Shown: positions 1-64,000 of the stretch, one piece after another
Position numbering within the stretch: position 1 is the stretch's first letter
How the letters are laid out: each line of letters begins with the position of its first letter
DNA from: Candidatus Eisenbacteria bacterium
GTDB taxonomy: Bacteria > Eisenbacteria > RBG-16-71-46 > SZUA-252
Direction of reading: 5' to 3'
Assembly (NCBI GenBank): GCA_005893275.1
Contig: VBOW01000017.1
Coordinates: 1 to 64,000 of the forward strand
DNA: 64,000 nucleotides
Notes under the pieces: model-generated
Seen by the model: the letters and a program-made list of their open reading frames with translations, nothing else
Databases searched by the model: none
What the model was told of the DNA's origin: nothing
Translations under genes and position numbers: made by a program

Positions 1-109
1 CAAACATGCACTTCGTCGGACGCCAATCGAGACGGGCGCGCCGGCGTGGGGGCGCGCGCCGTGTTGGGCTCGGACACCGCTGGGTCCGATGCTGTGGGAG
101 CGGTTGCCG

Positions 110-1111
110 TCACTTGCCGGTCACCTCGGTCGTCAGCGAGCAGTCGGCCAGGTGCATCGCGTCGGCCATCGCGACGAGCACTTCGCGTGGCCCCTGGAAG
201 GGCTCCCTGCCGTGCGCGGTGCGGATGTTGTCCACGAGCATCAGGTCGCCGGACTGCCAAGGCTCGCGTACGGTGTTTGCCTCATAGACTTGGTTGATCA
301 CCTGCACGACATCCGCGCCGATCGGGTCGCCATCGCCGAAGCGGGTATTGAACGGCAATCCGTCCTCACCGCAGATGTCCACGAGGTACTCGCGCACCTC
401 CGGCTCGATCGTCCACTCGCTGAGGAAGGCGATCTGGTTGAACCAGCACCGCCGGCTGGTGAGCGGGTGAGCCATAACCGCGCTGCGGCGCTGCCAGGTG
501 CGCAATGCGCCGTCGGGTTGCCACTCGAACCGGATCGCGTTGGCACGACAGTAACTCTCGACGGCGGAGCGGTCGTCGGTCCCGAACGCTCCGGCGATCG
601 ACGCCCCGATGTCGTCGTTGTAGTTCCGGATCAGGAGCCAGCCCACCCTCTCGAAACGCTCGACCAGCTCGGCGGGGAGCGCGTGAAGCACGGTCGGCGA
701 GTCGGCCACCGGGGTAGCGCCCCCGGCCGTTGGCGCCATGAGGCAGGCGAACAGCATGAGGCCGGGGACCTGGAGCGCATAGCTGAGCTCGTGGTGCATG
801 CACATGGGCTGGTTGGGGGGCCACTTCGACGAGGAGTACACGCCGTTCGCGTAGCTTCGCCGCGGCGCGAACGCCTCCCGCTCGGTCATCAGGCCGCCCA
901 GCTGCCGAAAGACCGCCTCGGTCTCGGCCGCGTCGCGCAGCCCGAGACCGCGAACGAGGAGGGAACCGTGCTCGACGACGAGGGCGCGCAGCGCGTCGCG
1001 GTGCTCCGCCGCCCAGCGCGGCGCGCCGCCGGTTGCCTCGGCTTGGAGCATCGGCGGTTTTCCAGGTCGCCGGTCCACGTGGAGCTGTGAGGTCGGGGGT
1101 GAGGTCGACAT
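110..1111 (-). CDS. TauD/SyrP-like Fe(II)/2-oxoglutarate dioxygenase
   Basis: Predicted 333-aa non-haem iron, 2-oxoglutarate-dependent oxygenase of the TauD/TfdA family. The facial triad is visible as His106 and Glu108 in MHHELSY and a distal His near residue 300 in DNIRTAHGREPF, whose following Arg (about 302) would bind 2-oxoglutarate. SyrP-like relatives in NRPS clusters hydroxylate the beta-carbon of an amino acid tethered to a carrier domain. Its place as the last gene of the NRPS operon, 12 nt after the adenylation-carrier gene and with an AAGGGG Shine-Dalgarno before the ATG, suggests the same kind of job here, but the substrate is inferred. The cluster may continue left of the window. 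Confidence 0.85.
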   Translation of the reverse strand: MSTSPPTSQLHVDRRPGKPPMLQAEATGGAPRWAAEHRDALRALVVEHGSLLVRGLGLRDAAETEAVFRQLGGLMTEREAFAPRRSYANGVYSSSKWPPNQPMCMHHELSYALQVPGLMLFACLMAPTAGGATPVADSPTVLHALPAELVERFERVGWLLIRNYNDDIGASIAGAFGTDDRSAVESYCRANAIRFEWQPDGALRTWQRRSAVMAHPLTSRRCWFNQIAFLSEWTIEPEVREYLVDICGEDGLPFNTRFGDGDPIGADVVQVINQVYEANTVREPWQSGDLMLVDNIRTAHGREPFQGPREVLVAMADAMHLADCSLTTEVTGK

Positions 1112-1123
1112 CTCGATTCCCCT

Positions 1124-3646
1124 TCAGGCGCTGCCGTTCTGGGAGCGGCGCTCGGCCCTGCCATCGATCAGCGTGGCCAGGTCGGCTAGGATCGGGTGGT
1201 CGGTGAGGTCCTTCAAAGACACCGCACGATCCAAGGTGATCACCAGCTTCAGGGCCGACAGCGACGTGCCGCCCAGGTCGAAGAAGTGATCGCGCCGGCC
1301 GATCTCGTACTTCGCGATGCCGAGCACCTCCGCCCACGCGGCCGCCAGCCGCTGCTCGGTCGCCGTGCCCGGCCCGTCGCGGTCCTGCTCGGCGACATCG
1401 AGTTCTCCGGCGAGCGCCGTCAAGGCCTTCCGGTCGATCTTGCCGTTCTCCGTCAACGGCAGCTCTCTCCGCCAGTGGAAGGCTGATGGCACCATGTACT
1501 CGGGCAGAGACTCACTCAACCGGTCCCGCAGCGCGTTCGCATCGAGCGGTCGCTCTCCGGAATAGAAGGCCAGGAGGCGCCTGCCTTGGTCGACCCGCCC
1601 GGTGACCACGACGGCGCAGTCGCGGACGCCATGCAAGCGCAGCAGGGTGTTCTCGATCTCGCCGATCTCGATCCGGAAGCCGCTGATCTTGACCTGGGTA
1701 TCCCGGCGGCCGAGGAACTCCAGCTTGCCTTCGGGAAGCCAGCGGCCATAGTCGCCGCTCCGGTACAGGCGGCGCCCCTCACGGTGTGGATCGGCCATGA
1801 AGGCGCGTCGCGTGCGTTCGGAATCGTTGATGTACCCACGGCCGACGCACACCCCGGAGAATACGATCTCACCGGGCGCGCCGAGCGGTACGGGTGACAT
1901 GTGCTGGTCCACAACGTAAACGTGCACATTGTGGATCGGGCGACCGAGAGGAACCCGCTCCCGGTCGGGCGCGCGGTCCATGACCTCGTGATTGGTGTCG
2001 TCCGAGGTCTCGGTGAGCCCGTACGCGTTGACCAGCTTGATCGCAGGCTGGGTCGCGAACCAGCGTTGCACGAGCTCCTTCTTCACCGCCTCGCCCGTGA
2101 CCGAGACGCAGCGCAGATCCGGGAGCTCGCGGGGGCGCAGCGTCAGATACGACAGGACGACTTCGAGGTAGGACGGCACGACCTGAACGACGGCGACCCT
2201 GCCGCCCACGATCCTGTCGAGGAAACGCTCGGCGTCCAGGACGGCCTCCTGTTCGACCAGCAGCGTGCGCCCACCCACCAGGAGCGCGGAGACCAGTTGC
2301 CAGAGCGAGATGTCGAAGCACTGGGGTGCGGTCTGGGCCACCACGTCGCCCTCGCCGATGCCCAGGTCATGGATCTTGGCGCAGACGTGGTTCAGCATGC
2401 CCGCGTGCTCGCACATCACGCCCTTGGGCTCACCGGTGGAGCCGGAGGTGAAGTAGACGTAGGCGAGCTGGTCGGCGAAAACGCGGACACCCAGATCGAC
2501 GTCGGCGTGGTTTTCCTCGTGGACGGTGTCGACGTAGAGCGTCTGGACTCCGGACATCGACTCGAGCGCGCGGTCGAGCGTCGCCGTGCTGCCGCGTTCG
2601 GTCACCACGAGCCGGCACCCGGCCCGGGAGAGCATCCTCGCGATGCGATCGGCCGGGAAACGGGGCTCGATCGGCAAGTACGCGCCGCCCGCCTTGAAGA
2701 TGGCGAGCACCGCGGCCATCCAGTCCAGGTTGCGCTCGGTCGCCACGGCGACTATGCCTTCGCGGCCGAGCCCTCGCGCCAACAGGGCTCGCGCCAGCTG
2801 ATTGGCACCGCCGTTGAGCTGCCGGTAGGTCCAGTGACGGTCGCCGTGCACGGCCGCGATGGCGTCCGGGTGTGCACGGACGCGCTCCTCGAACAGTTCG
2901 TGGACTCGGCGGTCCGGCAGCTTCCTGCGCGGGCCGGCGAGACCATCGAGATGGAATCGCAGCTCCTCGCCGGAGAGCAGGCTCTGCCGCGCGTGCTCGG
3001 CATCCGGGTCGGCGGCGACCCAGGCGAGCGCCGTAATGTGATAGCCGGCGATCCTCATGGCGCACTCCGCGTCCAGCACGTCCGTTCTGTGGCGCAGCCG
3101 GATTACGATCCCGTCCCGTTCCTCGATGCCGACCCGGAGGACGGTGCCCTCGGCGAGCTCGCCACGGGCGGCGGCCGTCGGATCGAAGACGGTCTCGAAC
3201 AAGGGCTGGGTGAGGCCCAGCTCACGCCCGAGATCCTCGACCGCGAAGTCGGCGTGCGACAGCAGCTCCACCTCGGCTCGGTGCGTTTCCAGCAGCATCG
3301 CCCGCCAGGAGTGCGGTTCGGTCGTCATCCGGCAGAGCAAAGGCGAGCGGCCCTGCGGGGCGACATAGCCGGTCGAGACCTCGCGCTCACCCGAAAGAGC
3401 GGCCAGGACCTTGGCGTGCGCGGTCAGCAAGACCGAGCTGAACGACACCCCCAGCTCGTCCGCCAGACGGCGCAATGCCGCCACGAGCTCGTCGGGGATC
3501 CTCGACTCGTGTTCGCCCACGCCGGTCGCCGGCTCACGGGTCCACCGCGGAAGCACGGTGAACGGACCGGCGAGAAGCATGCGGCGCCAGAATTCCCGGC
3601 CCCGCTCCGCGCGGGTGCCCGTGTCCCGCAGTCCGAGGCTGCTCAT
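1124..3646 (-). CDS. NRPS: truncated condensation lobe - adenylation - carrier
   Basis: An 840-aa protein. Residues 10-230 resemble only the C-terminal half of a condensation domain; no HHxxxDG motif is present. Residues about 245-745 form a full adenylation domain: A3 YFTSGSTGEPKG, A4 FDISLWQ, A5 NAYGLTE, A7 RLYRSGDYGRW, A10 LTENGKIDRK with the catalytic Lys near 736. A carrier domain follows with the phosphopantetheine Ser near 795 in LGGTSLS. Aligning by eye to GrsA, I read specificity residues D-I-W-Q-S-T-A-D-D-K, a code I cannot assign. No thioesterase. The ATG at 3646 is preferred over the longer ORF (to 3673) because it follows AGGGAG and lies 1 nt after the upstream stop. The neighbours suggest L-Dap or a related amino acid as substrate (inference). 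Confidence 0.9.
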   Translation of the reverse strand: MSSLGLRDTGTRAERGREFWRRMLLAGPFTVLPRWTREPATGVGEHESRIPDELVAALRRLADELGVSFSSVLLTAHAKVLAALSGEREVSTGYVAPQGRSPLLCRMTTEPHSWRAMLLETHRAEVELLSHADFAVEDLGRELGLTQPLFETVFDPTAAARGELAEGTVLRVGIEERDGIVIRLRHRTDVLDAECAMRIAGYHITALAWVAADPDAEHARQSLLSGEELRFHLDGLAGPRRKLPDRRVHELFEERVRAHPDAIAAVHGDRHWTYRQLNGGANQLARALLARGLGREGIVAVATERNLDWMAAVLAIFKAGGAYLPIEPRFPADRIARMLSRAGCRLVVTERGSTATLDRALESMSGVQTLYVDTVHEENHADVDLGVRVFADQLAYVYFTSGSTGEPKGVMCEHAGMLNHVCAKIHDLGIGEGDVVAQTAPQCFDISLWQLVSALLVGGRTLLVEQEAVLDAERFLDRIVGGRVAVVQVVPSYLEVVLSYLTLRPRELPDLRCVSVTGEAVKKELVQRWFATQPAIKLVNAYGLTETSDDTNHEVMDRAPDRERVPLGRPIHNVHVYVVDQHMSPVPLGAPGEIVFSGVCVGRGYINDSERTRRAFMADPHREGRRLYRSGDYGRWLPEGKLEFLGRRDTQVKISGFRIEIGEIENTLLRLHGVRDCAVVVTGRVDQGRRLLAFYSGERPLDANALRDRLSESLPEYMVPSAFHWRRELPLTENGKIDRKALTALAGELDVAEQDRDGPGTATEQRLAAAWAEVLGIAKYEIGRRDHFFDLGGTSLSALKLVITLDRAVSLKDLTDHPILADLATLIDGRAERRSQNGSA

Positions 3647-3647
3647 C

Positions 3648-6122
3648 TCACATCTCCCTGGCCGGGTTTCCACCCCAGCGCGCGTGTGCCGGCACCTCCT
3701 CTCCCTTCATGAGAAAGGAGTGGGCGGCGAGAACGGAGCCGTCACCCATCGTCACTCCGTAGTGGACCAGCGCGCCGACGCCAATCGTGCAGCCGGCACC
3801 AATCGTGGTGTGGTCGGATTTGAAGGTGGCGTCCTCCTGTGAGTGGCATTGGATATGGCTCCCGTTGTTGAGCGCGCAGTGGTCCCCGATGGTGGCGAGC
3901 GTTCGCTCGGGTATGTGGGCGCCGTCGTCAAAGACCCTCCTGCCGATCCGAACCCCCATCAAACGCCAGAGGAAGGTCTTGTACGCGGTGCCGTCGAAGG
4001 AGTGGAGGTAGTCCATGGCGGGCACCTTCCACAGGCGCTCGTACAGCCAGAACCGCGGGTCGTAGATGGAGCAGTAGATGGGCCCGAGCGAACGGAATCC
4101 GACCAGGCAGCGCTCCACCAAAATGAAATACAACGGGCTGACCAAGAGGCTCGCCGCCAGGAGCCCGACCGTGGCCAGATGTCCCGCCACGTCGTAAAGC
4201 GCGAAGGCGGGAAGGTCCAGCAGGGCGACGATGAAGACGCCGAGCCACCGCGCGAAGAGGAAGATCCCCATGGTGCGGATATTGTGCCGGTTCTTGGCCG
4301 CAAGGCGGCGGGGGAACTCCTCCCCGATCCGAAGATGATCGAATCGGGTGTCCCGGTCGACGGTTCGTGGAATCTCGAAGCAGGGTGAGCCGAGCAGGCC
4401 TGTGTTCTCGCGAATCGCGCCGTCCAGCGGAACCATCACCTTGGTCGCCAGCAGGCAGTTGTCGCCGGTCCGGTCTCCCGGTGGATAGGTGACGCCATTG
4501 CCCAGGAAGCTGTGCGGCCCGATCGATACGCGAGACACGCAGAACGACGTGCTCGAGACTTCGTCGTTGATGATCGCCAGCGCGTCGGCGACCATCGTGC
4601 CGGTGCCGACGGAACACAAGTGGGGGTTTGCCTGCCACACCGAGGTGCCGAAGTTCGACCCGGTCTGCTCGACCGGGGACAGGCGGTACCCCAGCCAGCT
4701 CAGATAGTGGACGATGTAGGAGCTGTCGCCGAACAGACGGGCGAAGAGCTTGATGTTGCTCACGCGCGTGATCGCCCGCTGTACCCTGTCGTGGAAGCCA
4801 TATAACGGATAGACCCTGTCCGGCTCGACAAACAGGTTCAAAAGGCGAGGGATCGTGACCACGAGGGGCAGGCCGATGAGAACGGCGCCGAAGACCAGAA
4901 TCAGCGAGAGTTCCAGTGCGTCGATCGAGAGCTCCCGTAACGTCAAGACGCCGACGCCTGCGGCACTCGGATGCAGAAGCCTTGCCAGCGACGGCACGAC
5001 CTGCGCGAGCAGGTACGGAGTCCCCTCGAGGAACGGCAGGTACACGAGGAAGACCAGGAGCAGCGTGCCGGCGGAGAAGGAGACCCGTCGCAGCGTGCCG
5101 CAGGGCATTGGCGCGACTCTCAGGTAGTCCACCTCCGTGCGCTGTGCCGGACATCCATGCCGTCGCTCGCCGGCGGGTATCGCCTGGCCGCTGTGCAGCG
5201 CTGAGGCGTGACCGAGTTGCGCCCCATCCCCCATCGACGTGTCGATGTCGAGCACAGTCTGCTCGCCGATGAAGGCGTCCCGGCCGACCGTGACCCTTCC
5301 GGTCTCGATTCGACCTGCATGCGCCCGGTAGCACTGGAAGAACGACTCCCTGCGAATGATCGTTCCCGCGCCGATGGTGAGCAGGTCGGTGCATACCGGT
5401 ATTCGGCGGGAGAAGATCGCGACGCCCGAGCCGATCTTCGCGCCGAGCGCCCTCAGGTACAGCGCGTAGATAGGAGAACCGACGAACAGGAGGGCGCACG
5501 GGTTCGCCCGGATCAAGGTCTTGACGAACCAGAAGCGGACGTACGCCAGGCTCCAGAGACGGATCCTCCCGGGCTTCCAGCGACCGATGAGCACCCATTT
5601 CGCCAGGATCGGCACGCTGCACACGACGAGAAAGGTCGCGGCGCCGCATAGCACGAGCCGCAAGTAGATCTCGACCATGTCCGGGGCCGCGGAGATCCAT
5701 TCGTAGGCCAAGCCTGCGCCGAGCACGGCAAGGTAGGAATAGCCGAGAAACGACAGGAGCTGCAGCACTCCACAGGCGACGTACTCCAACCTGCTCGCCG
5801 GTGCGACCGCCTCGGTCGGTGCCGGCACCGGCGACTGGACAGCGCGGGGCTCGGCGTCGGCGAGCGCTGCTGCAAGGCTCCGGATCGTCGGATGCCGGTA
5901 GACGTCCTGCATCGATATCGACGGCAGGTCCCCTCGCTTCCTCACCCGCGCACAGAAATGGGCCATCACCAGGGAGTCGGCGCCCAGCTCCTCGAAGAAG
6001 TGGCGATCGACCGGCACGCGGTCGACGCCCAGGACACCCGCCAGCACTTCGGCGAGGACGCTCTCGGAGCTAAGGGTGGCGGCGCGGCGCCGCTCCTCGA
6101 TCACCGTCGATTCAGGGTTCAT
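3648..6122 (-). CDS. Pls-type membrane NRPS module: carrier - (TM-LbH)x3
   Basis: An 824-aa protein. An N-terminal carrier domain (about 18-90) has Ser50 in ELGADSLVM. Three repeats follow, each a pair of hydrophobic segments and a hexapeptide-rich, left-handed-beta-helix-like unit: TM about 112-180, LbH about 228-325; TM about 348-432, LbH about 485-585; TM about 617-675, LbH about 715-822. This layout matches the C-terminal part of poly-epsilon-lysine synthetase and the NRPS terminal domain family, where tandem acyltransferase-like domains in the membrane join monomers. In Pls, adenylation and these domains are one chain; here adenylation is on the next gene. The start overlaps the sbnB-like stop as ATGA. 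It is probably an inner-membrane polymerase or peptide-bond-forming component; the product is unknown. Confidence 0.85.
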   Translation of the reverse strand: MNPESTVIEERRRAATLSSESVLAEVLAGVLGVDRVPVDRHFFEELGADSLVMAHFCARVRKRGDLPSISMQDVYRHPTIRSLAAALADAEPRAVQSPVPAPTEAVAPASRLEYVACGVLQLLSFLGYSYLAVLGAGLAYEWISAAPDMVEIYLRLVLCGAATFLVVCSVPILAKWVLIGRWKPGRIRLWSLAYVRFWFVKTLIRANPCALLFVGSPIYALYLRALGAKIGSGVAIFSRRIPVCTDLLTIGAGTIIRRESFFQCYRAHAGRIETGRVTVGRDAFIGEQTVLDIDTSMGDGAQLGHASALHSGQAIPAGERRHGCPAQRTEVDYLRVAPMPCGTLRRVSFSAGTLLLVFLVYLPFLEGTPYLLAQVVPSLARLLHPSAAGVGVLTLRELSIDALELSLILVFGAVLIGLPLVVTIPRLLNLFVEPDRVYPLYGFHDRVQRAITRVSNIKLFARLFGDSSYIVHYLSWLGYRLSPVEQTGSNFGTSVWQANPHLCSVGTGTMVADALAIINDEVSSTSFCVSRVSIGPHSFLGNGVTYPPGDRTGDNCLLATKVMVPLDGAIRENTGLLGSPCFEIPRTVDRDTRFDHLRIGEEFPRRLAAKNRHNIRTMGIFLFARWLGVFIVALLDLPAFALYDVAGHLATVGLLAASLLVSPLYFILVERCLVGFRSLGPIYCSIYDPRFWLYERLWKVPAMDYLHSFDGTAYKTFLWRLMGVRIGRRVFDDGAHIPERTLATIGDHCALNNGSHIQCHSQEDATFKSDHTTIGAGCTIGVGALVHYGVTMGDGSVLAAHSFLMKGEEVPAHARWGGNPAREM

Positions 6123-7132
6123 CGCACGACCTCGTAGAAGAAGTCCGACAGGCGCAGGTCCCTGCCGGCGGCGACCGCTTTGTCATACACCCACTTGCCG
6201 ACCGCCAGGTCGAGCATCCCCATGCCGAAGGGCGAGAAGATGATCGGACGGCTGCGATCGACAAATCGGCGTTCGAGCATGATGTCGGCAAGCGTGCCCG
6301 ACACGAAGCTTCTGTCTCCCGTCCGCTTCTCGGCGAGATGGGGAGAGGTGTTCGCCTTCATGACGTGCTCGACGTCGTCCACCACGTTCTGCGACCTGAG
6401 GAGGATCTCGGGTGCTAGATCGCGAAGCGAAATATGCAGCACCAACGGGTTGTGTTCGAAGAGGGCAGGGTCGGTGATGTAGGGCGTCGAAGCCACGGTC
6501 GTGAAGACGATCAGATCGCAGGCCCTGACGAGTTGTGCCACGTCGGGGACAATCGTGACCGTGCGGTGCCGCTCGGGACGGCAGGCGGTGTTTCTGAACT
6601 TCTCGCTCTCGAGAGGCACCAGGTCGTACAACCGTACTTCCTCGATCGCCCACCCCGTGTCGATCAGGAACTCGTAGACATACCGGGCGATGAACCCGGT
6701 GCCCACGATTCCCAGCGAGCGGGCCCGCCGCGATCGCCCCCCCAGCCAGTGCGCGGCGAGAACGGCCGAAGCGGCTGTCCGTGAGGCCGAGATGATCGAA
6801 CTCTCGAGTATGGCAAAGGGGTAACCGGTGTCGTAACGATTGAGCACGAGGACGGCCGAGGCACGCGGAAAACCTCGCTGGACGTTGCCGGGGAAACTGG
6901 CGATCCACTTCAGCCCGGCCACGTCGAAGCCGTCTCCCAGGTAGGCAGGAAGCGCGATGATCCGGCAATCGGGCTTGTCGGAGAACCGCAAGAAGTAGCT
7001 ATCGGGGTTGACGGACCGTCCGTTGGCGTGCGTGAGATACGCCCCCCGCACGATCTCGATGCATTCCTCCCGATCGGCGCGGATGATGTCGGAGACGGTC
7101 TTACCATTGATGATCGAAAGCTCGAACGGCAC
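6119..7132 (-). CDS. sbnB: SbnB-like N-(2-amino-2-carboxyethyl)-L-glutamate dehydrogenase
   Basis: A 337-aa member of the ornithine cyclodeaminase/mu-crystallin family, close in length to SbnB. A Rossmann motif GIVGTGFIAR lies at 141-150, and the substrate Lys appears around residue 75 in GLKWIASFPGN. SbnB oxidises the SbnA product with NAD+ to release L-2,3-diaminopropionate and 2-oxoglutarate. The ORF is open far upstream inside sbnA, so I chose the GTG at 7132, which follows an AGGAGGAGG run just after the sbnA stop (7141) and gives the family N-terminus. It ends in an ATGA overlap with the membrane NRPS gene. The tight pairing with the SbnA homologue supports the Dap role over a cyclodeaminase role. 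Confidence 0.88.
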   Translation of the reverse strand: MPFELSIINGKTVSDIIRADREECIEIVRGAYLTHANGRSVNPDSYFLRFSDKPDCRIIALPAYLGDGFDVAGLKWIASFPGNVQRGFPRASAVLVLNRYDTGYPFAILESSIISASRTAASAVLAAHWLGGRSRRARSLGIVGTGFIARYVYEFLIDTGWAIEEVRLYDLVPLESEKFRNTACRPERHRTVTIVPDVAQLVRACDLIVFTTVASTPYITDPALFEHNPLVLHISLRDLAPEILLRSQNVVDDVEHVMKANTSPHLAEKRTGDRSFVSGTLADIMLERRFVDRSRPIIFSPFGMGMLDLAVGKWVYDKAVAAGRDLRLSDFFYEVVR

Positions 7133-7140
7133 GCCTCCTC

Positions 7141-8223
7141 CTACTCGAGCCTGGACACCCAGCTCGCATCGAACACCGTGTCGAGATATGCCGTACCGCG
7201 GTCCGCGCACAGGAACAGCACGGTGGGCCGCTTGGACCTTGTCATCTTCTCCGAGTAGCGCTTGATGGCCGCGAACGCGGACCCGCTGGAGCCGCCGGCG
7301 AACAATCCATGGATCGTGAGGAGTTCCCGGCACGCCTGAATGGCCTCGCGCTCGGGAACCAATACGACGTCGTCGATCTCGGCATGCGACAACAACGGTG
7401 GGACGATGCTCGACCCGATGCCCGGAATATGACGTTTGCGGGGCGCCCCGCCGAAGATGACGGAACCTTCCGTATCGACGGCGATGACCCGAACGTTCGG
7501 ATAGCGCTCCTTGAGGCGGCGCGACACCCCGGCGATCGTTCCCCCGGTGCTGACGCCGATGAAGACATAATCGAGCGAGTCGAAATCGGCGCAGATCTCG
7601 CCCGCCGTGAGCTCGTAGTGCGCCTCCATGGCGTCCAGATTTCCGTACTGGTTCGTCCAGTACGGGTTCGGAACGGTGGCGCAAAGATGCTTCACCATCT
7701 CCAGGCGGGTCTTCAGAAATCCGCCCGTGTCGTCCAGGTCCTCGACCTTCACCACCTTTGGGCAGATGCGCCGGAGGAACGACTCGTACGTGCTGGAAAT
7801 CTTGGGGTCGATAACCGGGATGAATTTCAGGCCGACCAGGTGAGTGAAGGCTGCGAGAGCGGCGGCGAAATTCCCAGAGGAGGATTCGATCACCGTCGTC
7901 TCGTCGCGGATCTCACCTCGCTCGGCGGCTCGCTTTAGGATCCAGTAGGCGGAGCGGTCCTTGATGCTGCCAACCGGGTTGACATACTCCAGTTTGGCAA
8001 ATAGGTGGATGCCCTTCATGGCCAATGGCACGTGCGGGGTGGGTCGTAGCAGATTGCCCAGCAGTTCCAAGCGCGCGGCGAGAGGTGAGGGCGGACCGGC
8101 GGTCGGGAGGCCGACCCGGTCCGTTTCTATTCCAAGTCGAGATTCGAAGGGGGCCCATTTGCGAGATACCCTGCCCAATTGCGAAATGGGCGTCCGTGTC
8201 GATGTGCCATTGTGCCGAGGCAT
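7141..8223 (-). CDS. sbnA: SbnA-like PLP enzyme, L-Dap precursor synthase
   Basis: PLP-dependent fold-type II enzyme of the cysteine synthase family. The PLP Lys is in NPVGSIKDR, the substrate loop is SSSGN, and the phosphate cup is GVSTGGTIAG. SbnA condenses O-phospho-L-serine with L-glutamate to N-(2-amino-2-carboxyethyl)-L-glutamate, the SbnB substrate. This is the first gene of the operon. The start is uncertain: the ORF runs to 8331, but the ATG at 8223 leaves an inverted repeat (8262-8278) upstream of the gene. The 360-aa product is still longer than SbnA (about 326), and no good Shine-Dalgarno is seen, so the true start may lie further downstream. A generic cysteine synthase is possible but less likely next to sbnB. 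Confidence 0.85.
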   Translation of the reverse strand: MPRHNGTSTRTPISQLGRVSRKWAPFESRLGIETDRVGLPTAGPPSPLAARLELLGNLLRPTPHVPLAMKGIHLFAKLEYVNPVGSIKDRSAYWILKRAAERGEIRDETTVIESSSGNFAAALAAFTHLVGLKFIPVIDPKISSTYESFLRRICPKVVKVEDLDDTGGFLKTRLEMVKHLCATVPNPYWTNQYGNLDAMEAHYELTAGEICADFDSLDYVFIGVSTGGTIAGVSRRLKERYPNVRVIAVDTEGSVIFGGAPRKRHIPGIGSSIVPPLLSHAEIDDVVLVPEREAIQACRELLTIHGLFAGGSSGSAFAAIKRYSEKMTRSKRPTVLFLCADRGTAYLDTVFDASWVSRLE

Positions 8224-8261
8224 GAGCAGTCCAAGCAAGTTGTTGGCTGACAAGGCGCATC

Positions 8262-8278
8262 TGGCGGAAACTCCGCCA
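8262..8278. repeat. Inverted repeat TGGCGGA-N3-TCCGCCA upstream of sbnA
   Basis: Two perfect 7-base arms separated by AAC, about 40 bases before the chosen sbnA start. The short loop fits a regulator dyad or a small RNA hairpin in the 5' leader of the Dap/NRPS operon. No run of T follows on either strand, so it does not look like an intrinsic terminator. Confidence 0.5.
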
Positions 8279-8357
8279 ACCCCGCGCGCACCGCATTCTC
8301 GCGATGGCAGCGGGACCGATGTACAAAACACTCGCGCTGTAGGTGGCGAAAGGCATT

Positions 8358-8558
8358 ATGCGTGCCATGCAATTTCATCCCGGACTAAACAGACAGTTTG
8401 CATTACCTGCTGCTTCGCGGCCGCTCCGTAGAGAACTCTTTGAAACCGCGGGGATTGTGAGCCAGGAGGACATGCGAGGGTTGATTGATCTGGGGATCGA
8501 GAGGGGCGTTGAGCGATTTGTCCCGCTTTTGTCCCGTTTCGGATACGTCCGGACATGA
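8358..8558 (+). CDS. Possible small protein, unknown
   Basis: A 66-aa reading frame in an otherwise empty stretch between the divergent-side end of the Dap operon (8223) and the regulator gene (8740). The local base composition looks less GC-rich than the neighbours. The predicted peptide has a plausible acidic/hydrophobic C-terminal half (EDMRGLIDLGIERG) but matches no family I recognise, and the start has only a weak AAAGG. It may not be coding. The rest of 8559-8739 shows nothing convincing. Confidence 0.2.
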   Translation: MRAMQFHPGLNRQFALPAASRPLRRELFETAGIVSQEDMRGLIDLGIERGVERFVPLLSRFGYVRT

Positions 8559-8739
8559 TTTGTAGAATTGGGATGCTCAGACAAAGCAGGTGGGGGGGCT
8601 GGCAGGTGGTGCTCCTAGCCGGAAGTCGCCTTGCGGGACCTACGGGAAAACAACCTGCAGGCAGAGGGGTCAAGGGTTACATAGTTCTGGTAGAACCTTC
8701 GGCCAACGCGCCACAGGACACCGCTGGCAGCAGTGGTCA

Positions 8740-9438
8740 TCAGCGTCGCGAACCTTTCAGGGCCACGCAGCACGTTCCCGCGTGTGGAGCGAGCCTCGCT
8801 CGCACCCCCTTCACTCCAAGACCAGCGAGTAGACCCTCGATCAACGCGAGATTCATCGGGCAAATCAGGTCTCTGGACTCGGTCCGGAGCGAATCGAAGG
8901 GGCAGTTGCGTAGCACTACTTCGCCTTCACCGCCGGTCGTTCCCTGCGGTTCAAAGCCGAGGGCCTTCAGCGCCCGCGCCGCCCGGCTGAGGGGGCCGCC
9001 CCGTCCTGTGCCCGCAGCGGATTCCTCAGCCAGCCGCTTGCCACATTCGCGGGCCGCGTTTCGCAGCGCCTCCAGCGTGGCGCCGGCTCCCGCCTTGGCC
9101 AGCGCGTGGGCGAGTACGTGCGCAGCAAGCTCGTAGCGGCGCTGCGGGAGGCTCACGTCGAACTGTGCGGAAGAGCGGCGGTAGAGCTTCGACGGGCGCC
9201 CGGCGCCTGGACCCTTGCGACCCGAGAGCCTGCGGAACGTGGCTTGTAGGAGGTCCGCTTCCACAAGCTTGTCGAGGTGGAAGGCCGCCAGAGCGCGAGA
9301 CACCCGCGTCGACCGGGCCGCCTCGTCCCGACTGACATCCCCACCCCGCCCGACCACGTACAGGTAGAGCTTCCGGCGAACCGGCTCGTCGAGAGCCGCG
9401 AGACCTTCCAGCTGTTTGGCGAACTCCTTGGAATTCAT
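8740..9438 (-). CDS. Winged-helix regulator with SufR-like cysteine domain
   Basis: A 232-aa predicted transcription factor. The N-terminal about 90 residues form an ArsR/DeoR-like winged helix (SRDEAARSTRVSRALAAFHLDKL), followed by a basic GRPSKLYRR wing. The C-terminal domain holds Cys in NCPFD, ICPMN and GTCCV, spaced C-X13-C-X29-CC, like the iron-sulfur-binding region of SufR-type repressors. It may therefore sense iron-sulfur status, redox or a metal. It is divergent from the DoxX-like gene at 9627 with 188 bases between, so that gene is the likeliest target. Target and ligand are inferred. Confidence 0.8.
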   Translation of the reverse strand: MNSKEFAKQLEGLAALDEPVRRKLYLYVVGRGGDVSRDEAARSTRVSRALAAFHLDKLVEADLLQATFRRLSGRKGPGAGRPSKLYRRSSAQFDVSLPQRRYELAAHVLAHALAKAGAGATLEALRNAARECGKRLAEESAAGTGRGGPLSRAARALKALGFEPQGTTGGEGEVVLRNCPFDSLRTESRDLICPMNLALIEGLLAGLGVKGVRARLAPHAGTCCVALKGSRR

Positions 9439-9450
9439 TGGATTGGGTCC

Positions 9451-9477
9451 ATTCTAAAACGTACGATCGCTTGTAAA
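9451..9477 (-). promoter_or_regulatory. Weak candidate promoter for the regulator at 8740-9438
   Basis: On the minus strand, TTTACA (9472-9477) and TAGAAT (9451-9456) are 15 bases apart, one mismatch each from the sigma-70 consensus but with a short spacer. Transcription would begin only a few bases before the start codon at 9438, giving an almost leaderless mRNA. This is suggestive only. Confidence 0.3.
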
Positions 9478-9626
9478 AAGACTTTATCTGAATCGCTCCC
9501 GCGTTCTAAACATCAGATGCATTAGTTATAGAAAAGGAGCAAAGCACCGAGAACCCACCCTACCGGAGGCATCGCCGGGGAATCTGCGGGGCGCGGTCCA
9601 CCCCCCGGTACGAGAGGAGGAACTGT

Positions 9627-10070
9627 ATGGGCAATGCAAGAACCATCGCCATGGGAGGCGCGGAGCTGGCCGAACCGTCCACCGCCGCACGAGACACCAC
9701 CAGGCCTTCGTACCAGGCCTATCGGATCCTGCACTTCGGCTTCACGGTGGCGCCCATCCTTGCGGGTCTCGACAAGTTCTTCAACCTACTAGTCGACTGG
9801 TACAAATATCTGCCCAGCGTGGTGAGCAACTTGGTCGGCGGCCACGGCCATGCCCTGATGTTGGTCGTGGGCGTCATCGAGGTGGTAGCGGGCGTCGGTG
9901 TGGCCCTGAGGCCACGGATCTTCAGCTACGTGGTCGCGGTCTGGCTCTGGGGCATCATCGTCAACCTGCTCCTGATCCCGGGATACTTCGATGTGGCGCT
10001 TCGCGACTTTGGCCTATCCCTGGGTGCTCTGGCGTTTGGGCGGCTGAGCTCCGAGTACAGCGACAAGTAA
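9627..10070 (+). CDS. DoxX-like four-helix membrane protein
   Basis: A 147-aa protein with about four predicted membrane helices after a 30-residue polar N-terminus: about 33-50, 70-92, 97-115 and 120-138. The motif GLDKFFNLLVDWYKYLP in the first loop is typical of a DoxX-related group of uncharacterised membrane proteins. The start has a strong GAGGAGG. The divergent neighbour is the cysteine-containing regulator, and such pairs often respond to redox or thiol stress. Function is not known. Confidence 0.75.
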   Translation: MGNARTIAMGGAELAEPSTAARDTTRPSYQAYRILHFGFTVAPILAGLDKFFNLLVDWYKYLPSVVSNLVGGHGHALMLVVGVIEVVAGVGVALRPRIFSYVVAVWLWGIIVNLLLIPGYFDVALRDFGLSLGALAFGRLSSEYSDK

Positions 10071-10102
10071 CGGCGAAGGCAACCGGCACGAGACCAGAGG
10101 GC

Positions 10103-10606
10103 TTAGCCCCCCGACGTCCCTCCGCGGTGCGGGCTGCCCGCTGTCGGCGGCTGGCTGTTCCAGATATCGACCACGCAGCGCCAGACCCCATCTGGATCCT
10201 TGCGCCACACCGTCACGGCCTTCCCATTGCTCGTGTGAGTGGTGCCGGCGGGGTCCGCGATCGTGAACTGGTTGGTCCCGATCTCGTAGGCCATCTTTCC
10301 GCCGGGAGCCACGACCACCTCTTGAGCTTTCCATGTCACCTGGAAGCCTGGGGCTTGGAACCCGGCCGCGACGTATTGTCGAATCGCGTCTTTGCCTTTC
10401 AGGGCCGCCATGTCGGGCGGCATGAGCGTAGCATCGTTGGTCCAGTACGCGACTGTTCGCTCGAGGTCCTTTGCGGCGGCGGCCGAAGCCCATGCTTGAT
10501 CCTGCGCGAGGATGTCTCGGCGTTCGGTCTCAAAGTCCCGCTGAGTGGAGCTACATCCGAGTAGGAAGGTTGGGAGGAGGAACAGACACAGCGCGAACGA
10601 CCTCAT
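10103..10606 (-). CDS. NTF2/SnoaL-like (DUF4440) lipoprotein
   Basis: A 167-aa protein with a lipoprotein signal peptide ending in LLGC. The mature part is one NTF2-like cone fold: an N-terminal helix (ILAQDQAWASAAAAKDLERTVAYW), then TNDATLMPPD and strands ending in WRCVVDIWN, as in the DUF4440/SgcJ group. Start ATG 10606 (not the longer ORF to 10639) follows GGGGG and gives the clean signal peptide. It is likely an outer- or inner-membrane-anchored ligand-binding or small-molecule protein; no catalytic residue can be assigned. Confidence 0.8.
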   Translation of the reverse strand: MRSFALCLFLLPTFLLGCSSTQRDFETERRDILAQDQAWASAAAAKDLERTVAYWTNDATLMPPDMAALKGKDAIRQYVAAGFQAPGFQVTWKAQEVVVAPGGKMAYEIGTNQFTIADPAGTTHTSNGKAVTVWRKDPDGVWRCVVDIWNSQPPTAGSPHRGGTSGG

Positions 10607-10661
10607 GAGCACCCCCTGACTCTGGTCGGTGAGAACCACTCATCGCACGCGCCCCTTCTAA

Positions 10662-12137
10662 TCAATTCCTGCCGTCCGATCCTGTCGGGCGGTCCAGATC
10701 GATCTGCCGTGAGGCGGGCCCTACGGTTCGGGTCGGCCGGCCGTCGAAAACATAGCCCTGCCGCACGGACTGCGAGCCGCATCCCGCGGCGCAGTTTTTC
10801 GCCCAATCGCTCGCCACGAGGACCCTTGTTCCGTCTCTCGAAGGCACCGCGTGGGGCTCGCATCGGTAGCATCCCGCGTAGTCGCTGTGCGTGTGTCCCC
10901 AGCGTTGCAGGGCGCGACTCCCGTCCGTCTTGACCGAGATCACCTCGTCCCAGTAACGCTTGCCGATCTGGGATGGATTGTTCATGTACGTGACGTAGGC
11001 CCATCCGGGCCGGTCCAGATTCCGCATGGACACCCATCCCACGGATGCCTCGTTCTCCGGATTCGTGAGTCCGAGGACCGTGCCGTCGTCGAGCTTCACC
11101 ATCGTCACACGGCCTATGTCCGGCCCGCCGACACAAGCCCTTCCCCCGACGATGACCTCTTCGCCGGTCTCCGTGAGACCCATATCGGCATGCTTGAGCG
11201 GGAAAATCCAGCCCTGGGACGGAGGAAAAAGGGATGCGTAGGCTCCTCCGGGATCGCATACCGTGCCGGGCGACATGGGATGGGCGCTCAAAGCGAGGGT
11301 GCCGGGATCGACGCCCAGGATGCGATGCGCGTCGGCCGTCACCAACGAATCGGTCGAGCCGCCGCGATAGATTTTGTCGGCGTACTTCACGTCCACATAG
11401 TCTCCCAGGGGAGAGATCGAGACGTTGCCAATCGTGTCCGGCGGGGCGGGAAGGGAGGTTGGAAGCGTCAAAATCGGCCCAACGCGGACGTTCGGATACG
11501 GCGCGTACGGAGGCTGCGGGTCCATATCCACGACGAATACCGAGCTCCCGCTGCTCAGAGCGACGAACCGGCCATCATTCGATGGATTTCCTTCTCCCTT
11601 GCCGAAGCCGTCCACCGCGAGCGGCAGAGGCCACGCCCTGGTTTGCCGACACTCCAGGACGTCGAACCATTCGAGGGTCCGACCATCTTGCGAGACGTTG
11701 ATCTGCTCGTGGGGATACGCCCGGGAGGGATGCCAGCGAAAATCCCACGGCGCGAAGCTTCCGCAACCCATCCTTTGCACCGGGAGAAATGTCTCCCCAT
11801 CCAAGGTGAGTTTGCTTGGGGTGCCGCCAGAGCGGTTCTCGATCAGTACCCACGACTGATCCGAGTTCCAGGGTTCCTGTTTGGAATACACGTGCCTCAC
11901 GTCGGAGCCCCACGTCTTCGAAGGACCCGGCCCAAGAGGGATGGGTGCGCCTGGGTCTCCGGCGATCCTCCTGAATGGCGTGCGAAAGATCGAATCCGGC
12001 ATGGATACAAGGTAGGCTGGCTTTCCGACTTGAGGCTCCGAACAGACGGAGGAATCCGAGATCATATCCCGGAATCCAGGATAGGTCGTGGCCGAGCTTG
12101 TCGCGGGTATGAGAAGGAGAAGCAGGAACCGTTTCAT
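10662..12137 (-). CDS. Secreted protein of unknown function, possible beta-propeller
   Basis: A 491-aa protein with a short signal peptide (MKRFLLLLLIPATSSA). The mature part is rich in Gly, Pro, Asp and aromatic residues with repeated blade-like turns such as SNDGRFVALSSGSSVFVVD and SRDGTRVLVASDWA, which suggests a TolB/WD40-like propeller. Several Cys, including CYRCEPH near residue 428 and CAAGCG near 458, could form disulfides or bind metal. Its ATG overlaps the stop of the M50 protease gene (ATGA), so the two are probably co-translated. No family could be named. Confidence 0.6.
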   Translation of the reverse strand: MKRFLLLLLIPATSSATTYPGFRDMISDSSVCSEPQVGKPAYLVSMPDSIFRTPFRRIAGDPGAPIPLGPGPSKTWGSDVRHVYSKQEPWNSDQSWVLIENRSGGTPSKLTLDGETFLPVQRMGCGSFAPWDFRWHPSRAYPHEQINVSQDGRTLEWFDVLECRQTRAWPLPLAVDGFGKGEGNPSNDGRFVALSSGSSVFVVDMDPQPPYAPYPNVRVGPILTLPTSLPAPPDTIGNVSISPLGDYVDVKYADKIYRGGSTDSLVTADAHRILGVDPGTLALSAHPMSPGTVCDPGGAYASLFPPSQGWIFPLKHADMGLTETGEEVIVGGRACVGGPDIGRVTMVKLDDGTVLGLTNPENEASVGWVSMRNLDRPGWAYVTYMNNPSQIGKRYWDEVISVKTDGSRALQRWGHTHSDYAGCYRCEPHAVPSRDGTRVLVASDWAKNCAAGCGSQSVRQGYVFDGRPTRTVGPASRQIDLDRPTGSDGRN

Positions 12138-13153
12138 CTGGCCACCTCATCCTGGATCACAAGGCTCCCCTTCAATTGCGCGCTTCCTTTCGCGTCGACC
12201 AGCTCGTTGCCGACGGCTGCAACGAGATCCCGATCCAGGTCCGTCACTTCAACAAGCGCATGCTCAAGAGCAGCCTGCGCCTTCCTGAGGGCCCGCGTCG
12301 CCCCCGCGGCGTCCGAGGAGCGGAGGCGAACGGCCGCGTCCGCGCGGAAGATCCGGTGCTGCTCCGTCAAAGCCGGCTCGGCATCCTTCAAGAACTTCTT
12401 CGCTTCCACCACATCTCGACGAAAGAACGCCAAATAGAACGCAACCTCGGCTGCCGCGTCTCCACGGACCAGCGCGGGGGAGGCATCGTACATGCCGAGG
12501 AGCGCGTCGACGGCGGCCTCGGCTTGCAGGCGATTTCCCTGATCGAGTCGGTGCCGTAGAACGAGCGTCATGGCGCCAAGTGCCAATGCCGCCGGAGAGC
12601 GTATCGCCCCGGCAGTTCGTACCAGCTCTGCGCTCCACTCGCGCGGCCGGACCCCGGCTGCCGCCAGCCCCATCAATGCCACGACGGCGGCCTCTTCCTT
12701 GGCCTTCACCCGGTTCGCCGCGAAGAGCAGGACCTTGCCGCCGTCACTCCGAACTCCGATTCCAGTGCCAAAGGGCTGGACGGTGGCAACCAGCACGCAC
12801 GCAGACATCAATGCGAGCACCATGGCCCATCGACTGAGGGATGTGAGCGCGGGGATGGAATTGCCGACCCAGAAGGCAACGACCGACAGCGCGAGGCTCG
12901 CCAGCGGACCTCCGGCCGCGTAGAAGGCCATCCGCGCCGCGAGCGCGCGCGTGTCCGTGGGATACGCTAGGGCCATTCCGCCCCATGCGGCGGGAAGTCG
13001 ATTCCATCGGAGGCGAATGCTGGCTCCCTCGCGAGCGAGCCAGACTGGACCGATGGCGAAAAAGCCAAAGCGAAAGCCCATGATTCGGCCGGCGACGAGG
13101 TGTCCCGCCTCGTGCACCGCGAGGGCGCACGAAGCACCTCCCAGAAGCATCAT
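12134..13153 (-). CDS. M50-family membrane metalloprotease
   Basis: About 339 aa. The zinc motif HEAGH (near residue 14) lies in the first membrane helix, and SDGGK further on resembles the second M50 motif (xxDGG). Three or four further membrane helices follow, then an about 150-residue Ala-rich helical cytoplasmic or periplasmic tail with TPR-like character. Site-2-type proteases cleave substrates in the membrane. The ORF is open up to 13276, but that would overlap the CGNR gene; I chose the ATG at 13153 (or 13150), without a strong Shine-Dalgarno. It is coupled by ATGA to the secreted protein downstream, a possible substrate or partner. Confidence 0.75.
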   Translation of the reverse strand: MMLLGGASCALAVHEAGHLVAGRIMGFRFGFFAIGPVWLAREGASIRLRWNRLPAAWGGMALAYPTDTRALAARMAFYAAGGPLASLALSVVAFWVGNSIPALTSLSRWAMVLALMSACVLVATVQPFGTGIGVRSDGGKVLLFAANRVKAKEEAAVVALMGLAAAGVRPREWSAELVRTAGAIRSPAALALGAMTLVLRHRLDQGNRLQAEAAVDALLGMYDASPALVRGDAAAEVAFYLAFFRRDVVEAKKFLKDAEPALTEQHRIFRADAAVRLRSSDAAGATRALRKAQAALEHALVEVTDLDRDLVAAVGNELVDAKGSAQLKGSLVIQDEVAR

Positions 13154-13194
13154 GAATGATAGAATCGATCTCAAATTCTGTCCCCGTGATCCAA

Positions 13195-13845
13195 CTACGC
13201 CTCGCGCTTCGAGGTCCGCGCGCGTCTCGCGGCAACGCGGCGGTAAAAGGCGCGTACCTTGTTGCGATTTCCGCAACTCTTCATGCTACACCAGCGGCGG
13301 CTGTGACTGCGCGAGGTATCCAGGAAGAACCAGCCGCACTCGGCGTCGCCGCATTGGCGCACGAACCGGCAATCGGCCGAGGTCAGGAGGTGGGCCGCGT
13401 CGAGCGCGGCGGCCCACGCCAGCCGGTTCGGGTCGGACGCGCCCTTGCGCCACGCCCACCCCGTCGCACGGCCGCTCGGTTGGAGCGTGCGGGCCGCCCA
13501 CGCCATGCGGCACGCCGCCTCCAGCCGCCGGAGCGGACCGGACGGAGGCGTCTTTCCTCGGATTCTGGCCCTGAACACCGCAGCGATCGCCTCGCGCACC
13601 TCGATTGCTTTGGTCAGCGCGCGCGCCGCCGCGCGCGGATGCGATCCGGCCCAGGCGCGCAACCTGCCGACCTCGGCGCGTCCGAGCGCACCCCCGGACC
13701 AACCCCAGCGCAGCAGATCGGGGAAGGCGCGCAGCAGCTCGACGGGCCGTTTGCGAAGCCGCCAATCGAGCGTGTTCGCAAAGTCCAACGCCAGGCTTCC
13801 ACCGGTTCCGGTGCCCGGCCACGGGCTCTTGAATTGATCCTTCAC
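13195..13845 (-). CDS. CGNR zinc-finger / ABATE-domain regulator
   Basis: A 216-aa protein of the DUF1470/CGNR family. The N-terminal part has the ABATE motif region (LALDFANTLDWR), and the C-terminus has the zinc-finger signature CGDAECGWFFLDTSR followed by RRWCSMKSCGNRNKV. These proteins are thought to be DNA-binding regulators. The start chosen is GTG 13845, directly after AGGAGGACCT; the longer ORF to 13887 has no such site. It is divergent from a DinB-family gene, with GGTTAT repeats between them that are candidate binding sites. Confidence 0.85.
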   Translation of the reverse strand: MKDQFKSPWPGTGTGGSLALDFANTLDWRLRKRPVELLRAFPDLLRWGWSGGALGRAEVGRLRAWAGSHPRAAARALTKAIEVREAIAAVFRARIRGKTPPSGPLRRLEAACRMAWAARTLQPSGRATGWAWRKGASDPNRLAWAAALDAAHLLTSADCRFVRQCGDAECGWFFLDTSRSHSRRWCSMKSCGNRNKVRAFYRRVAARRARTSKREA

Positions 13846-13894
13846 AGGTCCTCCTCCCGCCGCCGCCGACCCGATACTAACCCTCAAAAGCAGT

Positions 13895-13951
13895 TTGACA
13901 GGTTATGTCGCCTGGGTCATCATAACCCATGTTAGCCGATACACGGGTTAT
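13895..13951 (+). promoter_or_regulatory. Promoter/operator region with three GGTTAT motifs
   Basis: A perfect -35 hexamer TTGACA lies at 13895-13900, with a poor -10 (CATCAT or CATAAC) 17-21 bases later. Overlapping it are GGTTATG (13901-13907), its inverted copy CATAACC (13921-13927), and a third copy GGGTTAT (13945-13951). This arrangement fits a regulator site governing the DinB-family gene, the CGNR gene or both. Confidence 0.5.
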
Positions 13952-13992
13952 ATGCTAGGGCCTGTGCGGGCCCCTTACCAGGGGAGGGAACG

Positions 13993-14466
13993 ATGAACGA
14001 ATGCGAGCGGCTGGCGGACCAATTGACACGGGCACTGAACGGCGATGCCTGGCACGGGCCATCCTGGCGGGAGACGCTCGAGGGGATCACGCGCGAGGCG
14101 GCCCTCCATCGACCGATCCCCGAAGCCCACACGATCGCCGAGATCGTCCTGCACGCCACCACCTGGCACGACGTGGTGCGGCGCCGGCTCGAGGGGGAAT
14201 CACCCGAGGTGTCGGACGCCCAGGACTGGCCCGCCGCGTCGTTCTCCGACGAGGCGGGGTGGTCGGCAGCGGTGGCGCGCCTGTTCGAGACCGGGAACAC
14301 GCTGGCGGCGACCATCAGACGATTCGAGGCGGAGAAGGTGCATGGGACGCGGCCGGGTGTGGACGGCACGTGGTTCGAGTTGATCATTGGCGAGTTGCAG
14401 CACGTGCTCTACCACGCGGGACAGGTCGGGCTTCTCAAGAAGGCACACGTGCGCTTGGCCGTGTGA
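13993..14466 (+). CDS. DinB/YfiT-family four-helix protein
   Basis: A 157-aa DinB superfamily protein. The metal-binding His pattern is visible: His in IVLHATTWHD (about 54-58) and in GELQHVLYHAGQVGLLKK near the C-terminus. DinB-like proteins include thiol transferases and metal-dependent hydrolases; the substrate cannot be told from sequence. The ATG has a good GGGAGGG. Divergent CGNR regulator gene upstream. Confidence 0.85.
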   Translation: MNECERLADQLTRALNGDAWHGPSWRETLEGITREAALHRPIPEAHTIAEIVLHATTWHDVVRRRLEGESPEVSDAQDWPAASFSDEAGWSAAVARLFETGNTLAATIRRFEAEKVHGTRPGVDGTWFELIIGELQHVLYHAGQVGLLKKAHVRLAV

Positions 14467-14565
14467 GCGATCAGGCTGCCCACTCGCCTCCCGACATCGT
14501 ATACAATTTCTGGCCGGGGTGTCTTCACGGAGCAGGCTGACGCAGGTTTTCGCAAGGGGGATATC

Positions 14566-14958
14566 ATGACCACAACGACGCTTCAGATCCGCAGCCTCAT
14601 GCCAACCCTTACCGTAAATGACCTCAAGCGGAGCCTTCAATTCTACCGGGATGGTCTGGGATTTGCGGTCGGCGAGGAAATGAAGGAGGGCGGTGAACTC
14701 ACAGGCGTGCTGCTCGAGGCCGGAGGAGCGGGCTTGGGGCTTTCGCAGGACGACTTTGCAAAGGGCCGCGACCGGGTCAAAGGCGTGGGAATGCGCCTGT
14801 ACCTTGAGACGGATCAGGATGTCGGAGTGCTCGCGCGGCAAGCGAAGGCGGCGGGGATCACCCTGAACGATGGACCCGGACCTCTCCCGTGGGGGCCCAT
14901 GGGGTTCACGGTGACGGACCCCGATGGATTCAAACTGACCATCTCGAATCCTGCCTGA
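14566..14958 (+). CDS. VOC (glyoxalase/bleomycin-resistance) family protein
   Basis: A 130-aa single VOC domain: MPTLTVNDLKRSLQFYRDGLGF at the N-terminus and FTVTDPDGFKLTISNP at the C-terminus form the paired beta-alpha-beta-beta-beta units. Usual family length. The first metal ligand position (often His) is not obvious and the final Glu appears replaced (KLTI), so it may bind a ligand without classical glyoxalase chemistry. The ATG follows AAGGGGG. Confidence 0.82.
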   Translation: MTTTTLQIRSLMPTLTVNDLKRSLQFYRDGLGFAVGEEMKEGGELTGVLLEAGGAGLGLSQDDFAKGRDRVKGVGMRLYLETDQDVGVLARQAKAAGITLNDGPGPLPWGPMGFTVTDPDGFKLTISNPA

Positions 14959-15012
14959 GAGGCGGGCGCGGGCGCGGCACGGCGTCGGGTGGGGCGCCGT
15001 GTCAGCCCGGGC

Positions 15013-15816
15013 TTACCCGATCTGGATCTCGGGGGGCACCTCCGGGTTCATCAACGATGCACCCCCGTCTGCGTAAATCACCTGTCCCGTGATCCACTTC
15101 GCCTTTTCCGAACACAGGAGCTCCGCGACATTCCCCACGTCCTCCGGGGTGCCCAAGCGTCCCATCGGCGTCCAGCCACGCGTGTGCCAGCTCCGGATAA
15201 GGCTCTGGGCTTGCTCCGGGAGCGTGTTCAGGACGCTGTCCTCGGTCCAGCCAGGACTGATGGCATTCACGGTGATACCGCGTTTCGCGAGTGTGACCGC
15301 GAAATAGCGAACGAGGGATTCCAGCGCCGCTTTCGCTGAACCCATTCCCACCCATGGTTGCAGCCCGCCGGTGCGGCTTCCTTCCGCGTAGGTGATCGCG
15401 AGAACTCGTCCGCCGTCGCGCATGAAGGGAACCGCCTCGCGCACGCCGACCAGAAATGCCTTGGCCTGCGAATCAAACGCGGTGTCCCACTGCTTCAGGG
15501 TGATGCTCAGGGGTGGCTCAAAGAACTCGGGCGCCTCAGGCCGTGCATTGCTGACGAAGATATCGAGCGTCCCAAAGGCGGCCTTGACCTTGCCGAGCAT
15601 GGCGCTGATTTCATCTGGACGCGTCACATCTGCCTGGACCACCACACCGTCGGAGCCGAGCTTGCGCACTTGCGCGAGCGTTTCCTTTGCGGCGGCTTCG
15701 TTCCGGTAGTAGTGGATCGCGACCTTCACGTGATCGCGCGCCAGCGCGAGCGCGATCCCTCTGCCGATGCCGCGTGAACTGCCCGTGATGAGCGCGTGTC
15801 TTTCACGAGGAGCCAT
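15013..15816 (-). CDS. SDR-family oxidoreductase, atypical active site
   Basis: A 267-aa short-chain dehydrogenase/reductase, resembling the FabG/FabL-like group. The cofactor motif TGSSRGIGRGIA is at the N-terminus; VQADVTRP and VSNARPEAPEF follow. The usual YxxxK is WVGMGSAK here: the Lys is kept but the Tyr position is Met (or Trp if FabL-type Y-x6-K spacing is used). The ATG at 15816 has GGGGG before it and precedes the family N-terminus. It may be a reductase with altered catalysis or a non-catalytic member. Confidence 0.8.
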   Translation of the reverse strand: MAPRERHALITGSSRGIGRGIALALARDHVKVAIHYYRNEAAAKETLAQVRKLGSDGVVVQADVTRPDEISAMLGKVKAAFGTLDIFVSNARPEAPEFFEPPLSITLKQWDTAFDSQAKAFLVGVREAVPFMRDGGRVLAITYAEGSRTGGLQPWVGMGSAKAALESLVRYFAVTLAKRGITVNAISPGWTEDSVLNTLPEQAQSLIRSWHTRGWTPMGRLGTPEDVGNVAELLCSEKAKWITGQVIYADGGASLMNPEVPPEIQIG

Positions 15817-15991
15817 AGGTCCCCCTTCTCGGCTAGGCCGATGCCTCAACGGTTTTGACGGGTCACGGCACGACGGTGCTACTTCGTGTGCCCGATTGCC
15901 ACCGAAAATGATTCACTCGGGACCCAGCGACCCCGGGCGCACCGTCGTTTTGGCATGACGCCGGAAGCGCGAAACCCTAGCATGACGCCCC

Positions 15992-16762
15992 ATGCACGAC
16001 GACATGCCGGGTCCCTCGCTTGGCGGCCCCACCCTCGCCCTCATCCTCCTGGCGTTCTCGCTCGCTTTCGCCGGCTGGTTCGTCGGCAAGGGCATTCGGG
16101 AGATCCGCACAGCGGATCGGTTCGTCACCGTGAAGGGCGTGGCGGAGCGCGAGGCGAAGGCCGACCTGTCGCTCTGGCCCATCCAGCTCGCCGTCCCCGA
16201 CGCGGATCTCTCCGTGGCACAGAGCCGAATCAACCAGAACGTCTCGAAGGTGATGACCTTTCTGCGCGCGAACGGAATCGACTCGAGCGACGTCGAGCTA
16301 CAGGGATTGCGGGTCACCGACACGTACGCGAACCCGTACAATCCCGGAGGACGGCAGGGACCACGCTTCGTCATCCAGCAAACAGTGATGGTCCGATCCG
16401 AAAAGCCGGAGATCGTCCGCGCCGCCAGCCAGAAGGTCGGCGATCTCGTGAACGCCGGCGTCGTCCTCTCCTCGGGCCCCGAGTGGGGCGCCGGGGGACC
16501 GTCCTACCTCTTCCGGAGGCTGAACGACCTCAAGCCGAGCATGATCGCCGAGGCGACGGCCGAAGCCCGAAAGGCCGCCGAGCAATTCGCGAAGGATTCG
16601 CATAGTCGCCTCGGGGGAATCCACAGCGCGAACCAGGGAATCTTCGTCATTCTCCCTCGCGACGCTGCCGGGAGCGAGGGCGGTCCCGGAATGAGCGAGC
16701 AATCCCAGATCTTCAAGACCGTGCGGGTCGTCACCACGGTGGAGTACCTCCTGCGCGATTGA
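15992..16762 (+). CDS. SIMPL-domain (DUF541) membrane-anchored protein
   Basis: A 256-aa protein with one N-terminal membrane anchor (about 12-32) and a periplasmic SIMPL/DUF541 domain: DRFVTVKGVAEREAKADL, then VTKV-like helices (VMTFLRANGIDSSDVE) and DLVNAGVVLSSGPEW. Family members have been linked to envelope integrity and oxidative stress. Length is normal. No Shine-Dalgarno is evident; a second in-frame ATG is at 16004. Confidence 0.82.
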   Translation: MHDDMPGPSLGGPTLALILLAFSLAFAGWFVGKGIREIRTADRFVTVKGVAEREAKADLSLWPIQLAVPDADLSVAQSRINQNVSKVMTFLRANGIDSSDVELQGLRVTDTYANPYNPGGRQGPRFVIQQTVMVRSEKPEIVRAASQKVGDLVNAGVVLSSGPEWGAGGPSYLFRRLNDLKPSMIAEATAEARKAAEQFAKDSHSRLGGIHSANQGIFVILPRDAAGSEGGPGMSEQSQIFKTVRVVTTVEYLLRD

Positions 16763-17091
16763 GGCCGGGGCGCATCCTCCCACCCCCACACCGGGGCGGG
16801 GCTTCGCTGAACGTCCCCGGTCCCTCCCTTTGGCAGCCTTAATGCTTGGTAGGCAAAACCGCCGGCAGGCCGCGACCGGTAGGGAAAGGTCCAGGGGCAT
16901 CGGATTCCGCCTAGGAGCCCGCCGGCGCTGGCAGTTCGCGACGCCCGCCGGACGAAAGATGACCCTCGGGTGCTTCACAGGCAGTGTGCCCCGGGGATCG
17001 GAAGGTAAACTTTGCAATTCTGATTTACACGCGGGGCCAAGAATCGCGATCGACCCGGACCCCGCCGGCGCCGGTGGTGGAGAAAACGAAA
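16763..17091. other. Intergenic stretch without a gene
   Basis: About 330 bases between the SIMPL gene and the hybrid kinase. The frame of the kinase stays open into it (to 16984) but that extension is low in family-like sequence. The last 70 bases are less GC-rich (TTTGCAATTCTGATTTAC) and may hold the kinase promoter, but I see no clear hexamer pair. Confidence 0.4.
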
Positions 17092-18927
17092 ATGGCACCC
17101 TTGCCAGCTCGCGCCACCCTCCCGCCCAAAGACCACATCGTCCGCTTCTACGAGACCGACTCTTTCCTGTGCGACATGGTCGGGCGGTACCTGGCGGAGG
17201 GCTTGGAGCTTGGGGAGCCTTGCGTCGTGCTTGCCACGGAGGGGCACCGCCATGGCATCGAGCGGGTGCTCACGATCCAGGGCGCGAAGATTGCGCAAGC
17301 AAAGGAGAAGGGTCTCCTCAACCTGGTCGACGCGGAAGAAATCCTATCGAGCTTCATGGTCGGTGGCCTCGATCGAGGCATGGTCAATCCCGAAGCCTTT
17401 CGGGAGGTGGTCGGCGGCCTCCTCGAGCGCGCGTCCTTCCTCTCTCGCGCTGGAAGCACACGAGCCTACGGCGAAATGGTCGATCTCCTCCTTCGTCGAG
17501 GCAACGAAGCCGCGATGGCCCGCATCGAGGAGCTGTGGAACGAGCTTCGGAGCACCCACTCATTCCAACTCTATTGCTCGTACCGGCTCGGCCATTTCGC
17601 CAGGGAGGAGCATCAGGAGCCCTTCCAGAGGATTTGCGAGGTCCATGGTCACGTGCTCCCGGCCGAATCGTTCGACGCGAGCGCGAGCCTTGAAGAGCGG
17701 CACCGCCAAATTGCCAAGCTGCAGCAGCGCGCCCGTGCCCTCGAGACAGAGGTCGCCGAGCGCAAGCAGCTCGATCGCGCGTTGCGGGCCGAGCGGGAGC
17801 ACCTGCGCGAGGCGAACCGCCGGAAAGATGAGTTCCTCGCGATGCTGGGACACGAGCTTCGCAATCCCCTGAATCCAATCCTGACCGCACTGGACCTCAT
17901 GGACATGCGCGGGGACGAACACTCGCGACGGGAACGTGAAATCATTCGACGTCAGGCGATGCACCTTGCCGGCTTGATCGAGGATCTCCTCGACGTGTCG
18001 CGCGTGACCGGCGGCAAGATAACGCTCCGAAGGGAACCAACCGAGATCGCTTCCGTGATCGCGAGGGCGATCGAGATGGCCAGCCCGCTCCTCGAGCAGC
18101 GAGCGCATCTCTTGACGATCGCGGTGCCCCAACGCGGTCTCCTCGTCGAGGCCGATCCGATCCGGCTGCCGCAAATATTCGCGAATCTCCTGATGAACGC
18201 CGCCAAGTACACCGAGCGGGGAGGACACATCTCCGTCGCGGCGAGACAACGGGACGGTGAGATCGAGACCGAGGTCAGGGATGACGGCATCGGAATCGCG
18301 CCCGAGCTCCTCGCGACGATATTCGAACCCTTCGTTCAGGGGAGCCGCAGCCTGGATCGCGCGGAGGGCGGGCTGGGGCTTGGGCTGGCCCTCGTGCGCA
18401 GCCTGACCAGGCTCCACGGCGGGACTGTGTCCGTGCAGAGCGACGGACTGGGGAAGGGAAGCTGCTTCACGGTGCGGCTGCCGGTGCTTTGCGAGGTTCC
18501 CCGAACACAGCAGGCGAAATCCGCCGACCCTTCCGGTCCGGCCGCTCCGCCCGAGAAGCTCGAGCGCGTTCTGATCGTGGACGACAACGCGGATTGCGCC
18601 CTCGGATTCGCCGAGGCGCTCCGCCTGCTCGGGCACCACGTGGAGGTTGCGTTCGACGGGCCGCGCGCCCTCACCGTGGCGGCCGAGTTCAAGCCGACGG
18701 TCGCGCTGATCGACATCGGCTTGCCTGTAATGGATGGCTACGAGCTGGCGAGAAAACTTCGCCAGGCGGCTCGCTCCCGACCCGTGAAGCTCATCGCGGT
18801 CACCGGCTATGGTGAAGATGCGAATCGCGCCATGAGCCTGGAGGCGGGTTTCGATATTCACACGGTGAAGCCGCTCGGGCTCGAGAGCTTGCGCAGCCTC
18901 CTCGACCGCGAGAACGGCGATCGCTGA
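17092..18927 (+). CDS. MEDS-domain hybrid histidine kinase
   Basis: A 611-aa soluble sensor kinase. Residues about 12-180 form a MEDS (DcmR-like sensory) domain starting HIVRFYETDSFLCDMV. A coiled coil (about 205-245) leads to HisKA with phospho-acceptor His254 in LGHELRNPL, an HATPase_c domain (NLLMNAAKYT, DDGIGIAPE, GGLGLGLALV), and a C-terminal receiver with Asp541 in LIDIGLPVMDGY and Lys in TVKPLG. No membrane segment and no output DNA-binding domain. ATG 17092 with upstream GGAG was chosen over the ORF start at 16984. No partner regulator lies next to it; the stimulus is unknown. Confidence 0.9.
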   Translation: MAPLPARATLPPKDHIVRFYETDSFLCDMVGRYLAEGLELGEPCVVLATEGHRHGIERVLTIQGAKIAQAKEKGLLNLVDAEEILSSFMVGGLDRGMVNPEAFREVVGGLLERASFLSRAGSTRAYGEMVDLLLRRGNEAAMARIEELWNELRSTHSFQLYCSYRLGHFAREEHQEPFQRICEVHGHVLPAESFDASASLEERHRQIAKLQQRARALETEVAERKQLDRALRAEREHLREANRRKDEFLAMLGHELRNPLNPILTALDLMDMRGDEHSRREREIIRRQAMHLAGLIEDLLDVSRVTGGKITLRREPTEIASVIARAIEMASPLLEQRAHLLTIAVPQRGLLVEADPIRLPQIFANLLMNAAKYTERGGHISVAARQRDGEIETEVRDDGIGIAPELLATIFEPFVQGSRSLDRAEGGLGLGLALVRSLTRLHGGTVSVQSDGLGKGSCFTVRLPVLCEVPRTQQAKSADPSGPAAPPEKLERVLIVDDNADCALGFAEALRLLGHHVEVAFDGPRALTVAAEFKPTVALIDIGLPVMDGYELARKLRQAARSRPVKLIAVTGYGEDANRAMSLEAGFDIHTVKPLGLESLRSLLDRENGDR

Positions 18928-19057
18928 CCTCGAGCCGCACCCCAGACCGCCCCGCGCCCCCCGCGCCGTACCACACCGCCCGCGTTTCGTCTAAAGATCA
19001 CGCCTCCATGGGGCGATCTCTCCCGGGACAGCCTCCACTCTTCCCGGCGAGGGATCC

Positions 19058-20002
19058 ATGGCAGATACGACGACCACCCAGCCCATCCCGGGCGACCCCG
19101 GCCAAGCGCCCGCGGGCCCGCTTCGCCGGATGCTCCATGCGATCCTCGGCCTGCTCGCGCTCGGGACGATCTCCCTCGCGATTTGGCCTCCGCTCCTCGG
19201 GTACATCCCGGGCGCGGAGATCGAAGGGTTCGGCGGACCCGGGCAATTCCGCGTCCTGGCCCTCGTCGTTTCCGCTGCGTTGATGCTGGTCCGGTTCCTC
19301 ATCCGCCCCGGGAAAGGCCCATCGCGCGAAAGCATCGCCTGGGGACAGTTCGCGAGCGAGGTCGGCGGCACGCTCACGAACGAGCGGCGCAGACCTGGAC
19401 CCGTGGGCTGGGAGGGCGGTCCGACCGTGCGCTGGACGACGCGCGGCACCGAAGCGAGCCTGTGCGCCTCCACCGATACGAGCCGGAACGACCACACGCA
19501 GTTCGCCGCCGACGTTCGGCTGGAGCGCGGCTTTCAGTTCCAGGTGGTTCACGAGTCGCTGCTCACCAAGGCCCTATTCTCGCAGCAGCTTTGGAAATTC
19601 GCATCAAGCTTGAAAAGCCGGGAGAGGGCTCCGAGGGGAAAGACCGAAGCCGTGAGCTTGGCGGAGCAAATGGCATTCCTGGCCGAAAAGGAGATCCTGA
19701 TCGGCGACGCGCGATTCGACAACGCGTTTCTACTGAAGAGCGATAGCCCAGACATCGCGCGTGAGTTCTTCGGAGACGCGGGGGTCGCCTACGGCCTTCA
19801 CGAGGTCAACGGGCTTCACAAAGGCTGGCACATGAGCCTCATGAAAAGCGGTCCCTCCGGCACGTATCGGCTCTCGCTCGCGATTCCCGGGGTCGTGCTG
19901 GATTCGCAGACGCTCCGCGCCGGCCGTGCGTTGGTCGAAGCCTCGATCCGCTGCTTCGTCGACCGCGGCATGCTCGCATCGGGGAGCGACCGGGCGGCCT
20001 AG
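19058..20002 (+). CDS. Membrane protein of unknown function
   Basis: A 314-aa protein with two N-terminal membrane helices (about 25-45 and 65-82), then a soluble about 220-residue region with alternating strands (FQFQVVHESLLTK, YRLSLAIPGVVLDS). The start follows GAGGGATCC. It resembles uncharacterised DUF-type membrane proteins, but I cannot name the family. It is convergent with the DMT transporter, with two hairpins in between. Confidence 0.55.
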   Translation: MADTTTTQPIPGDPGQAPAGPLRRMLHAILGLLALGTISLAIWPPLLGYIPGAEIEGFGGPGQFRVLALVVSAALMLVRFLIRPGKGPSRESIAWGQFASEVGGTLTNERRRPGPVGWEGGPTVRWTTRGTEASLCASTDTSRNDHTQFAADVRLERGFQFQVVHESLLTKALFSQQLWKFASSLKSRERAPRGKTEAVSLAEQMAFLAEKEILIGDARFDNAFLLKSDSPDIAREFFGDAGVAYGLHEVNGLHKGWHMSLMKSGPSGTYRLSLAIPGVVLDSQTLRAGRALVEASIRCFVDRGMLASGSDRAA

Positions 20003-20246
20003 CTTCGTCCCGGGGTCCCGCCTCGCCCGTGCAGACTTTACATACCCCCTCACACCTCCTTGCGGTCCCGGCTGGGCATGGCGACGCCCGCCGGCCAATT
20101 TCACGACGCGGGCATCCTATTGGCAGGTGTCCCGATAGTTCGGGGCGCGTGCGGAGGCAAAAGAATCGTGGCACACTATCTGCTGCCCGCCTGTCGCGGG
20201 AAGCTTGGACGAAGGAACGCGAACGTCGGCAGCTCCAGATTAACGG

Positions 20247-20310
20247 GGAGCAGCGGAGTTAGACCGCTGCTCCCTCAGGGTGGGAGGGGAACCAAGGAGG
20301 TTCCTCTCCC
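20247..20310. terminator. Tandem hairpins between convergent genes
   Basis: First hairpin 20247-20273: perfect 10-bp stem GGAGCAGCGG/CCGCTGCTCC with a 7-base loop. Second 20282-20310: 12-bp stem GGGAGGGGAACC/GGTTCCTCTCCC with one G-T pair and a 5-base loop. No long T run follows on either strand, so they may be bidirectional transcription barriers or RNA-stabilising structures. The surrounding 20003-20346 holds no gene I can support. Confidence 0.5.
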
Positions 20311-20346
20311 TACCCGCGAGAAAGGCGGCGCCACTCGAGGCCCGCG

Positions 20347-21222
20347 TCAGGTCCTCCCCACGCGCAGCGCAATCGTCACCCCCGTAAGAACGACGAACCC
20401 TCCGAGGTAGGCCTCCGGGGCCGGCGACTCGCCGCGGATCAGGGATCCGAGGGTCACCGCAATCATCGGAATGATGAGCGCCGTGGTGCTCACGGTCGTC
20501 ACGTTCCAACGCGAAACCAACCAAGCGTAGAGAACGTAAGCGCCCAGATTCCCGGCCAGAACGAGATAGAGAATCGGCCACCACTCGCTCATCCCGCCCG
20601 GGATTCGATGCGGCTCGCGCAGGAATACGCTGACGAGCAGGCATACGGGTGCGCCCGCGAGCGCACCGACGGAATTCGTCATGAAGGGGGACTGGGGCGG
20701 AGTGCGTTTGAGGACGATCGTGGAAAGGGAAGCGGTCGTCGCGCCCAGAAAGACCGCGACCAAGGCAACCGCGGGGGCGCCGAGCTTCAACTCCCCGGCA
20801 AAGATCATCGCGACGCCTGCGAGCCCGATCACGGCCGCGAATATCTTAGCCTTCTGGGGTCGCTCGAGCCCGAACGCCCAGGCAAACACTCCGGCTGTGA
20901 GAGGCACGGTCGCGTAGAGCACCGCCGCGATCCCGCTTGCTACGGTTTGCTCGCCCCAGTAGAGGAGCGAAAAGTTGACGCCGAGGTTCAAGAAGCCGAA
21001 GAGCGCCGCCCCGCTCAAGGCGCGTCCCTTGGGAAGCGGGGCGCCCCGAGCACGCGCCACGGCGAAGAGCAGCAAGGCGGCCAGGAGCAGACGCAGCGTC
21101 GCGCCCCAAAGCGGCGGCACGGTGTCGTTCCCGAAGCGGATCGCGAGAAACGTGCTTCCCCAGATGAGCGACATTCCCGCGAAGGCCGCATACTCTCCCG
21201 GCCTGCGCGGCTCGGGAGTCAC
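20347..21222 (-). CDS. DMT-superfamily (EamA) exporter
   Basis: A 291-aa protein with ten predicted membrane helices in two EamA repeats: SLIWGSTFLAIRFG opens the first half and LYLVLAGNLGAYVLYAWLVSRW lies in the second, both typical of the YedA/RhaT-like drug/metabolite transporters. Substrate cannot be told. The start overlaps the stop of the upstream small lipoprotein gene by ATGA. Confidence 0.85.
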   Translation of the reverse strand: MTPEPRRPGEYAAFAGMSLIWGSTFLAIRFGNDTVPPLWGATLRLLLAALLLFAVARARGAPLPKGRALSGAALFGFLNLGVNFSLLYWGEQTVASGIAAVLYATVPLTAGVFAWAFGLERPQKAKIFAAVIGLAGVAMIFAGELKLGAPAVALVAVFLGATTASLSTIVLKRTPPQSPFMTNSVGALAGAPVCLLVSVFLREPHRIPGGMSEWWPILYLVLAGNLGAYVLYAWLVSRWNVTTVSTTALIIPMIAVTLGSLIRGESPAPEAYLGGFVVLTGVTIALRVGRT

Positions 21223-21578
21223 CGGGTGGTTCGCTCGCTCTCCAGGAGGACGGCGGCCGTCTCGGTCTTGAATGTGAACGCCGCTCGGAAGACACCCTTG
21301 ACCGCGACCTGCGCGCCCTCTCGCGGCGCTCCGCCTTCTTTGCTCACGACGATCAGCGTACCCGTCCCGTCATCAACCTGGTAGGCTCCGGTCCCGAAAA
21401 CGCCGACCGAGCTTGTGACATTGCCGGCGATCCGGACCGTCTTTCCGTCAAACTGCCCCGGGTTGTCGAGAAGTGTCTTGATCGGTGTGGCACCCTGGCA
21501 ACCCGAAAGCACCATGAGGGCGGCCGCGACCAGGATTCGTGGAGCGAGAGAACGGACCGCGTGTCGCGGTGGCTTCAT
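21219..21578 (-). CDS. Small OB-fold-like lipoprotein
   Basis: A 119-aa protein with a lipoprotein signal ending in LSGC at about residue 27. The mature part (LLDNPGQFDGKTVRIAGNV, YQVDDGTGTLIVVSKEG, AQVAVKGVF) has the strand pattern of an OB-fold, as in tRNA_anti-like or BOF proteins. The ATG at 21578 follows GAGGAGGAGG; the longer ORF is not supported. It is coupled by ATGA to the DMT transporter. Confidence 0.72.
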   Translation of the reverse strand: MKPPRHAVRSLAPRILVAAALMVLSGCQGATPIKTLLDNPGQFDGKTVRIAGNVTSSVGVFGTGAYQVDDGTGTLIVVSKEGGAPREGAQVAVKGVFRAAFTFKTETAAVLLESERTTR

Positions 21579-22000
21579 ACCTCCTCCTCGGGACGTCGAG
21601 CGGCGGATCATTTTTTTTTGCCGCGGAATTATCTCAGAGCGGGCGTATCGCAACCTATTCAGAATTTGCAGGTTTTGCCCGGTGGTACGCCGGCGTCCAC
21701 GTTGCCCCTCTCGGGACAGGCAAGGCGGTCGCGGCCTCGCCGGACTGGCCGTCATGAACGTCCCAAGCGGTTGTTATTTCGATTCCTGCAGCTCCTATTC
21801 ACTCCCCGGGCCCGGTTGGCACGCCCGTTGAGAGCAAACCGCCCGGTGAGGTTCATCGTTCCCTTGTTCATCACCATGCGCTTTGCTCACCGCCCCGGCC
21901 GGGCGCGGGTCCGCCCAGGATCCTGCCGTCTGCTGGGGCGAACCATGTACGAGACCGACATCCCATGGTGGGATGCGGAAGCAGGGAAGGAGACGTCAGG
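21579..22000. other. Intergenic region between divergent genes
   Basis: About 420 bases separating the OB-fold lipoprotein (minus) and the secreted protein (plus). It contains an uninterrupted T run at about 21611-21619 and moderately AT-rich DNA, so promoters for both sides probably lie here. Open frames in it look like chance. Confidence 0.4.
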
Positions 22001-22780
22001 ATGAAGAGGTTTCTGATGTTGATCTTGGGTTCGGCGATCGCGATCACGGTCGCCGGGGCCGCCATGGCGCAATCGAGCGATCCCGCGAGCGGCAAGTCCG
22101 ACGCGCAGGCGACGGATAAGGCCAAGGAGACGACGCCGCCGTCGGCCACGCCTCCTCCGGACGCCGGCACCACGCCCGTAACGCCTCCACCCGCGAGCGC
22201 CACGGTGAATGAGCGGGCCGCCGCCAAGAGCAACCCTGCCATCGAGCGGGTGAAGGAGCGCGGGCTCAAGGTTTCGACGAAGGAGCGTGCGGACATCGAC
22301 AAGAAGCTGGACGAAATCGAAAGGCAGATCGAGAACGAGGCTACTTCGAAGGGAGACGCCGCGGTCGCGGGAAGGATCGCGGGCGAGTTCTCCATGACGG
22401 CGGACGCGCTCACCGCCGAGCGGAACCAATTCAGCCGCGGCTGGGGCGAGATCCTCGTGGCGCACACGCTGTTCGCGAACGCGAAGAGCGACGTCACCTT
22501 CGCCGATATCCTCCAGATGCGGAATCAGGGCATGGGGTGGGCTGTGATCGCGCACGGGCTCGGCTTGAGGCTCGGGGAGGTGGTCGGCGCGGTGAAGACG
22601 GAGGGTAGAGTCGCGATGGGTCTCGCCAAAGGGGATGGGAAGCCCGCGACGATCCACGCGAGCACCGGGGCGAACGCGAAGGCGGGAGCCAAGGTCAACG
22701 CCGGAAAGACCTCTACCTCCGCGGGGACCGGTATAGGGGTGGGGGTGGATATCGACAAGGCGGCCAAGGGCACGAAGTGA
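22001..22780 (+). CDS. Secreted protein of unknown function
   Basis: A 259-aa protein with a signal peptide cleaved after AGAAMA. A Pro/Thr-rich linker (about 30-75) is followed by a helical domain (VKERGLKVSTKERADIDKKL) and DVTFADILQMRNQGMGWAVIAHGLG, then a low-complexity Lys/Ala/Gly C-terminus ending in GIGVGVDIDKAAKGTK. The middle motif recalls small periplasmic proteins annotated only as hypothetical. The ATG at 22001 follows AAGGAGACG. A strong terminator follows the gene. Confidence 0.6.
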   Translation: MKRFLMLILGSAIAITVAGAAMAQSSDPASGKSDAQATDKAKETTPPSATPPPDAGTTPVTPPPASATVNERAAAKSNPAIERVKERGLKVSTKERADIDKKLDEIERQIENEATSKGDAAVAGRIAGEFSMTADALTAERNQFSRGWGEILVAHTLFANAKSDVTFADILQMRNQGMGWAVIAHGLGLRLGEVVGAVKTEGRVAMGLAKGDGKPATIHASTGANAKAGAKVNAGKTSTSAGTGIGVGVDIDKAAKGTK

Positions 22781-22849
22781 GCGGGCGAATCACCCGGCGC
22801 GGGCCAGCGGAGCCGAAGCGTCCGGAATTCGCGCGTCGATAGATAAGGG

Positions 22850-22883
22850 CGGGTCGCCGGGGCATCCCGGCGGCCCGTTTTTT
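22850..22883 (+). terminator. Rho-independent terminator
   Basis: A 12-bp GC-rich stem (CGGGTCGCCGGG/CCCGGCGGCCCG, one G-T pair) with a 4-base loop, followed by six T (22878-22883). It lies 70 bases after the secreted-protein gene. Confidence 0.85.
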
Positions 22884-22982
22884 GCTCTAAGCGTCCATAT
22901 TACAGGCAATTAGCCTCTAAAGCACGGGGCCGGGGCTGCCGATAATTACCCGGAGTCGAAACACTCCGGGAGGCCGCCCCAG

Positions 22983-23729
22983 ATGGACCGTCGCCGATAC
23001 TTCATATCGCTGCTCTTTCGCCTGTCCTTGGTTCTCGTCGCCCTGATGCTGGCGGTGCGGGCGATCTACGTCTTTGAAGGAGACGTCGGAGCGTGGTGTC
23101 TCGCCGGCGTTTTCGGTTTGAGCGCCGCCGCCCTCCAGATCCGTCCCATGCTCGTGCCCACCCCCGGTCACGCGAGCGCCGTATACACACCCGGCCCCGC
23201 GTTTTTCCTGGCGGGACTCTTTCTCGTCCCGGCCGGACCGCTCGTCACGTGCATCGCGTTCGCGCTGGGGCTCTCGGGTCTCGTGACCGCGATGCGCCCG
23301 CACAAGATCCTCTTCAATCTATCGATCGCGGTCCTCGCGTACGGCAGCTGCTCGTACTACCTGAAGCTGGGGGTGGAAAGCATCGGCCCGCCGGGGCCTC
23401 GTCCCGAGCTCATCGCTGGAGAGCTGCTCCTCGGAGCCGCCGTCCTGGTCGCGCAGCTACTCCTGAGGAGCGTCGCCATCAGGCTCGAACGAGGCGATGA
23501 ATCGCCGCACTGGGGGGCGTTTCAGCCTCAGGCGGTGACGGAGGCTCTCTTCTGCCTCGCGCTCTCGGTGCCGATCACGGTCCTGGCGCGCATCCACGTC
23601 GCGCTCCTGGCCGCGGTGTACCTTTACCTGGGGTTCACCTGGTGGTTCATGGAGCGGTACCGGAAGCATCTGCGGGCGCTGGCCCAGGAGACGGTCACGA
23701 CCGAAGATCAGCGGCGCTGGGTGGCGTGA
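22983..23729 (+). CDS. Integral membrane protein, unknown
   Basis: A 248-aa protein with about six or seven predicted membrane helices and short loops ([31 protein letters not shown]). The layout recalls the membrane sensor half of some HD-GYP or GGDEF proteins, but no output domain is attached. Start ATG follows GGGAGG. Its 3' end overlaps the convergent ispG by 22 bases. Confidence 0.6.
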
Positions 23730-24979
23730 AGGTCAGATCCGTAGTGGGTGGAGACGTACTCGTCCACGAGCTTTAGGAAGTCGCCAGCAAGGGTGGGGCC
23801 TTTAAGGGTCGTGACCTGGCGGCCATCGATGAACACAGGCGCCTTGGGCTCTTCGGCCGTGCCCGGGAGGGAGATCCCGATATTCGCGTGGCGCGACTCT
23901 CCCGGCCCGTTCACCACGCACCCCATCACCGCGACCCGCAGCTCCTCGACGCCCGGATAGAGTGCCTTCCAGTGCGGCATCCGCGCGCGCAGATGCCGAT
24001 TCACGGTCTCCGCCAGCTCCTGGAAGAACGTGCTCGTTGTTCGGCCGCAGCCGGGGCAGGACGTGACTTGAGGCTGAAAGTGCCGGAGGTCGAGCGACTG
24101 GAGAATCTGCTGGCAAACCCAGACCTCTTCGCGGCGATCGCCGCCGGGTATCGGCGTCAGGCTCACGCGGATTGTGTCGCCGATTCCGTCCATGAGAAGC
24201 GACGCCAGCCCCGCCGTGGACGCCACGATCCCTTTCATTCCCATTCCGGCCTCGGTGAGCCCCACGTGGAGCGCGAAATCGGTTTCCGACGCGAGGCGAC
24301 GGTAGATCGTGATCAGATCGCGGACGCCGGACACCTTCGCCGAGAGCACGATCCGGTCGTGCGGCTGGCCGAGCTCCTCGGCGAGCGCCGCGGAGCGGAC
24401 CGCGCTCTGAAACATCGCTTCGAGCGTGACCTCTTGCGGCTCGAGCGGCTCGGGGCGGCGCGCGTTCGCGTCCATCAGCTCGGTGAGAAGCTCCCGGTCG
24501 AGCGAGCCCCAGTTCACGCCGATCCGGACCGGCTTTTGGTGTTCCGCCGCCGCTTCGATGATTCGCTTGAAGTGCGCGTCATGCCGCGCTCCGACGCCGA
24601 CGTTTCCCGGGTTGATCCGGTACTTGTCGAGGGCGCGCGCGCATTCGGGATGGTCGTGGAGCAGGATATGCCCGCTGAAGTGGAAGTCCCCGATGATCGG
24701 GGCGTCGACTCCCGCATCGCGCACGCGGCGGACGATCTCGGGCACCGCCTTCGCGGCCTCCGGGGTGTTGACGGTGACGCGGACCATCTCCGATCCTGCT
24801 TGGGCCAACTCGATCACCTGGCCGGCGGTCGCCTTGGGATCGGCGGTATCGGTGTTGGTCATGGATTGAACCGCGACCGGGCGGCCACCCCCGACCGTGA
24901 CCATGCCGATCGATACGGCGGTCGAGCGCCGCGGGCGCGCGGCCGGGAACCCGATGGAGGGATGCGGGGAATTCGTCAT
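23708..24979 (-). CDS. ispG: 4-hydroxy-3-methylbut-2-enyl diphosphate synthase
   Basis: A 423-aa IspG/GcpE of the MEP isoprenoid pathway, which converts methylerythritol cyclodiphosphate to HMBPP using a [4Fe-4S] cluster. The N-terminal TIM barrel begins [19 protein letters not shown]; the cluster Cys are in SCPGCGR and [10 protein letters not shown]. Length is typical of the bacterial single-barrel form. It supplies isoprenyl units for the menaquinone side chain made by the adjacent men genes. It is convergent and overlapping at 3' with the membrane protein gene. Confidence 0.96.
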
Positions 24980-25078
24980 CGCCCGCTGAGTTTACCCGCG
25001 GCGCGGACGGGGGTCAAACGTCCTGCCGGATGCGCAGCCCCTCGCGGCGCACGATGCTTTCGGGGTATCCTCCGTCTC

Positions 25079-25780
25079 GTGAGCTCTCAGGTGCGCGCCA
25101 TGTTCGCTTCGATCGCCAGGCGCTACGATCACGGCAACCAGATCCTCTCGATGGGCTTCCACCATCGGTGGCGCAGGCTTGGCGTGAAGCTGAGCGGGGC
25201 CAAGCCGGGATCCCGCGTGCTGGATTGCGCGACCGGGACGGGGGATCTCGCGTTCGAGTTCCAGCGCGCGGTCGGCCCTTCGGGGCAGGTCATCGGCATC
25301 GATTTTTGCGCCGAGATGCTCGAGATCGCGCGGGCCAAAGCTTCGCGCGAGGGACTCCCCACCCGATTCGCGGAGGCGGATGCGCTGCGGCTGCCCTACG
25401 AGGATGGATCCTTCGATGTGGCCTCGATCGCGTTCGGCATCCGGAACCTGGACGACCCCGCGCGCGGCGTGGCCGAGATGGCGCGGGTCGTGCGGGCCGG
25501 CGGATCGGTCGTGGTGCTCGAGTTCGGGCAGCCCGGAGGCGCTCTGTTCGGTCCGCTCTACCGTTTCTACAGCGCGAATGTGATTCCGCGCATCGGCGGG
25601 TGGGTCACAGGGGAGCGCCATGCCTACGAGTATTTTCACCGCACGTCTTCGGAGTTTCCGTGCGGTCCGGCGTTCGTCTCGCTCATGGAGAGCACGGAGC
25701 GTTTCTCCGAGGTCCGCGCGCGCCGCATGACAGGCGGGATCACCCACATTTACGTCGGAATCGTGGGGGCCCCATCGTGA
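25079..25780 (+). CDS. menG: Demethylmenaquinone methyltransferase
   Basis: A 233-aa UbiE/MenG methyltransferase. SAM-binding motif LDCATGTGDLAFEF, then IDFCAEMLEIA, AFGIRNLDDPARGV, and the C-terminal YEYFHRTSSEFP and GITHIYVG are diagnostic. It adds the ring methyl to demethylmenaquinone; with a full men pathway and no ubi genes, menaquinone is the likely product. The frame is open far upstream through ispG antisense, so I chose the GTG at 25079, about seven residues before the conserved MFASIARRYD. Its stop overlaps the next gene as GTGA. Confidence 0.93.
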   Translation: MSSQVRAMFASIARRYDHGNQILSMGFHHRWRRLGVKLSGAKPGSRVLDCATGTGDLAFEFQRAVGPSGQVIGIDFCAEMLEIARAKASREGLPTRFAEADALRLPYEDGSFDVASIAFGIRNLDDPARGVAEMARVVRAGGSVVVLEFGQPGGALFGPLYRFYSANVIPRIGGWVTGERHAYEYFHRTSSEFPCGPAFVSLMESTERFSEVRARRMTGGITHIYVGIVGAPS

Positions 25781-26211
25781 GCTTCACGATCGAATTCGCG
25801 GTTCGATTCCAGGACGTGGACGCGGGCGGCGTGCTCTTCTTTGGCCGGATCTACGACTACTGCCACCAGGCCTACGAGGAGTTCTGGGGCTCGGAGGGTA
25901 TCGATCGCGCTCATTTCTTCGCCGGCGCCGAATACCTCGTTCCCGTCGCGCATTCCGAGGCGGACTACCGCCTTCCGATCCGCCACGGCGATCGGATCCG
26001 CGTGCGGATCGAGGTGACGAGGGTTGGGCGAGCTTCCTTCACCCTGCGCTACCACGTGATCGGTCCGAAAGGGGACCTTCGAGTGGAAGCTTCCACGGTC
26101 CACGCGTTCGTGAACCGGTCGACGATGAGGCCGATCTCGATTCCGGAGGCGTTACGCGCGATTCTTCTCCGCCACTTGCTCCACGAGCCGACTCCGAACC
26201 TCGCCGCGTAG
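25777..26211 (+). CDS. menI: Hotdog thioesterase, likely DHNA-CoA hydrolase
   Basis: A 144-aa 4-hydroxybenzoyl-CoA-thioesterase-type hotdog protein. The active-site segment VRFQDVDAGGVLFFGRIYDYCHQAYEEF matches DHNA-CoA hydrolases. In the menaquinone pathway it would release 1,4-dihydroxy-2-naphthoate for MenA. It starts at a GTG overlapping the menG stop, and its 3' end overlaps the convergent menE by 60 bases. Genomic context supports MenI over a general acyl-CoA thioesterase. Confidence 0.83.
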   Translation: MSFTIEFAVRFQDVDAGGVLFFGRIYDYCHQAYEEFWGSEGIDRAHFFAGAEYLVPVAHSEADYRLPIRHGDRIRVRIEVTRVGRASFTLRYHVIGPKGDLRVEASTVHAFVNRSTMRPISIPEALRAILLRHLLHEPTPNLAA

Positions 26212-27621
26212 AAGTTTTCCCGACTCGTTCCGCGGCAACGCGTCCGCGAGGTGAAGCCGCCTGGGCAGCTTGTACGATGCGAGGGTCCTTCCGGCGTGCT
26301 CGCGCAAATCCTCGAGCGTGAGGGTAGCCCCCGGGCGAAGGACCACGGCCGCGACGACCTCGTGTCCCCAGGCCTCGGCCGGAACCGCCACGACACAAAC
26401 GTCGGCCACGGCGGGATGCGCCTCGATGACCCGCTCCACTTCGAACGGGGAGACATTTTCGCCGCCCACGACCATCCGGTCGGTGCGCCGGTCGAGAACG
26501 ATGAGCCTGCCCGCTTCATCCCACACGCCGAAGTCGCCCGTTCGGAGCCAGCGCCGGTCGAAGGCCGCCTCGTTCAACCGCTCGTCGTCGAAGTACGCGC
26601 TCATCACGGTCGGTCCGCGGACGGCGATTTCTCCCTCCTCTCCCGGGCCGAGCGCGCGCCCGTCCGCGGACCTCACTTCGAGGCGGAGGAACGGGAGCGG
26701 CCGGCCCGCGGTCTCCAGGCCCGCGGGCCACTCACGAAGGGGAAGCGTCGCGGCTTGCGAGGTCGTCTCGGTGAGACCGTAGGTGGGCAGCGCCTTCATC
26801 CCGAGATCGGCCGCGCGGCGCAGGAGGGCCGCGGGCGCGGGTCCCCCTCCGACGAGGGCGGCGCGGAGGGTCTCCGGGAATCGGCGGGCGCCGCGCGCAT
26901 CCAGCAGGCGCTCGAGCATCGGAGGAACGAGCGACACGAGGGTGACCCCCTCCGAGTCGATCGCCCGATTCACCGCTTCCGGCTGAAACCGATCGTGGAT
27001 CAGAACCGTCGTTCCGTAGTAGGCGCTCCTCGTGAGCACCGAAAGACCGCCGACGTGATGGAGCGGCAAGCAGGCGAGCCACACGTCGTCCGCTTGGACC
27101 CCGAGATACCGCGCCGAAGCGATCGCGCTCCAGAGAAAATTTCCGTGGCTGAGCACGACCGCGTGGGGCGATCCCTCCGTCCCCGACGTGAAGCAGATCG
27201 CGGCCGGCGCCTCGAGCCGGCGCTCGAGCAGGGGCGGCTGGGCCGGTCTGCGGGTCTGTCTCGTCCCGGATGGCCGCGCCGGCTCGGGTGCCGCGGTGAG
27301 CGCGAACTCCACGTGCGCGCGCTGCCGGAGCCGCACGCGCTCCGGTTCCTTGGCCTGCCCCCCGATCAGCACGGGCAGGAGCCCCGCGCGGTGGAGCGCG
27401 TGAAACGTGGTCGCGAAATGCAGGCCCTGGTCGGCGCCGATCTCGACGGAGATGTGCTCACCCGACACGAGCCCCTGCTCGAAGAGCGCCACCGCGGACG
27501 TCGAGACCGCCTCCTCGAGCCGTGGGTAGGTCCAAGTCTCCCCGCCCATGCGCAGAGCGACACGCCCCGGCCGGGCGCGCGCCCAGAACGCGACCGGATC
27601 GTAGGTCCAGGCGCCGCTCAC
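26152..27621 (-). CDS. menE: O-succinylbenzoate-CoA ligase
   Basis: A 489-aa acyl-CoA synthetase of the AMP-forming family. Motifs: CFTSGTEGSPHAVVLSH, PTYGLTETTSQ, LRTGDFGVWDEAGRLIVLDR and the Lys in PRNESGKLLRGE. MenE activates o-succinylbenzoate with ATP and CoA before MenB. It starts with a GTG that overlaps the menC stop (GTGA). It is the last gene of the men operon. Confidence 0.93.
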   Translation of the reverse strand: MSGAWTYDPVAFWARARPGRVALRMGGETWTYPRLEEAVSTSAVALFEQGLVSGEHISVEIGADQGLHFATTFHALHRAGLLPVLIGGQAKEPERVRLRQRAHVEFALTAAPEPARPSGTRQTRRPAQPPLLERRLEAPAAICFTSGTEGSPHAVVLSHGNFLWSAIASARYLGVQADDVWLACLPLHHVGGLSVLTRSAYYGTTVLIHDRFQPEAVNRAIDSEGVTLVSLVPPMLERLLDARGARRFPETLRAALVGGGPAPAALLRRAADLGMKALPTYGLTETTSQAATLPLREWPAGLETAGRPLPFLRLEVRSADGRALGPGEEGEIAVRGPTVMSAYFDDERLNEAAFDRRWLRTGDFGVWDEAGRLIVLDRRTDRMVVGGENVSPFEVERVIEAHPAVADVCVVAVPAEAWGHEVVAAVVLRPGATLTLEDLREHAGRTLASYKLPRRLHLADALPRNESGKLLRGEVRSRLVEQVAEKNRA

Positions 27622-28733
27622 TCGGCCTCGACGGTGAACGCGTCCCGCCAGAAATCGTCGGACGGCTTCACGCCCAATCCGGGCCGCTGGGGGACCGCGA
27701 TCGCGCCGCGCGTCAGCGCGGGGGAGGGGGCGATGTCTTCACGGAGCGCTTCTCCCGTGGCGAGGCCGTGCGCGTACGCGGTCTCGCCGAGGGAGGCCGC
27801 GAAGTGAACCGCCGCGGTGCGCCCCACCGCGCTCTCGACGAGCGAGGTCACGACGACCGGCATGTCCCCCTCGCTCGCGACGTTCAGCACCGACCGCGCC
27901 TCGCGCAGCCCGCCCAACGCCATCGGCTTCAGGATGAGAATATCCGCCGCGGAACGGTACAGGATCGCTTCGGCGCTTTCGACGCCGCGGACGGTTTCGT
28001 CGGCCGCGATCGGGACGGGGGAGGCCTGATGCACGCGGGCGAGTCCCTCGATGTCGTCGGCCGCGACCGGCTGCTCCGCGTACTCGAGACGGTAGCGCGC
28101 GAAGGAACGGAGCGCCTCGATCGCTTCGTCGCAGCCCCAAGCCTGATTGGCGTCGATCCGGATCCGCACTTCCGGTCCCACGGCATCGCGCAGGGCGCGA
28201 AGCCGCTCCTCATCCTCGGCACGCGGCGCGCCGCCTACTTTGAGCTTGAGGGTCCCGACGCCGGCGTCGACCGCACGCCGGCCCAGCTCCGCCGCGCGGC
28301 CGGGGGGCACGCGCGGGATGGTGACGTTCGCCGGCACCTCCCGCAGAGTCTGGGCGCCTCCCAGGTATCGCGCGAGCGGGAGACCCTCCTCCTGCGCCAT
28401 CAAGTCGTGGAGGGCGCAATCGATCGCGGCCCTTGCCGTCGGCGCCGCGGCCACGGGGGCCAATCGCGTCAGATCGGCGATGACCGCGGCGAACCCATCG
28501 CGGGACGTCCCCACGATACGCGCCATCGCGAGCTTGAGGCCCGCTCCGGCCGAGGCATGGGTCTCGAGGCCGAATCCCGGAAACGGGGCCGCGTCTCCCA
28601 GCCCTACGCGGCCGGAGTTGTCCTCGAGCGCGAGGATCCACCCGCGCCGGTCGTTCACGTTTCCGTCGGCGCTCGGCCACGGGTCGCGGAGGGAAAGGGA
28701 GTAGGACTGGAGACGCGCGCGGACGATGCTCAT
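27618..28733 (-). CDS. menC: o-Succinylbenzoate synthase
   Basis: A 371-aa enolase-superfamily protein. It has the N-terminal capping domain and a barrel with KLKVG (catalytic Lys), RIDANQAW and the acidic ligands EYAEQP and IAADET, and a second Lys in LILKPMALGG. MenC dehydrates SHCHC to o-succinylbenzoate. Homologous dipeptide epimerases exist, but the operon decides the call. Confidence 0.92.
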   Translation of the reverse strand: MSIVRARLQSYSLSLRDPWPSADGNVNDRRGWILALEDNSGRVGLGDAAPFPGFGLETHASAGAGLKLAMARIVGTSRDGFAAVIADLTRLAPVAAAPTARAAIDCALHDLMAQEEGLPLARYLGGAQTLREVPANVTIPRVPPGRAAELGRRAVDAGVGTLKLKVGGAPRAEDEERLRALRDAVGPEVRIRIDANQAWGCDEAIEALRSFARYRLEYAEQPVAADDIEGLARVHQASPVPIAADETVRGVESAEAILYRSAADILILKPMALGGLREARSVLNVASEGDMPVVVTSLVESAVGRTAAVHFAASLGETAYAHGLATGEALREDIAPSPALTRGAIAVPQRPGLGVKPSDDFWRDAFTVEAE

Positions 28734-28767
28734 GGCCGGGAGGGCGCGTCGGGGCGGGGGGGTGCGC

Positions 28768-29667
28768 TCACGCGATCATCATTCCGGTTGCGAACAGAAT
28801 CCCAAAGAGCACGTGGAGACGCGCCGTGCCCTTAAGCGCCGCGTTGAGCGAAGCCCCGTCCTCGCGCGCAAGAACCCGCCGCCCCTCGAGCGCCGCGAAC
28901 GGCACGGTGAGGAAGGGAAGGATCACCCACCCGCTGGCGCGCCCCGACAAGGCCAGGAGCGCCGGGGTGGCATAGGCGACCGCGAGGAGCGCCACATACT
29001 CCGCGCGCGCGCCGCGGCGTCCCACCCGAACGGCGAGGGTGCGTTTCCCCGCGGCCCGGTCTCCGTCCAGATCCCGCACGTTGTTCACCACGAGGATCGC
29101 CGTTGCCAGCGCGCCGACGGGAATCGCCGCCAACATCACGTCGGGCGAAAGGGTGTTCCCCTCGACGAAGTAAGTTCCGCACACGGCCACCATCCCGAAG
29201 AAGACGAAAACGAAGATCTCTCCCAATCCAGTATACGCAAGCGGCCAGGGCCCCGCGGTGTAGGCAATTCCCGCCGCGATCGACGTGAGCCCGATCGCGA
29301 CCACGATCCAACCCGCCGTGGCCACGAGATAGACGCCGGCCAAAGTCGCGCAGAGAAAGGAGGCGATGATCCCGGCACCCACCTCCGAGGTAGTGAGCCA
29401 GCCCATCGCTAGCGCCCGGGGTGGTCCGAGACGCTCGCGGGTGTCCGCGCCCCGGAGAAAGTCGCCCCAATCGTTCACGAGATTGGTACCGATCTGGATG
29501 AAGATCGCGCCCAGGAGCGCCGCGAGCGCGGGGCCCGGCCGGAAGCGATGGTCGCGCGCGGCGAGCGCGGACCCGACGGCGACGGGGACCACGGCGGCCG
29601 CGAGGGTCGGAATCCGCGCGGCGTGGAGCCACGCGCGCGCGCGGCTCATGGAGGGGGTTTCATCCAC
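28768..29667 (-). CDS. menA: 1,4-Dihydroxy-2-naphthoate polyprenyltransferase
   Basis: A 299-aa UbiA-superfamily membrane prenyltransferase with about eight or nine helices. The prenyl-diphosphate motifs are [15 protein letters not shown] and [17 protein letters not shown]. MenA attaches the polyprenyl chain to DHNA. The start is uncertain between a GTG at 29667 (3 nt after menB) and an ATG at 29649. A 34-nt gap follows before menC. Confidence 0.93.
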
Positions 29668-29670
29668 CGC

Positions 29671-30501
29671 TCAGGGGAGACGGCGGAACTTGGAGAAGTC
29701 GGGCTTTCGCCGCTCGAGGTAGGCATTCCGTCCCTCCTGCGCCTCCTCCGTCATGTAGAAGAGAAGCGTCGCGTTTCCGGCAAGCTCTTGCAATCCCACC
29801 TCGCCGTCGCATTCGGCGTTGAAGGAGGCCTTGAGGCACCGGATCGCGAGCGGGCTCATGGCCAGCATCTCCCGGCACCATGCGACGGTTTCCTCTTCCA
29901 GCCGCTCGAGCGGGACGACCTCGTTCACGAGCCCCATCTCGTGAGCCTGCGCGGCGTCGTACTGGCGGCAGAGGTACCAGATCTCGCGAGCCTTTTTCTG
30001 TCCCACGATTCTCGCGAGGTAGGACGCCCCGAATCCCCCGTCGAAGGAGCCGACCTTCGGGCCGGTCTGGCCGAAGCGCGCGTTGTCGGCCGCGATCGTC
30101 AGATCGCACACGACGTGAAGCACGTGCCCGCCGCCGACCGCGTACCCCGCGACCATGGCCACGACCGGCTTGGGGAGGGACCGGATCTGTTTTTGAAGGT
30201 CCAGAACGTTCAAGCGGGGCACCTGATCGTCGCCGACGTAGCCGGCGGCCCCCCGCACGCGCTGGTCTCCCCCCGAGCAGAATGCTTCGGTCCCCGCGCC
30301 GGTCAGGATCGCGACGCCGATCTCGGGATCTTCCCGCACGTCCTCGAAGGCTTGGATCATCTCCCGCACGGTGAGGGGGCGGAACGCGTTTCGCACGTCG
30401 GGTCGGTTGATCGTGATCTTCGCGATTCCCTCGGCCTTCTCATAGAGGATGTCGGTGAACGTGCGCGCGGGCTTCCACGCGATGCCTACGGCCTGGGTCA
30501 T
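29671..30501 (-). CDS. menB: 1,4-Dihydroxy-2-naphthoyl-CoA synthase
   Basis: A 276-aa crotonase-fold enzyme. Oxyanion and active-site segments [18 protein letters not shown] and [18 protein letters not shown], then [16 protein letters not shown], are typical of MenB, which closes the naphthoate ring. The ATG has AGGAG at about 10 bases. Length matches the family. Confidence 0.96.
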
Positions 30502-30513
30502 GAGGGTCGGCTC

Positions 30514-31374
30514 CTATTCGTAAGAACGTGACGAGGCTTCGGCGTCGAGCTCCGGGAGCGCCATCCAGTGCGCCGCGAGCGCGTCCGCGAGCGCCTCGGG
30601 CGCCTCCAGGTGGACCGCGTGCCCCACCCCGGGAACGATGACGCACGACGATCCGGGAATCGCCTCCGCCATGCTGCGGGCGACCCGGACGTACTTCACG
30701 TCGCGCTCCCCGGCGAGGAGGAGCACGTCGCAGCGCACGCGGTCGAGGCGGCTGCCGAGGTAGTCGTGGACGCCCTGGCCCATGCCCCGCAGCGAGCGGG
30801 CGAGCCCGGCGGGGAGAGACCCCATCCGCCTCGAACGGAGCGCCGCCAGGGTCGCTGGGGGAAGCTCCCGCTGCGTCTCGAAGAGAGGAAGCATGCTCCA
30901 GTAATTCACGAACCACTCGATTCCGCGCTCCTCGATCCGGTCGGCGAGCGCGTCGTCCTCGCCGCGCCGCCTGGCGCGGGCGTGAACGTCCTCGATGCCC
31001 GGCGAAGAGCTCTCGAGAATGAGCGAGCTCACGCGCTCGGGTTGGGCCAGCGCCATATGGAGGGCGACGCGGCCGCCCATCGAGTATCCGAGCCAGTCCG
31101 AGCGTTCGACGCCCAGGTCCCCGAGGATCGCGTCCAGGTCCCGGACGGCTTCGGCCATGGTGTAGCGCGAAGGATCCGCCGGAGCGCCCGTGGCTCCATG
31201 GCCCAAGAGGTCGACCGCGATCGCCGCACGCCCCTCCCCGCGGAGCCTGGGGAGCAGGGGGGTCCAGTCCTCGCTCGAGCCGTTGAATCCGTGCAGGAGC
31301 ACGATGGGGCGGCCGCGCGCGGGTTCGCCGTCGAGGACGATGTGGTAGGGGACGCCGCGCACGGTCAGGGTCAC
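30514..31374 (-). CDS. menH: SHCHC synthase (alpha/beta hydrolase)
   Basis: A 286-aa alpha/beta-hydrolase. Nucleophile elbow LGYSMGGRV, oxyanion LLHGFNGSSEDW, acid near AGERDVKYV and His in VGHAVHLE make the triad. MenH removes pyruvate from SEPHCHC to give SHCHC. The frame extends upstream through menD in the other reading frame; I chose the GTG at 31374 that overlaps the menD stop as GTGA, giving the usual N-terminus. Confidence 0.92.
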   Translation of the reverse strand: MTLTVRGVPYHIVLDGEPARGRPIVLLHGFNGSSEDWTPLLPRLRGEGRAAIAVDLLGHGATGAPADPSRYTMAEAVRDLDAILGDLGVERSDWLGYSMGGRVALHMALAQPERVSSLILESSSPGIEDVHARARRRGEDDALADRIEERGIEWFVNYWSMLPLFETQRELPPATLAALRSRRMGSLPAGLARSLRGMGQGVHDYLGSRLDRVRCDVLLLAGERDVKYVRVARSMAEAIPGSSCVIVPGVGHAVHLEAPEALADALAAHWMALPELDAEASSRSYE

Positions 31375-33203
31375 GAGCCGCTCCCGACCGCGCGGACCAC
31401 GTCGTCCCAAACGGCCTGATGCCACGCGCGATTCCCGTCCCGCTCGGTCCGGACCTCGATCACCTCGGTCGCGCGGGCCCGAAGCGAGGCGGCCGCCCGG
31501 GTCCTGAGCTCCTCCCAGGTGCGTGGGCATGAATAGGGGGTTCCATACATCGCGGCGGCGGGGGCGAAATCGAGACCGTGGGGCGTTCCGAAGTAGCGCT
31601 CGAACGCCGCATGCCGCGCAACGGGAAGGAAGGAGAAAATGCCGCCGCCATCGTTGTGCACCACGACGATGGTCGCCCCCACCCGCTCGCCGCGAGCCAT
31701 GTGGAGCGCATTCAGATCGTGGTGGAACGAGAGATCTCCGGTGACGAGAAGAAGCGGGTCGTTCGAAGCGGCGCTCGCCCCGAGGGCGCTCGAGACGACG
31801 CCGTCGATCCCGTTCGCGCCGCGGTTCGCGAGCACGCGCACGCGGTGGGGATGGTTGGGCACGAAGGCGTCGAGATCCCGGATCGCCATGCTGTTTCCGA
31901 CGTAGAGCGTCCCCGTCTCGGGAAGCGCCTCCAGCAGCACGGGGAAGATCTTCCCCTCGCAAAACGTCCGGGCGCGCTCCAGATGCCGCGCGATCGTCTC
32001 CCGCGCGGCGCGCTCCGCCCGCTCGAACTCCTCGCGCCAGCTCGGGAGCGGATCCGCCGCACCGGCGAGGGCTTCCGACAGGGCCTCGGCGAAGGCCGTT
32101 GGGTCGGCGGTCACGACTTCGCGCGCCCGACGCGCGGGGCTCCGCCATCCGGCTCCCGGATCCACGATCACGTGGCGCGCGGAAGGATGCCGTGCCGTGT
32201 ACGCATGAAACGCTTTGGACGTGAGAGCCGCGCCGAACTGGATCACGAGCTCGGGCTCGTGCCGTGCCGCGAACGGCGCCGACCGAAGAAACGCGTCGTA
32301 ACCGCCGAGGACCGGCCCGCCGGGGCGCGAACCAAACCGGATCTGGGACGCGGGGTCCGCGAGCGTGGGGTAGCCCGTGACCAGGGCGAGCTTGGCGACC
32401 GCCGACGCGAGGTCGGGCGGAGAATCGTCGGGGCCGCACACGATGAGCCCGCGTCTCAGCACCCTCGCTGCTTTCGCGATGCGCTCGACGGTCTGCGGCG
32501 CGGGTGGAGGAGGCTCGGCCACGATGGACGCTGCGGGCGCCGGAGTGGGCGCCGGCGGGAGGGCGTCGGGCTCGGGAAGGAGCGGCTCACGAAACACGAA
32601 GTTGAGGTGCACCGGCCCCGCGGGCGCGCGCCATGCCTCCGCGACCGCGCGGGCTCCGAGGGAGGCCGCGTAGTCGAGCATCGTGGGAGACCCCTCGGGC
32701 GCTCCCACTTCGACGAACCAGCGTACGTGGGAGCCGAAGAGCTTGATCTGGTCGATCGTCTGCGGGGCGCCTGTGTCCCGCAGCTCGGGCGGGCGATCGG
32801 CGGTCGCGAGGATCAGCGGAACGCGCGCGTAGCCCGCCTCGATGATCGCGGGAAAGAAGTTCGCCGCCGCGGTGCCCGACGTGCACACGAGCGCGACCGG
32901 CCGCCGCGACGCCTTGGCCAAGCCGAGGCCGAAGAACCCGGCCGAGCGCTCGTCCAGCGAGATGTGCGTCGCGATCGGGGAGCGGTCGAAGGCAAGCGCG
33001 AGCGGTGCCGAGCGCGAACCCGAGCAGAGGACCGCGTCCCGGACCCCCGCGTCGTGGAGCGCCGTGGCGAACCGGTCCGCCCAAGCGAGGTTGATCGCGC
33101 CCGGCGCGCGCAGCGGCTCGGCCCCTTCGGCGGCGGGGGCGCCGGCGTCCGCGGAGCGCATCCCCGCGCGCCGCGTCTCGGATTCAGTCGCGCGCGACGG
33201 CAT
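31371..33203 (-). CDS. menD: SEPHCHC synthase
   Basis: A 610-aa thiamine-diphosphate enzyme. N-terminal catalytic Glu region CSGSRSAPLALAFD, then CTSGTAAANFFPAIIEA, and C-terminal ThDP/Mg motif GDLSFHHDLNAL with NDGGGIFSFLP. MenD joins isochorismate and 2-oxoglutarate. Its start overlaps the 3' end of menF by 20 bases, so translation is probably coupled. Confidence 0.95.
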   Translation of the reverse strand: MPSRATESETRRAGMRSADAGAPAAEGAEPLRAPGAINLAWADRFATALHDAGVRDAVLCSGSRSAPLALAFDRSPIATHISLDERSAGFFGLGLAKASRRPVALVCTSGTAAANFFPAIIEAGYARVPLILATADRPPELRDTGAPQTIDQIKLFGSHVRWFVEVGAPEGSPTMLDYAASLGARAVAEAWRAPAGPVHLNFVFREPLLPEPDALPPAPTPAPAASIVAEPPPPAPQTVERIAKAARVLRRGLIVCGPDDSPPDLASAVAKLALVTGYPTLADPASQIRFGSRPGGPVLGGYDAFLRSAPFAARHEPELVIQFGAALTSKAFHAYTARHPSARHVIVDPGAGWRSPARRAREVVTADPTAFAEALSEALAGAADPLPSWREEFERAERAARETIARHLERARTFCEGKIFPVLLEALPETGTLYVGNSMAIRDLDAFVPNHPHRVRVLANRGANGIDGVVSSALGASAASNDPLLLVTGDLSFHHDLNALHMARGERVGATIVVVHNDGGGIFSFLPVARHAAFERYFGTPHGLDFAPAAAMYGTPYSCPRTWEELRTRAAASLRARATEVIEVRTERDGNRAWHQAVWDDVVRAVGSGS

Positions 33204-34587
33204 CGAGAATCCCTTTCATCTTGAGCTCGGTCTCGTTCCACTCGAGCTCGGGATCGGAGCCTTCGACGATCCCGGCGCCCGCGAAGAGGCGGGCGCGCCG
33301 TCCCCGCAGGGCGAGCGATCGAATGCCGACCGTGAAATCACCCTCTCCCCTGCCGTTCAGCCAGCCCATCGGCCCTGCGTACCAGCCGCGGCCGCAGGGC
33401 TCGACCCGGTCGATCCAGGCCTTGGCCTCGGTCCGCGGCCAACCCGCGATCGCGGGGGTGGGGTGCAGCCGCGCAACGAGATCGAGGACATGCGCTCCCT
33501 CCCGGGCTCGCCCGCGCACGGGAGTGCGGAGGTGCAGGAGATGGGGAAGCCGCATCACCTCCGGCTCCTCGGGCGCGTGCAGCGAGTCGCAAAGAGGACG
33601 GAGTGTCTCGAGCAGGTGGCGGAGGACGATCTTGTGCTCGCTCCGGTCCTTCTCGCTCTTCGCGAGGGCGCGCATGAGGGCGTGTTCATCCTCCCCCGGC
33701 TCGCAGCGTTGCGTGCCGGCGACCGCCTCGGTGGAGATCTCCCCGTGAGCGAGCCGCGCCAGTCTTTCGGGGCTCGCCCCCAGGAACGCGTTCCCGTTCC
33801 CATCGGAGATGAGAAACCGGTAGCACGTGGGATAGGCCGCGCGGAGCGATTCCATGATTTCGATCGCATCGGTCGCGGGATCCAGCTCCAGCTCGACCCA
33901 GCGGGCGAGCACGGCTTTGGAGCAGGCGCCCTCCCGAATCCTCGTGAGCGTCCGTCGCACGGCCTCGATCCAGCGGCCCCGGTCCCACGCGGGGGCCGAA
34001 GGGGGCTCCAGTCGGGCGAAATTCGCGGCGCCGCTCCAGCCTCCTTCGCCGCCCGTGCCGGATGTCCAACGCGTCTCGACGGTCTCCTCCGTCTGGTTCC
34101 CCCAGAACACGCGCGCGGGAATGAAAAAGGCGGCGTCGGGAAATCCAGGCCACCCCGGCCGCGCGCCCTGCTCGGCGAAGGAGAAGCCGCCGATCGCGAT
34201 TGCGCCGGGGAAGCCCTGCGGCGCCGGACCGCGGTGGCTCGCGGCGCGGAGCAGGCGCCCGATCTTGGCCGCGATCTCCGTGAAGCGGGCGCCGTCCGCG
34301 TCGACGCCTGCCCTCGCGACGCGCGCGTCCGCGGCCTCAATTCCGGATAGAGCCCCGACCCCGGCGATCGCTTCCCCCTCCGGCGCTTCCCAGAGGAAGA
34401 CCGGGCGTCGGGCCGCCTCCTCCCGCAGGGACCGAAGGCAGTCCCATGGGCTTCGTCCGGAAACCCTCGCGCTCTCGCCCGAGATCGAGCCCGGCTCGGC
34501 CGCGATCGCGCGCGCGGCTCCTTGCGTATCTTGGAGCCGAGCGTCGGACCGAGCTGCCGCGAATGGAGAGGTGTCGGGAGCCGCCAC
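33184..34587 (-). CDS. menF: Isochorismate synthase
   Basis: A 467-aa chorismate-binding enzyme. C-terminal domain motifs: EGACSKAVLARW (general base Lys), GASPERLARL, STEAVAGTQRC, KSEKDRSEHKIV, HPTPAIAGWP and GWYAGPMGW. It opens the men operon by converting chorismate to isochorismate. The ORF is open to 35070, but I chose the GTG at 34587 because the upstream extension is low-complexity and crosses the divergent transporter gene. Promoter presumably in the 84-base gap to that gene. Confidence 0.92.
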   Translation of the reverse strand: MAAPDTSPFAAARSDARLQDTQGAARAIAAEPGSISGESARVSGRSPWDCLRSLREEAARRPVFLWEAPEGEAIAGVGALSGIEAADARVARAGVDADGARFTEIAAKIGRLLRAASHRGPAPQGFPGAIAIGGFSFAEQGARPGWPGFPDAAFFIPARVFWGNQTEETVETRWTSGTGGEGGWSGAANFARLEPPSAPAWDRGRWIEAVRRTLTRIREGACSKAVLARWVELELDPATDAIEIMESLRAAYPTCYRFLISDGNGNAFLGASPERLARLAHGEISTEAVAGTQRCEPGEDEHALMRALAKSEKDRSEHKIVLRHLLETLRPLCDSLHAPEEPEVMRLPHLLHLRTPVRGRAREGAHVLDLVARLHPTPAIAGWPRTEAKAWIDRVEPCGRGWYAGPMGWLNGRGEGDFTVGIRSLALRGRRARLFAGAGIVEGSDPELEWNETELKMKGILDAVARD

Positions 34588-34671
34588 GGTCGGCCAGTAT
34601 AGAGAGCGCGCGGACACGCGGCAACTCGAGGATGCTAGGCAATCGCGCGCGGCTATCGTATCTTCCCGCGC

Positions 34672-35349
34672 ATGATTCCCGCTCCGGCCCCCCATATGGC
34701 CCTCGGTCTGGTTCTCGGTCTGCGCCACGCGCTTGAGGCCGATCACATCGCGGCCGTCGCCACGCTCGTGAGCCGCGGGCGCAGTCCGCTTCGCTCCGGG
34801 CTCATCGGGGGCTTCTGGGGGCTGGGACACCTCGCGTCGCTGCTCCTGGTTGGATTGCCCGTGATCGGGCTCGGCCTGAGGTTTCCTTCCGCCCTCACTC
34901 TCCCTCTCGAGCTCGGGGTCGCGGCCATGATCGTCTTCCTCGGAGTGGGCGGGCTCGCGCGCGATCGCTCGCCCGCTTCCGCGCGAGGCCCCGCGCCGTC
35001 CCCGCGGCACGACCACTCCCATTCGATCCGCGGCCTTGGAACGAGGCCCTTCTGGGTCGGCGCCGCGCACGGGCTCGCGGGGAGCGGCGCCCTCACCCTC
35101 GTGATCCTCGCGACGATGCCGTCGCGCGTGGACGGTCTACTCTACCTTGTCCTATTCGGATTCGGCTCGATCGTCGGCATGGCGGCGGCCAGCGCCGGTC
35201 TTTCCATTCCGATCGCGGTTTCGGGGCTCGCCGCCCCCGGAGTCACCCGGCGGCTCGCGCAGGCGGTCTCGTTCGGGAGCGTGATGTTCGGATTGTTCTA
35301 CGGCGCGACGACGCTCGCCACCGCGATCGCGCGTCACCCGCTCTCCTGA
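34672..35349 (+). CDS. NiCoT/UreH-like metal transporter
   Basis: A 225-aa membrane protein with about six helices. The segment GLRHALEADHIAAVATLVSR carries the nickel/cobalt transporter signature (H-x4-DH), and a His-containing loop (RHDHSHS) sits in the middle, as in UreH/HupE-type proteins. It probably moves Ni2+ or Co2+ across the inner membrane. No nickel enzyme gene is in the window. Ends about 100 bases before the Alternative Complex III operon. Confidence 0.8.
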   Translation: MIPAPAPHMALGLVLGLRHALEADHIAAVATLVSRGRSPLRSGLIGGFWGLGHLASLLLVGLPVIGLGLRFPSALTLPLELGVAAMIVFLGVGGLARDRSPASARGPAPSPRHDHSHSIRGLGTRPFWVGAAHGLAGSGALTLVILATMPSRVDGLLYLVLFGFGSIVGMAAASAGLSIPIAVSGLAAPGVTRRLAQAVSFGSVMFGLFYGATTLATAIARHPLS

Positions 35350-35360
35350 GGGGGATCCGC

Positions 35361-35394
35361 TTGACGGTCGACAAAGTTGGTGACATTATTCACA
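35361..35394 (+). promoter_or_regulatory. Promoter with Crp/Fnr-like palindrome, act operon
   Basis: TTGACG (35361-35366) and CATTAT (35384-35389) are 17 bases apart, a fair sigma-70 promoter. Covering the -10 is the dyad GGTGA-N6-TCACA (35379-35394), nine of ten bases of the Crp/Fnr-family consensus TGTGA-N6-TCACA. If this promoter is right the regulator would repress it. Alternatively the palindrome is an activator site for a start point some 35-45 bases downstream, with a weak -10 near TCTTAT (35412-35417). Confidence 0.6.
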
Positions 35395-35446
35395 ATCTTG
35401 TTTCCAAGGGGTCTTATCCGCGCGTGCGGCGGGGCACCGGGGGAAA

Positions 35447-35974
35447 GTGGTTTCCGGCGACTTGAGCACTTCTAAGCCAAAGCAAGCCATTGGGATCGCG
35501 CTCGTTCTGCTTGTCCTGGGCGGCTGGTCTTTTTTCGATTCATTCAGCAACGTGGGCTACGCTCCAAAGCAGCCGATTCCCTTCAGCCACAAGCTCCATG
35601 CGGGCACGAACAAGATCCCGTGTCTCTACTGCCACTCGAATGCCGAGCGATCGCGTCATGCGACGGTCCCCGCCATGGCCGTCTGCATGAACTGCCATAC
35701 TGTCGTTCGGACCGACCGGCCCGCGATTCAAATGGTGGCGCAGTACTACCAATCCGGTAAGCCGCTTCCGTGGGTGCGCGTCCATCGCGAGCCCGACTAT
35801 GTCTATTTCAGCCACCAGTGGCACATCGCGCGCGGGTTCGCGTGCCAAACCTGCCACGGGCAGGTCCAGAACATGGACGTGATCCAGCAATCCAAGGATC
35901 TCAAGATGGGTTTCTGCATCAGCTGCCATCGAGCGAACAAGGCCCCGACGGATTGCAACACGTGCCATATATGA
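35447..35974 (+). CDS. actA: Alternative Complex III pentaheme cytochrome c subunit
   Basis: A 175-aa protein with one N-terminal membrane anchor (about 13-32) and five CxxCH sites: CLYCH, CMNCH, CQTCH, CISCH and CNTCH. This is the number and layout of ActA, which faces the periplasm and passes electrons from menaquinol oxidation. GTG start at 35447 after GGGGGAAA. Its TGA overlaps the actB ATG (ATGA). Confidence 0.93.
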   Translation: MVSGDLSTSKPKQAIGIALVLLVLGGWSFFDSFSNVGYAPKQPIPFSHKLHAGTNKIPCLYCHSNAERSRHATVPAMAVCMNCHTVVRTDRPAIQMVAQYYQSGKPLPWVRVHREPDYVYFSHQWHIARGFACQTCHGQVQNMDVIQQSKDLKMGFCISCHRANKAPTDCNTCHI

Positions 35975-38900
35975 CGGAACCCACACCGAAGCACTGGCGT
36001 TCTCTGGCCGAGCTCCACGGGGATCCCGAGGTTCGGGAGCTTCGCGAGCGCGAGTTCCTCACGCCGTCCGAGGAGACCACCGAAATCCCATCCCGGCGTG
36101 ATTTCCTGAAGCTGGTCGGGGCCGGGGCCGCGTTCGCGGCAGCGGGCTGTGCGCGGAGACCGGTCGAAAAAATCCTTCCCTACATCAAGGCGCCCGAAGA
36201 GGCGATTCCGGGGAAGGCGGTGTGGTACGCATCCACGTGCGGCGAGTGCCCGGCGGCGTGTGGCGTCCTCGTCAAGACCCGCGAGGGACGACCGATCAAG
36301 CTCGAGGGGATGAAGGAGCACCCGTTGAGCCGGGGCGGGCTCTGCGCCCGCGGCCAGGCGTCGCTTCTCAACCTCTACGATCCGGACCGGCTTCGTGGCC
36401 CCGTCGCGGTCGACCGCAACACCGGGGCGGCGAACGCGACCACGTGGGGCGGGCTCGACGCGCGCACCGCAAACGCGCTGCGCGAGGCGCGGGGTGGCGG
36501 CGGCAGGGTCGTCCTCCTCACGGGGACCGTGACGAGCCCAACGACGCGGGCGCTGATCGATGAGTTCCTCAAGATATTCCCCGGTGGCGCGCACGTCTCC
36601 TACGACGCCGTCTCGAGCGACGCGATCGCGAAGGCTCAGGAGCTCTGCTACGGAGAGCGCCTCATCCCGCACTATCGCCTCGACCGGGCCGACTTGCTGG
36701 TCACGCTCGGAGCCGATCCGCTGGGCACGTTTCTTTCGCCGGTGGAGTTCGCCCGCGATTTCTCGAGCCGCCGCAAACCGGAGTCGGGCTCGATGTCCAA
36801 GGTCGTGGCGATCGAGCCGATCCTCACGCTCACCGGAACCAACGCGGACGTCCGGCACCGCGTCCGTCCGGAGCATCTCCTCTGCATCGCGCTCGCGCTG
36901 GCGCACGAGCTCCACGTGCGGATTCCGAGAGCGCCCCTTTCCGGCAACGCTGCGGTCGGTGCCGCGCTCGGCGGGTACCCTGCCGAAACCGTGGAGCGGG
37001 ACGCGGGCCTCAAGCCGGGAACGCTCGCCGCGCTCGCGGACGAGCTTTGGGCCAACCGCGGAAAGAGCCTGGTCCTCGCTGGACCGCAGGCGGCGCCCGC
37101 GAGCCAAGCCGTGGCGCTTCAGGTCGCGGCGAATCTCCTGAACATGGCGCTCGGGAACGAGGGCGCGACCGTGGAGATGGCGACACCCTCGCTTCAGGCG
37201 CAGGGCTCGGAGGAGGCGGTGCTCTCGCTGGTCGAGGGGATGCGCGCGGGCGAGGTGCAGGTGCTACTCATCCAGGGGGTGAACCCGGCCTACACGCTGC
37301 CCGCGGCGCTCGGATTCGCGGAGCTCATGAAACGGGTTCGGTTCATCGTGAGCTTCTCCGACCGCGTGGACGAGACCGCCCGGCACGCCGATTTCGTGGC
37401 CCCCGACCATCACTACCTCGAATCCTGGAACGACCATGAGCCGAACCGAGCCGTGCGCTCGCTCACGCAGCCCGCGATCGCGCCGCTCTACGACACGCGC
37501 GCGTTCCAGGACACGCTGCTCGCGTGGGGGCGTTCCTTGGGGGCCGGTTCTCTCGCGGCCACGACCGGGAGCTGGCATGACTACCTAAAAGAGCGTTGGC
37601 GCGGCGATGTCTATCCGAAGAGCGACGCCGCGGCGTCTTTCGACCTCTTCTGGGAAGGAGCGCTCCGCGAGGGCGTATGGCAGGCGAAGGACCGGGGGAG
37701 AGCCCGCCCCGCGTCGGGCGCGTTCCGGCCGGAGGCGCTGAGCGAGATCCCCGCGACGCGCGCACCGGCGCCGTCCGGGGGGCCGCTTTCGCTCGTGCTC
37801 TACGTGCCGGTCACGCAATACGACGGTCGCAGCGGGAACAACGCCTGGCTTCAAGAGCTTCCCGATCCGGTCTCGAAGATCTGTTGGGACAACTACGTCT
37901 CGATCGCCCCGTCCCGCGCGAAGGAGCTGGGCGTTTCGGAATACGAGATGAAGGCGGACGTGGTCACCGTCGACGTGGGTCACGCCAAGTTCGACCTGCC
38001 CGTCCACGTGCAGCCCGGTCTCCACCCGGATGTGGTCGCGATCGCGGTCGGATTCGGACGCACCGCGGCGGGACGCGTGGGGAATCAGGTCGGACAAAAC
38101 GGCTACGCGTTGGCGCAGGCCACCGGGGGCCGGATCGGGCTGAGCGGAATTCCCGCGCGGGTCACGAGGACGGGCCGCCGGGCGCCGCTCGCCTGCGTCC
38201 AGGGACACCAGTATACGGAGAACCGTCCCATCATTTACGAGACCACCTTCGCTTCCTTCCTCAAGGATCCCTCCTCGGGAAACGACGCCCCCACGAGCGA
38301 GCCGTCGATGTGGTCGAGGCACCAGTATCTCGGCTACCGCTGGGGAATGGCGATCGACTTGAACGCGTGCATCGGGTGCGCCGCCTGCATGGTCGCGTGT
38401 CAGGCCGAGAACAACGTGCCGGTCGTGGGGAAGTCGATCGTCCTCCGGGGGCGCGAGATGGCGTGGCTTCGGATCGACCGGTACTACTCCGGGAATCCCG
38501 AAGATCCGGAGACGGTCCATCAACCGATGCTCTGCCAGCATTGCGAGAACGCGCCGTGCGAGACCGTCTGCCCGGTGCTCGCGACCGTCCACAACTCGGA
38601 GGGTCTCAACTTACAGATCTACAACCGCTGCGTCGGGACTCGCTACTGCTCGAACAACTGCCCGTACAAGGTCCGGCGCTTCAATTGGTTCGATTACTCG
38701 AGCGTGCGGGAGAAATCGCTGAGGCTCGTGCTCAACCCGGACGTGACGGTGCGGTCCAAAGGCGTGATGGAAAAATGCACGTTCTGCATCCAGCGCATCC
38801 GCGACGGCAAGGAGCGCGCGAAGGCGCTCGGAGTTCCTGTCCAGGACGGCGACATCGAGACCGCGTGCATGCAGTCCTGCCCGACGCAGGCGATCACGTT

Positions 38901-39042
38901 CGGCGATATCAACAACCCGAAGAGCCGCGTGTCGGAGCTGATGAAGCGCCCGCGCGGGTACCACGTGCTGGCCGAGCTGAACACCCTGCCCGTCGTGACG
39001 TACGAGCTCAAGGTAAGGAACCGTGAGGAGGTGGGCTCATGA
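35971..39042 (+). CDS. actB: Alternative Complex III molybdopterin-like/Fe-S subunit
   Basis: A 1023-aa fused ActB. A twin-arginine-like signal (SRRDFLKLVGAG) precedes a lipobox-like AAGC. The first about 730 residues resemble a molybdopterin oxidoreductase with an N-terminal CGECPAACG cluster motif; the C-terminal domain is a four-cluster ferredoxin with CIGCAACMVACQ, CQHCENAPCETVCP, CVGTRYCSNNCPYK and CTFCIQRI. In Rhodothermus ACIII the first half holds no Mo. Overlaps actA and actC by ATGA each. Confidence 0.95.
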   Translation: MTEPTPKHWRSLAELHGDPEVRELREREFLTPSEETTEIPSRRDFLKLVGAGAAFAAAGCARRPVEKILPYIKAPEEAIPGKAVWYASTCGECPAACGVLVKTREGRPIKLEGMKEHPLSRGGLCARGQASLLNLYDPDRLRGPVAVDRNTGAANATTWGGLDARTANALREARGGGGRVVLLTGTVTSPTTRALIDEFLKIFPGGAHVSYDAVSSDAIAKAQELCYGERLIPHYRLDRADLLVTLGADPLGTFLSPVEFARDFSSRRKPESGSMSKVVAIEPILTLTGTNADVRHRVRPEHLLCIALALAHELHVRIPRAPLSGNAAVGAALGGYPAETVERDAGLKPGTLAALADELWANRGKSLVLAGPQAAPASQAVALQVAANLLNMALGNEGATVEMATPSLQAQGSEEAVLSLVEGMRAGEVQVLLIQGVNPAYTLPAALGFAELMKRVRFIVSFSDRVDETARHADFVAPDHHYLESWNDHEPNRAVRSLTQPAIAPLYDTRAFQDTLLAWGRSLGAGSLAATTGSWHDYLKERWRGDVYPKSDAAASFDLFWEGALREGVWQAKDRGRARPASGAFRPEALSEIPATRAPAPSGGPLSLVLYVPVTQYDGRSGNNAWLQELPDPVSKICWDNYVSIAPSRAKELGVSEYEMKADVVTVDVGHAKFDLPVHVQPGLHPDVVAIAVGFGRTAAGRVGNQVGQNGYALAQATGGRIGLSGIPARVTRTGRRAPLACVQGHQYTENRPIIYETTFASFLKDPSSGNDAPTSEPSMWSRHQYLGYRWGMAIDLNACIGCAACMVACQAENNVPVVGKSIVLRGREMAWLRIDRYYSGNPEDPETVHQPMLCQHCENAPCETVCPVLATVHNSEGLNLQIYNRCVGTRYCSNNCPYKVRRFNWFDYSSVREKSLRLVLNPDVTVRSKGVMEKCTFCIQRIRDGKERAKALGVPVQDGDIETACMQSCPTQAITFGDINNPKSRVSELMKRPRGYHVLAELNTLPVVTYELKVRNREEVGS

Positions 39043-40448
39043 GCGACGTCGCCGAGTCCCCCGTGCTCCCGGCCGAGCCCTTGATCGACGCGCGGAAGTC
39101 GTTCGCCGACGTGAATCGGGATGTTTCCGCCCCGCTGGAACGGAAGCCCGGGATGCTGTGGAAGGTCTTTTTTGGAATCACGGCCCTCCTGACCCTCCAG
39201 TTCTTCATGGAAATCGGATACCAGATGTACAAGGGCATCGGGATTTGGGGGCTGAATCACCCCGTCGGCTGGGCCGTCGACATCACGAGCTTCGTGTTCT
39301 GGATCGGCATCGGCCACGCCGGCACGCTCATCTCGGCGATCCTCCACCTGTTCCGGCAGCGTTGGCGCACCGCGATCAACCGCTCGGCCGAGGCGATGAC
39401 GATCTTCGCGGTCATGACCGCGGGGCTCTTCCCGCTGATCCATCTCGGCCGGACCTGGTTCGCCTACTGGCTCGTCCCGTACCCTAACTGGCGGTTCCTC
39501 TGGGTGAACTTCCGCTCGCCGCTCATCTGGGACGTCTTCGCGGTTACGACGTACCTCACGATTTCGATCTGCTTCTGGTACACGGGACTCATCCCCGACT
39601 TCGCCTCGCTGCGGGACCGCTCCACCGGCTGGCGCCGCGCGATCTACGGCGCCCTCTCGCTCGGCTGGCGCGGCTCGGAGCGCCATTGGCAGCACTACGA
39701 GCGGGCGTACATGATGCTCGCCGGGCTGTCGACGCCGCTCGTGCTTTCCGTGCACAGCGTGGTCTCCTTCGATTTCGCGACGTCGCTCCTGCCCGGGTGG
39801 CACACGACCATTTTCCCTCCGTACTTCGTGGCCGGGGCGATCTTCTCCGGCTTCGCGATGGTCGTGACCCTGCTCGTCATCCTCCGCAAGGTCTTCCATA
39901 TGGAGGAGTACGTCACGCTCCAACATCTGGAAAACATGAACAAGATCATCCTCGTGACGGGGATGATGGTCGGATACGCCTACGCGACCGAGTTCTTCGT
40001 CGCGATGTACAGCGGAAATACCTTCGAGCGGTTCACCTTCCTGAACCGGGCCCGCGGGCCGTTCGCGTGGTCCTACTGGATCATGGTCACGTGCAACGTC
40101 GTCGTTCCCCAGATTTTCTGGTTCCGGAAGCTCCGGCGAAGCATTCCCGTGATGTTCGTGGTGTCCATCCTCGTCAACGTGGGAATGTGGTTCGAGCGCT
40201 TCACGATCATCGTGACGTCGCTCCACCGAGACTTCCTCCCGCCGAACTGGTCCTATTACAAGCCGACGATCTTCGACTACTCCGTGATCGTGGGCTCGTT
40301 CGGCTTCTTCTTCATGTGGTTCCTGCTCTTCTGCCGCTTTTTCCCGGCGATCTCGATGGCCGAGGTGAAGAGCGTGCTCTGGAGCGCGAAACGAACCGCC
40401 GCGCCGCGCGAACTGCCTCGGGCGAAGGAGCCGGTCCATGTTTCTTGA
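39039..40448 (+). CDS. actC: Alternative Complex III NrfD/PsrC-like membrane subunit
   Basis: A 469-aa polytopic membrane protein of the NrfD family with about ten helices. The conserved acidic/His residues near FWIGIGHAGTLISAI and PLIHLGRTW belong to the quinol site. ActC binds menaquinol and takes part in the redox-coupled steps. Starts in an ATGA overlap with actB; ends inside actD's start. Confidence 0.94.
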   Translation: MSDVAESPVLPAEPLIDARKSFADVNRDVSAPLERKPGMLWKVFFGITALLTLQFFMEIGYQMYKGIGIWGLNHPVGWAVDITSFVFWIGIGHAGTLISAILHLFRQRWRTAINRSAEAMTIFAVMTAGLFPLIHLGRTWFAYWLVPYPNWRFLWVNFRSPLIWDVFAVTTYLTISICFWYTGLIPDFASLRDRSTGWRRAIYGALSLGWRGSERHWQHYERAYMMLAGLSTPLVLSVHSVVSFDFATSLLPGWHTTIFPPYFVAGAIFSGFAMVVTLLVILRKVFHMEEYVTLQHLENMNKIILVTGMMVGYAYATEFFVAMYSGNTFERFTFLNRARGPFAWSYWIMVTCNVVVPQIFWFRKLRRSIPVMFVVSILVNVGMWFERFTIIVTSLHRDFLPPNWSYYKPTIFDYSVIVGSFGFFFMWFLLFCRFFPAISMAEVKSVLWSAKRTAAPRELPRAKEPVHVS

Positions 40449-40980
40449 CCGCTTCCGAAAACGCCGCCCGGTGCGAGCCGTGCTCGCCCTCTACGATGAC
40501 CCCGACCGCCTGCTGAACGCCGCGGCGCTCGCAAAGGAGCACGGACTCGAGGGGATCGACGCGTTCACGCCCTACCCGGTCCACGGTCTGAGCGAGGCGC
40601 TGGGCATCAGGAAATCCTGGGTGCCCTACGTGACGCTGGTCATGGGGTTGAGCGGGGCCGCGCTTGGGCTCACGTTCGAGATTTGGACCTCGGCGTTCGA
40701 TTGGCCGATCAACGTCGGTGGAAAGCCGTACATCTCGCTCCCGGCGTTCATCCCGGTCATGTTCGAATGCGGCGTGCTCCTCGGGGGTACGATGACCCTG
40801 GCCGCGCTCATCCTGGCGTGCGGCCTCCCCGATCTGAAGGGCCCGATCCTCGATCGCAATTTCACCAATGACCGCTTCGGGCTCTACGTGCCCGAGCACG
40901 GGCCCAGCTGGAACGAAGAGCGGATTTTCAGGATCCTGGGAGGGACCGGGGCCGTGGATTTGAGGGTGGTCCGTGTTTAG
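40438..40980 (+). CDS. actD: Alternative Complex III ActD subunit
   Basis: A 180-aa ActD (DUF3341) protein with an N-terminal soluble domain and two membrane helices (about 60-82, 98-120). LDAFTPYPVHG-like segment IDAFTPYPVHGLSEALG and the C-terminal KGPILDRNFTNDRFGLYV are family hallmarks. A structural subunit of ACIII. Its start overlaps the end of actC by 11 bases. Confidence 0.92.
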   Translation: MFLDRFRKRRPVRAVLALYDDPDRLLNAAALAKEHGLEGIDAFTPYPVHGLSEALGIRKSWVPYVTLVMGLSGAALGLTFEIWTSAFDWPINVGGKPYISLPAFIPVMFECGVLLGGTMTLAALILACGLPDLKGPILDRNFTNDRFGLYVPEHGPSWNEERIFRILGGTGAVDLRVVRV

Positions 40981-41659
40981 GGCGACCGCGCGGTGGAGTC
41001 TCTCCGTGCCGGCGGTGGTGGTCGCGCTGGCCCTCGTGGCGGGCTGCTCGCACCGGAAGAGCGAGCCGGCGCTGGAGTACATGCCGAACATGGCCTATTC
41101 GCCGGCGGTCAAAGCGCAGAACGAAGATCCTCTGCGCCCCGGAATGTCGGCGATGCGCCCTCCGGTGCCTGGAACCGTGCCGCGCGGGTTCACGCCGTAC
41201 CGTTACGGCGTCGAGGACAGCCTCGCCGCGCAGCGAGACCTTGTTAACCCCCTCCCGCGCACCGCGGACGTCCTGGGGCGAGGGGAGCGGGTCTTCATGA
41301 CGTACTGCGTCGTCTGCCACGGGCCCAAGGGGGATGGACAGGGCTACATCGTGCCCAAGTTTCCGATGCCCCCGTCTCTGCTGTCGCAGAAAGTGAGCGG
41401 TTGGCCCGACGGCCGGATCTACCACGTGATCACGCGCGGCCAGAACCTCATGCCGAACTACGCATCGCAAATCCAGCCGGAGGACCGCTGGGCCGTGATC
41501 CATTACGTTCGCGCGCTCGAGCGCGCCGCGAATCCGCTTCCGCAAGATCTCGCGGCGGCCGGGATCAAACCCGATACGACGGCGGGGGAGACGAAGGCGC
41601 CGGCCGGCCCCGTCCCGGGCGCCGGGGAGGGGAAGGCTCCGGTGGGAGGGAAGCCATGA
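40973..41659 (+). CDS. actE: Alternative Complex III monoheme cytochrome c subunit
   Basis: A 228-aa lipoprotein-type cytochrome c: signal peptide ending in VAGC, one haem site CVVCHGPKGDG, and Met ligand candidate in NLMPNYASQI. ActE likely hands electrons to the oxidase or a mobile carrier. Starts at GTG overlapping actD's end. Pro/Ala-rich C-terminus. Confidence 0.92.
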   Translation: MFRATARWSLSVPAVVVALALVAGCSHRKSEPALEYMPNMAYSPAVKAQNEDPLRPGMSAMRPPVPGTVPRGFTPYRYGVEDSLAAQRDLVNPLPRTADVLGRGERVFMTYCVVCHGPKGDGQGYIVPKFPMPPSLLSQKVSGWPDGRIYHVITRGQNLMPNYASQIQPEDRWAVIHYVRALERAANPLPQDLAAAGIKPDTTAGETKAPAGPVPGAGEGKAPVGGKP

Positions 41660-42876
41660 GCGCCGACTCCTTGGCTCACGCGGTCCAGCACCCGGGGGAG
41701 AAGGTGCGCGTCGCGCCCGTCTCGGCCTCCATGGGGGTGCGCGCGCTGCTGGGGCTCATGATCGTCATCGGCGTCGTGACCTTCCTCCTCGAGGTGAAGA
41801 CCGACCCGACGCGCGCCTACGCCGCGTGGCTCCACAATTACTGGGTCTTTCTCTGCCTCGGCCTGTCCGGCACGTTTTTTACGGCGATCCATTACCTGGT
41901 CGGAGCGACCTGGAGCGTGGCCGTGCGGCGGATCGCCGACGCCTTTTCCTCGTTCGTGCCGGTCGCGGTTCTCCTCTTTCTGGTCGTGGTGATCGGCATC
42001 CCGCACATTTACATCTGGTCGAGCCCGGCGGCGACCCAGGGCGAAGAGTGGAAGCTGATCGCGAAGGGGGGCTATCTCTCACCGAATCTCTTCGTGCTGC
42101 GAAACCTGAGCTTCCTCGCCCTCTGGGTGTTCTTCTCGTGGTTCTTCGTGCGGAACTCGACCAAACAGGACGAGACGCGCGACCTTTCGCTCTCGAAGGC
42201 CAATCTCAAGTACGCCCCCATTTTCGTCCTCACGTTCGCGCTCACCTTCACCCTCGCGAGCTTCGACATGCTCATGTCGCTCGAGCCGACCTGGTACAGC
42301 ACGATCTTCGGCGTCTACTGCTGGGCGGGTCTGTGGCAGAGCGGTCTCGCCGCGATCGCGATCACGGCGGTGCTCCTGAGGCGCCAAGGGGCGCTGCAGG
42401 GGGTCGTGAGCCGGGCCCATTACCACGACCTCGGCAAGAACATCTTCGCCTATTCCGTCTTCTGGACGTACATAGCCTTTTCGCAGCTCATGCTCATCTG
42501 GTATGCGAACTTGCCTGAGGAAATCGAGTGGATGATCCACCGGATCTACACCGGATGGGGGGCGATCGCGATCGTGGTGGGCGTGCTCAAGTTCGTGATT
42601 CCGTTCTTCGTGCTGATGCCCCAGAAGGTGAAGGAGAACGAGATCGCGCTGCTCACGGTGGCGAGCGCTGTCGTGATCGGCCAATGGCTCGATATGTACT
42701 GGGTCATCTATCCCGCGTTCTCCCCGGAGCACGCGGTCTTGAGCTGGAATGAGGTGGGCGTCGCGGTGGGCTTCATCGGCCTGTTCGGCTGGACGGTGCA
42801 GTGGTTCTTGAGCCGCCATCCGGCCGCGCCGCATGGGGACCCCTACTTTCAGGCAAGCGTGAGGTTCCACGCGTGA
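41656..42876 (+). CDS. actF: Alternative Complex III ActF membrane subunit
   Basis: A 406-aa polytopic membrane protein paralogous to ActC, with about ten helices. LASFDMLMSLEPTWYSTIFG and HYHDLGKNIFAYSVFWTYIAFSQ are family motifs. Completes actABCDEF. ATG overlaps the actE stop. Confidence 0.94.
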   Translation: MSADSLAHAVQHPGEKVRVAPVSASMGVRALLGLMIVIGVVTFLLEVKTDPTRAYAAWLHNYWVFLCLGLSGTFFTAIHYLVGATWSVAVRRIADAFSSFVPVAVLLFLVVVIGIPHIYIWSSPAATQGEEWKLIAKGGYLSPNLFVLRNLSFLALWVFFSWFFVRNSTKQDETRDLSLSKANLKYAPIFVLTFALTFTLASFDMLMSLEPTWYSTIFGVYCWAGLWQSGLAAIAITAVLLRRQGALQGVVSRAHYHDLGKNIFAYSVFWTYIAFSQLMLIWYANLPEEIEWMIHRIYTGWGAIAIVVGVLKFVIPFFVLMPQKVKENEIALLTVASAVVIGQWLDMYWVIYPAFSPEHAVLSWNEVGVAVGFIGLFGWTVQWFLSRHPAAPHGDPYFQASVRFHA

Positions 42877-43922
42877 CCGGCACGATGCGTCCAGAACCCG
42901 ACCCGCGGCACGAGGAGAACGCCGTGCCCGGTCTCGCGATCGCGCAGTTCGTGGTCACGGGCGTGCTCCTCGGTCTCATGGCGACGCTCGCCTACATGGC
43001 GGGCATGCGCTCGGCCGGGAGCGAGGGCGGCGAGGCGCGCGCGACCGCGGCGAAACCGGGAGCGTCGGTGGATGTCGCGTCGCTGTTGAAGCCGACGCCC
43101 GAGCTGATCGCGAAGGGGAAGAGCCTCTTCGCGGTCAACTGCGCTTCCTGCCACGGGCCGAACGGCTTTGGGGACGGGCCCGCCGCGGTGGCGCTCAACC
43201 CGAAACCGCGAAATTTCCACGAGGGGTACTGGAAATACGGAGGGGGCGTCGCCCGTATCGTTCAGACCGTCTCGACCGGATCTCCCGGGACCGCGATGGC
43301 CGCGTTCACGAATATCCCCCTCGAGGATCGCTTCGCCCTGGCGCATTACGTGCGTTCGCTTTCGCCGAAGCCCGGGGAGGACAGGCCGGAGGATCTGGCC
43401 TGGCTGGGTCCGATCGGGGGAGCGCCGGGCGCCGGCGCGGGACCGGGAGGGACTCCGGGCGGCACGCTGGGCGGTCCCCCCAAACCCGGTCCCACGATTC
43501 CCGTGGAAGTGGCGATCCGCCTTCTCGCGGAGCCGAACCCGCCTGTGGGTATGGCCGCGGCGGCCCCGGCGGACGGTCCCGGCGCGTCGCTCTATGCCGA
43601 ACGGTGCGCCTCGTGTCACGGCGCATCCGGCGAGGGGGGAGTGCGGGTGCGCATGCTGGGCTCCGCGCCGTACGCTTACGTGACGACCATGAAGATCTCG
43701 ACTTCGCGGACCGGGTGGGCGGGAGACCCCGCGCGGTTCGAGAAACTGGTTGTGGAAGGAATCCCCGGGTACGTGATGCCCGGAAGCGGAAATCTCTCGC
43801 ACGCCGAGATCCGTGGGCTATACGATTTCACCATGAGCCTGCGGGCGCGGCAGGCAGGAAGCACGGCCGGGAACGCCGCGTTCCTTCCTGCTCCGGCGCC
43901 GGCCGGCGCGAACCGGAGCTGA
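42873..43922 (+). CDS. Membrane-anchored diheme cytochrome c
   Basis: A 349-aa protein: one N-terminal anchor (about 18-40), then two class I cytochrome c domains with CASCHGPNGFGDG and CASCHGASGEGG, separated by a Gly/Pro-rich linker. It lies between actF and coxB, both separated by only a few bases. It likely shuttles electrons from ACIII to the oxidase, replacing the cytochrome domain fused to CoxB in caa3 enzymes. Start is a GTG overlapping actF or ATG 42885. Confidence 0.88.
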   Translation: MTGTMRPEPDPRHEENAVPGLAIAQFVVTGVLLGLMATLAYMAGMRSAGSEGGEARATAAKPGASVDVASLLKPTPELIAKGKSLFAVNCASCHGPNGFGDGPAAVALNPKPRNFHEGYWKYGGGVARIVQTVSTGSPGTAMAAFTNIPLEDRFALAHYVRSLSPKPGEDRPEDLAWLGPIGGAPGAGAGPGGTPGGTLGGPPKPGPTIPVEVAIRLLAEPNPPVGMAAAAPADGPGASLYAERCASCHGASGEGGVRVRMLGSAPYAYVTTMKISTSRTGWAGDPARFEKLVVEGIPGYVMPGSGNLSHAEIRGLYDFTMSLRARQAGSTAGNAAFLPAPAPAGANRS

Positions 43923-43923
43923 A

Positions 43924-44634
43924 ATGAAGAACCGAAAGGGCTGGGCGCTGTTTCTCATCGTCGGGTTGAGCGTCGCGGCGGCGCTCATCGCAAGCCCCGC
44001 CGGCGCGTGGCTGCTTCACCCCGTGACACCCGTGGCGCGCGACGTGCGCTCCCTCTTCTACAAGGCGGTGGCCATCACCGCGTTCTTCTTCATCGTCGCG
44101 GAAGGGCTGCTCCTGGTCGCGGTCCTGCGCTTCCGCGCCAAGCCTGGAGTGCCCGCGGCCACCTGGCATGAGAACTTGAGGCTCGAGCTCGTCTGGACCG
44201 CGATCCCGACGCTCGCGATGGTGGTGCTCTCGGGGCCCGCCTTCAGCACGATGAAGTACATGGAGACCATCCCGAAGTCGGACGTCCAGATCGAGGTGGT
44301 CGGGCACCAGTGGTTCTGGGAGTACCGCTATCCCAAGTACGGCGTCATCTTCGCCAACGAGCCGCTCGTCGTCCCGGCGGGGAAGATCATCTCGGCGAAT
44401 GTGACATCGATCGACGTCGTGCACAGCTGGTTTGTGCCCGATTTCGGCATTAAGATGGATGCGAACCCGGGGAGGATCAATCACGTGTGGTTCCAGGTGG
44501 ACCACCCGGGCACGTTTGAAGGTCAGTGCGCCGAGCTGTGCGGGGTCCTCCACGGCAAGATGTTCATCACGGTGAACGTGGTGACCCCGGAAGAGTTCGA
44601 GCGCTGGATCGAGCAGAAGAAGAAGGGAGTCTAG
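43924..44634 (+). CDS. coxB: Cytochrome c oxidase subunit II
   Basis: A 236-aa CoxB with two N-terminal membrane helices (the first perhaps a signal) and a cupredoxin domain. CuA ligands: His in DVVHSWFVP and CAELCGVLHGKM. It accepts electrons from cytochrome c. No cytochrome c domain is fused at the C-terminus. Confidence 0.96.
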   Translation: MKNRKGWALFLIVGLSVAAALIASPAGAWLLHPVTPVARDVRSLFYKAVAITAFFFIVAEGLLLVAVLRFRAKPGVPAATWHENLRLELVWTAIPTLAMVVLSGPAFSTMKYMETIPKSDVQIEVVGHQWFWEYRYPKYGVIFANEPLVVPAGKIISANVTSIDVVHSWFVPDFGIKMDANPGRINHVWFQVDHPGTFEGQCAELCGVLHGKMFITVNVVTPEEFERWIEQKKKGV

Positions 44635-44640
44635 GAAAAG

Positions 44641-46263
44641 ATGGAAGCCGGCACCGTCGTCGCCAGACCGGTCCCGCCGCACGCGGCGGCCGCGTACCCC
44701 GGCACGAAGCCGAGGTCAGGCATTTTCAAGTGGCTCCTCACCAGCGACCACAAGCTGATCGGGGTGATGTATCTCTGGCTCGCATTTTTCTTTTTCTCGA
44801 TCGCCGGCGCGTTCGCGATGGTCATGCGGGCGCAGCTTTCGGCCCCCGGGCTCCATGTCCTCCGTCCCGAAGTCTATAACCAGCTCATGTCGCTTCACGG
44901 GACGTTCATGGTCTTTTTCTTCACCATACCCATCATGGCGGGGATCGCAAACTACGTCGTGCCGATTCAGCTCGGCGCGCGCGACATGGCGTTCCCGCGC
45001 TTGAACGCGGTGAGCTTCTGGCTCCTGGTTCCGGCCGGTTTGCTCATGCTCTCGAGCCTGTTCCTCCACGGAGGGTCGGCGGCGGCCGGCTGGACGAGCT
45101 ATCCGCCCCTCACGGACCGGCAGTTCTCCCCGGGTCCCGGCGTCGATCTTTGGATCCTGGGGCTCCATCTCGCGGGGGCATCGTCCATCTTGGGCGGGAT
45201 CAACTTCGTTGTGACGATCCTGAACCTCCGGGCGCCCGGGATGACGATGTTCAAGATGCCGATGTTCTGCTGGACGGTGCTCGTGACCCAGACGATCATC
45301 CTCTTCGCGACCCCGGTTCTCGCGGGGGCGCTCACCATGGCGCTCACCGACCGCATGTTTGGAACGAGCTTCTTCCATCCGGCGGCCGGAGGGGATCCGG
45401 TCCTGTGGCAGCACCTCTTCTGGTTCTATTCGCACCCCGCCGTTTACATCATGGTGCTTCCGGGCATGGGAATGATTTCCCAGATTCTGCCGGCGTTCTC
45501 GGGGAAACGCCTCTTCGGCTACAAGGGCATGGTGCTCGCGACCGCCGGAATCGGGTTCATCGGGTACCTGGTCTGGGGCCATCACATGTTCGCCACCGGC
45601 ATCGACTACCGCCTCCGCCAGTTTTTCAGCTTCGCGTCGATGGTGATCGCGGTGCCGACCGGCATCAAGATCTGGTCCTGGCTCGCGACCATCTGGGGCG
45701 GCTCGCTGCGATTCCGGACCCCGATGCTCTTTGCCGTCGGATTCATCGCGCTCTTCATCATCGGCGGGATCACCGGCATTTGGCTCGCGCTCGTGCCGTT
45801 CGACATCCAGGTGCACGACACCTACTTCGTGGTCGCGCACCTGCACTACGTGCTTTTCGGCGGTTCGCTGATGGCGATCATGGCCGGGATCTACTACTGG
45901 TTCCCGAAAATCTCGGGGAAGCTCTACAACGAGTTCTGGGGAAAGGTGCACTTCTGGCTCACGTTCATCGGGATGAACCTCACGTTCATGCCGATGCACA
46001 TGATGGGCATGCTGGGAATGCCGCGCCGCATCTATACGTATCGCCCCGAGTTCGCGAGCTGGAACCACGTTGCAAGCGCCGGCGCCGCCGTGCTCGGGGT
46101 GGGCATGACGATCTTCGCGGTGAACATGCTGTGGAGTCTGGGACGCGGTAAGCGCGCCCCCGTGGATCCGTGGACCCATTCGGCCGAGACCCGGACTCTC
46201 GAGTGGACGGTCAGCTCGCCTCCTCCCGCCGAGAACTTCCACACGATTCCGGTCATCCGCTAG
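44641..46263 (+). CDS. coxA: Cytochrome c oxidase subunit I (A2-type)
   Basis: A 540-aa haem-copper oxidase subunit with 12 or more helices. Haem a His in MSLHGTFMVFF; CuB/cross-link site in FWFYSHPAVYIMV; CuB His-His in GHHMFATG; haem His in VVAHLHYVLFGG. The YSHPAVY motif, with no Glu before the CuB Tyr, places it in the A2 class, as in Rhodothermus caa3. Proton-pumping terminal oxidase. Confidence 0.96.
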   Translation: MEAGTVVARPVPPHAAAAYPGTKPRSGIFKWLLTSDHKLIGVMYLWLAFFFFSIAGAFAMVMRAQLSAPGLHVLRPEVYNQLMSLHGTFMVFFFTIPIMAGIANYVVPIQLGARDMAFPRLNAVSFWLLVPAGLLMLSSLFLHGGSAAAGWTSYPPLTDRQFSPGPGVDLWILGLHLAGASSILGGINFVVTILNLRAPGMTMFKMPMFCWTVLVTQTIILFATPVLAGALTMALTDRMFGTSFFHPAAGGDPVLWQHLFWFYSHPAVYIMVLPGMGMISQILPAFSGKRLFGYKGMVLATAGIGFIGYLVWGHHMFATGIDYRLRQFFSFASMVIAVPTGIKIWSWLATIWGGSLRFRTPMLFAVGFIALFIIGGITGIWLALVPFDIQVHDTYFVVAHLHYVLFGGSLMAIMAGIYYWFPKISGKLYNEFWGKVHFWLTFIGMNLTFMPMHMMGMLGMPRRIYTYRPEFASWNHVASAGAAVLGVGMTIFAVNMLWSLGRGKRAPVDPWTHSAETRTLEWTVSSPPPAENFHTIPVIR

Positions 46264-46314
46264 AAAGCGTCCCCTCGCGGGGCGAATCGAAGGCCCGCTC
46301 CCGCGAGACCCGCG

Positions 46315-47208
46315 ATGCCAGCGAACCGAAGCCGCCTGCCGAGCTTCTTCGTCGTCACGCTGGGGCTCGTCTTCGTGCTCGTGGTTTGGGGCGGAATCGT
46401 CCGGCTCAGTGGCTCGGGGCTCGCGATCCCCGACTGGCCCCTCGCGCACGGGGGCGTCCTGCCCAAGCAGGAGACGCGGGTGATGATCGAGTACATCCAC
46501 CGCGTTCTCGCCATGACGGTGGGCGTCTTCACCCTGGGGCTCGCGATCGCGGTCTATGCGATCCCGCGCTACCGCGCCCCGCTCGGAGGTATGATGGCCG
46601 TCGCGCTCGTGACGCTCGTGGTCCAGATCGTCATGGGCGGACGCGTGGTCCTGGAGGAGCTTCGCGTCCAGCGGGTGGTGGCCCATCTCCTGCTCGCGTT
46701 TCTCTTCTTCGCGATCCTTCTCCGGATGACGCTTCGCGCCCAGGATCTCGATCGCGGCCCAGGGGAGAAGGGCGTGGTCCAGGGGACCAGGGGGCTCAGA
46801 GCTTGGAGCCACGCCGCGGCGGGTCTGGTGTTCGTGCAGGCCGGGCTCGGCGGATGGGTCTCCTCGTCGGGAGCGGGGCTCTCGTGCCCCGATTTTCCTA
46901 CCTGCCAGGGGTCCTGGTTCCCCAGAATGGAGGGGCTCGTGGGAATTCATTACGCACATAGGCTCGGCGCCTACGTGGTCTTTGCCGCGGTGCTCGGGCT
47001 CTTGATCCGCGCGGCTTCGGCGCCGCTTCCCCCTCGGGCGAGGTGGCCGCTGCGGATCGCGGGGGTGCTGGTGGCCTTACAGATGCTGCTCGGAATCGGC
47101 AACGTGGTGCTGGGGCTGCCCCTGGCGGTCAGCGCGGGGCATCTGGCGACCGCGCTCGCGCTGTTCGGAACCCTGCTGGTCGCGAACCATGAGCTTGCCC
47201 GTCTCTAG
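46315..47208 (+). CDS. ctaA: Haem A synthase
   Basis: A 297-aa CtaA/Cox15 membrane protein with eight helices. Conserved segments: GGIVRLSGSGLAIPDWPL, EYIHRVLAM, a Cys-containing loop GLSCPDFPTCQGSW and HYAHRLGAYV. Converts haem O to haem A for CoxA. Its end overlaps ctaB by 20 bases. Confidence 0.93.
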   Translation: MPANRSRLPSFFVVTLGLVFVLVVWGGIVRLSGSGLAIPDWPLAHGGVLPKQETRVMIEYIHRVLAMTVGVFTLGLAIAVYAIPRYRAPLGGMMAVALVTLVVQIVMGGRVVLEELRVQRVVAHLLLAFLFFAILLRMTLRAQDLDRGPGEKGVVQGTRGLRAWSHAAAGLVFVQAGLGGWVSSSGAGLSCPDFPTCQGSWFPRMEGLVGIHYAHRLGAYVVFAAVLGLLIRAASAPLPPRARWPLRIAGVLVALQMLLGIGNVVLGLPLAVSAGHLATALALFGTLLVANHELARL

Positions 47209-48067
47209 CTATCTCCAGCTCACCAAGCCGCGCATCGTCCTCCTGGTGCTCGTCACGGCTCTCGCGTCTCTCGTGATGGAGGGATCGCTGCTTCAAAGAC
47301 CCTGGCGGTTCCTGCTCGTGCTAACCGCGATCACCATGGTGGCCGGCTCCGCGAACGCGTTCAACCAGTACTTCGAGCGGGATCTCGACGCCCAGATGGC
47401 GCGGACGCGCACCCGCAGACCGCTCCCTTTGAATCAGATGCTCCCCAGGAACGCGCTCTTCTTCGCGATCGCCCTCGGAATCCTCTCGGTCGCGCTTCTC
47501 TTCTGGGTCGGGAGCGGGCTCAGCGCCTGGCTCGCGCTCGGGACGATCCTCTTCTACGGTTTCGGCTATACGCTCTGGCTCAAGCCGCGCACCGTCCACA
47601 ACATCGTGATCGGCGGGGCGGCGGGAGCCATGGGCCCCGTGATCGCGTGGGCGGCGGCCAGCGGCGGCTTGGGACTCGCTCCCATCCTTCTCTTCCTCGT
47701 GATCTTCCTCTGGACGCCGCCTCACTTCTGGGCGCTCGCGCTTTGCGTCAAGGAGGACTACCGGAAGGTCCGCATCCCGATGCTCCCGCTCGTGCGGGGG
47801 GACGCGGAGACCTACCGCCAAATCGAGATCTACAGCGTCGTGCTGGTCGCCCTCACCCTGGCGATGCCTTTCTTGCGCACAGGCGGCCTCCTCTACGCCC
47901 TCCTGGCCCTCGGTTTGGGGGGCGTCTTCGTCTGGAAGGCCGTCCGGGCCCGGCGGCTCGCGACCGTGCGCTCGGCGTGGGAGGTATTCGGGTTTTCGAT
48001 CCTGTATCTGTTCGTTCTCTTCCTCGGGCTCATCGCCGACGCGATCTGGCGAATCCCGATCCTCTGA
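47189..48067 (+). CDS. ctaB: Haem O synthase (protohaem farnesyltransferase)
   Basis: A 292-aa UbiA-superfamily membrane protein. Prenyl-diphosphate motifs NAFNQYFERDLDAQMARTR and the KEDYRKVRIPMLP loop, TPPHFWALAL. Adds farnesyl to haem B. Followed 10 bases later by the cox11 gene. Confidence 0.94.
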   Translation: MSLPVSSYLQLTKPRIVLLVLVTALASLVMEGSLLQRPWRFLLVLTAITMVAGSANAFNQYFERDLDAQMARTRTRRPLPLNQMLPRNALFFAIALGILSVALLFWVGSGLSAWLALGTILFYGFGYTLWLKPRTVHNIVIGGAAGAMGPVIAWAAASGGLGLAPILLFLVIFLWTPPHFWALALCVKEDYRKVRIPMLPLVRGDAETYRQIEIYSVVLVALTLAMPFLRTGGLLYALLALGLGGVFVWKAVRARRLATVRSAWEVFGFSILYLFVLFLGLIADAIWRIPIL

Positions 48068-48077
48068 GAGGCTCCCC

Positions 48078-48653
48078 GTGAAGCGGCCGAGCAATGCCCT
48101 CCTTGGGGTCGCGATGGGCCTTCTCGTGCTTCTGATGTTCTCCTTTGCCTACGCGAACGTGCCGCTCTTCAAACTCTTTTGCGAGCGGTTCGGTCTGGGC
48201 GGGGCAGGGAAGGCGAGGATGAAAGGAGGATCCCCGCCGGTCATGTCGAGCACCACGGGGCCGATCGAGTCGCGGAACATCACGGTGACCTTGATGGGAA
48301 TCTCGGCGAGCGGCCTTCCGATTCGGTTCCGCCCGTCCGTTCCCTCGGTCGTCACGAACCCCGGCAGACCGGTGCACCTCTCCTATGTGTTCACGAACAT
48401 GAGCGACGACTCCGTCTTCTTCCGCGCGGTGCATTCGATCGTGCCGCAGAAAGCCGCGCGCGAGTTTCAGCTCATCCAGTGCTTCTGCTTCGAGGATCAG
48501 ACGCTGGGGCCGCGCGAATCCCGCACGCTCCCGGTTTATTTCGCGCTCTCGCCCCGCATGCCGCCCGAGATCGAGGAGATGTCGCTCTCGTACACGCTTT
48601 TCCCGAGGGATCCGAAGAAGAAGCTGCCGGTGCCTGCGGCGGGGGCGAACTGA
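48078..48653 (+). CDS. ctaG: CtaG/Cox11 copper-insertion chaperone
   Basis: A 191-aa protein with one N-terminal membrane helix and an immunoglobulin-like domain with the Cu(I) motif QCFCFEDQTLGP. Cox11 proteins deliver copper to the CuB site of subunit I. Last gene of the respiratory cluster. No gene for cytochrome oxidase subunit III lies nearby. Confidence 0.92.
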   Translation: MKRPSNALLGVAMGLLVLLMFSFAYANVPLFKLFCERFGLGGAGKARMKGGSPPVMSSTTGPIESRNITVTLMGISASGLPIRFRPSVPSVVTNPGRPVHLSYVFTNMSDDSVFFRAVHSIVPQKAAREFQLIQCFCFEDQTLGPRESRTLPVYFALSPRMPPEIEEMSLSYTLFPRDPKKKLPVPAAGAN

Positions 48654-48692
48654 GGGAAGCAGGCTTCGGGGCCGCGCCTTAGGGCCCGCGGG

Positions 48693-49682
48693 CTACCGCG
48701 CGGCGCCGGAATAGATCGCGATGACGGCCCGAAGGAGCTTCAGGGCCTCCGGCTTTTTCCTCTGGAACGAGTTTCGGCCTATGATGGAGCCGAAGCCGCC
48801 GCCGTCGCGGATCGCGCGGGCCTCGTTCAACAACTCCTCGTCGTTTTCCTTCTTCGCGCCCCCCGAGAAGATCACGATGCGCCGTCCGTCGAACGAGGAC
48901 TGCACCACGTGCCGCACCCGATCGGCCAGCGTCGCCACGGGGATCGCGTTTTTCTCGTAAGCTTTCCGCGCCTCCTCCTGTTCGATGTGCTCGGTTGGAA
49001 GCTTCACCTTGAGGATGTGGGCGCCGAGCTGGGCGGCGATGTGGGCGGCGTAGGCGACGACGTCGATGCCGGTCTCGCCCGCCTTGCTTATGCTGGACCC
49101 GCGCGGATAGCTCCAGATCACGACGGCGAGGCCGAATCGCTTGGCTTCCTCCGCCATCGCCCGGATCTGCTCGTACATTCTCTGGGCGTGGGCGGACCCC
49201 GGGTAGATCGTGAACCCGATCGCGCAGCAGCCAAGGCGGAGCGCGTCACTCACGCCGGCGGTTACCGCGGAGATCGGATCCTTTTCGTCGTGGAGGACGT
49301 CGTGATTATTCAATTTCAGAATGAGTGGGATCTCCCCCGCGAATTCCGCCGCCCCCGCCTCGATGAACCCGAGCGGGGCGGCATAGGCGTTGCACCCCGC
49401 CTCGATGGCCAGCTCGAAGTGGAATCGCGGATCGTATCCCGCGGGGTTCGAGGAGAAGGACCGTGCGGGGCCGTGCTCGAACCCTTGGTCCACCGGAAGA
49501 ATGACGAGCCTTCCGGTGCCCGCGAGCGCGCCGTGGTTCAAGAGACGCGCGATGTTCGTCTTGGTCCCCGGGTTGTCGGAGCTGTACCAGGAGAGGATCT
49601 CTCGGACCCGCTCGGTGGAGCGGCGCGTCCCCGCCGCTTGCGCGGCGGACGCTTTCGGTGCCAGGACCGTCTCAGGATTCAT
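48693..49682 (-). CDS. fba: Class I fructose-bisphosphate aldolase (DhnA type)
   Basis: A 329-aa archaeal-type class I aldolase of the DhnA/FbaB family. Schiff-base Lys in ILKVKLPTEH, phosphate motif FSGGAKKEND, and VILPVDQGFEHG. Cleaves fructose-1,6-bisphosphate reversibly. ATG 49682 preferred to the longer ORF (to 50129), which would run into glk. It is the last gene of the sugar operon, 43 bases after glk. Confidence 0.93.
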   Translation of the reverse strand: MNPETVLAPKASAAQAAGTRRSTERVREILSWYSSDNPGTKTNIARLLNHGALAGTGRLVILPVDQGFEHGPARSFSSNPAGYDPRFHFELAIEAGCNAYAAPLGFIEAGAAEFAGEIPLILKLNNHDVLHDEKDPISAVTAGVSDALRLGCCAIGFTIYPGSAHAQRMYEQIRAMAEEAKRFGLAVVIWSYPRGSSISKAGETGIDVVAYAAHIAAQLGAHILKVKLPTEHIEQEEARKAYEKNAIPVATLADRVRHVVQSSFDGRRIVIFSGGAKKENDEELLNEARAIRDGGGFGSIIGRNSFQRKKPEALKLLRAVIAIYSGAAR

Positions 49683-49725
49683 CGGCGCCAGTATAGTCCG
49701 GCGATTCGACGAGGGGCAAGCCCTC

Positions 49726-50712
49726 TCAGGCTTCCGCGATCGCGGCGTAGCGGGCGGCGCCCAGGAGGGCCGTGCGCTCGTTTCGAATGACCCATACGGG
49801 GATCGAAGCGAGGAGCGGGCGCAGATGGTCCTTGTCCCGGAACGCCTCGAGGAAAATGTCCCAGTGGAGGGCCGGCAGGATCTTGGGCGCGATTCCTCCA
49901 CCCAGGTAGATTCCGGCCCACGCCAGGGCGCGCAGGGCCAAGTTGCCGGCCTCGGCGCCGTAGACGCCCACGAAGAGCCGAAGCGCGTCCTCGCACGCGC
50001 GGCAGGCTCGCTCCATGCCGAGCCGGCTGACGTGGCCGGCCGGCCCGTCCTCGCCGCCTTCGGCGACATGCCGCGCCCACACCGCGGACTCCCCGCGCTC
50101 CTCGTGGAACAGCTCCGCCACCGCGGCAAGGCCCGGGCCCGAGAGAATCCGCTCGTAGCTCACGCGGCCATAGCGGGCGCGGAACGCGCGGAAGACGCGC
50201 AGCTCGTCGTCCGTGCGCGGCGCGAAATCGGCGTGTCCCGCTTCGGAGGGGACCGGAACAAGATCGCCTCGCACGCGCACCAGGATGGATTCGCCGAGCC
50301 CGGTGCCGGCCGCCACGAGAGCGGAGTTGCTCTCATCGTCGCGTTGCCCGGGCTGAATCGTCTCGAGCTCGTTCGGCTCGAGCGCCGCGAGCCCATAGCC
50401 GTTCGCCACGAGGTCGTTGATGAGATGGACGCGCTTCAGCTTGAGCTTCCGGGCGAGGTGCGCCGCCTCGATGGTCCACCCCAGGTGGGTCACGCGGGCG
50501 CGGTTTTTCACGACCGGCCCCGCGACGCCGAAGCAGGCCGCCGCGGCGTGGCCGGGGTGGCGGGAGCCGTAATCCTCGAGCAGCGCCTCGAGCGAGGGAT
50601 ATCCGTCGTTCCGGATGTGCTCCACCGCAAGCGGGGGACCGAGCCCCCCGTTGCGAAGCTCGAATTGGGCGACGTAGGTTTTGGTCCCGCCGACGTCGCC
50701 GGCCAGGATCAC
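49726..50712 (-). CDS. glk: Glucokinase
   Basis: A 328-aa glucokinase. N-terminal phosphate motif AGDVGGTKTYV, hexokinase-like ND in HLINDLVANGYG, VAAGTGLGESIL and YLGGGIAPK. Phosphorylates glucose with ATP, feeding zwf and pgi. Starts with GTG after GAGGAG, overlapping the pgl stop (GTGA). Confidence 0.93.
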   Translation of the reverse strand: MILAGDVGGTKTYVAQFELRNGGLGPPLAVEHIRNDGYPSLEALLEDYGSRHPGHAAAACFGVAGPVVKNRARVTHLGWTIEAAHLARKLKLKRVHLINDLVANGYGLAALEPNELETIQPGQRDDESNSALVAAGTGLGESILVRVRGDLVPVPSEAGHADFAPRTDDELRVFRAFRARYGRVSYERILSGPGLAAVAELFHEERGESAVWARHVAEGGEDGPAGHVSRLGMERACRACEDALRLFVGVYGAEAGNLALRALAWAGIYLGGGIAPKILPALHWDIFLEAFRDKDHLRPLLASIPVWVIRNERTALLGAARYAAIAEA

Positions 50713-51491
50713 CGGCGCTCCTCTTCGAGCGCCTGCGCGGTGGTCCGGGGGAGGCGCCCCGCTGCGCCTCGGTCGAGAAGCCAAATCACCTCGCCGTTCG
50801 CGGGCGAAACGCGCGCGGCTGGGGTCGGCTCCTCACCCTCGCCGGGAGCGAGCGTCCGCTGGACCGCAATCGCCTTTTCCTTGCCCGCGACGAGAAAGAC
50901 AATGCGGCGCGCGGCGTTCAGGAGCCTGTAGGTCACGGTGGCCCGCATTCCCTGGAGCGCCTCGATCCAGACCGCGACGACGAGGCGCGGCGGATCGTCC
51001 GGAATTCTCACGCCTGGGAAAAGAGAAGCCGTGTGCCCGTCTTCCCCCAGGCCCAGGTATACGAGATCGAAGGATGGATCGGCCGGGGGCGGGGCGGCGA
51101 AGCGCGCGCGGATGAGCGCCTCGTAGCGCCGGGCCGCCAGCTCGAGATCGGATGCCTCGCCCCGGATCCGGTATGTGCGGGGCGCCTGGAGCCCGAGCGG
51201 CTCGAGCAGCGTTCGGAACGCGAGGCCGGAATTCGATTCCGGATGATCCTGGGGAACCGGACGCTCGTCGCCGAAATAGCACTCGATGGAGTTCCAATCG
51301 ATCCGGCTTCTCGTCGGCTCGGAAGCGAGGATCCGGTACAGGGGCTCCGGCGTCGTCCCGCCGGAAAGGAGGATGCGTCGCGGCCTCTCGGGCGTCGCTC
51401 CCGCGACCGCCGCAATCAGCTCCTCGGCGGCGACGCGGGCCACCTCATCCCGGTCCGCGAGGATCCGCACGTGCGCGTTGGAGTCTTTCAT
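50709..51491 (-). CDS. pgl: 6-Phosphogluconolactonase
   Basis: A 260-aa DevB-type lactonase: ILLSGGTTPEPLYRIL and YLGLGEDGHTASLFPG are signatures. Hydrolyses the Zwf product. ATG overlaps opcA's stop (ATGA). Confidence 0.93.
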   Translation of the reverse strand: MKDSNAHVRILADRDEVARVAAEELIAAVAGATPERPRRILLSGGTTPEPLYRILASEPTRSRIDWNSIECYFGDERPVPQDHPESNSGLAFRTLLEPLGLQAPRTYRIRGEASDLELAARRYEALIRARFAAPPPADPSFDLVYLGLGEDGHTASLFPGVRIPDDPPRLVVAVWIEALQGMRATVTYRLLNAARRIVFLVAGKEKAIAVQRTLAPGEGEEPTPAARVSPANGEVIWLLDRGAAGRLPRTTAQALEEERR

Positions 51492-52627
51492 TCGACCTTC
51501 CACTCCTTCATCAGCCGTTCGGCCAGGCGGGACGCGCCTTCCAACGATCGGTTCGACGTGTGCCGATGGATCTCGCCCACGATGCACGCCGCGAATTCCC
51601 GGTAGTCGAAGGGCACCTCGGTCCGGCGGGCGCGCGGCGCGCGGGTCACGATCGTGGCGGTCGCCTCGCGCCCTTGGTGGGTGAATTCCAGATCCAGCGG
51701 ATGGGGCTCCTCGGCCTGGATTCGAATACGCTCCAGCGCCCGGCCCTCTCCGCGCCGATCTCCGGTCATGGCGACGAGCACATCCCCCGACCCCGAACGA
51801 AACACGAGGCCCTTCGAGCTCGCCCCGGCGGGCGCCCAGGAGAGGCGCGACGCCAGCCATCCGGCGAGAAGCCACGCGGGGGGAGGAGGAAATCCCGAGC
51901 CCGCAAACCCGATCTCGACCCGCCGCACGGTCCCCAGGGCCGGAAGGTATTCCTTCGTGTCGAACACCTCGGCAAGGACCTGCCGCCAGGGGGTGAGCCG
52001 CGCCCAGGCGAGATCGTGGACCTTCCCGGAGCCTTTCCGCTCGATAAGATTCCACACGTCACGCTCTCTGCCCGGCTCCTTGAGGCAGCTGTCTTCCAGG
52101 ATGAGGTCCGCCAAGTCCATCAGCTCCGAGACCCACGGGAGGTCTTGATCCGGATTGAAGTCGAGAAGCACCGTCGGAAGATCGCCGATGAGAAGGGACC
52201 GGATCGCGCTGGGGATCAGCGGAGTCGACGCGGGATCGGATTGAACGATGACCTGCTCGCAGCAAACGAGTCCTCCTCCACCTCCTTCGCGGCGGTGGCA
52301 GAGGGCCCCGATTCGCGCGCGGATGCCGGCCCCCCGGGGCGCGGACCCCGCCCCGATCGAGAAGAGCCTTGAAGGATGGCGGCGCGTGACGTCCACGAGG
52401 ACCGGCATGAGCTTCGACTCGAGCCGGGGATCCAGCGGCACCACGAGGTTCGAGAGCGCCGCGCGGTAGATCGCGCCCGCCTGGGAGGGGGCGCTCTCCC
52501 CGGCGCGTTTCCACATCGTTCGCAGACCGCTTTCGATCGCCGTCGCGTCGAAGGGGCGGCTCCCGTCGGGGGCGTCGAGGAGATGTGTCTCAAACCGGTC
52601 GGAGGCGGGTGCGGAGGGCCCAGTCAT
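51488..52627 (-). CDS. opcA: OpcA, glucose-6-phosphate dehydrogenase assembly protein
   Basis: A 379-aa OpcA family protein, known from cyanobacteria and actinobacteria as an activator of Zwf. LLIGDLPTVLLDF and VHDLAWARLTPWRQVLAEVFD are typical. It lies between zwf and pgl with 4-base overlaps on both sides, supporting the role. Confidence 0.9.
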   Translation of the reverse strand: MTGPSAPASDRFETHLLDAPDGSRPFDATAIESGLRTMWKRAGESAPSQAGAIYRAALSNLVVPLDPRLESKLMPVLVDVTRRHPSRLFSIGAGSAPRGAGIRARIGALCHRREGGGGGLVCCEQVIVQSDPASTPLIPSAIRSLLIGDLPTVLLDFNPDQDLPWVSELMDLADLILEDSCLKEPGRERDVWNLIERKGSGKVHDLAWARLTPWRQVLAEVFDTKEYLPALGTVRRVEIGFAGSGFPPPPAWLLAGWLASRLSWAPAGASSKGLVFRSGSGDVLVAMTGDRRGEGRALERIRIQAEEPHPLDLEFTHQGREATATIVTRAPRARRTEVPFDYREFAACIVGEIHRHTSNRSLEGASRLAERLMKEWKVE

Positions 52628-54192
52628 AGCAGATACCAGTGATGGCGGTCTCGCCGGACCAATTCATCCGCCTCGGCCGGTCCCCAGGTTCCGGCCCGGT
52701 AGGTGAGGAGGGGAGGACCCTGGCCGGAGCTCCACGCGCCGAGGATCCCGTCCACGAATTCCCAGGCAAGCTCCACCTCGTCGCGCCTCGCGAACAGCGT
52801 CGAGTCGCCGAGATTGCAGTCGAGGAGAAGGCGTTCGTACGCGTCCGGCGGATCCTGGCCGAACGACGTGAGGTAGTAGAAATCCATCTGCACCGGGTCG
52901 ATATGGAGGGACTGGCCCGGCGTCTTCGATCCGAACGAAAGCGAGATTCCCTCGTCGGGCTGGATCCTCAGGCGAAGAACGTTGGCCTCGAGCGCTTCGC
53001 ATCCCGCCGAACGGAAGAGCGCGTACGGGGGATTGCGGAACACGATCGCGATCTCGGTCGCGCGCTTGGGAAGCCTCTTCCCGGTGCGCAGGTAGAAGGG
53101 CACGCCGGACCAGCGCCAGTTGTCCACTTTGATCCGGGCTGCCAGGAACGTTTCCGTTTGGGAGCGCGGATTCACGCCCGGCTCCTCGCGATACCCGGGA
53201 ACCGGCGCGCCGCCCACGGCGCCGGCCACGTACTGCGCCCGGACGGTGTCGCGGGCGACGATCTCGGGTTTCATGGGCCGGATGGTGCGCAGCACCTTGG
53301 CCTTCTCATCCCGCACCGAATCCGCGTCGAATCGCGCGGGGGGCTCCATCGCCGTGAGCGTGAGGAGCTGCATCATGTGATTCTGGAAGATGTCCCTCGT
53401 AATCCCGGCGCTGTCGAAATAGGCCGCGCGGCCTTCGACCCCGACCGATTCCGCGACCGTGATCTGCACCTGCTCGACGTAGCGGTTGTTCCAGAGCGGC
53501 TCGAAGATTCCGTTCCCGAGGCGGAAGACCAGGATGTTCTGGACGGTCTCCTTGCCGAGGTAATGGTCGATGCGGTAGATCTGGCTTTCGTGAAATACCG
53601 TGTGGACGAGCGCGTTCAGCTCGCGCGCGGTTCTCAAATCGCGCCCGAAGGGCTTCTCGATGATCACGCGCGACCAGGGAGACGATACGTCGGAGCGCTT
53701 CGCGCGCCGGGCAAGGCCCGCCTCTCCGATGTTGCGCACCAGGGCGGCGTATTCCGAGGGAGGGGTCGCGAAATAGAAGAGGCGGTTTCCGGGGATCCCC
53801 CGTTTCTCATCGAGATCGTTCAGGAGGCGTCCCAGAGCGCGGAAGGCCTCCGGGTCCTCGAAGGCGCCCGGCTGATAGAAGAGGGAACCGGCGAAGCGCT
53901 GCCACCCAGGAGAGGAGCCGTCCGAGCCCGCGACGGTCCGGCGCATGTCCTCGCGGAACGCGTCCGAATCGAGGCGCCGGCGGGCGAAGCCCACGATCGG
54001 GGTCTGGGGATGCAGGAGCTTCTGCTTCGAGAGCCGGAAGAGCGCCGGGATGAGCTTTCGGTGCGTGAGGTCGCCCGTGGCGCCGAACACGACGATGCAA
54101 CAGGGGTCGGCGGCCTTGAGGGTGACGCTCTCTTCGCGGAGGGGATTCGACGCCGCCTCGGAAGTCAGCGTGAGGCCACCGGGCGCGCTCAC
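52624..54192 (-). CDS. zwf: Glucose-6-phosphate 1-dehydrogenase
   Basis: A 522-aa G6PDH. NADP-binding VVFGATGDLTHRKLIPALF, the catalytic RIDHYLGKE, and the EKPFGRDL segment are present. First committed step of the oxidative pentose phosphate pathway. Coupled to gnd upstream (ATGA/GTGA) and opcA downstream. Confidence 0.96.
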   Translation of the reverse strand: MSAPGGLTLTSEAASNPLREESVTLKAADPCCIVVFGATGDLTHRKLIPALFRLSKQKLLHPQTPIVGFARRRLDSDAFREDMRRTVAGSDGSSPGWQRFAGSLFYQPGAFEDPEAFRALGRLLNDLDEKRGIPGNRLFYFATPPSEYAALVRNIGEAGLARRAKRSDVSSPWSRVIIEKPFGRDLRTARELNALVHTVFHESQIYRIDHYLGKETVQNILVFRLGNGIFEPLWNNRYVEQVQITVAESVGVEGRAAYFDSAGITRDIFQNHMMQLLTLTAMEPPARFDADSVRDEKAKVLRTIRPMKPEIVARDTVRAQYVAGAVGGAPVPGYREEPGVNPRSQTETFLAARIKVDNWRWSGVPFYLRTGKRLPKRATEIAIVFRNPPYALFRSAGCEALEANVLRLRIQPDEGISLSFGSKTPGQSLHIDPVQMDFYYLTSFGQDPPDAYERLLLDCNLGDSTLFARRDEVELAWEFVDGILGAWSSGQGPPLLTYRAGTWGPAEADELVRRDRHHWYLL

Positions 54193-55088
54193 GTGGTCTT
54201 CACCGCGTGCCCGCCGAACTTGTGCCGCAGGGCGGCGAGCACCTTCGCCTGAAACGAATCACTCTGGCGCGACCGGAACCGTGACTGGAGGGCGAGCATC
54301 AGGACCGGAGCCGGCACGGCGCGCTCGATCGACTCCATCACGGTCCACCGGCCCTCGCCCGAATCCTCGACGTAGCCGCCGACGTGCTCGAGATTCGGAT
54401 CGTCTTCGAACGCGCTCTCCGCAAGCTCGAGGAGCCAGGACCGGACGACGCTGCCGTGATTCCAGAGATCGGCGATCGACCGGAGGTCGAGCTTATAGGG
54501 CGAGGACTTCAGGAGCTCGAAGCCCTCGGCGTAGGCTTGCATCAAGCCGTACTCGATGCCGTTGTGGACCATCTTGGTGAAGTGCCCGGCGCCGCTTGCG
54601 CCGACCCGCGCGTAGCCGTCCTTCGGAGCCAGCGTCCGGAACAGCGGCTCGAGCCGCCTGCAGACGGCCTCCGGGCCTCCCACCATGAGACAGTAGCCGA
54701 TGGTCAGTCCCCAAATGCCGCCGGAGGTGCCGGCGTCGATGAAATCGATCTTCCTCTCGCCGAGCCAGGACGCCCGGCGCACGGAATCCTTGTAATAGGA
54801 ATTCCCGCCGTCGATGATCGCGTCCCCGGGCTTGAGCAGGGGGGCGACCTCCCGGATGACCTGCTCCGTCGCGTCTCCCGAAGGCACCATGGCCCAGACC
54901 GCGCGCGGGACGTCTCTAAGCTTCGAGACCAGGTCGGCGGGACTCGATGCGGCGATGGCCCCCTTGCCGGCCACCTCCTGAATCGCGTCGGCGGAATGGT
55001 TCCACGCCACGATCCGATGACCCCCATCGAGCAGGCGGAAGACCATGTTCTTGCCCATCCGCCCGAGCCCAATGAACCCGAGTTCCAT
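54189..55088 (-). CDS. gnd: 6-Phosphogluconate dehydrogenase (short form)
   Basis: A 299-aa decarboxylating dehydrogenase of the short (GndA/YqeC-like) class. Rossmann FIGLGRMGKNM, IDAGTSGGIWGLTIGYC and GHFTKMVHNGIEYGLMQAYAEG. The short form is usually NAD-dependent, but I cannot prove cofactor here. ATG 55088 after GGGGAGG; the ORF otherwise runs into tal. Confidence 0.92.
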   Translation of the reverse strand: MELGFIGLGRMGKNMVFRLLDGGHRIVAWNHSADAIQEVAGKGAIAASSPADLVSKLRDVPRAVWAMVPSGDATEQVIREVAPLLKPGDAIIDGGNSYYKDSVRRASWLGERKIDFIDAGTSGGIWGLTIGYCLMVGGPEAVCRRLEPLFRTLAPKDGYARVGASGAGHFTKMVHNGIEYGLMQAYAEGFELLKSSPYKLDLRSIADLWNHGSVVRSWLLELAESAFEDDPNLEHVGGYVEDSGEGRWTVMESIERAVPAPVLMLALQSRFRSRQSDSFQAKVLAALRHKFGGHAVKTT

Positions 55089-55111
55089 CAGAGCCTCCCC
55101 TGGGGTTTGGA

Positions 55112-56251
55112 TCAGCGGCGCTGGAGCAGCGCGACGGAGCGCTCGCGGATCACCTCCATCATGTCGTCGAAGGAGGCGGCGAAAGATTTGACGCCGTCCA
55201 CGAGCAGACGCTCGCAGTGCGCTTGAAGCGAGATGCCCGCCTCGGCGAGCGCCTGCCGCGTGCGCCGCGCCGGTTCGATTTCCGGATCCAGTCGGTTGCC
55301 GGTCACCTTTCCGTGATCCAGGAAGGCGTCGAGGGTTTCGCGCGGCATGGTGTTGATCGTGTCGGGGCCGGCCAGCTCTTCCACATACTTCACGTCGGAG
55401 TAGCTGGGGTTCTTCGTGCCGGTGCTCGCCCAGAGCAGCCACTGCGGCTTGGCGCCGGCCCTGCGGCGGTCCTCGAAGTTCGGGCCGAAGAACTGCGCGC
55501 GGTATTCCTCCCAGACGTGGAGCGCGTTCGCCACGGCGGCCTTCCCACGGAGAGCGAGGAGGCGCTCCCTTTGGGCCGGGGGAGCGGACTTGGCCTTTTC
55601 CTCCAGCTCCCGGTCGACCGACGCGTCCAGCCGACTCACGAACAGGCTGCTGACCGAGTTCAGCCCCTGAAGCGAGAGGCCCGCTCCGATCCGCCGGTCG
55701 ATGCCGCGCTTGTACGCTTCGGCCACCGTCACATACTGCGGGGCCGAGAACATGAGCGTCACGTTGATGCTCACCCCGTCCGCGATCAGCGCTTCGATCG
55801 CGGGGATTCCCGCGGGCGTGGCCGGCACCTTGACGAAGAGATTCGGGCGATCGACCTTCTTCCACAACCGCTTGGCCTCCGCGATCGTGGCCTCCGTGTC
55901 GTAGGCCAGGGACGGCGGCACTTCCAGGCTCACGTAGCCGTCCCGGCCCGTCCCGTTGCGGTAGGTCTCGGCGAGCAGGTCCGCCGTCCGGACGATGTCG
56001 CGGGCGGAAAGCTCGTCAAAGATTTCCTCCGCCGATTTTCCCGCGCCCGCCAGGCGGACGATCTCTTGGGGATAGGAATACTTGTCCCCCCCGATCGCCG
56101 CCTTGAAAATCGTCGGATTCGACGTGACGCCGTACACCACGCCGGCGCGGATCATCGACTCAAGCTCGCCCGATTGGATGAGCCCGTCGTTGATCGTATC
56201 CAGCCAGACGCTCTGGCCGAGCTCGTGGAGCGCGACGCAAGGGTTTTTCAT
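55112..56251 (-). CDS. tal: Transaldolase
   Basis: A 379-aa long-type transaldolase (tal of the Tal-Pgi class). GVVYGVTSNPTIFKAAI at the N-terminus, Schiff-base Lys in LFVKVPATPAGIPA, and WASTGTKNPSYSDVKYVEEL. Links pentose phosphates to glycolysis. Twenty-two bases separate it from VOC upstream and gnd downstream. Confidence 0.94.
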   Translation of the reverse strand: MKNPCVALHELGQSVWLDTINDGLIQSGELESMIRAGVVYGVTSNPTIFKAAIGGDKYSYPQEIVRLAGAGKSAEEIFDELSARDIVRTADLLAETYRNGTGRDGYVSLEVPPSLAYDTEATIAEAKRLWKKVDRPNLFVKVPATPAGIPAIEALIADGVSINVTLMFSAPQYVTVAEAYKRGIDRRIGAGLSLQGLNSVSSLFVSRLDASVDRELEEKAKSAPPAQRERLLALRGKAAVANALHVWEEYRAQFFGPNFEDRRRAGAKPQWLLWASTGTKNPSYSDVKYVEELAGPDTINTMPRETLDAFLDHGKVTGNRLDPEIEPARRTRQALAEAGISLQAHCERLLVDGVKSFAASFDDMMEVIRERSVALLQRR

Positions 56252-56273
56252 CGGAGGTCCCTCACTCCGGGAC

Positions 56274-56777
56274 TCAACTTCTCCTCTTCGTGGTGGCGAG
56301 CATCACCCTGCGTCCCTCGGGATCGACCGTGGTGACGACACGGTGCCCCCAGGGCATGTCCGCCGGAGGGCCCTCGAACTGGACCCCCTTCGCGGCAAGA
56401 GCGCTGTAGGCGCGGTCCACGTCCTTCACCATGAAATAGAGCGTCGGCTCCTTCGCGGGACTGGGCTCGCCCATGCCCTGCATCGGAGGCATGAACCCCA
56501 CGCTGGACGAGTGACCGGTCTGCACGAAGAGGTAGTTCATCGTCGGGTCCTGCTCGAATCTCCGAAATCCCAAGAGATCGGTGTAGAAGCGCTTCACGTC
56601 GTCGAACCGGTGCGTCGTGTAGTCCATGTGCTGACTCAAGAGGCCGATCGCGCTCGGCGGAGATGCCGGAGCTTTGGCCGGCGACTTCGCGGCCGCTCTC
56701 TTCGCGGCCGGCTTCTTTCGCGCGGGCGCCCTCTTCTTCGCTGCCGATTTCTTCGAGGCTTTCTTGCGTGCGGGCAT
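56274..56777 (-). CDS. VOC-family protein with histone H1-like tail
   Basis: A 167-aa protein. The first about 40 residues are Lys/Ala/Pro-rich (KKASKKSAAKKRAPARKK), like histone H1 tails, and the rest is a VOC domain (FYTDLLGFRRFEQDP, VDPEGRRVMLATTKRRS). It starts the sugar operon; ATG 56777 with AAAGGAGGA. Possibly a DNA- or RNA-associated enzyme or regulator. Function unknown. Confidence 0.78.
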   Translation of the reverse strand: MPARKKASKKSAAKKRAPARKKPAAKRAAAKSPAKAPASPPSAIGLLSQHMDYTTHRFDDVKRFYTDLLGFRRFEQDPTMNYLFVQTGHSSSVGFMPPMQGMGEPSPAKEPTLYFMVKDVDRAYSALAAKGVQFEGPPADMPWGHRVVTTVDPEGRRVMLATTKRRS

Positions 56778-56934
56778 GACTTCCTCCTTTAGGTCTGACG
56801 CCGAGTTTCTTGCCGAAGGCAAATCATGCCGCAACGGAGACACGTGGGCAAGGGTGTCTGATTGACCTTCGCCGGGACAGGCCCATAAACTGCCGCCGGC
56901 GTCCCATGCCCCGCTCGACCGGAAAGGGGGAACC

Positions 56935-57735
56935 GTGACTTCGATCCGAATCGTCCTCGGCGCGGCGATCGCGCTTAGCCTCGCGGTGGCGGGCTGCGCG
57001 ACCACCGGCCCGGGTGGAAAGAAAAGTGTCATCCTGATCGGCGAAACGGAGGAGCGGGACATCGGAGCGAAGATGGCCGCCCAGATCCGCGCCGAGAGGA
57101 AGATATCCTCGGACCGAGTCCTTACAGACTACGTGAATCGCACGGGCCAACATATTGTGAGATTGTCCGATCGCCCCGGGATCCCGTATCAGTTCTCGGT
57201 CATCGTGAGCAAGGACGTCAACGCCTTCGCGTTGCCCGGCGGCTACGTCTACGTCTACACCGGCCTGATGAAGCGCCTCGATACCCAGGCCCAGCTGGCC
57301 GGGGTCCTGGCCCACGAGATCAGTCACGTCGTCGCCCGCCACAGCGTGAAGCGCCTGCAGGAGGGCCTTGGTTTTCAGGCATTGAGCACCCTCGTCTTCG
57401 GGGGAGCCGGCCAGGCCACGAAGACGGTGGTGGGCGTGGGGCTCGGGCTCGTGATGCAGGGATACAGCCGCGACATGGAGGCGGAGGCGGATTCCTACGG
57501 GACCATGTACATGGCGCGGGCGGGGTTCAACCCCGAGGGAATGGCTCAAGTAATGGACAAGCTCAGCGCCCTAAGCGACGGGGGATACGGTTTTTGGGAG
57601 AACTTGGCCTCGGACCATCCGCCCGCGGCAAAACGAGCCGCGGCGGTCCGGACGGAGATCCGAGAGAAGGGCCTCGACGCGGGCTTGCCTTCCGATCCGG
57701 AGCCCTACCGCGTCGTGAAGTCGCGAATCCCGTAA
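56935..57735 (+). CDS. M48-family metalloprotease lipoprotein
   Basis: A 266-aa lipoprotein (LAVAGC) with HEISHVVARH zinc motif and third ligand Glu in MEAEADSYG. Resembles BepA/LoiP-like periplasmic M48 proteases that handle outer-membrane proteins. GTG start after AAAGGGGG. Convergent with pgi, seven bases apart. Confidence 0.88.
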   Translation: MTSIRIVLGAAIALSLAVAGCATTGPGGKKSVILIGETEERDIGAKMAAQIRAERKISSDRVLTDYVNRTGQHIVRLSDRPGIPYQFSVIVSKDVNAFALPGGYVYVYTGLMKRLDTQAQLAGVLAHEISHVVARHSVKRLQEGLGFQALSTLVFGGAGQATKTVVGVGLGLVMQGYSRDMEAEADSYGTMYMARAGFNPEGMAQVMDKLSALSDGGYGFWENLASDHPPAAKRAAAVRTEIREKGLDAGLPSDPEPYRVVKSRIP

Positions 57736-57742
57736 GAAGGGA

Positions 57743-59494
57743 TCAGGTTTGAGGGATCGCGACGAGCGCCCGCTCGACCGCCTGGGCAATGGTCGCGAGG
57801 CCCTGCGCGACGCTTCCGGCGATGTGAAGCCTGAGCGCGGGCTTCCCTCGGGCGTCGAGCGCCTGCAGATCGCCGAGCGCTTGGGCGAGCTTGAGCTTTC
57901 CGAATGTGATCCGGCTCCCGGGGATCGGGAGATCCTCGGGAGCCGAAGAGGTGATCTGCAGGAAGATGCCGGTTTTTGGTCCCCCCTTGTAGAGCTGCCC
58001 GATCGAGTGGAGAAACCGGGGTCCGTATCCTTGGAGCACGGGGATCCGGATCGCGTCGCGGATCTCACGGCGCAGCTGGGCGAACGCGCTCTCGGTTCCG
58101 GCGGTGCGCTCCACGTAGGCCAGGATCGCGAGATAGTCCCCCGATCGCTTGAGCGCGAGCAAGCGCCCGATGAGCATCTCGAGGCTGGGATGGCCGGGCG
58201 TGCGCGACGTGAGCCTATCCCAGAGCTTATCGGAGGCGTAGACTAGAATGTCCTCTTCCCGCGCCCGGGACTCTCCCTCGGGCGCGGCTCCGGTTTTCTC
58301 GATCTGGGCGAGGATCGTGGCTGTGTTGTCCTTGCTCTCCTGCACGTTCGGCTCGTCGAAAGGATCGATTCCCAGCACCGCTCCCGCGATCGCCGTCGCA
58401 ACCTCCCAGCGGTAGAATTCCCCCGCCAGCTCGGCTCGGCGGGAAAGCCCGATTTCGATCCAGGGCGCTCCTGTCTGCCTTAGCTCGACGCCGAGCTGAA
58501 CCAGCTCCGCGGCCGGCTCGGAGGCGAGCGTGAGGCACGCAAAGCAGCGGTCCTCGGAGTAATAGCGCGCGAACCCGGGCGGTTCTCCCTCCACGGGAAC
58601 GATGCCGAGACCCTCCTTGCCGGTCGATTCGGCGACGAGCTGCTCGATCCAGTACCCGAGCGGGCGCAACGAGGGGACCGTGAGGAGCGTGAGCTTGTCC
58701 CGTCCGGCGCGTGCGGCGGCGCCGAGGAGCGCGCCCAAGCGAAGAGCGTCGTTTCGCGCGGGGTCCGGATCGCCGCACGCCTCGGCGGCCCGCGCGGCGC
58801 TCTCGGCGAATGCCTTGAGGTTGAGGCCCAAGAGCGCCGCCGGCACCATTCCGAAATAGGAAAGCGCGGAGTAGCGCCCGCCGATGTCGGCCGGATTCAA
58901 GAACACGCGCCGCATCCCCTCCTCGCTCGCGAGGCGGTCGAGCGCCGAGCCCGGGTCCGTGATCGCGGCGAAGCGCCGCGCCGGGTCCGCCACTCCGGTC
59001 TCCTCGAGGCGCGCTCGGAAGTAGCGGTAGTGGGAGAGCGTTTCGATCGTGCGTCCCGACTTGCTGGAGACGAGGAAGAACGTGCGATCGAGCCGGTGCG
59101 ACGCTTCGGAGGCGCGGATCGCGGCGGGATCGGTGGAGTCCAGGACCTCGAGCGTCGGTGCCCCCGGGGACGGGGCCATGACTTCCGCGAGCACGTCGGC
59201 GGCGAGGCTCGAGCCGCCCATCCCCAGGAGAAGAACGCGGGTGAACCCTTCGGACCGTATCTCCGAGGCGAACGCGGTCAGCTCCCCGATCTTGGATTCC
59301 AGCCAACGCGGGGAGCTAAGCCATCCGAGGCGGTTCAGGATGATCTTCTGGTGCCCGGGGTCCTGCTTCCAGAGCGAGGCGTCGCGGCGGAGAAGGCGCG
59401 CGACCGCCTCCTCTCGCGCGAGCGACTCGAGAGTGGCGCGGTAGGCGGTCTCGAGTCCGCCCGGGAACTCATTGATGCTGGTGCGTGCGCTCAT
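57743..59494 (-). CDS. pgi: Glucose-6-phosphate isomerase
   Basis: A 583-aa isomerase, related to the Pgi half of the bifunctional transaldolase/Pgi proteins. SIS-domain motifs LLLGMGGSSLAADVLAEV and VSSKSGRTIETLSHYRYF, catalytic Glu region DPFDEPNVQESKDNT, and YGPRFLHSIGQLYKGGP. ATG 59494 overlaps the end of rpiB by 26 bases. Confidence 0.92.
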   Translation of the reverse strand: MSARTSINEFPGGLETAYRATLESLAREEAVARLLRRDASLWKQDPGHQKIILNRLGWLSSPRWLESKIGELTAFASEIRSEGFTRVLLLGMGGSSLAADVLAEVMAPSPGAPTLEVLDSTDPAAIRASEASHRLDRTFFLVSSKSGRTIETLSHYRYFRARLEETGVADPARRFAAITDPGSALDRLASEEGMRRVFLNPADIGGRYSALSYFGMVPAALLGLNLKAFAESAARAAEACGDPDPARNDALRLGALLGAAARAGRDKLTLLTVPSLRPLGYWIEQLVAESTGKEGLGIVPVEGEPPGFARYYSEDRCFACLTLASEPAAELVQLGVELRQTGAPWIEIGLSRRAELAGEFYRWEVATAIAGAVLGIDPFDEPNVQESKDNTATILAQIEKTGAAPEGESRAREEDILVYASDKLWDRLTSRTPGHPSLEMLIGRLLALKRSGDYLAILAYVERTAGTESAFAQLRREIRDAIRIPVLQGYGPRFLHSIGQLYKGGPKTGIFLQITSSAPEDLPIPGSRITFGKLKLAQALGDLQALDARGKPALRLHIAGSVAQGLATIAQAVERALVAIPQT

Positions 59495-59921
59495 ATTCGG
59501 TGATCTGGCCCACGCGCCGGGCGTGACGTCCACCGTCGAAGGGAGACTGGAACCAGGTGTCGAGAATCGGGACCAGGTCGCCGGCCGCGGTGAAGGCGGA
59601 CGCGAGGACGAGAACGTTCGCGTCGTTGTGGCGCCGCGCGAGCTCGGCCATTTTGGGATTCAGACAGATCGTGGCGCGGATTCCGTCGACCTTGTTCGCC
59701 GCGATCGCGATGCCGTTGCCGGAGTCGCAGAGGAGCACTCCGCGCTCCACCTTTCCATCCCGCACGGCCTCGGCGACCCGGAACGCGTAGGGCGGATAGT
59801 CGGTCGATTCGGGGGAATGGGTCCCCATATCCTGTATAGCATGGCCGCGGCTTTCGAGGTGCTTCTTGACGCGCTCTTTCATCTCGAAGCCGGCGTGATC
59901 GGCTCCGATCGCGATGATCAT
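59469..59921 (-). CDS. rpiB: Ribose-5-phosphate isomerase B
   Basis: A 150-aa RpiB/LacAB-family protein. IAIGADHAGFEMKERVK, GVLLCDSGNGIAIAANKVDGIRA (catalytic Cys) and RRHNDANVLVL. Isomerises ribose- and ribulose-5-phosphate. ATG 59921 follows GGGAGAAG. Confidence 0.95.
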   Translation of the reverse strand: MIIAIGADHAGFEMKERVKKHLESRGHAIQDMGTHSPESTDYPPYAFRVAEAVRDGKVERGVLLCDSGNGIAIAANKVDGIRATICLNPKMAELARRHNDANVLVLASAFTAAGDLVPILDTWFQSPFDGGRHARRVGQITEYERTHQHQ

Positions 59922-60042
59922 GGCTTCTCCCGAGGCGTGTTCGACGTTGGAACAGGACCGCACGGCGAGGCTAGAGCATGGCATCGAAGCAGCGCAATAG
60001 CCGAGTTGACACGCGGGAGCTTACAGTGGAAACTGCGGGTCC

Positions 60043-60540
60043 ATGACCATCGGTCAACCCAGTCCGCGCAGCACGGACGCACTGCGCGCCGAGCACCAGA
60101 AGATCCTAGCGAGCCTCTACGCAAGCGCCGAGAGACTGGAGAGGCTCCACGAGCAGACGACCCCGCAGCAGATGGCGATGGCGCGCGAAGTGCTCGATTT
60201 CGTGCGCCAGCAGGTCGCGCCGCACTCCCGCGCCGAAGAATACACGCTCTATCCAGCCGCCGATTGGGCCGCGGGAGAAGGCTCGCACGTGACCGAAATG
60301 TCTCGCTTCGAGCACCAGCTCGTGACCCGCCGCTGCGAGGCGCTCGACAAGGCGATCCAGGCGGGAGCGCCCGCGGGAAAGCTCATGCACCTCTGCTACG
60401 CGATTCTCGGGCTCATCGCCGCCCACTTCGTCGCGACCGAGGAAGTCCTCTTTCCCTACCTCGACAAGGCGTTCGACCCAGCCCGCTTCGAGAAGGAGGT
60501 CGTGACTCCGCTCCGGGTCGAGCGCGGCCAGAAACGCTAG
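60043..60540 (+). CDS. Hemerythrin-like HHE-domain protein
   Basis: A 165-aa four-helix HHE protein. Iron ligands: H18 in RAEHQKIL, H61/E65 in APHSRAEEYTLYP, HQLV, and HFVATEEVLFPYL. Could bind di-iron for oxygen or NO sensing or storage. Its TAG overlaps the convergent M3 peptidase stop as CTAG. Confidence 0.83.
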   Translation: MTIGQPSPRSTDALRAEHQKILASLYASAERLERLHEQTTPQQMAMAREVLDFVRQQVAPHSRAEEYTLYPAADWAAGEGSHVTEMSRFEHQLVTRRCEALDKAIQAGAPAGKLMHLCYAILGLIAAHFVATEEVLFPYLDKAFDPARFEKEVVTPLRVERGQKR

Positions 60541-62600
60541 TTCTTTCCCGCCAGCCACTCGTCGAAGGAGTGAAAATCGTAGTCGCGCCCCAGGAACGAA
60601 TGCACCAGCTTCGCCGCCGGCGCCGATCCGCCGGCCGCCAGCACCGTATCGCGGTAGCGACGCGCGACCATGGGGTCGAGCAGGTTTGACTTGTCGAACT
60701 TGCTGAACATGTCCTTGGAGATCACGAGCGACCACATATAGGTGTAGTAGACGGCCGAGTACCCGTCGAGATGACCGAACGCCGCCTGGAAGTGCGTGTC
60801 GGGCATCGGCGGGTAGGGCGTGTACTTGGGCTCGAGGTCCCCGCGGATCCGGTCCGTGTCGATCTCACGAGGCGGCCGGTCGTAGTAGTGGAGCGAAATC
60901 GCCGAGTAGAGGTTCTGGTAGGCGATCGAGGTGGCGCGCCCGAACCAGTCCGCGCGCCGCATCCGTTCCACCATCTCGTTCGGGATGGGCTCGCCGGTCT
61001 GGTAGTGCTTGGCGAAGGTCTGGAGCACACCGGGATTCCAGCACCACTCCTCGAGCATCTGCGACGGCGCCTCGACGAAGTCCCACTCGGTGGCGATCCC
61101 CGAGATCGCCTCCCAGCGCTGATGTCCGCCGAAGATCGCGTGGAGCAGGTGACCGAACTCGTGGAAGAAGGTCACCACGTCGCCGTGCTCCATGAGGCCC
61201 GGGTCCCCCTCTTTCCCTCCGGGGAAGTTGCACACGAGCGCCGCTTCCGGGATCTGGACTCCGTCGACGCCGGTCCGGATGCCGAAATTCGCGGCATGGT
61301 TGTATTTCCCGGGCCGCGGATGGAGGTCCAGATAGAAGCGTCCGATCATGGTGCCGTTTTCCCACACTTCATAGGCTTCGACGCTCGGGTCCCAGACATC
61401 CGCGTTCGCGATCCGCTTGTAGGTGACGCCGAATAGCTTCGACGTGGAGCTCAGGACGCCCTGCTTCACCTCCTCGAAGGGGAAGTAGGGCCTCGCCTGC
61501 TGCGCGTCGAAGTTGTAATCGCGCTTCCGGATCAGCTCACCGTAGTAGCGGCGGTCCCACTGGTTCACGATCGTCGCCGCGGGCTCGTCGTCCCTCTTTC
61601 GCTTGAGATAGATTTCGTATTCCTCTTGCGCGCGCTTCAGGGTCAGCCCGCGCAGCCGCTCGATGAACGAGGCCACGTTCTTGTCACTCTCGATCATCTT
61701 GTCCCGCGTGGCGTACTCCGCCCAGGTCTTGAATCCGAGAAGCCGGGCCAGCTCGTAGCGCTTCGCGATCATCTTGTCGAGGACCGCCATGTTGCCGGGG
61801 TACGCCCGGTTCAAGAATTCGTGGAGGAGACGCCGACGCACCTCCCCGTTCTTGGCATAGCTCATCACCGGGAAGAAATCCGGGTACTCGATGCCGATCG
61901 TGATCTTGCCGTCCGGGCCAGGGGGGTGCGACTTGATGTAATCCTCGGGGAGGCCGTCCAGCTCGGCGGCGCTCGACAGCGTGATCGTGCGCGAGTCGTT
62001 CCGGATGTTCTTGTCGAAATCCTGCCCGATCGCGACCAGCTCCTCGCGGAGCGCCATGATTTTCTTCCGCGTCGCCTCGTCCTTGTCGACGCCGGAGAGC
62101 CGGAAATCGCGGAGGGTCTTGGCGACACAGTAGTGGGTGTTCTCGTCGGTGCCCTTGAGCTCGATCGCGGAGAGGGCATCGTAGACCGCGCGGTTGAGGC
62201 CCAGGTCGTTCAGGAACTTGCTCGCGATGCGGGTCTCCTCCTCGGCCACCGCCCGCACGGTGGAGTCGGGGTGGACCGACTCGATCAGATTCGCGGCGTA
62301 CGCGGCATTGTCCCCGTGCAGCAGCGCTTCGTTGTAAGGCACGAGCGTGTTCTCGATCGTGCGCGGGCCCTTGGCCGCAAGCATGCGGTCGACCGCAGCC
62401 GCCGCGACTCTCAACTCGCCCTCCTCCGAGGTGCGAAATCCGCCCGAGTCGGGGCGCCCGGCCCAGAAGGGAGGCGCGACCGGGGTGGCCGACCCTGCCG
62501 CAAACGCGGCAACGGGTGGCTCGATCGCGGCCCCGAGCAAAGATCCGGTGAAGACGACCGCGGACAGAAACGGCAGGAATCGAAGCGTGGCGAAGCGCAC
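60537..62600 (-). CDS. M3-family oligopeptidase, exported
   Basis: A 687-aa M3 zinc oligopeptidase with a signal peptide (about 1-35). HEFGHLLHAIFGG zinc motif; C-terminal SLVISKDMFSKFD. Probably degrades short peptides in the periplasm. GTG start follows AAGGAGGATTT. Confidence 0.92.
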   Translation of the reverse strand: MRFATLRFLPFLSAVVFTGSLLGAAIEPPVAAFAAGSATPVAPPFWAGRPDSGGFRTSEEGELRVAAAAVDRMLAAKGPRTIENTLVPYNEALLHGDNAAYAANLIESVHPDSTVRAVAEEETRIASKFLNDLGLNRAVYDALSAIELKGTDENTHYCVAKTLRDFRLSGVDKDEATRKKIMALREELVAIGQDFDKNIRNDSRTITLSSAAELDGLPEDYIKSHPPGPDGKITIGIEYPDFFPVMSYAKNGEVRRRLLHEFLNRAYPGNMAVLDKMIAKRYELARLLGFKTWAEYATRDKMIESDKNVASFIERLRGLTLKRAQEEYEIYLKRKRDDEPAATIVNQWDRRYYGELIRKRDYNFDAQQARPYFPFEEVKQGVLSSTSKLFGVTYKRIANADVWDPSVEAYEVWENGTMIGRFYLDLHPRPGKYNHAANFGIRTGVDGVQIPEAALVCNFPGGKEGDPGLMEHGDVVTFFHEFGHLLHAIFGGHQRWEAISGIATEWDFVEAPSQMLEEWCWNPGVLQTFAKHYQTGEPIPNEMVERMRRADWFGRATSIAYQNLYSAISLHYYDRPPREIDTDRIRGDLEPKYTPYPPMPDTHFQAAFGHLDGYSAVYYTYMWSLVISKDMFSKFDKSNLLDPMVARRYRDTVLAAGGSAPAAKLVHSFLGRDYDFHSFDEWLAGKN

Positions 62601-62676
62601 AAATCCTCCTTGGAACACCGGACTCGTTGATTAGAAAGCCGCAGAACACTCCCGCGCAGGCTATGCTACCACAGCG

Positions 62677-63891
62677 ATGACGCGGGACCGGAGCCTCCTT
62701 TACGCGGCCGCTTTTGCGCGCTCGACCGGCGTGGGAATGTCCGGCGTTCTGGTCGGCCTCTACGCCGCAGAGCTGGGGCTTTCGGCTCCCGGCGTGGGAG
62801 CGGTGATCTCGGCGGGGCTCCTCGGGGTCGCGCTCGGAACCCTGGCGGTCACCCTCTACGCCGAACGCCTCGGGCGGACACGCTGCCTGGCGGCGCTCGC
62901 GGTTCTGGCCGCCATCGGGACCGCCGGGTTCGCCCTCGCTCCCTCGGCCTGGATGCTCGCGCCCGCCGCGGCGCTCGGCATGGTCAACGGCATGGGACGA
63001 GACCGCGGAGCCGCCTTCTCTCTCGAGCAGGCGCTTCTCCCCGATCTGGCCGACGAACGCGGGAGAACAGGCGCCTTCGCCTGGTACAACGTCGTTCTGG
63101 ATCTGGGGCACGCGACGGGAGCCCTCGCGGCGCTCCTGCCGAGCTTGGTTCGGCACGCCGGCCTCACGACGCTTGCGTCCTACCGCGTGGGATTCCTCGC
63201 CGTCGCGGGGCTCAGCCTGGCCGGTGCCGCGGCCTACCTAGGCTTGAGCGCCCATGCGCGGTCGCGGCGGGTCATGAAGCCCCCGCCGATCGATCCGGAA
63301 TCGAAGCGCCGCATCGCCCGGCTCGCGGGGCTATTCGCCATGGACAGCCTCGGCGGCGGCTTTCTCACGACCGCGCTCCTCTCCTACTGGTTCTTCCGCC
63401 GATTCGGCCTGGGGACGGAGGCGCTGGCCCCGCTGTTTCTCCTCGCGCGGGTGGCCAACGGGCTCTCGCATCTCGCGGCCGCGTGGCTCGCGCGGCGCAT
63501 CGGCCTCCTGCGCACCATGGTCTTCACGCACCTGCCCTCGAGCCTTCTCCTGCTCACGGTTCCGACCGCGCCGAGCTTCGCGGTCGCCGCGTTCCTCTTC
63601 ATCCTGCGCGAGTGCCTCGTCGAGATGGACGTGCCCACGAGGCAGTCCTACGTGGTCGCGGTCGTCGGCCCCGGAGAGCGCGCGGCCGCGGCGGGGGCGA
63701 CGAATCTCGTGCGCACCGCGGGCTGGGCCGTGGCGCCCGCGTTCGCCGGGGCCGCGATGCAGGGGCTCGCGCTCTGGTCGCCGCTCGCGGCGGGGGCCGC
63801 GCTCAAGATCGCCTACGACCTGGTTCTCTATCGAAGCTTCAGGAGGATCAAGCCGCCCGAGGAGCGCTCCGAAGCGCTCGCGACGGCCTGA
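62677..63891 (+). CDS. MFS transporter
   Basis: A 404-aa permease with 12 predicted helices; motif region LYAERLGRTRCLAAL between helices 2 and 3 fits the MFS A-motif. Substrate unknown. Divergent from the M3 peptidase with a 76-base gap. Confidence 0.82.
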   Translation: MTRDRSLLYAAAFARSTGVGMSGVLVGLYAAELGLSAPGVGAVISAGLLGVALGTLAVTLYAERLGRTRCLAALAVLAAIGTAGFALAPSAWMLAPAAALGMVNGMGRDRGAAFSLEQALLPDLADERGRTGAFAWYNVVLDLGHATGALAALLPSLVRHAGLTTLASYRVGFLAVAGLSLAGAAAYLGLSAHARSRRVMKPPPIDPESKRRIARLAGLFAMDSLGGGFLTTALLSYWFFRRFGLGTEALAPLFLLARVANGLSHLAAAWLARRIGLLRTMVFTHLPSSLLLLTVPTAPSFAVAAFLFILRECLVEMDVPTRQSYVVAVVGPGERAAAAGATNLVRTAGWAVAPAFAGAAMQGLALWSPLAAGAALKIAYDLVLYRSFRRIKPPEERSEALATA

Positions 63892-63897
63892 GCGGGG

Positions 63898-64000
63898 TCA
63901 GCTCTCGCGGCGGACGTTGTAGACGGTCGGCGTGGCCTGAAACTGGCGCTTCGTCGCCTCCGATTCGAAGTAGAACGTGTGGTCCTGGAAATGGACCCGC
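63898..64000 (-). CDS. Partial gene, YHS-like C-terminus
   Basis: The final 33 residues and stop of a minus-strand gene that continues beyond the window. HTFYFESEATKRQFQATP resembles the YHS-domain pattern (YYFCSEGCKRKFEANP), with Cys positions replaced by Glu and Thr. YHS domains bind metals in heavy-metal ATPases and reductases; this copy may have lost the metal-binding Cys. The rest cannot be judged. Confidence 0.55.
   Translation of the reverse strand, partial: RVHFQDHTFYFESEATKRQFQATPTVYNVRRES

Follow-up and report, generated by a model that had tools for sequence, protein, structure and literature searches.

A split relative of the Pls/PosA synthetases encoded with L-2,3-diaminopropionate genes and a dioxygenase in Candidatus Eisenbacteria: a candidate source of a modified cationic isopeptide

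Here, we propose that an operon of Candidatus Eisenbacteria, an uncultivated soil bacterium, encodes a split relative of the Pls/PosA synthetases, loaded in trans, which would build a short cationic isopeptide from L-2,3-diaminopropionate (L-Dap), probably in an oxidised form. We put the probability of this reading at roughly 0.55. It is based on the genes and domains found, their intact motifs and their conserved linkage, all read from sequence; from these we infer the site and chemistry of the oxidation, the order of loading, the formation of the bonds, and the length and release of the product.

Among non-ribosomal peptide synthetases (NRPSs), the known producers of cationic homopoly-amino acids are the Pls-type enzymes, whose membrane domain forms bonds by a mechanism still unsolved. 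We draw a distinction between what is known here, namely the sequence homology of the polymerase to Pls and PosA, and what is new: a polymerase split from adenylation, the absence of the D-x-E pocket, and a TauD gene within the operon. A description of the split form was not found in the open-access papers searched, and subscription papers could hold one.

The operon and its stand-alone polymerase

The window (the whole stretch of 64,000 nucleotides analysed) starts with base 1 of contig 17 in a genome of 2.88 Mb. Reading downwards from position 8223 on the minus strand, the genes encode an SbnA homologue, an SbnB homologue, an 824-aa polymerase and an 840-aa adenylation-carrier protein, followed by a dioxygenase of the TauD family and the truncated beginning of a phosphopantetheinyl transferase (PPTase). 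The first five genes all lie on this strand, where the sequence-only reading had located the operon, and the TauD gene and the PPTase start are operon members beyond those it had first named. Junction sequences show the SbnB stop overlapping the polymerase ATG and the TauD stop overlapping the PPTase GTG, and a GGAGGAGG site precedes the SbnB GTG at 7132. The PPTase, of Sfp type (1..113, minus strand; GTG at 113, frame ending LASDEVHV), is incomplete because the contig starts at window base 1. All six genes are complete and in unchanged order at locus L031 of the relative G006, where a full PPTase orthologue (PF01648) occupies the same place. In a same-genus relative the polymerase is 86% identical, and pairwise dN/dS against one relative is 0.15-0.32 for five genes, which are therefore under purifying selection and not chance frames. 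Upstream of SbnA on the same strand lies a gene for a helix-turn-helix protein (8740-9438), probably outside the operon, since the G003 and G006 copies have other genes there.

The polymerase (3648..6122, minus strand) is a stand-alone carrier-membrane-LbH (left-handed beta-helix) protein with no adenylation domain. Its residues 116-821 match TIGR02353, described by NCBI as the 'Pls/PosA family', across the entire profile (positions 1-695 of 695; 729 bits, cut-off 423). The carrier (PP-binding) domain that precedes this region (residues 22-87; 5862..6059, minus strand; PF00550, 44 bits) is conserved, with Ser50 invariant in 40 homologues. In the AlphaFold2 model (40 rows, pLDDT 84.6, pTM 0.86), the polymerising domain (3660..5777, minus strand), also delineated by hydropathy, has three membrane-helix pairs (residues 111-179, 343-429 and 602-673), each leading into an LbH unit. 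Foldseek searches with these units returned hexapeptide acyltransferases, the best solved matches, and LpxD/CysE, and found no solved structure matching the 824-aa polymerase over its full length. Thus the earlier description, a carrier plus three transmembrane/LbH units like the polymerising part of Pls, holds from end to end; the LbH units, which might have turned out to lack any similarity to Pls, are unambiguously Pls-type by both profile and model.

How does this compare with characterised synthetases? In Streptomyces albulus PD-1, poly-Dap is made by PDAPs, a fused synthetase whose single 4,338-bp gene covers adenylation, carrier and membrane regions, with the L-Dap genes (NjxA/NjxB) not close by and no dioxygenase reported (PMC4668381). 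The window operon shares with PDAPs and NjxA/NjxB an SbnA/SbnB-like pair, a carrier plus a membrane domain of three soluble units, and the lack of a complete condensation domain; it differs in having activation on a second protein, another pocket, a single operon for all the genes, and the dioxygenase (PMC4668381). With the delta-poly-L-ornithine synthetase PosA and the CHPA family (PMC10522769) it shares the TIGR02353 domain, the predicted three-unit fold and, as PF00550 and Ser50 attest, a carrier with a modifiable serine before the membrane domain. By sequence, the window polymerase is homologous to the CHPA polymerases and should work alike. However, CHPA proteins are fused and carry Asp and Glu at code positions 1 and 3 (PMC10522769), whereas the window polymerase stands alone and the code beside it begins DIW. 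Lacking both a fused adenylation domain and a D-x-E pocket, the system is not filed as a CHPA synthetase, and since the CHPA network survey kept only proteins between 1100 and 1800 residues long (PMC10522769), split polymerases of some 820 residues fell outside it.

Supply, activation and oxidation of the amino acid

The SbnA homologue (7141..8223, minus strand; ATG at 8223, alternative GTG at 8331), a PLP enzyme of L-Dap synthesis, scores 409 bits against TIGR03945 (cut-off 350), and the adjacent SbnB homologue, the second enzyme of L-Dap synthesis (6119..7132, minus strand; GTG at 7132), scores 436 bits against TIGR03944 (cut-off 327). Both therefore exceed curated equivalog cut-offs, in agreement with their first identification. 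S. aureus SbnA is the best solved-structure match of the window SbnA, in which the PLP lysine K124 and the serine-rich loop SSSGN are near-invariant (47 rows). Within the phylum, SbnB above the cut-off occurs in only three genomes, precisely those with the split polymerase, and adjoins it; a chance neighbourhood was thus rejected. In the Streptomyces copy tested, SbnA and SbnB pass the same cut-offs, with SbnA only about 35% identical to that of the window and the gene order different. The pair is lost or decayed at two Rokubacteria loci, where SbnB is reduced to a remnant (L100:5817-6125 and L073:9793-9894); another copy of the locus in the L100 genome (L076) keeps an intact SbnB.

Adenylation is, as had been read, on a separate protein (840 aa; 1124..3646, minus strand; PF00501, 272 bits) that has the AMP-binding region, the C-terminal part belonging to it, and a carrier domain of its own (1166..1354, minus strand; GGTS motif; PF00550, 41 bits). 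Its first approximately 230 residues are the C-lobe of a condensation domain, lacking the catalytic HHxxxDG lobe (2954..3610, minus strand; matched by profile-profile comparison to columns 187-442 of a two-sequence condensation profile, with probability 95.9). The adenylation domain (1439..2893, minus strand) yielded, on code extraction, DIWQSTADDK, a code found in 47 homologues, with DIWQSTTDDK in 4 more. Glu at code position 3 is conserved in characterised homopolymer synthetases, and a Phe2/Glu3 pattern has been reported for poly-Dap and poly-Dab synthetases (PMC10522769). The window pocket has no Glu at position 3; fused homologues mostly have D-x-E codes, DFECLSVVTK being the commonest. 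The DIW pocket, and the half condensation domain that precedes the adenylation domain, led us to reject the idea that a Pls-type adenylation domain had simply moved to its own gene.

Text searches of the literature for adenylation codes gave no match and no biochemical reference for DIWQSTADDK. To see what DIWQSTADDK may select, codes were compared by genomic context, at 40 other Streptomyces loci with SbnB above the cut-off and no split system, reading the domains within about 10 kb of SbnB. Nine loci had DIWE[M/L/I/V]TADDK, in ten domains altogether, and one domain had DIWQATCDDK. Together, related codes (DIW[E/Q]...DD) make up 11 of 42 domains (10 loci) near SbnB against 0 of 82 in control NRPSs (20 stretches away from SbnB, from some of the same genomes; Fisher p = 2.5e-6, an optimistic value that treats loci as independent when some are orthologous). 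The resemblance of DIWQSTADDK to this group enriched beside SbnA/SbnB points indirectly to L-Dap as the likely substrate of the adenylation protein, and its code gives no indication of an amino acid unrelated to Dap, the outcome that would have told against the earlier reading. DIWE[M/L/I/V]TADDK and DAWQ[F/C]ATIDK both recur beside SbnA/SbnB in Streptomyces (L162-L201), and could predict Dap incorporation.

The dioxygenase (110..1111, minus strand; PF02668, 151 bits) is an Fe(II)/2-oxoglutarate enzyme of the TauD family, with its facial triad (H106, E108, H300) conserved in 49 homologues and the 2-oxoglutarate arginine R309 conserved as well. Foldseek matched it to 1y0z (E 2.5e-25), and structure matches beyond At3g21360 were generic, with no substrate indicated. 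TauD beta-hydroxylases such as PtcA act on carrier-bound amino acids (PMC7100376), and interface domains have been named for siderophore NRPSs (antiSMASH 8, PMC12230676). The window operon resembles both in that its TauD protein is paired with an adenylation-carrier protein whose condensation-like segment lacks the catalytic lobe. Unlike with PtcA, the substrate would be Dap and not Asp, and the segment is half a condensation domain, which may serve as an interface by analogy.

At two loci that lack the polymerase (L155:7604-13355 and L161:5429-11075), SbnA, SbnB and TauD stand together with the same adenylation protein, its code again DIWQSTADDK; at L155 they adjoin ordinary condensation-domain NRPS genes. 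The set is thus a portable donor module, and the joint occurrence of TauD and the adenylation protein without the polymerase suggests, as a matter of gene content, that TauD partners the former and not the latter. Beta-hydroxylated Dap is an unstable carbinolamine. Since the product of plain beta-hydroxylation would be unstable, desaturation or oxidation at another position is possible as the chemistry of TauD on Dap.

Distribution and evolution of the split form

One scan of named genomes gave 80 loci, of which about 55, in Rokubacteria, Acidobacteria and actinomycetes, have a stand-alone polymerase followed by the closely related adenylation protein. A TauD gene is present at 48 of the 55 split loci, most of the others ending at contig ends, and is absent from all sixteen loci that have a fused adenylation-carrier-polymerase gene in or near them. 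The gene set is found in Eisenbacteria, Rokubacteria, Acidobacteria, a betaproteobacterium and about a third of 199 Streptomyces genomes. Across 69 of these Streptomyces genomes there are 76 TauD genes (at least 60% identity), 69 of them within 9 kb of a TIGR02353 gene. Seen from the other side, TauD lies within 9 kb of 69 of the 77 Streptomyces polymerases without room for an adenylation domain, compared with 1 of the 72 that have room. As the arrangement recurs in both the 80-locus scan and the Streptomyces genomes, a single-genome oddity was rejected.

In the polymerase tree, the sequences from Eisenbacteria, Rokubacteria, Acidobacteria and the betaproteobacterium group together as one clade with support 100, nested among the split polymerases of actinobacteria, and fused polymerases lie towards the base. 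The nesting of this clade points to horizontal transfer of the split polymerase. Some loci are possible evolutionary intermediates. At L094:8879-12511, a split-type polymerase beside a separate adenylation protein keeps a truncated adenylation domain without its C-terminal part, and at two Pseudonocardia loci (L106:4904-12469 and L114:4208-12472) a fused synthetase (adenylation, carrier, LbH) directly adjoins a split polymerase, of which it is possibly a partner.

Variation extends to the adenylation protein and to the polymerase. At 24 actinomycete loci, mostly in Streptomyces (including L077:12560-15814), the adenylation protein is extended at its C-terminus by about 250 residues, which at L077, the copy tested, form a thioesterase domain (PF00975); adenylation proteins of the soil clade have no such extension. 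The earlier statement that there is no thioesterase stands for the window operon and L031, and may not hold for the many Streptomyces copies that have the extension. Orphan carrier-membrane-LbH proteins occur at five loci (L099, L101, L107, L115 and L129), where no adenylation, Dap or TauD gene like those described here was recognised in the stretch examined. Shorter proteins with the last TIGR02353 LbH unit only are encoded in genomes of the same family (L033, G003:C48:4229-4612; L040, G007:C242:1494-2081).

Proposed mechanism, other products and significance

In light of these findings, what might the operon make? SbnA and SbnB would make L-Dap, and the PPTase would convert both carrier domains to the holo form. 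The adenylation protein would then activate L-Dap and load two carriers, its own and, in trans, the one on the polymerase. TauD would oxidise carrier-bound Dap, possibly docked by the half condensation domain that precedes the adenylation domain, and the polymerase, with its three membrane/LbH units, would link the Dap units by amide bonds. A Dap polymer or oligomer had already been put forward from the sequence, a reading partly supported by the Pls-type units and the Dap-like code; what it had missed is a tailoring step. TauD accompanies the split form in nearly all complete copies and hardly ever the fused one, which makes a modified product more probable than the plain poly-Dap known from S. 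albulus.

SbnA and SbnB serve staphyloferrin B biosynthesis, and the window pair is likewise adjacent, although the operon has no siderophore synthetases. One option is thus that the product is a small defined Dap molecule, such as a metallophore or a dipeptide antibiotic, with the LbH protein carrying out one or two acyl transfers and no polymerisation. We consider this unlikely, although it is the alternative that fares best. In its favour are the role of SbnA/SbnB just described, the donor module adjoining an ordinary NRPS at L155, the C-terminal extension of many Streptomyces copies with its thioesterase at L077, and the fact that TauD beta-hydroxylases are typical of siderophore NRPSs (PMC7100376). 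However, the only candidate bond-forming domain is a full three-unit TIGR02353 domain. In addition, no siderophore synthetase, transporter or uptake gene was found at L031 and none recurs across loci, although the gene calling for that comparison was crude and makes it weak evidence; clustering of the neighbourhoods beyond the core likewise yielded weak negative evidence only, the simple gene caller giving mostly antisense frames. The absence of a siderophore synthetase, as claimed from the first for the window operon, extends to the complete copy at L031, and with no uptake genes there either, a staphyloferrin B-like siderophore operon was rejected as the first choice.

It is more doubtful still that the two carriers serve to assemble dipeptide units, Dap-Dap or its oxidised form, which would be polymerised into a branched, comb-like product. 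Two carriers for one adenylation domain would suit such a scheme, as would the tandem fused and split synthetases of Pseudonocardia, and a comb-like Dap polymer from a Streptomyces is cited in two papers (PMC10522769, PMC9606270). Against this, the genes for that polymer were not found in the literature searched, and the window clade has one polymerase and only half a condensation domain.

In the Dlt system, activation and membrane transfer are separate. A similar separation in the window operon, and an adenylation domain that is distantly DltA-like (below the DltA cut-off), could suggest that Dap units are transferred onto a polymer of the cell envelope, much as by DltA-DltC-DltB, with the membrane protein as transferase, yet this is very improbable for a Pls-type triple LbH protein, which is not an MBOAT, in an operon found alike in Gram-positive actinomycetes and in uncultivated Rokubacteria, Acidobacteria and Eisenbacteria.

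Returning to the proposed trans-loaded synthetase of a modified isopeptide, a form split by nature would allow separate assays, protein by protein, of activation, carrier loading and polymerisation, and the conserved dioxygenase suggests a product other than ordinary poly-Dap. The gene set is common and has no product assigned in the literature searched, so that a frequent metabolite may have been overlooked. Thus, we tentatively suggest, at somewhat less than even odds, that Streptomyces and several uncultivated soil phyla share an unrecognised and widespread class of polyamino-acid synthetase, in which a split polymerase would be fed enzymatically oxidised Dap in trans and would produce a modified cationic isopeptide of a new type.
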